26,623 nucleotides of DNA from a virus, in the IMG/VR virus record IMGVR_UViG_3300046010_009488, positions 1 to 26,623 of that record. The stretch is one strand, 5' to 3'. The notes beneath the pieces are model-generated. The model worked only from the letters and a program-made list of their open reading frames with translations. It was not told where the DNA came from and searched no databases. Of this stretch, positions 1-26,623 are shown piece after piece (the first letter of the stretch is position 1; each line of letters begins with the position of its first letter). Position numbers and translations under genes: made by a program.

Positions 1-240
1 TAATAATTTTTTATCTAAATCTTGTAGTTCGATAATACCTTGTTTCCAAAGTATACGAGCCTCGTGGATTAAATCAATATGAGATTTAGAACCAGGGCGG
101 AATATGTTTTCGTGTAATTGAATTTGATTACTCAAATGATATCGCATACCCTCAGATATAGGGGCGATATGTTGTTTTGATTCATTTAATATAGGTGCCT
201 TGTCGCAAGCATTACACCCACAATCACATTTTTTCTTCAT
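1..240 (-). CDS. Cysteine-rich phage protein, 3' end beyond window
   Basis: The minus strand is open from an ATG at 240 to the window edge, giving 80 residues of a longer protein. The N-terminus is lysine-rich and carries a tight cysteine cluster, CDCGCNAC at residues 5-12, which could bind a metal. A segment around residues 43-80 (ENIFRPGS, then HEARILWKQGIIEL) looks to me like a conserved hypothetical family seen in marine T4-like phages; this is recalled from memory and not searched. The ATG follows the 263-715 stop by 22 nt. Function is unknown. By position, next to the lysis pair and small structural-type genes, it may be a virion or head-assembly component. Confidence 0.75.
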   Translation of the reverse strand, partial: MKKKCDCGCNACDKAPILNESKQHIAPISEGMRYHLSNQIQLHENIFRPGSKSHIDLIHEARILWKQGIIELQDLDKKLL

Positions 241-262
241 CGGTAGCATTTCCGATAAATAT

Positions 263-715
263 TTAATGAGCTAGTAAATAAACCAAAGGAGCAATAATGA
301 TTAATGATGCTCCACCTGTTATAAATGTTGCTTTAACCCATTTATTTTTTTCATTAACGGTTTTATTTAACTCAATTTTTGTATTTTCATGGGATATATA
401 CTCAGTATTATATTTATCTTGAAAATCTTTAGCTACAGTTAATAAACTGTTATATTCATTATTTAAATGATCATAAGCTGCTCTTTCTCTTTCGATTTGT
501 AAATCAGCATCCATAGCATATTTTTCCCATTTTGCTTTTTCAAGCTTACAACCTTCAAGTTGTTTAAATTTTACTAATAATTCAATTTCTTGTTTGTTAG
601 TAAAAAATATACCAGTATCACCACTAAAGACAATACGTTTAGGGGTTAAGTGTTGACCACATGCTATCACGTTGGTCAATAGTATAATTATGGATATTAG
701 AAATGTCTTTAGCAT
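263..715 (-). CDS. Outer-membrane lipoprotein spanin candidate (o-/u-spanin-like)
   Basis: This 150-residue protein begins with a lipoprotein signal peptide: a lysine at residue 3, a hydrophobic stretch at about 5-18, and a lipobox VIAC ending at Cys19. The middle, about residues 45-125, is charged and helical and likely forms a coiled coil. The C-terminus, about residues 129-148, is a strong transmembrane helix. A lipid anchor at one end and a membrane helix at the other is the layout of unimolecular spanins such as T1 gp11, which join outer and inner membranes at lysis. The start lies inside the upstream gene (77-nt overlap in another frame), as in Rz/Rz1 pairs. The start is fixed because only it includes the signal peptide. 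The assignment is architectural, since spanins share little sequence. Confidence 0.7.
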   Translation of the reverse strand: MLKTFLISIIILLTNVIACGQHLTPKRIVFSGDTGIFFTNKQEIELLVKFKQLEGCKLEKAKWEKYAMDADLQIERERAAYDHLNNEYNSLLTVAKDFQDKYNTEYISHENTKIELNKTVNEKNKWVKATFITGGASLIIIAPLVYLLAH

Positions 716-971
716 TTTTTATTTGAATATATTGGATTTCTGTTTTAACGTTTGCTTGAGCACTGTCATAATCCTGCTTTAGTTTAGTGTATGAGTTATT
801 CAATGAATCTACAATATGACTTAAACTATCAATACTATTATCGACTGGGTGTGTTACTGGTCTTATTGGCTTGCTATGTTTTATTATAATGTGAACAAAA
901 AATGCTATAACAAAAAACCAAGGTAATATGATATACCAATTTTTTTTTATAAATTCAATTGATGTTTTCAT
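639..971 (-). CDS. Inner-membrane spanin candidate (i-spanin, Rz-like)
   Basis: The 110-residue product has a short cationic N-terminus, one transmembrane helix at about residues 11-30, and a C-terminal region of about 75 residues that is polar and helix-prone (IDSLSHIVDSLNNSYTKLKQ). This N-in/C-out topology is that of Rz-type inner-membrane spanins, whose periplasmic coiled coil contacts an outer-membrane lipoprotein. The next gene starts 77 nt before this one ends and encodes such a lipoprotein. The upstream gene ends at the base where this one begins (971). A role as another small membrane-anchored phage protein cannot be excluded. Confidence 0.65.
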   Translation of the reverse strand: MKTSIEFIKKNWYIILPWFFVIAFFVHIIIKHSKPIRPVTHPVDNSIDSLSHIVDSLNNSYTKLKQDYDSAQANVKTEIQYIQIKNAKDISNIHNYTIDQRDSMWSTLNP

Positions 972-1549
972 TATACTGGTAGTGTTTCTTCAGGTGCTTC
1001 TTCTTCAGCAGGTGGTGTTCCCTCAATTCCTGGTTCAGGTACTGTTTCGTCTGCTGGTATTTCGCCTCCTATTGGTACTTCACCTATTGGTGCTTCGCCG
1101 CCTCCCATTTCTTCTTTATCAGGCTCAGCTCCACCACCGTATACTAGTATACGGGCAATAGATGCAGCAGCGCGTTCTTCTTCATTTAGGTTATTTAAAT
1201 AATATTTTTTACCTTCTATTTTAGCGATCCAAGAACGTTCAGTATATATTAAATAAAAGAATTGATCATTAGCTAATATAATTTTAAATGTAGTAGGACG
1301 AGGAGCTACCCACCATATGTCAGATATAAAATCTTCATATTGGTCTGTGAGTAGATCTTTTATAACACTTTTTAAGGATGGGAATTGGGTTAAGACAGGA
1401 AATAATTCTTTATCGAAATTAACATCTTCAGGTGATACACCAAGTATATCTTCTTGGGTTTCTATTGAATCCTTACCTGCAGTTTTAGCCGCATAGACAC
1501 GTTGAGCTATGTTTTGTATTTTATCTACTAATTCTTTTCTGCTAGCCAT
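971..1549 (-). CDS. Hypothetical phage protein with acidic Pro/Gly/Glu-rich tail
   Basis: The 192-residue protein has two parts. Residues 1 to about 135 look globular and mixed alpha/beta, with a tryptophan/tyrosine-rich core (DIWWVAPRPTTFKIIL and a following beta-type stretch). Residues from about 138 to the end form a low-complexity acidic tail of Gly, Pro and Glu, with repeated units such as APIGEVPIGGEIP. The tail is probably disordered. It sits in a run of small genes between the histone-like gene and the spanin pair. I do not recognise the family. A head, neck or scaffold accessory role is possible from context only. The start at 1549 follows an A-rich stretch. Confidence 0.75.
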   Translation of the reverse strand: MASRKELVDKIQNIAQRVYAAKTAGKDSIETQEDILGVSPEDVNFDKELFPVLTQFPSLKSVIKDLLTDQYEDFISDIWWVAPRPTTFKIILANDQFFYLIYTERSWIAKIEGKKYYLNNLNEEERAAASIARILVYGGGAEPDKEEMGGGEAPIGEVPIGGEIPADETVPEPGIEGTPPAEEEAPEETLPV

Positions 1550-1550
1550 C

Positions 1551-2030
1551 TTATTTGTTTAAGTAGTATACTTCTCTTTTTTCCTCATCCATAGATACAG
1601 GATTCGGTAATGACTGATATTTTAAGTACTGGGTTATAGAATCTAAGTATTCGTTAGCTTTGGTTAGTTTACTTTGCACCCATGCTTCTAGTTGAGTATT
1701 GTCATCTAACATATCAAATACCTCTTGGGCATTTTGAATTACATTGCGTAATTCAGATTTAGCCATTTCACCCTCATAATCCAAATTTTGGTTTAAATTT
1801 TCTTCTACTTCAGTAGATTTAGGCTCAGGTTTAGCAGCTAATTTTTTCTTAATTAGGTTTTTTAATCTTTCTTCGTTCATAATTTGTACTTGAGATTTAG
1901 CTATATTCATTGCACGACCACGCATCACATTTTGTGCCTCTTTTTTATACCTTTTAATGAATTTCTTTTTATTCTTCTTCATTGCTTGGTAAATACCTTC
2001 TGCTCTATCTAATACTGCATTTGATACCAT
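1551..2030 (-). CDS. Putative virion/prohead-associated helical protein
   Basis: The 159-residue product begins with a very basic segment (residues 17-30 include MKKNKKKFIKRYKKE) and a second helical stretch (NEERLKNLIKKKLAAKPEP). A more acidic C-terminal half contains QLEAWVQSKLTKANEYLDS followed by ITQYLKY. That last element is a motif I recall recurring in structural and core proteins of marine T4-like phages. The basic N-terminus could contact DNA or an acidic scaffold. The next gene begins 2 nt after this one ends. The likely role is internal head or scaffold protein, but only context and the weak motif support it. Confidence 0.7.
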   Translation of the reverse strand: MVSNAVLDRAEGIYQAMKKNKKKFIKRYKKEAQNVMRGRAMNIAKSQVQIMNEERLKNLIKKKLAAKPEPKSTEVEENLNQNLDYEGEMAKSELRNVIQNAQEVFDMLDDNTQLEAWVQSKLTKANEYLDSITQYLKYQSLPNPVSMDEEKREVYYLNK

Positions 2031-2054
2031 GTGTGTCCCAATTTAAAATAGTTA

Positions 2055-2073
2055 GGGGGAGCCAAGCTCCCCT
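2055..2073 (-). terminator. GC-rich hairpin, possible terminator or processing site
   Basis: A perfect 7-bp stem (GGGGAGC pairing with GCTCCCC, plus one possible wobble pair) encloses a 3-nt loop. It lies 18 nt after the stop of the histone-like gene in an otherwise AT-rich gap. On the minus strand it is followed by TAACTATTTT, which is not a clean T-run, so termination may be partial. Confidence 0.5.
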
Positions 2074-2090
2074 ATAACCGTTTTGATGTT

Positions 2091-2264
2091 TTACTTTGCT
2101 TTACCTTCAGCAACAGAAGCCTTACGATATTCGTTAGCTACTTTTTTAACTTCGCCTGCAATCTTGCGTGCACGTCCTTGTGCTGCTTTAGATCCTTTAG
2201 CGTGTTCTGCTGTTAACTCTTCTAGTAAAACATGCAACTTTTCTAATAACTCTTGACTGTTCAT
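2091..2264 (-). CDS. Histone H1-like small basic DNA-binding protein
   Basis: A 57-codon gene read directly from the sequence: it starts MNSQELLEKL and ends ASVAEGKAK before a TAA at 2093-2091. The central part, AKGSKAAQGRARKIAGEVKK (residues 22-41), followed by a helical KVANEYRK stretch, matches the pattern I know from Bacteroidota histone-H1/Hc1-like proteins (a KGNKAAGTRARKALQE-type core). The protein is basic and alanine/lysine-rich. It would bind and compact DNA, either phage DNA for packaging or the host nucleoid. The gene has its own gap on both sides: a TATAAATA box upstream at 2290-2283 and a GC-rich hairpin downstream, so it may be a separate or boosted transcription unit. This is the best host-lineage marker in the window. 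Confidence 0.8.
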   Translation of the reverse strand: MNSQELLEKLHVLLEELTAEHAKGSKAAQGRARKIAGEVKKVANEYRKASVAEGKAK

Positions 2265-2282
2265 AGATTTTATTTATTTGTT

Positions 2283-2290
2283 TATTTATA
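2283..2290 (-). promoter_or_regulatory. TATAAATA box, candidate T4-type late promoter
   Basis: Read on the minus strand this is an exact TATAAATA, the core of T4 late promoters used by gp55-type sigma factors. It ends 18 nt before the ATG of the histone-like gene, leaving room for a short leader. A gp55-like gene is present at 25525-26226. In so AT-rich a gap a chance match is possible. Confidence 0.35.
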
Positions 2291-2665
2291 TTATGCTTGT
2301 CCGCTTGTAGGTATTTGTGTCTTCAAGAAGAACAAAGCTGTATTTCCGATTTGTCTGATGAGCTTATCTTTGGTTTCGCCATCAGGTAATTGTTTAGCAG
2401 CATCTAAGGCCATTTGTAAGCCTTGTCCGATTGCTTTTTCACTAGCATCTCCACCACTCATATCCATGCTCATATCTGCTCCCATATCCATAACTGGTGC
2501 TTCCTCAGCAGGTGCTACATCTATGTCTAAAGATGCTTCATCATCTGCAGGTTCATCTATTTCGATGTCTTCAATAGGTGGTAATTCGTCTTTTTTCTTT
2601 TTTTCAAGTAAAGATATTTCTTCTTGAACTAGTCTATTTATTAATTCTTTTGCTCTAGTGTTCAT
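2291..2665 (-). CDS. Hypothetical acidic phage protein
   Basis: The 124-residue product has a basic helical N-terminus (residues 1-25, MNTRAKELINRLVQEEISLL, then a KKKK patch). A long acidic middle at about residues 28-72 is rich in Asp, Glu, Ala and Met (including MGADMSMDMSGG). A helical C-terminus contains GLQMALDAAKQLPDGETKDK. Length, charge and position among small genes are reminiscent of prohead core or internal proteins, but I recognise no family. The start follows the ATATTTAT motif by 11 nt. Confidence 0.7.
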   Translation of the reverse strand: MNTRAKELINRLVQEEISLLEKKKKDELPPIEDIEIDEPADDEASLDIDVAPAEEAPVMDMGADMSMDMSGGDASEKAIGQGLQMALDAAKQLPDGETKDKLIRQIGNTALFFLKTQIPTSGQA

Positions 2666-2685
2666 TATATTTTATTATAAATATG

Positions 2686-2994
2686 TTATTTTTTAATGGG
2701 AACACAATTTGGTACTTGTTTACCGTTTTTGTCTTTCATCCCAATTTGCTCATATCCTTTCCAACATGGTTTACCTTCATTTAATTTTTTATTAACAGCA
2801 TTCTTAACAATTTCGTATACTCTATCCTTTGGGTCAATCCAAGGTCTTGCATTAGTACGAATAGCATCCTGTAGACGAAGGTATTTTTGTCTTAATTCGT
2901 CTTGGGTTTCGCCACCTTTAATTTTAATCTTAATATCTTCTTTATATTTAGGGTAACGCTCTAAAAGATCATTAATTATTTCTAGATAATCCAT
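2686..2994 (-). CDS. Small phage protein with CWKGYxxxGMK...NCVP C-terminal motif
   Basis: The 102-residue protein is mostly charged helix (residues 1-70). It ends in a distinct cysteine-containing tail: PCWKGYEQIGMKDKNGKQ, then VPNCVPIKK. I recall this C-terminal tail (Cys-Trp-x-Gly-Tyr, Gly-Met-Lys, Asn-Cys-Val-Pro) from many otherwise unrelated structural proteins of marine tailed phages. Its two cysteines might form a disulfide or metal site. The stop of the upstream gene overlaps the first base of this gene's start codon (2994). No enzymatic motif is visible; a virion or assembly role is a guess. Confidence 0.7.
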   Translation of the reverse strand: MDYLEIINDLLERYPKYKEDIKIKIKGGETQDELRQKYLRLQDAIRTNARPWIDPKDRVYEIVKNAVNKKLNEGKPCWKGYEQIGMKDKNGKQVPNCVPIKK

Positions 2995-3356
2995 TATCGT
3001 AAGTTTTGTAATTTATAAATAGTTGATCTAATTAAATCAGTAATAACATCTAATTGGTTTTTAATGTTGGTATCACTAATAGTGTCGTATATATCACAAA
3101 CTGATTTGCTGAGTGCTTCTAGATATGCAATTACTTGCTGTCCATTATTGTACTCCATTAAGTTAAAATTAGAATAACCTTTTATAATACCGTATTTACC
3201 CTGGTATGATTCAACTAATGCATCGATTAGGGGGATAATCCCGTCATAGTATGCATTTAAAGCCATATGTTCAGCATATGATTGTGTTTGTAAATGAAAA
3301 ATATGGGTTTGAGTACGAGAATGAAATAAATATGATATTAATTTAGTAAAATCCAT
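2994..3356 (-). CDS. Ferritin/Dps-like helical protein (DUF5856-type)
   Basis: The 120-residue product is predicted almost wholly helical. Its N-terminal helix carries FHSRTQTHIFHLQTQSYAEH (residues 11-30), and the next helix carries a spaced YYDGIIPLIDALVESYQG. The His/Gln/Glu spacing and the YDGIIPLID block resemble a phage family I know as ferritin- or Dps-like (DUF5856). Whether it binds iron or DNA cannot be told from sequence, because the canonical ExxH pairs are not obvious. The start follows the ATATTTAT motif by 15 nt. Confidence 0.65.
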   Translation of the reverse strand: MDFTKLISYLFHSRTQTHIFHLQTQSYAEHMALNAYYDGIIPLIDALVESYQGKYGIIKGYSNFNLMEYNNGQQVIAYLEALSKSVCDIYDTISDTNIKNQLDVITDLIRSTIYKLQNLR

Positions 3357-3382
3357 GTCTAACTTTTATATATAAATATTGA

Positions 3383-3979
3383 CTACTTTTTCAAGCCTTC
3401 AAGATATTTAATGGTTTCTTCTTTATTTTCTAACAACTTTTGTTTAGCATTACCAGACCAACGTTCCATATCACCTGCTTCTGTTATATATGATTTATTT
3501 TTAGTATTTATTTCTTCATCTATCCAAATGTTAAATTCATGAATCATACCATCAATGTCTGAGTTAATGATGTGTTTTTCATACTCAGGCCATAGTCCTT
3601 TTATTTTTAATTCTGTTTCAAAATCTACCTGGCAGTTAAAACATCTTTTGTATTGTAGATAAAAACGTTTGTCTAGATGTGGTTTCATTACTTTAGTGCA
3701 ACATGGACAAAATAATGGTAGATTAATCTCCTTTTTAGCAGTATCTAGTTTGGTAATATTTTGTTTAACACCATTTTTGATAGTCCAAGTTCGATCATCT
3801 TCTTCCCATATATCACCTTCTTCATGGTGTTCATGTTGCTTAGTATAACCAGTACCTACAGTAGCTTTCTCACCATATTTACCTGTCATAAGGTTACGAA
3901 GACGTTGTACGTCTTTTTCCTTAAATTCTTTTTTTAAAACATTTTCTGCCATAACTTTTTTTATTGTAAATTTTCCCAC
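3383..3979 (-). CDS. Zinc-finger phage protein, conserved hypothetical
   Basis: The 198-residue product carries a four-cysteine zinc site: CPCC (residues 91-94) and CFNC (residues 113-116), separated by a basic aromatic loop. This is followed by an acidic helical region (VDFETELKIKGLWPEYE). The layout matches a hypothetical protein I recall from T4-like cyanophages and relatives. The N-terminal VLKKEFKEKDVQRLRNLMTG also fits that family. The ATG at 3979 lies inside the upstream gene, giving a 19-nt overlap. A second in-frame ATG at 3952 (MAENVL), after an A-run and 8 nt past the upstream stop at 3961, is an equally good or better start. The role is unknown; nucleic-acid or protein binding is plausible. 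Confidence 0.75.
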   Translation of the reverse strand: MGKFTIKKVMAENVLKKEFKEKDVQRLRNLMTGKYGEKATVGTGYTKQHEHHEEGDIWEEDDRTWTIKNGVKQNITKLDTAKKEINLPLFCPCCTKVMKPHLDKRFYLQYKRCFNCQVDFETELKIKGLWPEYEKHIINSDIDGMIHEFNIWIDEEINTKNKSYITEAGDMERWSGNAKQKLLENKEETIKYLEGLKK

Positions 3980-5226
3980 TCTCTAAAAAATCTACCGTTT
4001 CCATCTCGGTATGCTTCTAGTTCTAATTCTTTTAGATAGTCGTCTTCATTTATGTTTTGTCCTTGAATATTTGTTAATTTACCCTCAAGATTTTGTTTAT
4101 GATGAATCATTTCATGAGCATATGAACGTAATACATCTTTTGGATGACGACCATATGTGTATAAAGTAATTGATTTTTCTTCTGGGTTGTAATATGCTGT
4201 TTTACCAAAGAAATTTTTAGCATTTTCTATATCATCTTCTATAAAATTAATATCAGGTAATGGCTCAACATTAATGTGATCCATCATGTAATCGGTTAGT
4301 GATATTAATTTTTCGATGAATTCTACATTGTGTTCTAGGAAATTAGATACTTTTTCAGTAGCAGTAGGTATAATAATGTCCATATCTAATTCATTAGTTT
4401 CAGGCTCAAAATTATTATTACCAATAGCAATTATTATTTTATTTTTATCTTTATTGATTTTAAAATCAGGTGGTGATAAGTTTTTATAATAATCTTTATA
4501 GTAATCTACTCTAGTAAACTCAGGTGATATATCTAAATTTGATTGTTTACTTTGCAATGGTTTAAAGAAATCATTTGTTTCTTCTTTAGGAGTATTATCA
4601 TGTCCACATTTATGACACATAAATAAATCATCTCCACCATCTTTTATTTTCCATGTCCAACCACAACTATCACAAACTATACTATCACCTACAATTTCTT
4701 CAGATATGTTATCACGCCCATATATGTAGGCCCAATACGTACCATCTTCTCTATCTACAATATCCTTATCACCTATATTAAATTGTTTTTTAACAGCAGC
4801 TTTATATATTCTATCCCTTTGAGTTTCCCCAGTTTTAGGTTTGCCTTTTTTTTCTATAGATGACCAACTAAGTACTTTAACATTAGAATTTTTACTAATA
4901 TAATCTTTAGCAATAGCAATAATAGTAGCTATTATTCGATATATATCCCCAGCATTTGTTTCTGGGTAGGTCATAGTATCATGGCTTGTGCCGACTCCAA
5001 AGTCTATACCTATTCTATCACCGTATTGGAATATATCTACAATATATGATTCATACGGGGTGTGAAAAGAGTAGGTGTAGTATGATTTTGCTCTAAAAGG
5101 GTAGGCATCTGTTAGTTTTTCAAATACTTCTGTTACTTTAGGAGTATCTTTAATTAAATGCTCAACCCTAGCTAATTCTTCTTTATTTAGAAACGGTGTT
5201 ACAAGATCCCTTACTGATGGTATCAT
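3961..5226 (-). CDS. Modular zinc-ribbon / HExxH metallopeptidase-like protein
   Basis: Three parts are visible in 421 residues. Residues 1 to about 150 form a mixed alpha/beta domain (YTYSFHTPYESYIVDIF, then DRIGIDFGVGTSHDTM) that I recognise only as a phage domain without a clear name. Residues 185-207 form a zinc ribbon, with CDSC at 185-188 and CHKC at 204-207 around an acidic DGGDD loop. The C-terminal part contains HEMIH at 371-375, the zincin HExxH motif. Glu404 in LELEA is a candidate third ligand, as in gluzincins. Substrates could be host proteins, capsid or scaffold. The start overlaps the upstream nuclease stop by 4 nt (ATGA), so the two are probably translationally coupled. Confidence 0.8.
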   Translation of the reverse strand: MIPSVRDLVTPFLNKEELARVEHLIKDTPKVTEVFEKLTDAYPFRAKSYYTYSFHTPYESYIVDIFQYGDRIGIDFGVGTSHDTMTYPETNAGDIYRIIATIIAIAKDYISKNSNVKVLSWSSIEKKGKPKTGETQRDRIYKAAVKKQFNIGDKDIVDREDGTYWAYIYGRDNISEEIVGDSIVCDSCGWTWKIKDGGDDLFMCHKCGHDNTPKEETNDFFKPLQSKQSNLDISPEFTRVDYYKDYYKNLSPPDFKINKDKNKIIIAIGNNNFEPETNELDMDIIIPTATEKVSNFLEHNVEFIEKLISLTDYMMDHINVEPLPDINFIEDDIENAKNFFGKTAYYNPEEKSITLYTYGRHPKDVLRSYAHEMIHHKQNLEGKLTNIQGQNINEDDYLKELELEAYRDGNGRFFREWENLQ

Positions 5227-6035
5227 TCTTCAATTTTGTCATAAATATTAGGATCTAATTGAATTTCGATAGGATATTGATCACTGTTAGGCTTTGGGTC
5301 AGGATTTTCTAATTTAAACAACTCATATACATGTTCAAATAATTTAAAGTTGTCTTCAATTGAACGAGTTGGCTCATATATTTCCCATCCTTTACCTTGC
5401 ATTGATTTACCTTTTTTATCTTCACCACGTTTAGATGATTTTAACCAGATGATTCCTACACGTTCAATTTTTTCTTCAAATGTTTCATTCCATGCCTCAG
5501 CATATGCAGCTAGTTGTAAATCCATAGCTGTGTGTAGTGAGTTAGATGTTTTCATATCTAATAACCATTTTACACCATCAATTTCTACTACTAAGTCACA
5601 AGTACCTGCGTATTTGTGTTTGTCTGAGAATAAGTGGATTTCGCTTTCAATTAATACTGGTTTAAAGTTGGTCCAAAATTCGTGGAATTTTAGGATCATT
5701 TTCCATACGTCTAATGAATAATTTGAATATCCATCTTTATTTAGCCACTCAATTTTTTCACCTAACAAATAACGTTCAATAGCATCATGTACTTGGGTAC
5801 CTTCATCAGCTGCTTTCTTAACTATAATATCGGCATTGTGACCTACATCTTTTAACCAAGTTTCAAAAAATTTACCTTTAGGTAAAAATTGTAATATACT
5901 TGTTACAGATGGATAATAATCATTATTTCTACTATAAAATCGGTTATCGTTAATATTTACTCGTTTTGAAGTTGGATCCATATGGAGTATACGAGTAACA
6001 CTCTTTTTATAAATACTTACATTTTTTTCAATCAT
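5223..6035 (-). CDS. PD-(D/E)XK nuclease, RecB/Cas4-like exonuclease
   Basis: The 270-residue protein has the ordered motifs of the RecB/Cas4 nuclease superfamily. These are a helical GTQVHDAIERYL (residues 79-90, motif I His83), an acidic strand with Glu130/Glu132, GTCDLVVEIDG (Asp147), LLDMKTS (Asp160 and Lys162), and the QLAAYAEAW helix (Gln174-Tyr178). It probably degrades or trims DNA ends in phage recombination or host DNA breakdown. No four-cysteine iron-sulfur cluster of the Cas4 type is visible. The gene overlaps the primase stop and the metalloprotein start by 4 nt each, so the three form one translational block. Confidence 0.9.
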   Translation of the reverse strand: MIEKNVSIYKKSVTRILHMDPTSKRVNINDNRFYSRNNDYYPSVTSILQFLPKGKFFETWLKDVGHNADIIVKKAADEGTQVHDAIERYLLGEKIEWLNKDGYSNYSLDVWKMILKFHEFWTNFKPVLIESEIHLFSDKHKYAGTCDLVVEIDGVKWLLDMKTSNSLHTAMDLQLAAYAEAWNETFEEKIERVGIIWLKSSKRGEDKKGKSMQGKGWEIYEPTRSIEDNFKLFEHVYELFKLENPDPKPNSDQYPIEIQLDPNIYDKIEE

Positions 6036-6964
6036 ATTAATTGGAGTTTTTTCTCAAATAAGCTTGAGAATGTTAATGGAATGGTTTGTTGGATTAGATT
6101 TGTAAAATTTTCGAATCCCATTTCACCAGGATCTTTATCTTGCATATCTACCAAATATACCTCTTTACCTTCATTGATTAGCTCTTCACAAAATGACAGA
6201 GCTTGTTTAATAGCATCTTTATCTAATGCTATATATATTTTTTGTACTTTAGAAGTAACTAATTTTTTTCTTAAGTTTTGTTGAATATTTTTACCTAACA
6301 GTGGGATAACATTGCGTTTAATAGCTAATGCGTCAAATGGTCCCTCACATAATATAATTGGTATATTCCAGTTAATAAACAACTCAAATGGTATTATATC
6401 ACGAGATACATCTGGGTTTTTATATTTTATAGATGAGTTTTTATCAAAACTACGAGCAGTGAAATAATTTAAAATTCCATCTTTGTCATATGATGGTATT
6501 ACAATACAATTGTTATATTTGCCAGATTCACAATAGCCTATATTATATTTAATAATGTCGTCAGATGTAACTTGTCTGCGTTTTAAATAGCTGATTGCGT
6601 GCTTATATTCGATGCTATTATATTGGGTTGATAGCGGTTTAAACTCTTTAGGTAATTCTACTTTTTTATCGGTTACTGTTATCTCAAAGTTACCGGATGT
6701 AGATTTTTCTAGTAATTTTACTTCCTTAAGCTTGTCAGCAGGTGCATTTATAGCTTTAAGTAAATTAGATAATTTTTTACCTTTTTTACTACACACCCAA
6801 CAATTCCAAGGATGTTCACCTTTAGGGTTTTCTGTTAGGTTAACCTCTAATTTTGGTTTATGGTGATTACAAAAAGGGCAATGGTAAGCAAAATTACCAC
6901 GTGCAGTGGACTTACCAATACCTAAAACCGAATTTAGTGTAGCAACTAGAGCTTGATTTACCAT
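6032..6964 (-). CDS. gp61: DNA primase, T4 gp61-like (zinc finger + TOPRIM)
   Basis: The 310-residue product has a zinc-binding N-terminal domain with CPFC at 29-32 and CWVC at 55-58. The CPFCNHHKPKLEV context is typical of phage primases. Following the linker, the TOPRIM core appears: IILCEGPFDALAIK (Glu207, Asp211) and IALDKD with an Asp-x-Asp pair at 248/250. It would make RNA primers for lagging-strand synthesis with a gp41-like helicase, which is not in this window. Length is close to T4 gp61 (342 residues). It starts 3 nt after the GIY-YIG gene ends and overlaps the nuclease gene by 4 nt. Confidence 0.9.
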   Translation of the reverse strand: MVNQALVATLNSVLGIGKSTARGNFAYHCPFCNHHKPKLEVNLTENPKGEHPWNCWVCSKKGKKLSNLLKAINAPADKLKEVKLLEKSTSGNFEITVTDKKVELPKEFKPLSTQYNSIEYKHAISYLKRRQVTSDDIIKYNIGYCESGKYNNCIVIPSYDKDGILNYFTARSFDKNSSIKYKNPDVSRDIIPFELFINWNIPIILCEGPFDALAIKRNVIPLLGKNIQQNLRKKLVTSKVQKIYIALDKDAIKQALSFCEELINEGKEVYLVDMQDKDPGEMGFENFTNLIQQTIPLTFSSLFEKKLQLI

Positions 6965-6966
6965 AC

Positions 6967-7434
6967 TTACAATATATCAACTAGATGTGGGTTTGCCAAA
7001 TCTTTTTTGAAATATCGTCCTTGTATGTTATCGTTATAGCTATTTGTTTCTAAACAGCTGGTTGTGAATTGGTATTTAGCCTCGAGATATGATAGGTGCT
7101 TTGATGTCCATGCTATATCTAATATTTCTCTATAGAATTTATCTTCACCTAAACGTGCTACATCTTCTAGTAATGGTTTACAACTACCCCAATATGTTTT
7201 CCAATCTGATTCGGCGTATGATACTTCTTTAGTTTTTTTACGGCCAGGACCCGTTTGTTCAGCCATGGCTTTTTTACCTAGTTTTTTAGTCTTTTTATGT
7301 TGTAGGAACTTTTTACCAATGTATATTCTACCATCAATTGTGTTAGAAATAAGATAAACAAATCCAAATGGGGTATGTTCACCAAGATCTTCTATGTTTT
7401 CAACTTTTTTACCCTTATATAACCAATTTACCAT
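6967..7434 (-). CDS. GIY-YIG family endonuclease
   Basis: The 155-residue protein opens with the family core in a variant form: GFVYLIS (residues 24-30, replacing GIY) and IYIGKK (37-42). Tyr27 and Tyr38 are the paired tyrosines. A lysine-rich loop follows (KTKKLGKK). Further on, WKTYWGSCKPLL and YLEAKYQ supply the expected conserved block and a catalytic Glu118. It matches a stand-alone nuclease I recall as widespread in T4-like marine phages, one that is usually fixed in the genome. Free-standing homing activity is possible but not shown. It starts 4 nt after the neighbouring tail gene ends and leads the replication block. Confidence 0.85.
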   Translation of the reverse strand: MVNWLYKGKKVENIEDLGEHTPFGFVYLISNTIDGRIYIGKKFLQHKKTKKLGKKAMAEQTGPGRKKTKEVSYAESDWKTYWGSCKPLLEDVARLGEDKFYREILDIAWTSKHLSYLEAKYQFTTSCLETNSYNDNIQGRYFKKDLANPHLVDIL

Positions 7435-7438
7435 AATC

Positions 7439-8404
7439 TTATTTATCTATATTAACTAATATTGTTGTATCAGTTGTTGCGCTTGTTGGGAGTGGTTGAC
7501 CTAATTTAGCTACCATTAATAACTCTTGAGCTTCATTATAAAAACCCACTGTTGTTACATATGGACTAAAATATGAACTTGTAGCAAAACTATATACTGT
7601 ACCTTCTGAAGAGCCTGATATTAGTGATGGGTTTAAACTAAAATTAAATTCATCAGGTCTAATAGTGCATTTATATTGTGTTTCATAGATTGTTCTTGAA
7701 CTTTGGAAACTACAAGTAAAATCATTCCCGTACCATGCTTCATCGATTGATGGGGTTGATATTGTAGGAGAAATTGAAATTATACCATGAGTATAATTAA
7801 CAATACCTATAGGAGTATAATTAACATCATATATGTTAGGAGAGGAAATTAATATTCCTTCTCCATTATCATAAAATTCATAATAATCAACTCCACTTAT
7901 TTCTGTAGGGAACTTTATACGAAGAGTATTTGGGTTTATATAATCTCCAAATAAATCTCTAGGTATAGGTAACACATATATACTAGTACTTAGATATCTA
8001 CTATAACCGTAACTAGAAGTATATCCTAATGAATTAGTTTGAAATAAAGTAGTTTGTTCATAATTGTAAAATCTACTATAAACATCCGTTTTAGAATCAT
8101 CTTCAACTACTTGTCCTAAATAATCAGTAATATATGGTGAACCACTAATTGGGTTAGGGATATAATTAGTGTAATATAATTGTTTTATAGAATTATATAA
8201 TCCACCTACTGTGATTGAACTACTACTAGGTACCACAGAAGCTGATTGGAAAAAGCCAGAAGAAGATTTATCAAAACCTTGTCCTACTAATCTTAAAATC
8301 CCGTTATTGTTTAAAGATGCAGTACCTTCAAAAGAAAAACTTTTGTTAACAACTAACGGAGATACAATGACATCCGTGCTTAGAAATTGTTTGAAAGCAC
8401 TCAT
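7439..8404 (-). CDS. Virion tail protein with shared C-terminal module
   Basis: The 321-residue product is beta-rich with many Ser, Thr, Tyr and Asn residues and no enzymatic motif, like phage tail or fibre proteins. Its last 75 or so residues (EFNFSLNPSLISGSS, then YVTTVGFYNEAQELLMVAKL) closely match the C-terminus of its upstream neighbour at 8408-9472, so the two are related by duplication of at least this module. The module also resembles C-termini of tail-associated proteins in marine phages as I recall them. It is the last gene of the tail block. The ATG at 8404 follows the neighbour's stop by 3 nt. Confidence 0.8.
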   Translation of the reverse strand: MSAFKQFLSTDVIVSPLVVNKSFSFEGTASLNNNGILRLVGQGFDKSSSGFFQSASVVPSSSSITVGGLYNSIKQLYYTNYIPNPISGSPYITDYLGQVVEDDSKTDVYSRFYNYEQTTLFQTNSLGYTSSYGYSRYLSTSIYVLPIPRDLFGDYINPNTLRIKFPTEISGVDYYEFYDNGEGILISSPNIYDVNYTPIGIVNYTHGIISISPTISTPSIDEAWYGNDFTCSFQSSRTIYETQYKCTIRPDEFNFSLNPSLISGSSEGTVYSFATSSYFSPYVTTVGFYNEAQELLMVAKLGQPLPTSATTDTTILVNIDK

Positions 8405-8407
8405 TCA

Positions 8408-9472
8408 TTAAAAGTCTAATTTAACACGTACTAATGCTTCTTTTGTAAAGTCTTTCTTAAGTGGTTTAGATAATTTAGCTACCGCCAATAATTCGTTTGA
8501 ATCATTATATAAACCTACTGTTGTAATATAAGTAGTTGGACTATTAATAAATAAATCATATAACACAGCTCCTGTACTACCTGATATGAAACTTGGGTTT
8601 TCAGTGTAATTAAACTCAGCATTTCTTGCTCTACAGAATACAAAGTCAGAAGTAATTGTTTCTTGACTATTTAATGAAAAACTACCTGTAAACGAACCTG
8701 TGGTTAATCCTATTCTACCGGATGCAGTTGTAAACAGGCGTAGTGGGTTTTGGTCATTTGTATTTGAGTTACGTCTAGTGTTTAATGATATACCTCCACT
8801 AGCGTGAGGTAAATCTAAAGCAGCTGCGTTTAATATAATAGTCCCAATGTCTGGTAGGAATAAACCATATGACCCAGAAACTGTCATCCCAGTATTTATA
8901 GCACCTAGAGCATTAGCTGCTGTAGCTACACCATTACTTCCTGAAATGATATTGAATACTCGGCCTGCATCACAGTATGAAACTGTTGTGGTTGTTAAGC
9001 TGTCATCTGTTAATACAATTTGTCTAGATGCTGAGTATAATGTTAGTGTTAGAGATCCTGGGAATAGTGATTCTTTAAATCTTGCTCTGTCAATTGTTAT
9101 AGCATAAAAGTCATTAGGAGTAGGAGTGATGGTTGAAAATGAGAATTGGGTATTCTCGTCACCATAAATTAAATTACGGAATTGACCATATACTGTTCTT
9201 GTTGGTGATAACCCATTTATACCAGCATCATATAGCAATGACCCTGATCCATTTGCGTTACCATAAGTAATGTTGAATTGGATTTCAGCAGATGATGATA
9301 ATGATGGGTTAGCATTATATATGTTTAGATAGTAATTACCTGATGTTCCTGCTATTTGTACAGAAGAAGTATATAGAGCAGTTATTGGGTTTGAATAATT
9401 AGTCCAACACGGTGCTGTTATAGTGTCAGCACTAACTAAGAAATCTTGAGGGTCTAATGTTTTATATGACAT
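8408..9472 (-). CDS. Virion tail/baseplate-associated protein with shared C-terminal module
   Basis: The 354-residue protein is low in charge and rich in Ser, Thr, Asn and Gly, as in extended beta-structured tail proteins. The N-terminus (MSYKTLDPQDFLVSADTITA) resembles tail proteins seen in marine T4-like phages. The C-terminal module has EFNYTENPSFISGS, then TYITTVGLYNDSNELLAVAK and a basic strand ending VRVKLDF, and is paralogous to the neighbour at 7439-8404. It probably forms part of the baseplate periphery or a short fibre. No lectin signature is evident. Confidence 0.8.
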   Translation of the reverse strand: MSYKTLDPQDFLVSADTITAPCWTNYSNPITALYTSSVQIAGTSGNYYLNIYNANPSLSSSAEIQFNITYGNANGSGSLLYDAGINGLSPTRTVYGQFRNLIYGDENTQFSFSTITPTPNDFYAITIDRARFKESLFPGSLTLTLYSASRQIVLTDDSLTTTTVSYCDAGRVFNIISGSNGVATAANALGAINTGMTVSGSYGLFLPDIGTIILNAAALDLPHASGGISLNTRRNSNTNDQNPLRLFTTASGRIGLTTGSFTGSFSLNSQETITSDFVFCRARNAEFNYTENPSFISGSTGAVLYDLFINSPTTYITTVGLYNDSNELLAVAKLSKPLKKDFTKEALVRVKLDF

Positions 9473-9488
9473 TTTTTATAATATTTTA

Positions 9489-10145
9489 TTAGCTAACTTT
9501 TGTTATAGTGATTGGAATAGTTACTCTTGCTCCACTATCTCTACCTGTTACAATTAATACAGTTTGTAATTGAGTTTGGCTACCAAATAATGTATTAATA
9601 GTAGTTCCGGTCATGTTTAATGTAGTACCAATTACTGTTTTAGATACATTAGTTCCAAGTGTAGTTGTTGAGTTTAGAGCTGTAGAAGTATTTGTATTAA
9701 TACCTACACCATTAAATACACTCATTGTTCTAACATCACCTATAGTGAAATTATATCCTGAGGCTTCATATGTCTGTGATCCACCTAGATAATTTAATGT
9801 TTGAGGTGTAATTGATAATGAAGCACCTTGTTTTAACACTATATTAGTATAACCAATATTAATGATAGGCATTTTAGCTGTACCACGTGGTAATGTGGTA
9901 AGTAAATATTTCATTATTTGTGTTTCATCAGAAAATGCTTCTAATAAAGGCATACCTTCAATTGCTTGGCCATAATAAGCTGATCCTGAAGGGTTGTTTG
10001 GGTTGAATAAGGTGTAATCAATTTCATCATCTGATAATGAGAATTGGGTAATACGGAACGAGCCATCATTTTTAGCTAATAATTCTCTACCTTTTTTAGT
10101 TAAAATAGCGTCAACTGTTACTATTTGGTTATTTAAATATCCCAT
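9489..10145 (-). CDS. Conserved T4-like virion structural protein
   Basis: The 218-residue protein starts MGYLNNQIVTVDAILTKKGR and continues with DGSFRITQFSLSDDEIDYTL, SGSAYYGQAIEGMPLLEAF and YLLTTLPRGTAKMP. I recognise this run as a highly conserved structural protein of cyanophages and other marine myoviruses. The C-terminal half is Thr/Asn/Gly-rich and variable, probably an exposed beta domain. The position among fibre-type genes points to a baseplate or tail-fibre attachment role. The start lies 19 nt after an ATATTTAT motif that abuts the upstream stop. Confidence 0.85.
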   Translation of the reverse strand: MGYLNNQIVTVDAILTKKGRELLAKNDGSFRITQFSLSDDEIDYTLFNPNNPSGSAYYGQAIEGMPLLEAFSDETQIMKYLLTTLPRGTAKMPIINIGYTNIVLKQGASLSITPQTLNYLGGSQTYEASGYNFTIGDVRTMSVFNGVGINTNTSTALNSTTTLGTNVSKTVIGTTLNMTGTTINTLFGSQTQLQTVLIVTGRDSGARVTIPITITKVS

Positions 10146-10171
10146 TTTTTATATATAATTTATTATAAATA

Positions 10172-11668
10172 TTATGTTAATAAGCCTTCTGCGGCAAGTT
10201 TTTGAACTATAGTTGTAAAATTGTCTTCTAATTCTTTAGACATATATTGTGGTTTAATAAAACCTGTTAATGATTGACCAGTTGTGCCTGCGGGTTTAGG
10301 TACATTTAATATTATTTGATTACCAGCATTTGGATTTACTCTATATAAACAAAAATGATCTAATATAGAGCCACTTGGAACAGGAGGACATACTTTTAAA
10401 GCTAAATTACCATTAGTAGTGGTAGTGTTTTCATATATAACATGAACATTACTTGGGTCATACTCAAATCTGATAAAATCACCGGGTTGTGGGGTAAATG
10501 GTAAGGTAATATTACTAAAATTAAATGCTATGGAGGCAGTAGGTGTTACTTGAGTGTATTGATTTTGGTTTAGCCCTGTTAATCCTAATGATGCTGTTAT
10601 TACTGTAAAATCGTTAGAAGCAGTTGTATATGTTCCTATAGTCCAAAATGGACTAGTTATAAAATTATCAGCTGTGTATGTTTGAGTATTAGTGAATAAG
10701 GTACTAGCATTATTATCTAATCCTACTATTTGACATGATGCTTCTGCAGCACTATTGTCTAATTTGTATCTTACTCTTACTTTATCTCCACTATTAAAAT
10801 TACTTGGGATTGTTGATGCTTCAAAGGTGTATGTAGTTCTAGGTAAAACATTTTGTCCTGCTGGGTTAGAGTTATTCTGTTGATTAGCACTTAATACATT
10901 GTAAAGTCGATATGTGTTATTATTGCTATTTTCTAACACAAGTGGGAAATAATTTGCTCCTCCATCTGTTGATTTTTCTATTTGGATATAAAAAATATTA
11001 CTTTGGTTATCTTGTGAAGGATTTTTAACTAAAATTTTAGTTTGGAATGACACTTGAGTTCCTTGAGATATAGTACTATTAGGAAAAGTATATACATTAC
11101 TTGAATAGTTACTTCCACTATCTGATATTTCTGTTCCAAAATCTAAAACAGCATATGTGTCATTAGTTATGTCTGATGTGGTTGTTTTTTTCGCTGTGAA
11201 TGCGTAATTATAAGTAGTGTCTAACCCAACCCCACCCGGTCCAGCTGAAAAGCTCATAGTAGTTATATGATCTGTTCTCCCAGAGCCTGTTTCTGTTATT
11301 AATATAGGTTGTATTCTTCCTACGCCTGTAATTTGTTTGTCACCTAATAATGTAGTAAATAAAGTTGTTCCTTCTAAACTTGTAACATTAACTATTTTTC
11401 CTGCTTCAAAATTTTGGAGCATATTAAGTATATCAATAGAATTAGGTTGGGGGGCAACTACATTTCCTTGAGCATCAATTAAATATTTTACAAAATATGC
11501 GGTTTGATCTATAATTTCAGGGGTTGTGCCTCCTACACTACTAAAATAAGCAAAGTATGTTTGGTTTTTTTCTGCGGCAGAAAGTGCTCCATAACCACTA
11601 CTATCTATAGTAGAGTCATTAAAGTCTCCTATTACGTTAGTACTTAAAAAATAATTTTGATCACTCAT
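10172..11668 (-). CDS. Tail fibre or baseplate structural protein
   Basis: The 498-residue product is Ser/Thr/Asn-rich and beta-structured. Its N-terminal region (SDQNYFLSTNVIGDFNDSTI) may dock to the baseplate. The C-terminal region contains HFCLYRVNPNAGNQIILNVP and ends in a short helical segment (SKELEDNFTTIVQKLAAEG). I recall similar proteins annotated as structural in marine myoviruses. No peptidase, lyase or glycosidase motif is visible. It overlaps the upstream gene's stop by 4 nt (11665-11668), which suggests translational coupling and a shared assembly. Confidence 0.75.
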   Translation of the reverse strand: MSDQNYFLSTNVIGDFNDSTIDSSGYGALSAAEKNQTYFAYFSSVGGTTPEIIDQTAYFVKYLIDAQGNVVAPQPNSIDILNMLQNFEAGKIVNVTSLEGTTLFTTLLGDKQITGVGRIQPILITETGSGRTDHITTMSFSAGPGGVGLDTTYNYAFTAKKTTTSDITNDTYAVLDFGTEISDSGSNYSSNVYTFPNSTISQGTQVSFQTKILVKNPSQDNQSNIFYIQIEKSTDGGANYFPLVLENSNNNTYRLYNVLSANQQNNSNPAGQNVLPRTTYTFEASTIPSNFNSGDKVRVRYKLDNSAAEASCQIVGLDNNASTLFTNTQTYTADNFITSPFWTIGTYTTASNDFTVITASLGLTGLNQNQYTQVTPTASIAFNFSNITLPFTPQPGDFIRFEYDPSNVHVIYENTTTTNGNLALKVCPPVPSGSILDHFCLYRVNPNAGNQIILNVPKPAGTTGQSLTGFIKPQYMSKELEDNFTTIVQKLAAEGLLT

Positions 11669-12711
11669 ATGTTTCTAAATGAATTTGTTCTGCTACCATT
11701 GTATCTTAAATTAGACCAGGCTTTTGAACTATAATTTGAATCTTGAACAAACGCTCTATCAGCTGTGCCAGATATGATAAGGCCGAAATTAACAGGGGTC
11801 AAGGGGTTTTGTGAGTAATCTACATCCATCCAAGTAGTTGAATATTGTGGGGTTTCAGCATTACCTAATAGTGGGTTATAGTCATTATAATCAAAATTAA
11901 GGGCATCCGGATTGAAAATTACTAATGAAGATGAGCCGTTAAATGGGGAGACTGATTGGGATAGTTCAAATTTTAGTTGTTTAACTAATGATACATTTGA
12001 GCCTCCTGGTAGGGCTAGAGGTTGTGTAGTACATACGGCTAATATAAGAGAATCTCCTTCTAAAAAATTAGAGGTAACACCTTGTTCTAGTGTAAGATTT
12101 GAAAATATTTGTAATTCATTCCCCCCAATTATATCCGTAAAGTTTACTAAAGTTTGAATTACACCTGTTGCTGCTCCAGCTATAGTTCCATTTCTTTCTA
12201 ATAAAATAAAAGAATTAACGTTGACATACGTTCCACCAGTTCCACTTCCTGTTATCCAAAATGAAGCACTAAAATATAATTGGGAATTATTTAAATTTGG
12301 GGTATTACCAAAAGTATATTTACCTGTTGAAGAAGTAAAATAACTTAAGGTATCTGTAGGGGTAGATGTATATCCTATAATTGATGATACTTCTAAAGGG
12401 GTTGGTGGAAAAATTCCAGCAGATGATGAAATTAGGTAGGGGGTAGTATAATTTTTTCTAGCATCTAGTTTATAATTTTTAATTTCCCCAGCTGATGATG
12501 TAGCCTCAGTAGCTGATATTCCATATAAATAAAAATTATCTTGCTCTTGGGTAGTTAAAATAGGATATAAAACTGATCCTCTATCGGGGTATGTTAAAGT
12601 AATAGATTGGAGTTGCCCTAAGTAATCAGATCTATCTAATCCTCCTGAGTCGTATCTATTAATTTTAATATATTTGACACCTTCATTAACTGTAAGTCCG
12701 TAATCTGGCAT
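11665..12711 (-). CDS. Tail structural protein
   Basis: The 348-residue protein begins MPDYGLTVNEGVKYIKINRY and has a beta-rich composition with many Ser, Thr, Asn and Tyr residues and few charges. The C-terminus contains TTWMDVDYSQNPLTPVNFGL and ends with an Arg-containing SNLRYNGSRTNSF stretch. No catalytic motif is seen. It lies directly after the giant 1205-residue protein (16-nt gap) and is coupled by a 4-nt overlap to the next fibre-type gene, so it probably connects baseplate wedge to fibre. The family is not recognised with certainty. Confidence 0.75.
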   Translation of the reverse strand: MPDYGLTVNEGVKYIKINRYDSGGLDRSDYLGQLQSITLTYPDRGSVLYPILTTQEQDNFYLYGISATEATSSAGEIKNYKLDARKNYTTPYLISSSAGIFPPTPLEVSSIIGYTSTPTDTLSYFTSSTGKYTFGNTPNLNNSQLYFSASFWITGSGTGGTYVNVNSFILLERNGTIAGAATGVIQTLVNFTDIIGGNELQIFSNLTLEQGVTSNFLEGDSLILAVCTTQPLALPGGSNVSLVKQLKFELSQSVSPFNGSSSLVIFNPDALNFDYNDYNPLLGNAETPQYSTTWMDVDYSQNPLTPVNFGLIISGTADRAFVQDSNYSSKAWSNLRYNGSRTNSFRNI

Positions 12712-12726
12712 AGTTGCTTATTTTAA

Positions 12727-15700
12727 TTATCTTCCGCCTGTTGGGGCTCCAGGTGTTATTGATGGGTTAATTGTACTTCCTGTATCATACCATAAATATA
12801 TTTCACCTTGGTTTGGTGAGGTAGCAGGGTTTAAAAAATAATCTAAAGACACATTGCTACTCAAATACAATGTCGGGTCATAATATATTTCAAAGGTAGT
12901 AGGGTATTTGAAGTCATTATCTGGGTTTAATTCTCCGTCTGTTACTACAAATTCTGTTCCAGGTAATTCCCCATTGTAGAATTCATATTGTGATGATTGG
13001 CTAATATATTGTATTCCAGCAGGTGTATATACTGTTTCAATCCACGATTGAGTAAAGTTTAGATTATTAAAATCATTAAATGTTCCTCCAGTACTGCCAC
13101 TTATAAAAGCAGTATCAATAGTACCTTCATATGTTAAATCTTCTCCATAATTAAATGAACTACTTAAACCTAAACTTGAAGAATAAGTATTTGAATTTAA
13201 GTATTGAGTATCGTAAACTTGCGGTTGAGGGTATTTATTTCTTTCTAATAAATGTTGTTTAATAACTACACCTGTTGTAAGACTTGTTCTTGCAGGAACA
13301 AAATCTTTAATCATTTTAAATAGTGAATTATCAAAATATTTAATTAATCTTACATAATCTGTTAAATCGTAAGTATCAAAATATTTTTGAAAGAAATTAT
13401 TACTTAAAGTATTTAAATCAGGATATGAAGTAGCAGATGAAGATATTTGTCTTGGGTCACCAATGTATTCTCCTATATTAAAGTATCCTAATGAATCTAT
13501 AATATCATCATTAATTTCATTTTGAGGTGAAAATGCTACTTCTAACATATTAACATCAGGTGATTCACTACCTAATGATGGGTATGATTGTTCTATAGAG
13601 GTATATTGGGATATAACACTTCCAGTAGGTAAACTAGATGATACAATTTGTATTTTATCTGTTACTCTTCCTTTTAAGCCTACTACAGGTGAATTTAGGA
13701 ATCTAGCTTCTACATTAGTGTTATATTCATTACGACCTAAAGTATAAGTACTAGTTCCATTACTAAATGATTGGGTAGTAATCCATGAACCAGTTACTTT
13801 AGGATGAATTGAAGTAAGAAATCCTGAACCTGTGATTAAAGTAGTACCTAATGGTGCTCTAAAAGCTAACTGATTGGAATATGTGTTTTCTCCATCAGTA
13901 TCTATAGACATAGGATCCATTATATAATTCTTAAATGAATTTATACTTTGGGTAGTATTCCAATATCTAAGTTCTTGAATATCTCCTTGATATGATCTAT
14001 ATGTAGAGTAAGCAGAGCCTGAGATTCCGGATGTTTGGAAGAAGAATGCGTTAGTTCCCCCCCAACCACTTATATCTGATTGTATAGAAGATGAAGCTAA
14101 GTATCCGATTTGGTTTCCATCATATCCATCATAGTATAACTTATTACCAGCATATATTGTAAAAGTGCTACTACCTGTAGATCCTGATCTATTAATCATG
14201 ATTGACCACCAGTCTCCATTAAAGAATGGGAGATATAGACTTGCGGTATCAGTACCTGAACCTTTAGTATCGATAGTTAAAGTACCATATTGGTAATAAG
14301 GGTCTAGGGCTGATCCACTATATGATCCGGTAGTTAACCCAGATCCGGTGTATGTTAAAGTTAAGTCAGCAAAATATCCCCCTGAGCTTCCTGTTATCTC
14401 AAATATATACTGTTCTGGTTCTATGTTAAAATCTGTAGGGATAAGTGGTTTAAGTCGTAGTTGGACACTATTGGGTCTAGCTAGAGAAGCATTGGTTGGG
14501 TCCCAGCTGCTAGTTAAGACGAAACTTGTGTCTATTTTATTATTTTGACCTGCGTTGGGGTCGTATGCTCTATAAGCATAATTAAATTGTTGATCAAAAT
14601 AATCATAGGTAGAAGTATCTTTATCTCTACCCCCAAATTCACTAATTCTTAAAACAGTATCAGGTACACCAAAGCAATTTATTAAAGCACGTAGACCAGG
14701 TATAGTACCTTTAGTTTTAGCTAAATAAGGTAAGTTATGATAGATACGTTTATATATTTCTTTATTATAATCATCTAATGGAGTTATAGATGCTTCATAA
14801 GAAGCTGTTATATAATTTGTAATTAAATCTGATCCGGTTGGGGTTAGATTGATTCCCATACTCCCAGTACCATATCCAAGGAATGAGCTATATAAGTCTT
14901 CGGTAGTAAAATTATTTTGATATATCTTTATACCAAATGATTTTAATGCTTCTGCTACTAGATCTTTAGAAATACCATAGTCTAATCTATTATCTCCACT
15001 GTAGCGATTGGTTACATCTTTATAATAAGTCCAAATATAATCATAATGTTGACCTACCAACTCAACAAATAAGTAATATGGAGAATTTCGGGTATCATCT
15101 CTTATATACTCAGGAATAGAATAGTACAAATAGTCTTGATTATTTTCATCATATAAAGATGCACTTAATAATCTTCCACCATAATAAGCAGATGTAGGAG
15201 ATGAGCTACCTAACCAGTTTAAAACTTGGGTACTACTTGTTGAATATAAAGTATAAGGAATAGTAGAATTTGATTTAGGCCAAGTAAATGACCCAGACTC
15301 ATAGTACATATAATATTCATAACCATCAAAATTTTGAATAATATCTGTTATTTTATCTTGTATAGTATTAATGCTAACTCCAGATGATGTAACATTAGTT
15401 AATGAGTTTATATCATTTGTGTAATCTTCTATTTGTTTTACTTTATAGTAAAAATTATTTAATCTTTGTTCGGCTGATGAGAAGTGTACAAAGTTTGAGA
15501 AATTAGTATAATCTATGTTTATATTAATTCCCTTTTCGTTTAATAAACTTTTTATTTGGTTAATAGAAGAAGTTGATTGCCCATTTATGATAGTTGAATA
15601 ATCAGTATAATTACTTGTGTTATTAGTTCTATCTTTAACATCTAGGTTAAAATTAGGGCCTCTTAAATCAAATGTTAATACAGCTGGGGGAGAAATCTCT

Positions 15701-16344
15701 TGTGTAAATGATATGTTAAAAGCTAAAGAATTAGCTATCTTTGTTACAACCCAGAAATTTGAATTGATACTTAAATTAGAAGGGAGAGGGTTATATAAAT
15801 TAATTAATATGTCACCTGTAGTGGGGTTAACTTGTATATTATTGGCTACTAGTAATATATTGTTACCAAAATTTAAATAAAAATCATTAAAATAAAATGA
15901 AGTATTACTACTAATAAAATTGTCAACTATAAGAACTGGGTCTATAGCTGGGGATGTATATCTTATTATTAATTCTGTTCTGTCAGCCGATATACCTTTT
16001 ATAAAAAGATCTTTGTTTGTGGGGCTAGTTAGTAATTCGTTTTTATAAAAATTATAATAAACATTATACTCACCAGAATTAAATCCTTTTCTTACTATAT
16101 CACTAGTTGGATCTATTTCAATTGAACTAACTAAATTAGATGTAACTGTTCCATTTGTAGGAAATGAATAACTATTATAATTAACATCTACAGATTGAAA
16201 TGAATTATTAGGAGTAGATATAACATACTCTATATAATTTGAAGATGGATCAAAGGTTGCTTCAATTAAAGATGATTGAATTAAAGCTTCATCCTGTGGT
16301 GAGTATGGGGAAGATGGAAATATTTCAGTTACGTTTATAGCCAT
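12727..16344 (-). CDS. Giant baseplate wedge protein: gp7/gpI-like region plus lectin-like domain
   Basis: The 1205-residue protein is the largest in the window. Residues 1 to about 220 are beta-rich. Residues about 430-570 are helical and end in IYKRIYHNLPYLAKTKGTIP then GLRALINCFGVP and EFGG, which resembles the KGT-containing core of P2 gpI and gp7-type wedge proteins. Residues about 605-800 look like a concanavalin/LamG-type jelly roll, with DWWSIMINRSG and a YQGDIQELRYW strand. This could bind glycans on the host surface. It lies downstream of gp6, as gene 7 does in T4 (1032 residues there). The gp7/gpI assignment is by position and motif only; the lectin-like part is by fold pattern. 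Confidence 0.75.
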   Translation of the reverse strand: MAINVTEIFPSSPYSPQDEALIQSSLIEATFDPSSNYIEYVISTPNNSFQSVDVNYNSYSFPTNGTVTSNLVSSIEIDPTSDIVRKGFNSGEYNVYYNFYKNELLTSPTNKDLFIKGISADRTELIIRYTSPAIDPVLIVDNFISSNTSFYFNDFYLNFGNNILLVANNIQVNPTTGDILINLYNPLPSNLSINSNFWVVTKIANSLAFNISFTQEISPPAVLTFDLRGPNFNLDVKDRTNNTSNYTDYSTIINGQSTSSINQIKSLLNEKGININIDYTNFSNFVHFSSAEQRLNNFYYKVKQIEDYTNDINSLTNVTSSGVSINTIQDKITDIIQNFDGYEYYMYYESGSFTWPKSNSTIPYTLYSTSSTQVLNWLGSSSPTSAYYGGRLLSASLYDENNQDYLYYSIPEYIRDDTRNSPYYLFVELVGQHYDYIWTYYKDVTNRYSGDNRLDYGISKDLVAEALKSFGIKIYQNNFTTEDLYSSFLGYGTGSMGINLTPTGSDLITNYITASYEASITPLDDYNKEIYKRIYHNLPYLAKTKGTIPGLRALINCFGVPDTVLRISEFGGRDKDTSTYDYFDQQFNYAYRAYDPNAGQNNKIDTSFVLTSSWDPTNASLARPNSVQLRLKPLIPTDFNIEPEQYIFEITGSSGGYFADLTLTYTGSGLTTGSYSGSALDPYYQYGTLTIDTKGSGTDTASLYLPFFNGDWWSIMINRSGSTGSSTFTIYAGNKLYYDGYDGNQIGYLASSSIQSDISGWGGTNAFFFQTSGISGSAYSTYRSYQGDIQELRYWNTTQSINSFKNYIMDPMSIDTDGENTYSNQLAFRAPLGTTLITGSGFLTSIHPKVTGSWITTQSFSNGTSTYTLGRNEYNTNVEARFLNSPVVGLKGRVTDKIQIVSSSLPTGSVISQYTSIEQSYPSLGSESPDVNMLEVAFSPQNEINDDIIDSLGYFNIGEYIGDPRQISSSATSYPDLNTLSNNFFQKYFDTYDLTDYVRLIKYFDNSLFKMIKDFVPARTSLTTGVVIKQHLLERNKYPQPQVYDTQYLNSNTYSSSLGLSSSFNYGEDLTYEGTIDTAFISGSTGGTFNDFNNLNFTQSWIETVYTPAGIQYISQSSQYEFYNGELPGTEFVVTDGELNPDNDFKYPTTFEIYYDPTLYLSSNVSLDYFLNPATSPNQGEIYLWYDTGSTINPSITPGAPTGGR

Positions 16345-16347
16345 TTG

Positions 16348-16695
16348 TTATATATTTAAACTAGATGAAACTTGAAGATTTAAAACTTGTTGATTAGCTG
16401 TTAATAACTGTTGTCTTAAAGATGTAATTTCGTCTAATAAAAGTTGAGTTTCGTCATTCGGGGCAGCAGCGTTTATATATTCCCCACTAGTTTTAATCAA
16501 ATATTCATGTGAATTAATTGATCCATTAGTTGGTATATCATAAAATATTTTATTGTAATATGCAAAAAATTGTTCAACAGTTATAGTATCTTCAACCGGT
16601 GGTGGTGGTGGTTGAAGTTGAGTAAAAGAAGTGTCAATAACATTAACATATTCTCTTCTATTGTAAACTGTTTTATTTAAATTGTAATTAGCCAT
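16348..16695 (-). CDS. Small tail-associated protein with polyproline linker and coiled coil
   Basis: The 115-residue protein has an N-terminal segment (NYNLNKTVYNRREYVNVIDT), a polyproline run PPPPP at about residues 29-33, and a conserved-looking middle (TVEQFFAYYNKIFYDIP, then INSHEYLIKTSGEYI). The C-terminus is a coiled-coil helix (LLLDEITSLRQQLLTANQQV). I recall similar small proteins in marine phage tail modules. It overlaps the upstream gene's stop by 8 nt and lies 3 nt before the giant protein's start, so it may be a trimerising or bridging partner of one of them. Confidence 0.7.
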   Translation of the reverse strand: MANYNLNKTVYNRREYVNVIDTSFTQLQPPPPPVEDTITVEQFFAYYNKIFYDIPTNGSINSHEYLIKTSGEYINAAAPNDETQLLLDEITSLRQQLLTANQQVLNLQVSSSLNI

Positions 16696-17776
16696 TTATT
16701 ACTTTAAAATAATAATTATCATCAAACACCATTGTACTACCATTTATAGTAGTTTTAATTAATATACTATAATATCTTTCAGGTTCTAAACCATTCATAT
16801 ATAATTTAAAGTAACTCCCACTTGCATCTACGCTTAATTGAGTAAATTGATCATCAAAATCAATTACATATTCATTAGTATATAAATCTTTAATAGCATA
16901 ATATGATGCTGTAGGTAAATAGTAGTTTTGGGTAAAATAAGAAGCAGTAGCAAATACTCTAGCTGGGTATTCCGGTCTACTATTTACTCTAAAGATATTA
17001 TTGCTATTAGGATAAAAAGTACCTGGGTTGTTATCTACAGCTATTGTAGCAGGGAGAACATTTATTTCTGTTAAAGAACCAGTAGTAAATGAATAGTCTC
17101 TCCATTTTATTTCTAATTGTGGAGGGTATATAGTATGAGTGTCTCTTGAAAAATAATCTAAATTAATATTATATAAAAGACCATCTACAAATTCAACAGC
17201 TTGTTTAATAATAAATCCATTATTAGCTATAGATCCTGAGAACCAACTTCTAACAATGGGTGTAACATCTATGTTTATGTCTTTATCATCATAGTATGAA
17301 AATGACTGCGTATAAGAGGCAGTATACCAATTACCTCCACCACTTACGGAACCATATGATCCTGTTACTCCTGCTGGAAAACCCGATGTTTTCCATGCTT
17401 CACTACCTGATGCTAGGCGGTTATACCAACTTACTCCATTAGTATATTCGGGATCATATGCGTATTTACCTGTGCCCATATTCCAAGAACCTGTTATGGC
17501 ATATACTTCTAGGGTAGTATTAGAATTTAACCCATTAACTTCAGATACGAATCCTCTTAGAGAAGCACTCCATGCCGATCCACTTGTTTTATTGGTAATA
17601 ACATCTGATATTTCGGTAGATGAGAATTGTATTAAGGTTCTAGAAGCTTGTGTATTACCACTATCTTGAGAGTCTTCAATACTTACAGATAATATTTCAT
17701 TTAACCCTGTATTTTTGTTAGGGTATCTAGAGTATATTGTTGCGTCCTGTGAAGGGAATAATTTGTATACAGCCAT
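16688..17776 (-). CDS. Beta-rich virion protein with DNRLRE-like domain, in the gp8 position
   Basis: The 362-residue protein opens with FPSQDATIYSRYPNKNTG, followed by ASRTLIQFSSTEIS and, at about residues 170-200, an INIDVTPIVRSWFSGS stretch and a GFIIK strand. These are hallmarks of DNRLRE/CBM-type jelly-roll domains (Ala-Thr-Ile-Tyr, Asn-Thr-Gly, Asp-Val-Thr). The C-terminal part (about 240-362) is a second beta region. In T4 the gene after gp6 and gp7 is gp8, a beta-sandwich wedge protein of 334 residues; this gene sits between gp6 and the gp7-like giant. Homology to gp8 is not shown. A carbohydrate-contacting baseplate protein is the alternative. Confidence 0.7.
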   Translation of the reverse strand: MAVYKLFPSQDATIYSRYPNKNTGLNEILSVSIEDSQDSGNTQASRTLIQFSSTEISDVITNKTSGSAWSASLRGFVSEVNGLNSNTTLEVYAITGSWNMGTGKYAYDPEYTNGVSWYNRLASGSEAWKTSGFPAGVTGSYGSVSGGGNWYTASYTQSFSYYDDKDINIDVTPIVRSWFSGSIANNGFIIKQAVEFVDGLLYNINLDYFSRDTHTIYPPQLEIKWRDYSFTTGSLTEINVLPATIAVDNNPGTFYPNSNNIFRVNSRPEYPARVFATASYFTQNYYLPTASYYAIKDLYTNEYVIDFDDQFTQLSVDASGSYFKLYMNGLEPERYYSILIKTTINGSTMVFDDNYYFKVING

Positions 17777-17795
17777 TTGTTATAAATATAAAATA

Positions 17796-19646
17796 TTAGA
17801 ATGTTACAACTCTACCTTTAATATCATTATTAGGGTATTTAACTTCAAATATCATTGGGTCTAATGATGGATAAATAGTATTGTTTTGAGTAGCTCCAGC
17901 TATATCATATGAGTATTGTGAATATCCTAATACCGTTCCACTTTTATTGTCTATAGATACGTTTTTAACCGTTTGAACACCATCTATTTTATCTAAAAGA
18001 ATATAAATATCCTTTATAACAATTGGTTCATTTATCTGCCAATTATTGATATTAAAATATGTTTTTAAAGCCTCTATACATCTATATATAACTTCATTAT
18101 TGTTATAATTAGGTAAAACTATAACTTCAAAATTTACACCTATATTAATAACAAATGCATCTTTAATTTTAATAGAATCATTTATTACTCTATTTTGTGA
18201 AAGATATGTTGATAAATTTTGTTTTAAAGCATCAGAAGCATTTGTTAAATTTCCATTAATATCATAAGATAATATATACAAATCTAAGACTGAAGGAGTT
18301 TCTCCAGGCATTACAGATTGGAGTTTTTGGGACTCAATATATGCTTTAGATACGGTTCCGTATTCTGGGGGCATACTCATTGCTCTAACTAAATAATCAT
18401 CTAGGGTTACACTTCTTTGTTGTGTTGTAAAGCTAGTTAAAGAATTTAATCTTATTTGTTCAGTACTATCCCCAGGCCCTCCGCCATTAGCAGCATTTGG
18501 GTTATTAGTAGATACTGAGTTGAATACATATTGTCCTAAGGTGTTGTCTAATCCACTAGGGAGTTTAATATTTTCTTTATTTGTAATAACATTCAATACA
18601 TTAGATGGAACGTTAGAAGCTACTCCTCCACCTGTTAAATATCTAACAGTTAATGTTGTATTATTTGGAGCAATACCGTAAGTATCGGTATATAAAAAGT
18701 TTGTAGGTGAAAACGCAGTTGTTAATAATGATCTTTTATAAGGTAAGCCTAAGCCTATGTTATCTGGGTTAGGGGTGATTTCTTCATCTACATTTTGGGT
18801 ATTAGTTCCTGCTCCAAATTGAATTTGAAGTGTAGTAGGAGTAGTGAATCTGGTTACAAACCTGCGAGGCACTTTTTTAAGTTGTAAGAGATAAGGGGCA
18901 TTATTACTACCTGCAAATAAGTTAGGGTTATTTATGTTAGTATTTTTAATAGTATCATAAATCATTTCTTGAGCTAGGTATGGTACTTCATACCAAGTAT
19001 TTCCATCACTATCTACTATATCTAATATTTGAATAATACTAGAATCTTCTATTTCAACTGTAGGGTACTGTTCTACTGATCCAAATGAGAAAGTAGTAGT
19101 TTTTATTTGAGATGATATTGCTTTTCTAGTTTTCTTTAAAAGATAATAATCAACACTTGTACCGGTTGTTTGATATATAGTTACGGTAGTTGGGTCTTGA
19201 GAACTAGAAAAAGCAAAGTCAACGGGGTCTTGTATTAAGAATGAAGTATTAGGAGATACAGATGAGTTAACTAATGTATTTTCAGCAATTTGTACTGCGT
19301 ACCTATAATCAGGTAGTGACCCAACTGCTGGGACTTGTTGGTATATATCAATATCAACTGTAGCTACACCTGTTACTTTAGGTCTATACCCCAGCATATA
19401 TGCTAGTGAATATATATTATCCTGTTGACGAGCATATTGGATGAAGTTTTCTTGAATTTGATTATCAAGATAAAATGACAATACATCACCTACATAAGCT
19501 GACATTTCTAAGAACATTGTTCCTGGAGATGAAGGGGAGAAATCAGCGTAAGTTGTTGGAAAGTATGTTTTAGCGAATTGGTTTAATGAATTCTTATACT
19601 CACCAAAGTTTTTATTTATATAGTTTATATTTATATTTTCAGCCAT
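17796..19646 (-). CDS. gp6: Baseplate wedge protein, T4 gp6-like (Baseplate J family)
   Basis: The 616-residue product has the recognised gp6/Baseplate_J start: FSPSSPGTMFLEMSAYVGDV and LSFYLDNQIQENFIQYARQQ, continuing to LGYRPK. Later it has RSVTLDDYLVRAMSMPPEYG (about residues 410-430) and a helical/beta C-terminus (YNNNEVIYRCIEALKTYF and NEPIVIKDIYILLDKIDG). T4 gp6 is 660 residues. It forms the inner ring of the baseplate wedge and partners gp25, encoded immediately upstream with a 1-nt gap. This is the surest structural assignment in the window. Confidence 0.93.
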   Translation of the reverse strand: MAENININYINKNFGEYKNSLNQFAKTYFPTTYADFSPSSPGTMFLEMSAYVGDVLSFYLDNQIQENFIQYARQQDNIYSLAYMLGYRPKVTGVATVDIDIYQQVPAVGSLPDYRYAVQIAENTLVNSSVSPNTSFLIQDPVDFAFSSSQDPTTVTIYQTTGTSVDYYLLKKTRKAISSQIKTTTFSFGSVEQYPTVEIEDSSIIQILDIVDSDGNTWYEVPYLAQEMIYDTIKNTNINNPNLFAGSNNAPYLLQLKKVPRRFVTRFTTPTTLQIQFGAGTNTQNVDEEITPNPDNIGLGLPYKRSLLTTAFSPTNFLYTDTYGIAPNNTTLTVRYLTGGGVASNVPSNVLNVITNKENIKLPSGLDNTLGQYVFNSVSTNNPNAANGGGPGDSTEQIRLNSLTSFTTQQRSVTLDDYLVRAMSMPPEYGTVSKAYIESQKLQSVMPGETPSVLDLYILSYDINGNLTNASDALKQNLSTYLSQNRVINDSIKIKDAFVINIGVNFEVIVLPNYNNNEVIYRCIEALKTYFNINNWQINEPIVIKDIYILLDKIDGVQTVKNVSIDNKSGTVLGYSQYSYDIAGATQNNTIYPSLDPMIFEVKYPNNDIKGRVVTF

Positions 19647-19647
19647 T

Positions 19648-20124
19648 TTATATAGTGATGTTTAATGAAGTGTTTGGGCTTCCTAAAAAAGAATAGGTTA
19701 TAGATATATTAACCGCATTAGTATCGTATGATGGGGTAATAGTAACATCACGAACATTTACTTCAGGGAAATTATTTTTTATCCCGTCTGATAGTAGTGA
19801 TTTTAGGTCATTTAAGCCTATGTTATTATATGTATCTCCTCCGTTTTCAAAAGATAATGATTCATTAGTCATATTAGAGAATAAATACCTTTTTAAATCA
19901 CTACCATAATTTGGATTTAATATTCTTTCTCCTTTATTAGTTAATATATAATTAATTAAATTTGAACGAATTTGGTCTGTGGTTGTAAAATTAGAGTTAA
20001 ATACAGCATCGGCTCCAAGTGTTGTTGAGCCCCCGGAAGATGCTCCTATGAAAGGTACACTTACCCCAACTATTGTTTTGTAATTAACCTCTAATGGGTC
20101 GGTATTTGCTACTCTGTATGCCAT
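19648..20124 (-). CDS. gp25: Baseplate wedge protein, T4 gp25-like (GPW/gp25 family)
   Basis: The 158-residue protein has the gp25 core: DQIRSNLINYILTNKGERIL then NPNYGSDLKRYLF, followed by a helix (LKSLLSDGIKNNFPEVNV) and a final beta strand pair ending in YSF and TSLNITI. The NKGER...NYGSDL element corresponds to the conserved core of the family (132 residues in T4). It sits at the sheath-baseplate junction in contractile systems. It shares its first base with the stop of the small upstream gene and is followed by gp6, the conserved gp25-gp6 order. Confidence 0.93.
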   Translation of the reverse strand: MAYRVANTDPLEVNYKTIVGVSVPFIGASSGGSTTLGADAVFNSNFTTTDQIRSNLINYILTNKGERILNPNYGSDLKRYLFSNMTNESLSFENGGDTYNNIGLNDLKSLLSDGIKNNFPEVNVRDVTITPSYDTNAVNISITYSFLGSPNTSLNITI

Positions 20125-20486
20125 TATTTAGCGTTCATTATTCCCATTATTTGATCTAAACTTACTTCACCACCAGGTAAACTTGACCCTTCACCTGCTG
20201 TGTTTACAGGGGGTGGGGTATAAGTAGGTTGGGCATGTGATGAGTTAGCAGTAATAACTGCATCAAATTCACCTCCTACCATGTTTCTTAAATTGCGTCT
20301 AAGATCATGGTTTACTGTAGTTCCATTTGGTTGAGTTATTGATGGTTGAGGAGGAACGGGGATATAATTTTCCTGTACTACTGTTTTAGGTGATTTAACT
20401 GCTTCAAGTAGAATATCTTTTAATTCTTCTTGAATTGCTTCACGTACTGCTTCTTTTATTAGTTTTTTTAAACCGTCGATTTTCAT
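20124..20486 (-). CDS. Small tail-module protein, hypothetical
   Basis: The 120-residue product starts with an amphipathic helix (KKLIKEAVREAIQEELKDIL, residues 7-26). It continues with a proline-rich stretch (YIPVPPQPSITQP), a short RRNLRNMVGGEFD segment and a proline/glycine-rich linker, and ends in a helix (VSLDQIMGIMNAK). This looks like a short helix-linker-helix adaptor. It lies between the hydrophobic 466-residue protein and gp25. It could fill the slot of a small hub or wedge accessory protein such as gp53, but no sequence match is claimed. Confidence 0.7.
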   Translation of the reverse strand: MKIDGLKKLIKEAVREAIQEELKDILLEAVKSPKTVVQENYIPVPPQPSITQPNGTTVNHDLRRNLRNMVGGEFDAVITANSSHAQPTYTPPPVNTAGEGSSLPGGEVSLDQIMGIMNAK

Positions 20487-20504
20487 ATGTTTATAAATAT
20501 TTGA

Positions 20505-21905
20505 TTATTCAGCTGTTATGCTAGGATTTGAATCTATTATAAATTTTAATTGAGATATTAAAACTGCTGGGTCGGATGCAAATGATGATTCTGTTCTTAG
20601 TATATCTACACCTTGTTTATTTTGAGCTACAGCATATCGTCTGATGTATTTGCTTTCGTTTTTTCCATCGATTTTAACTCCTAAAGTAAATCCTTTATAG
20701 GTGTTAGTATTATCATTTTGTGTAGCAACTACTGTAGGGTTAGCTAAGGCATTAATTTCATCATTTATTTGTTCTAAATCCATATTTTGGTCTCCTGCAC
20801 AGTATTGTAATATAATATCTAACATATCTAGAAATTTCAAAATTATTCCTAAGAAAACAGCAAACGACCCAACTGCTAAAGTTATAGTAGTAAGGGTTTT
20901 ATTTTTTACTTTAATTTGGTTTTCTAGCTCAGCTACAAAAGAAGCTATAGTAGTTTGAATCCCAGAAGTTAATGGGGGTAATGCTGGTGGGATACCAGTA
21001 GCAGGATATGGGTTGGCTTTAGCTAATTGGATTGCAGTTTTTATTGTTGAAATAACTATATCTGTTAATCCTAAAAGTGCAGTTAATCCAAGAGTAATTT
21101 TATACATTCCATTTATTTGCTTAACTAACGATTCACGTTGTTTAATAACAGATTGTATTTTAGCTGAGGATGGGCAGTTTACTAGACCTATTAGTTGGTC
21201 TCGGGTAATTTTACCTAATATAAATGATGTTGCTACTCCAGTAGCTGTTCCAGTTGCTAGTGTTTTTAAAGCATCTTTATCTTTTGCTGTTTCTTCAGCT
21301 CCATTTACAGTATTTTTAGCTGCGTCGGCTTTGTCTTGAGCATTTGATTTAACAGAGTCTAAGGTTGAATTTTCATTCACACCCAGATTAGAAACTATTA
21401 ATGGAATAGCTTGTGGTGCAAATGGTGTTATTAAATCTATAGTAAAAGGAATTAATCTTTTTTTAATGGTTGATTTTTGACTATTAATAAAGTTAGTAAA
21501 TCTAACATCAGGCGGTAGTTCTGAGTTTAGTGTTTGGCTTAGGGCTTTGTTGTCTTGAAGTAATATTTCTTTATTTGCTTTAGCTATGTTTAAAGCAGTT
21601 TCATCTGTTGTTTCAGACATGGTTGTTCTAGGAAGTGCATAAACAAAATTATTTCCTTTAGAATTCTCAGTAGATGAGTCTTGTGATCTTTCAACAGTGT
21701 AAGTTAACGGTTCACCAGAGTTAGGATCAATTATATTATTAGCTAGTAGTATTTCTCTAGCAGCTGATACTTCAGTATTGCCCATTCTTGATGGACCATT
21801 AATAACCTGTCCACTTGGAGTAGAAAGTATAGCGTATAGTTCAGGACCACGTTTTTTAAACGTGATTGTGCTTCCATCACTAACTTTATATATAGGTGTA
21901 CTCAT
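20505..21905 (-). CDS. Hydrophobic virion protein of the tail module
   Basis: The 466-residue protein has a polar N-terminal region (residues 1-130; YKVSDGSTITFKKRGPELYA) and then an Ala/Gly-rich, increasingly hydrophobic middle. It has predicted membrane-type helices at about residues 215-230 (GTATGVATSFILGK), 265-285 (MYKITLGLTALLGLTDIVIS) and 340-365 (TLAVGSFAVFLGIILKFL). A C-terminal soluble domain follows (YKGFTLGVKIDGKNESKYIR, then SFASDPAVLISQLKFIID). A virion protein with membrane helices could be ejected and help DNA cross the inner membrane. A short tape-measure role is the alternative. I recall similar genes next to baseplate genes in marine T4-like phages. Confidence 0.75.
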   Translation of the reverse strand: MSTPIYKVSDGSTITFKKRGPELYAILSTPSGQVINGPSRMGNTEVSAAREILLANNIIDPNSGEPLTYTVERSQDSSTENSKGNNFVYALPRTTMSETTDETALNIAKANKEILLQDNKALSQTLNSELPPDVRFTNFINSQKSTIKKRLIPFTIDLITPFAPQAIPLIVSNLGVNENSTLDSVKSNAQDKADAAKNTVNGAEETAKDKDALKTLATGTATGVATSFILGKITRDQLIGLVNCPSSAKIQSVIKQRESLVKQINGMYKITLGLTALLGLTDIVISTIKTAIQLAKANPYPATGIPPALPPLTSGIQTTIASFVAELENQIKVKNKTLTTITLAVGSFAVFLGIILKFLDMLDIILQYCAGDQNMDLEQINDEINALANPTVVATQNDNTNTYKGFTLGVKIDGKNESKYIRRYAVAQNKQGVDILRTESSFASDPAVLISQLKFIIDSNPSITAE

Positions 21906-21998
21906 GTTTAGTTATTTGTGATAAATATGTAAAAAATGTGGGATTATGTTTGGATATATTAAGAATGTGTCGTACATTTATAGTATAAAATAAAGGTT
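21906..21998. promoter_or_regulatory. Divergent intergenic region with promoter-like elements
   Basis: This 93-nt gap separates a minus-strand tail gene from the only plus-strand gene. On the plus strand TATGTTTG (21945-21952) fits the Bacteroidota -7 consensus TAnnTTTG, but the nearest upstream TTTG (21915-21918) is 26 nt away, longer than the usual spacing. A second AT-rich box, TATAAAAT (21984-21991), lies just before the ATG. On the minus strand an ATATTTAT motif lies at 21928-21921. Confidence 0.4.
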
Positions 21999-22328
21999 AT
22001 GAAAAAAGTATTATTATATGGTTTAACAGTATTTTTGATCCAATCATGTACTGTTTCTGAGCATAAACCTAATTGTAATCAAGACATTACAGACTTAATT
22101 AATTATGAAGATACAATTAAAGTTGAATTTAAAGGTATTGATTCATTAGTCTTTAAAAATAAAGATTATAAACATACAGCTGATTCGTTAATGGCTAATC
22201 ATAATGATGTTTATATGAGGATTGATGTTCAAAATATTCATACAGGTTACATTCACCGAATTGTTTTTAGTAGAGAAATGGCTAGTCATTATTTATATGA
22301 TGAGGCCAATTATAAACGGGTTAGATAG
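21999..22328 (+). CDS. Lone plus-strand lipoprotein (moron-like)
   Basis: The 109-residue product starts MKKVLLYGLTVFLIQSC, a clear lipoprotein signal peptide with a lipobox ending at Cys17. It continues as a small polar protein with Cys26 and an aromatic, His-containing C-terminal half (MRIDVQNIHTGYIHRIVFSR). It is the only gene on this strand, inserted between two tail genes. It faces its right-hand neighbour tail to tail with a 2-nt gap. Phage-encoded lipoproteins expressed from their own promoter often alter the host surface or block superinfection; that is inference from architecture, and no family is recognised. The AAAGG before the ATG is too close to be a classic ribosome site. Confidence 0.75.
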   Translation: MKKVLLYGLTVFLIQSCTVSEHKPNCNQDITDLINYEDTIKVEFKGIDSLVFKNKDYKHTADSLMANHNDVYMRIDVQNIHTGYIHRIVFSREMASHYLYDEANYKRVR

Positions 22329-22349
22329 CATTAATTATCAGATTTAACC
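22319..22349. terminator. Inverted repeat at convergent gene junction, weak bidirectional terminator candidate
   Basis: GGTTAGAT and ATTTAACC can pair (8 bp with one G-U) around a 15-nt loop. The repeat spans both stop codons of the two convergent genes, where a shared terminator would be expected. It lacks a T-run, so the call is tentative. Confidence 0.3.
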
Positions 22350-23884
22350 GAATTGAGAGCCTCAGTTGAAAATACGTCTGGGTTGGTTTCAATTATTTCA
22401 TCTTTACAAACATCATATTTAAATAATATTACATTTTGGTCTCGAGTTGATGGGGTTTTACCTGTCAACAATTCAGAAGCATATGTAACTACAAATGAGT
22501 TGTCTTGTGGTTTAATTTTATATAATAAAAAAGACCCAACTCCTTCATGACAATTAGCACCCCAAAAATCTTTATAATTTTTAGCTGGAAGAGGTTTGTA
22601 GCAGGCTATACTGAATGTTATAATTTTTTCATTTAATCCAGCTGTTAGTTCTTTTAGTTTAGATGAATTAATTATAAATCTATTGAATCTATGTCCGGCT
22701 ATTCTGTTGACCTTAGGGGGTGCAGTATCATTAATAGGAAAAATATCACCTTCTAATAAAAATTTAAATCGCTTTTCATCTTCTGTAGCTCCAGTAGTTG
22801 TAGTAGTATTATATCCTGTAACTACATTCTCATAGTTTTTAATTTCTTTATAAGGGTTAAGAACAACATCTGGGTCACCTGCCCAATATTGGGATATATT
22901 ATTGTTTAAACTAGCATAATTATTTCCATCGTCTCTTAATAATATTTGTCCATTAGCTTTTATTTGATATGTAGCTGAGTTACAGCAGTGGTTAGAACCT
23001 AAGTACATTACATCAAATACTAAGTTATTGGCTAAGCAATCTTTACTAGCAAGTTCAACTGTTATACGTGTGTATTGATCATTTTTATATTTAGGTAAAT
23101 CAGCTGTTCTTGTAACTTTAGTATTAGGATCTGATGCCTTTAGTTCTTCTAATAATTGTTTATTTTCACTTATAACATTAGGTCTTTCATTTATTACTAA
23201 TATATTAGGATTAGTAGGACTTGGGGTGTAATATCTTTCCCATTCTTCACCTCCTTGTCTATCAATCTCACCAAATTCAATTGTAGGTCTTCCATTACTA
23301 TTAAGATTTGGATTTTCAATGTATTTTTTATCTAAAAAGTCATTTACATATTTTTTTAATGCTTCTGCTCTTGCTTTAGCTAAAGACCCAGGTGTTTTTC
23401 TAAATTCATCTGTTCTATCAACTCCATCTCCAGGATCATTATCAGTATTAGTTACTTGGGATTCAGATGATGTGATAGTAATTTTTACATTGCCTGGGTT
23501 GTTTTTTGTAAATTCAAATAAATCTTCAAGTTCTTGTTTTATTACTTCTTTAGATTCATTACTTAATGAATCAACAAGATATGTTCCTGATTCATATAAT
23601 CCTTTAAGATCAAGAGTACCACCTTTTACAGGGTCAATATATCCGTTTAATACTTCTGTAGGTTGAGGATTAGTTACTTGTTTAGATTCAAGCCCAGGTT
23701 TAGAAAATGTAACTGTTACATCTTTTGCATCAAGTGATATAGCTAATAGTATTGACCATTTTCCATCAATATCTGTTGTAGTAAAAGTATTAGAAGGGAT
23801 ATCTTTACCATTAAGAGTTACTTTAACTCCTTCTAATTTTTGACCATTTGTATCTAAGACTTGTCCTTCAAATTTATTAGGCAT
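22331..23884 (-). CDS. Virion protein: carboxypeptidase-regulatory-like domain + OmpA-like domain
   Basis: The 517-residue protein begins with a beta-sandwich domain (FEGQVLDTNGQKLEGVKVTL, then TTTDIDGKWSILL, residues 5-50). Its pattern is the carboxypeptidase-regulatory-like fold common in Bacteroidota surface proteins. Residues about 105-200 resemble an OmpA/MotB peptidoglycan-binding domain: an acidic helix (VIKQELEDLFEFTKNNPG), VKITITSSES, and a SLAKARAEALKKYVNDFLD helix. The rest is a beta-rich region with several cysteines (including a CC pair) of unknown function. It sits between the gp5-like hub protein and the rest of the baseplate, suggesting a hub or spike component that engages the host cell wall. 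Confidence 0.75.
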   Translation of the reverse strand: MPNKFEGQVLDTNGQKLEGVKVTLNGKDIPSNTFTTTDIDGKWSILLAISLDAKDVTVTFSKPGLESKQVTNPQPTEVLNGYIDPVKGGTLDLKGLYESGTYLVDSLSNESKEVIKQELEDLFEFTKNNPGNVKITITSSESQVTNTDNDPGDGVDRTDEFRKTPGSLAKARAEALKKYVNDFLDKKYIENPNLNSNGRPTIEFGEIDRQGGEEWERYYTPSPTNPNILVINERPNVISENKQLLEELKASDPNTKVTRTADLPKYKNDQYTRITVELASKDCLANNLVFDVMYLGSNHCCNSATYQIKANGQILLRDDGNNYASLNNNISQYWAGDPDVVLNPYKEIKNYENVVTGYNTTTTTGATEDEKRFKFLLEGDIFPINDTAPPKVNRIAGHRFNRFIINSSKLKELTAGLNEKIITFSIACYKPLPAKNYKDFWGANCHEGVGSFLLYKIKPQDNSFVVTYASELLTGKTPSTRDQNVILFKYDVCKDEIIETNPDVFSTEALNSVKSDN

Positions 23885-23886
23885 AA

Positions 23887-25161
23887 TTATATTGTTTTAA
23901 CTGTTTTAGATAATAAATTTTTAGCATTTACTATATTTAAAAGATCATTACTTAAGGTCTCAGCATCTGAGGCTATAGATTGTAATGATACAATTGGTGC
24001 TCCATTACTATCAATAGCGGTTTGGAATGCTATATTAAGCGTTTGTAAAAACACGGCTATATCCCCTAATACAAAGTTTAAATTTTCACCTAATACAACT
24101 GATTGGATTTTGCTTCCTTCTATTCCTTCAGATGAACCTAAATAGACTTTATTAGCAGTTAATGATATTTGTTTAGCGTCTACTCCTAGAGTATCACCAC
24201 ATGATAATTGAATTGTTTTACTAGCTAACAATAATATTGAGTCAGATTTAGCATTGAATACTAATCTGCCTGAGTTTAGTATGATTTGGTTTTTATCATA
24301 TTGTCCTACATTAGTAGGAGGTGTTGATTTAGAAAATGAAGAATTATTTACACTAGCTGGGAATAATGGGAGTTGTTGGGTAGATGTTAGATATATAGAT
24401 GATAAATCATTATTTATATCTTCAGTCTCAGGTACCCATGAGTCACTAGTATAATTTGTTTGTCCATTTCTTAATATAACAATTGGGTCTCCATTAGTAC
24501 CAACAGATGACCATTTGTTAGGTATAGATGAATTTTTAACAGTAGAGCCTAAACGAAATGAATTACCCCATCTACCCTCATATATTGTATCTCCTTCATA
24601 TGGTAATAAAGGATGAATATTTATTTTTTCTTCAAATGTTTTCCCTAAATAAATTTCAGTACTACTATCTGTTACTCGTCTGTATGAGCCTGATAGTACT
24701 TGTGGGTAATCTCGACTTTGGTTAGGTGATATATTAGATATAATTGGGACAGCATTATGATGTTGGCTATTCCATGCATTTATGGGTGGAAAATAATATG
24801 ATATTAATGAGTTAGGGTCTTCTGTTAAGTTACCCCCAGGTAATGTTATTATATATGTTAATTCATTTATTAAAGGATATTGCTTAATATTAGGAAATAA
24901 TGGGTATGCTACCCGGTCTAGGGGTATAGCGTTGGGGAGATTACTTTGTGGGGTAGATGTAAGTTCATAATATATGGCTCCTATACTATTCCATCCTCCA
25001 TATTTATTAAAACCTGTGCTCGTATCATCTAGTATTATATCTAAGACACGCACTGGGGTTATATTGAAATTCCCAGTTCCTAAATATGCTAGGGATGAGG
25101 GGTTAGAGTTAAGGTTATTTTGTACATTACCTATTGAGCCATATTGGATATTAACTGCCAT
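23887..25161 (-). CDS. Baseplate hub/cell-puncturing spike protein, gp5-like
   Basis: The 424-residue protein carries a middle domain at about residues 150-235 (SGSYRRVTDSSTEIYLGKTF, NIHPLLPYEGDTIYEGRWGN and FRLGSTV, then GDPIVILRNGQ). This matches the OB-fold region of hub/spike proteins I recall from marine myoviruses. Residues about 290-345 form a repetitive beta stretch (NQIILNSGRLVFNAKSDSIL, LLASKTIQLSCGD, ISLTANKVYLGSS) like the C-terminal beta-prism of T4 gp5. No lysozyme catalytic motif is visible, so the gp5 muramidase domain appears absent. The C-terminus is helical. It is separated from the next gene by 2 nt and shares its first base with the upstream stop. Confidence 0.8.
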   Translation of the reverse strand: MAVNIQYGSIGNVQNNLNSNPSSLAYLGTGNFNITPVRVLDIILDDTSTGFNKYGGWNSIGAIYYELTSTPQSNLPNAIPLDRVAYPLFPNIKQYPLINELTYIITLPGGNLTEDPNSLISYYFPPINAWNSQHHNAVPIISNISPNQSRDYPQVLSGSYRRVTDSSTEIYLGKTFEEKINIHPLLPYEGDTIYEGRWGNSFRLGSTVKNSSIPNKWSSVGTNGDPIVILRNGQTNYTSDSWVPETEDINNDLSSIYLTSTQQLPLFPASVNNSSFSKSTPPTNVGQYDKNQIILNSGRLVFNAKSDSILLLASKTIQLSCGDTLGVDAKQISLTANKVYLGSSEGIEGSKIQSVVLGENLNFVLGDIAVFLQTLNIAFQTAIDSNGAPIVSLQSIASDAETLSNDLLNIVNAKNLLSKTVKTI

Positions 25162-25499
25162 TATTCTTCAGTCTTAAATTTATCTATCTCTGCTAATAGT
25201 TGTGCTTTTTCTTCATCAGAAATACCAAATCCACCACCTTCACCTGCGGTATTATTCATAATACGTTGGATAATAGTAGCCATTTTGATTAGCTGTTCAT
25301 CATTCTTAACACTTATTTCTAAATATTCTTTAATTAAAGGAACAATAAGTGTAGCATCACCTATACTTTCAACAAGTGGTTTCAATTCAGATATTAAAGC
25401 GGATATTTGTTTATCTTTCTTTTGTTGGTTGGTATAGATTTCCTCTAATATATCGGAAAATTTCTTTTTACCAAATACAACATTGTCCAATCCATTCAT
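25161..25499 (-). CDS. Small helical tail-module protein, conserved hypothetical
   Basis: The 112-residue protein is predicted mostly helical, with ILEEIYTNQQKKDKQISALI, LVESIGDATLIVPLIKEYLE and ISVKNDEQLIKMATIIQRI. It ends in a glycine patch (GEGGGFG) and a charged helix. I recall related small proteins next to spike genes in marine T4-like phages, with no assigned function. Its stop shares one base with the spike gene's start. It may be a chaperone or hub accessory, which is a guess from position. Confidence 0.7.
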   Translation of the reverse strand: MNGLDNVVFGKKKFSDILEEIYTNQQKKDKQISALISELKPLVESIGDATLIVPLIKEYLEISVKNDEQLIKMATIIQRIMNNTAGEGGGFGISDEEKAQLLAEIDKFKTEE

Positions 25500-25524
25500 A
25501 GTATTTTATTTATAAATATAAACA

Positions 25525-26226
25525 TCAGAAATTTGTATACCCGTTTTCTAGATAAAAATAGTAATGTTGTTTAAATATATCATATAACTTATTGGCTATC
25601 TTAGTGATTTTAGGCGTTTTAGCGTCAATAATCTCACGAATGTATATGTATAATGCTTTTTTATTAAATACATCAATATTTTCACGTTTACGAAATAACT
25701 CTAATATTGCATCTGCTATTTGAGCATCTGCTTCTTTAGGAAATAAAGTATAAATGTTTGTAGTACAATGTACTATATATTCATCTATAAAATTAGATAA
25801 TCTATCATGTGATGATCCTTCATCTATACGATATGAAAACTGTTCATTCGACTCAATTTCTTCAATAGGTGCTTTATCTACTCGTTTTTTATAATTTTTA
25901 GTATTAGTAATAATTAAATAACGTTTAGCAATAGTACCAAAATAAGAAAATGCTTTTGCTCCTTTTTCTGGGTTGAATAAATGGATTTTAGAAAGTAAGA
26001 ATGTTATTACTTCATGCTGTAAGTCCTGGATGTTATCTACCTCAGTGTAGTAAAATTTAAAAGTATGGATAATATTTTCGGTTAGTTTGAAAAAAGCATA
26101 GTGAATATTTTCACGGTATATTTTATCTTTTAATTCAAAGTCTGTAGTGTTATTATATTCTACTATAGCATCCTCAGTATGTTGGGTAAAATACTGGGTG
26201 TTTTTCTTTTCTTTCACCTCGGTCAT
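25525..26226 (-). CDS. gp55: Late sigma factor, T4 gp55-like
   Basis: The 233-residue protein resembles region 2 of sigma-70 family factors as found in gp55. A helical stretch with KLTENIIHTFKFYYTEVDN is followed by IQDLQHEVITFLLSKIHLFN, PEKGAKAFSYFGTIAKRYLI and the basic NTKNYKKRVDK. The DLQHEV / FNPEKGAKAFSYFGTIAKRY block is the core-binding and -10 recognition segment. T4 gp55 is 185 residues; the extra C-terminal helices (about 165-233) contain ADAILELFRKREN and a basic IREIIDAKTPKITKIANKLY. It would direct host RNA polymerase to late promoters, and so drive the structural genes downstream. It overlaps the upstream gene by 4 nt. Confidence 0.9.
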   Translation of the reverse strand: MTEVKEKKNTQYFTQHTEDAIVEYNNTTDFELKDKIYRENIHYAFFKLTENIIHTFKFYYTEVDNIQDLQHEVITFLLSKIHLFNPEKGAKAFSYFGTIAKRYLIITNTKNYKKRVDKAPIEEIESNEQFSYRIDEGSSHDRLSNFIDEYIVHCTTNIYTLFPKEADAQIADAILELFRKRENIDVFNKKALYIYIREIIDAKTPKITKIANKLYDIFKQHYYFYLENGYTNF

Positions 26227-26519
26227 AAATTCTTAATTTTAAACACATTTAGCGTTTCTTGAAGTTGTTTTACTGATTGGAAGAAGAAGCCAATTTCATC
26301 ATCTGACTCAAATGATCCTTTATGGTCTATTTCTTTTAATTTTTTATCTGATAATTCAATTATATCTGAGATTTTATTTAGGTATACCTGATAGGAAATT
26401 AAGATTTCGTCTCGTAATGTAATTATATCTTCTTGTTTTTCAATTTTTTTAAGAAGATTAAAGGTCGTAAATCCTAAGATTACGACCAATATTCCTAATA
26501 TTATAGATAATGTTATCAT
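26223..26519 (-). CDS. Small membrane-anchored coiled-coil protein
   Basis: The 98-residue product has an N-terminal transmembrane helix (about residues 3-22, LSIILGILVVILGFTTFNLL) followed by charged helices (KKIEKQEDIITLRDEILISY). A conserved-looking GSFESDDEIGFFFQSVKQLQ block near the end also occurs, as I recall, in small proteins beside gene 55 in T4-like marine phages. Function is unknown. It overlaps the upstream gene's stop by ATGA and the sigma gene's start by 4 nt, so the three are probably co-translated. Confidence 0.75.
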   Translation of the reverse strand: MITLSIILGILVVILGFTTFNLLKKIEKQEDIITLRDEILISYQVYLNKISDIIELSDKKLKEIDHKGSFESDDEIGFFFQSVKQLQETLNVFKIKNL

Positions 26520-26623
26520 AAATCATTTAATAAATTCATTAAACCTTCACTTTGAACATTAGATAATGTTTTAGTTTTAATTGTAGGTTTACTTGTTTTC
26601 TTTTCTGTAAGCGTAAAATTCTC
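26516..26623 (-). CDS. C-terminal fragment of an upstream gene
   Basis: The minus strand is open from the window edge to a TGA at 26518-26516, giving the last 35 residues of a protein. They are basic, Thr/Lys-rich (LTEKKTSKPTIKTKTLS), and end in a short helix SEGLMNLLNDL. The stop overlaps the next ATG (ATGA). In T4-like marine phages the genes near gene 55 are often the gp46/gp47 recombination nuclease subunits, so this could be the end of one, but the visible part carries no diagnostic motif. Confidence 0.6.
   Translation of the reverse strand, partial: ENFTLTEKKTSKPTIKTKTLSNVQSEGLMNLLNDL

Follow-up and report, generated by a model that had tools for sequence, protein, structure and literature searches.

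Two overlapping genes in a 26.6-kb virus contig fragment (the window, that is, the whole stretch of DNA analysed here) raise the question of what kind of lysis pair, if any, they encode. The first-pass annotation took them for a spanin pair of blended design, in which the outer-membrane lipoprotein partner would also carry a C-terminal membrane helix, as in unimolecular spanins (u-spanins). The window contains T4-like baseplate and sigma-factor-like genes, and the closest cultured relative of its baseplate wedge protein belongs to Flavobacterium phage vB_FspM_immuto (48% identity). Inside the window the neighbours of the pair are virion genes and genes of unknown function, and neither an endolysin nor a holin gene is adjacent. 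The relevant features are as follows.

639..971, minus strand: first gene, coding for an i-spanin-like protein of 110 aa in which an N-terminal membrane helix precedes a putative periplasmic coiled-coil-like domain
882..938, minus strand: first-protein transmembrane helix, predicted at the N-terminus (about residues 12-30)
C-terminal end of the first protein: motif NAKDISNI...QRDSMWSTLNP, which closes the coiled-coil-like domain
639..715, minus strand: gene overlap, 77 nt, +1 frame, coding for the C-terminus of the first protein (Q100-P110 motif) as well as the entire signal peptide of the second
263..715, minus strand: second gene, 150 aa, with a signal peptide, a conserved tip, a long helix, and a C-terminal membrane helix
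656..715, minus strand: second-protein signal peptide (residues 1-20), with predicted signal peptidase I (SPI) cleavage at A-C-G|Q
659..661, minus strand: Cys19 codon TGT, the claimed lipobox Cys, which takes its first two bases from first-gene Met104 (ATG, bases 2-3) and its third from Trp105 (TGG, base 1)
596..652, minus strand: best-conserved stretch of the mature second protein, residues 22-40, PKRIVF.GDTGIFF, with low pLDDT at 20-27
548..550, minus strand: Cys56, the sole Cys in the mature part of the second protein; some clades have it near position 70
272..331, minus strand: C-terminal membrane helix, residues 129-148 of the second protein, continuous with the rod and preceded by the K/W-rich KNKWVK

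Both open reading frames were verified on the minus strand, and their overlap in another frame is exactly 77 nt, as first described. The same overlap of 77 nt recurs in 12 of 12 close relatives; across most clades of the wider family found by profile searches it measures 77 or 80 nt, and it is longer in relatives whose first protein bears a C-terminal extension. The family is represented here by 41 distinct N-termini of the second protein, which are related and not independent sequences. Each of these tabulated second genes has an overlapping first gene beside it (41/41), always at a frame offset of +1 (41/41). A blind scan for the architecture retrieved one pair each from the window, a 160-kb relative (G001), and phage immuto, no pair from the same sequences reversed (510 kb), and showed the design to be absent from phages B124-14, 11b, and FCL-2. 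Pfam and PHROG scans yielded nothing significant for either protein. Neither has a relative among 50,697 phage records searched by tblastn, and the first protein had none in one scan of GTDB genome contigs. A search against the sequences of solved structures returned weak coiled-coil and unrelated matches only, Foldseek gave no significant match in BFVD or PDB, and none of the open-licence papers searched describes the pair as a lysis system.

The first protein resembles an i-spanin, with an N-terminal helix and a periplasmic domain in a type II topology predicted from hydropathy. Its proposed membrane helix is borne out by a KD19 value of 2.33, and in 25 family members the N-terminal values range from 1.69 to 2.69, with less than 0.4 elsewhere. 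The expectation of coiled coils held for this protein, whose near-heptad periodicity is significant (19 of 2000 shuffles reach the same level), but not for the second (1507 of 2000), so that no proven coiled coil is claimed for the latter. The last ten residues are the best-conserved part of the first protein. The C-terminal hydrophobic helix attributed to the second protein also stands: when the mature sequence was shuffled, 7 of 5000 permutations reached its KD19 of 2.13, and the helix is kept throughout the family (KD19 1.34-2.52, below 1.6 in six of 26 relatives). The K/R-rich stretch before this helix would lie on the predicted periplasmic side, contrary to the positive-inside rule; the topology of both proteins is deduced from hydropathy and conservation. 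AlphaFold modelling of the second protein gave a poor model from 13 close relatives (pLDDT 69) and a mean pLDDT of 83.5 from 26 diverse relatives. The latter model consists of the signal helix, a poorly ordered segment at residues 20-39, and a single helix at 40-149 that includes the C-terminal membrane segment, with pLDDT mostly above 85 along the helix. The PKRIVF.GDTGIFF stretch is the probable membrane-distal tip.

Two variations touch on this anatomy. In one clade (L072, L074, L075, and L079), the second protein ends in an enlarged anchor made of two hydrophobic segments, with a basic tail (KPPKFSMKNLFFKPE) behind them. Separate SPI-type secreted proteins are encoded near the pair in L109 (1731-2342), L111 (329-952), L115 (2717-3325), and L035 (3852-4574); they share a similar N-terminal module and a conserved C-terminal domain, and in the first three the module, YPI.TI.KGDSV.IL...Q, is weakly similar to the second-protein tip (hhalign 50%).

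The signal peptide of the second protein bears most directly on the lipid anchor. The string VIAC is indeed present at Cys19, but it is not a conserved lipobox. Among the 41 N-termini, residue 19 is Cys in 18, Phe in 11, Tyr in six, Leu in five, and Val in one; the lipobox consensus [LVI][ASTVI][GAS]C is matched by seven, namely the window and six others, and eight of the N-termini that carry Cys19 have Val just before it (VTVC, ATVC). The predicted SPI site is invariant, with Gly at -1 and Gln at +1 in 41/41, and position -3 is Ala, Val, or Ser in 41/41. In Bacteroidetes, signal peptidase I cleaves before Gln (the Q-rule; PMC5837995). Judged by this pattern, Gly20|Gln21 of the second protein is a predicted SPI site obeying the Q-rule. 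The occurrence of Cys19 is explained by the overlapping first frame, which reads ATG TGG (Met-Trp) at this point: an ATG for Met104 always results in TGT in the second frame. The TGG codon of Trp105 is invariant, and Gly20 is forced by it as well. In two relatives that have Leu104 instead, a synonymous difference decides residue 19: the codon is CTG in L035, giving Cys19, and TTA in L112, giving Tyr19, and their second proteins are identical at 131 of 150 positions. Gln21 requires that first-gene codon 106 end in A. This wobble base is A in 41/41, compared with 119 of 219 comparable wobble positions elsewhere in the same genes, a comparison that is indicative as the sequences are related. This difference argues that the second frame has been selected for Gln, and that the SPI site, not Cys19, is what has been kept. 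From these sequence patterns, the lipobox appears to be a side effect of the overlapping reading frames rather than a functional lipid anchor. False lipoboxes of this kind, produced by an overlapping frame, call for caution in automated annotation.

A connection to lysis emerges from the relatives of the window. In L054, the gene order is an endolysin-like gene (phrog_33083, E 3e-17), a small two-helix membrane protein, the pair, and terL, and homologues of this small membrane protein are encoded directly upstream of the pair in L070, L072, L074, L075, and L079. In L033, L035, L036, L112, and L122, the pair is preceded by an endolysin-like gene at a distance of one to three genes, with a peptidase C92 gene directly upstream in L033, and a GH19 endolysin gene lies 4 kb upstream in L115. 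Thus, the pair has lysis-gene neighbours in several relatives, though not in the window or in G001, where an L115-type GH19 gene (88% identical) and the gene for the small membrane protein are located away from the pair. The lysis genes of T4-like phages are often unclustered. Separate o-spanin lipoproteins beside the pair appear only as sporadic candidates in a few loci. As side observations, the window encodes a small lipoprotein candidate of 109 aa (21999-22328, plus strand; FLIQSC) on the strand opposite to almost every other gene, with a weak match to phrog_34089 and a copy at 79% identity in the 160-kb relative (L060); and in the P2-like Pseudoalteromonas phage ACA1 (L222, 2459-3079), a member of the crAss-type endolysin-like family (phrog_3000/33083) is found between the tail tube and tail assembly chaperone genes, with no pair near it in the annotation.

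The same design occurs in the cultured Flavobacterium phage immuto, where the gene order is GH19, holin, a second small membrane protein, one hypothetical gene, and the pair:

immuto pair: first gene 45781-46131, second gene 46043-46444, overlap 89 nt, +1

The deposited start of the second gene (46085, TTG) drops the signal peptide, which is restored by an ATG at 46043. In IMG/VR, the family of the immuto second protein has the Q-rule site in 41/41 members and no lipobox, and the +1 overlap is found in 39/39 of those with the partner on the contig. The immuto pair resembles that of the window in gene order, +1 overlap, Q-rule site, single Cys, C-terminal helix, and alignment of the first proteins (hhalign probability 91%, E 1e-6). 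It differs in that the second proteins are only weakly alike (probability 54%, mostly in the signal peptide) and in its compact GH19/holin cassette, and it is not annotated as a lysis pair. When immuto was searched with the profiles of the window pair, the first protein was hit at E 0.0013 in a strongly composition-biased match and the second not at all; the profile-profile comparison is the better evidence for the likeness. In crAss-like phages, the order is endolysin-like gene, pair, and terL; in crAss002, cr8_1, cr271_1, cr127_1, Rudgehvirus, and ctcc615, the pair behind the endolysin-like gene is overlapping and includes a C-terminal helix. The second protein of cr127_1 combines a Q-rule site with a GDT motif. 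A review names spanins among the late genes of crAss-like phages and does not give their topology. This distribution of the design over a Flavobacterium phage and crAss-like phages, together with the Q-rule signal site, lends indirect support to the Bacteroidota-type host that had been suggested, and the uncultured phage of the pair apparently infects Bacteroidota. The relatives of the pair are metagenomic sequences, and their hosts are thus deduced.

The lysis-cassette neighbours in the relatives, and the same design near the endolysin and holin genes of immuto and the endolysin-like genes of crAss-like phages, also support the proposed spanin-type role indirectly. On balance, we consider it somewhat probable that the pair is a spanin-like two-component lysis complex of Bacteroidota phages that lacks a lipid-anchored o-spanin. 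In such a complex, the first protein would be a type II inner-membrane protein (N-in) with a helical rod in the periplasm. The second would be exported by Sec and cut by SPI at ACG|Q; its C-terminal helix would hold it in the inner membrane (N-out, C-in), and its rod, a helix of about 90 residues, would extend about 13 nm into the periplasm, bearing the PKRIVF.GDTGIFF tip. If both proteins are anchored in the inner membrane, both conserved ends would come to lie at the membrane-distal tip, and the C-terminal end of the first could meet the N-terminal tip of the second there. Cys56 would probably form a homodimer disulfide, as in two-component spanins. The joined tips might then engage the outer membrane or a partner in it, and disruption of the outer membrane would follow the removal of peptidoglycan by the endolysin. 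No outer-membrane anchor was identified for the pair.

With the overlapped two-component spanins of lambda (Rz/Rz1) and P2 (LysB/LysC; PMC6139136), the pair has in common the predicted type II first protein with its periplasmic helical domain, the overlapping second gene in another frame, the periplasmic Cys, and, in relatives, the lysis neighbours. At least one periplasmic Cys is present in 507 of 528 two-component spanin systems (Kongari et al., 2018; PMC6139136); the mature second protein has one Cys in 39 and two in 2 of the 41 distinct relatives. In contrast to o-spanins, which are outer-membrane lipoproteins with a lipobox, the second protein of the window belongs to a family in which the lipoprotein signal is not conserved, and it has an SPI-type processing site and a C-terminal membrane helix. 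With u-spanins such as T1 gp11, it shares the combination of an N-terminal export signal and a C-terminal membrane helix in one protein. However, u-spanins pair this helix with a lipobox that the window family does not conserve; all 58 surveyed u-spanins lack a periplasmic Cys, which this family conserves, and the beta-rich periplasmic domain reported for the T1 family contrasts with the one long helix predicted here. The second gene is also always accompanied by an overlapping partner gene. Because the pair thus lacks the defining feature of o-spanins and three features of u-spanins, it is filed under neither class.

Other readings have to be weighed against a spanin-like complex. Both partners are apparently anchored in the inner membrane with periplasmic domains, and a holin-like gene lies directly upstream in several relatives, so the pair might time lysis, for example as a periplasmic antiholin-type sensor complex binding the holin, rather than break the outer membrane. 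A precedent is the T4 antiholin RI, a periplasmic helical lysis protein with a cleavable signal peptide that binds the holin T (PMC8385771). However, the rod-like helical proteins, the tight gene overlap, and the one conserved Cys are more spanin-like than RI-like, and the sporadic occurrence of nearby lipoprotein genes leaves no other recurring spanin candidate. Unlike the window pair, RI is not known to have a C-terminal membrane helix or an overlapping partner. We regard a role in timing as unlikely.

The blend originally proposed, in which the second protein would be lipidated at Cys19 and reach the outer membrane while its C-terminal helix stays in the inner membrane, as an o-spanin/u-spanin hybrid beside an i-spanin, is quite unlikely for this family. 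A lipobox together with a C-terminal helix does occur elsewhere: gp49 of Flavobacterium phage 11b (L127, 28129-28593, plus strand), which adjoins a GH19 endolysin gene, joins a clear lipobox (LFSC) to a C-terminal membrane helix and is u-spanin-like, and the overlapping second protein of crAss-like cr8_1 and relatives contains LLSC, so that the second protein may be lipidated in the crAss-like phages bearing this string. In several of these crAss-like members, however, an SPI site could plausibly follow (LYA|N), and the Cys is missing from Rudgehvirus. In the window family, the fit of VIAC and six other N-termini to the published consensus is set against 34 of 41 members that mismatch it, among them relatives of 70-80% identity with VTVC or ATVC. 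A lipid signal that is unconserved even among relatives more than 70% identical, and whose Cys is accounted for by the overlapping frame, speaks against the blend, and an evolutionary intermediate with u-spanins likewise finds no support in this family. A role in the envelope other than lysis (superinfection exclusion or receptor masking, for example) would agree with the virion and unknown neighbours in the window and with a second protein that no Pfam or PHROG family covers, but it is very unlikely given that the design has been placed repeatedly and independently with endolysin genes, in the relatives, immuto, and crAss-like phages.

Searches for spanins depend on detecting the lipoprotein gene. 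Kongari et al. (PMC6139136) list Bacteroides and Croceibacter phages as spanin-less and remark in passing that inner-membrane proteins of type I could have a part in spanin systems. The conserved overlapping pair with predicted type I topology near endolysin and holin genes in part of the relatives and in a cultured phage makes the spanin question testable. A more general proposal, which we offer tentatively and with some doubt, is that Bacteroidota phages widely use a lipid-free lysis pair whose two subunits both have their anchor in the inner membrane; its tail-anchored, SPI-processed rod, with the conserved tip, would extend outwards and disrupt the outer membrane. If true, this would be a spanin route that lipobox-based searches overlook, and it could explain why some Bacteroidota phages are listed as spanin-less. 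A different kind of protein was noticed in Croceibacter phage P2559S (L129), one of the phages listed as spanin-less. An unannotated open reading frame just past the endolysin gene (27508-28065, plus strand) overlaps gp29 by 167 nt and encodes a Q-rule signal site, a helical middle part, and C-terminal strands ending in GRLSFAIW that resemble outer-membrane beta strands; it is a possible OMP-type partner.
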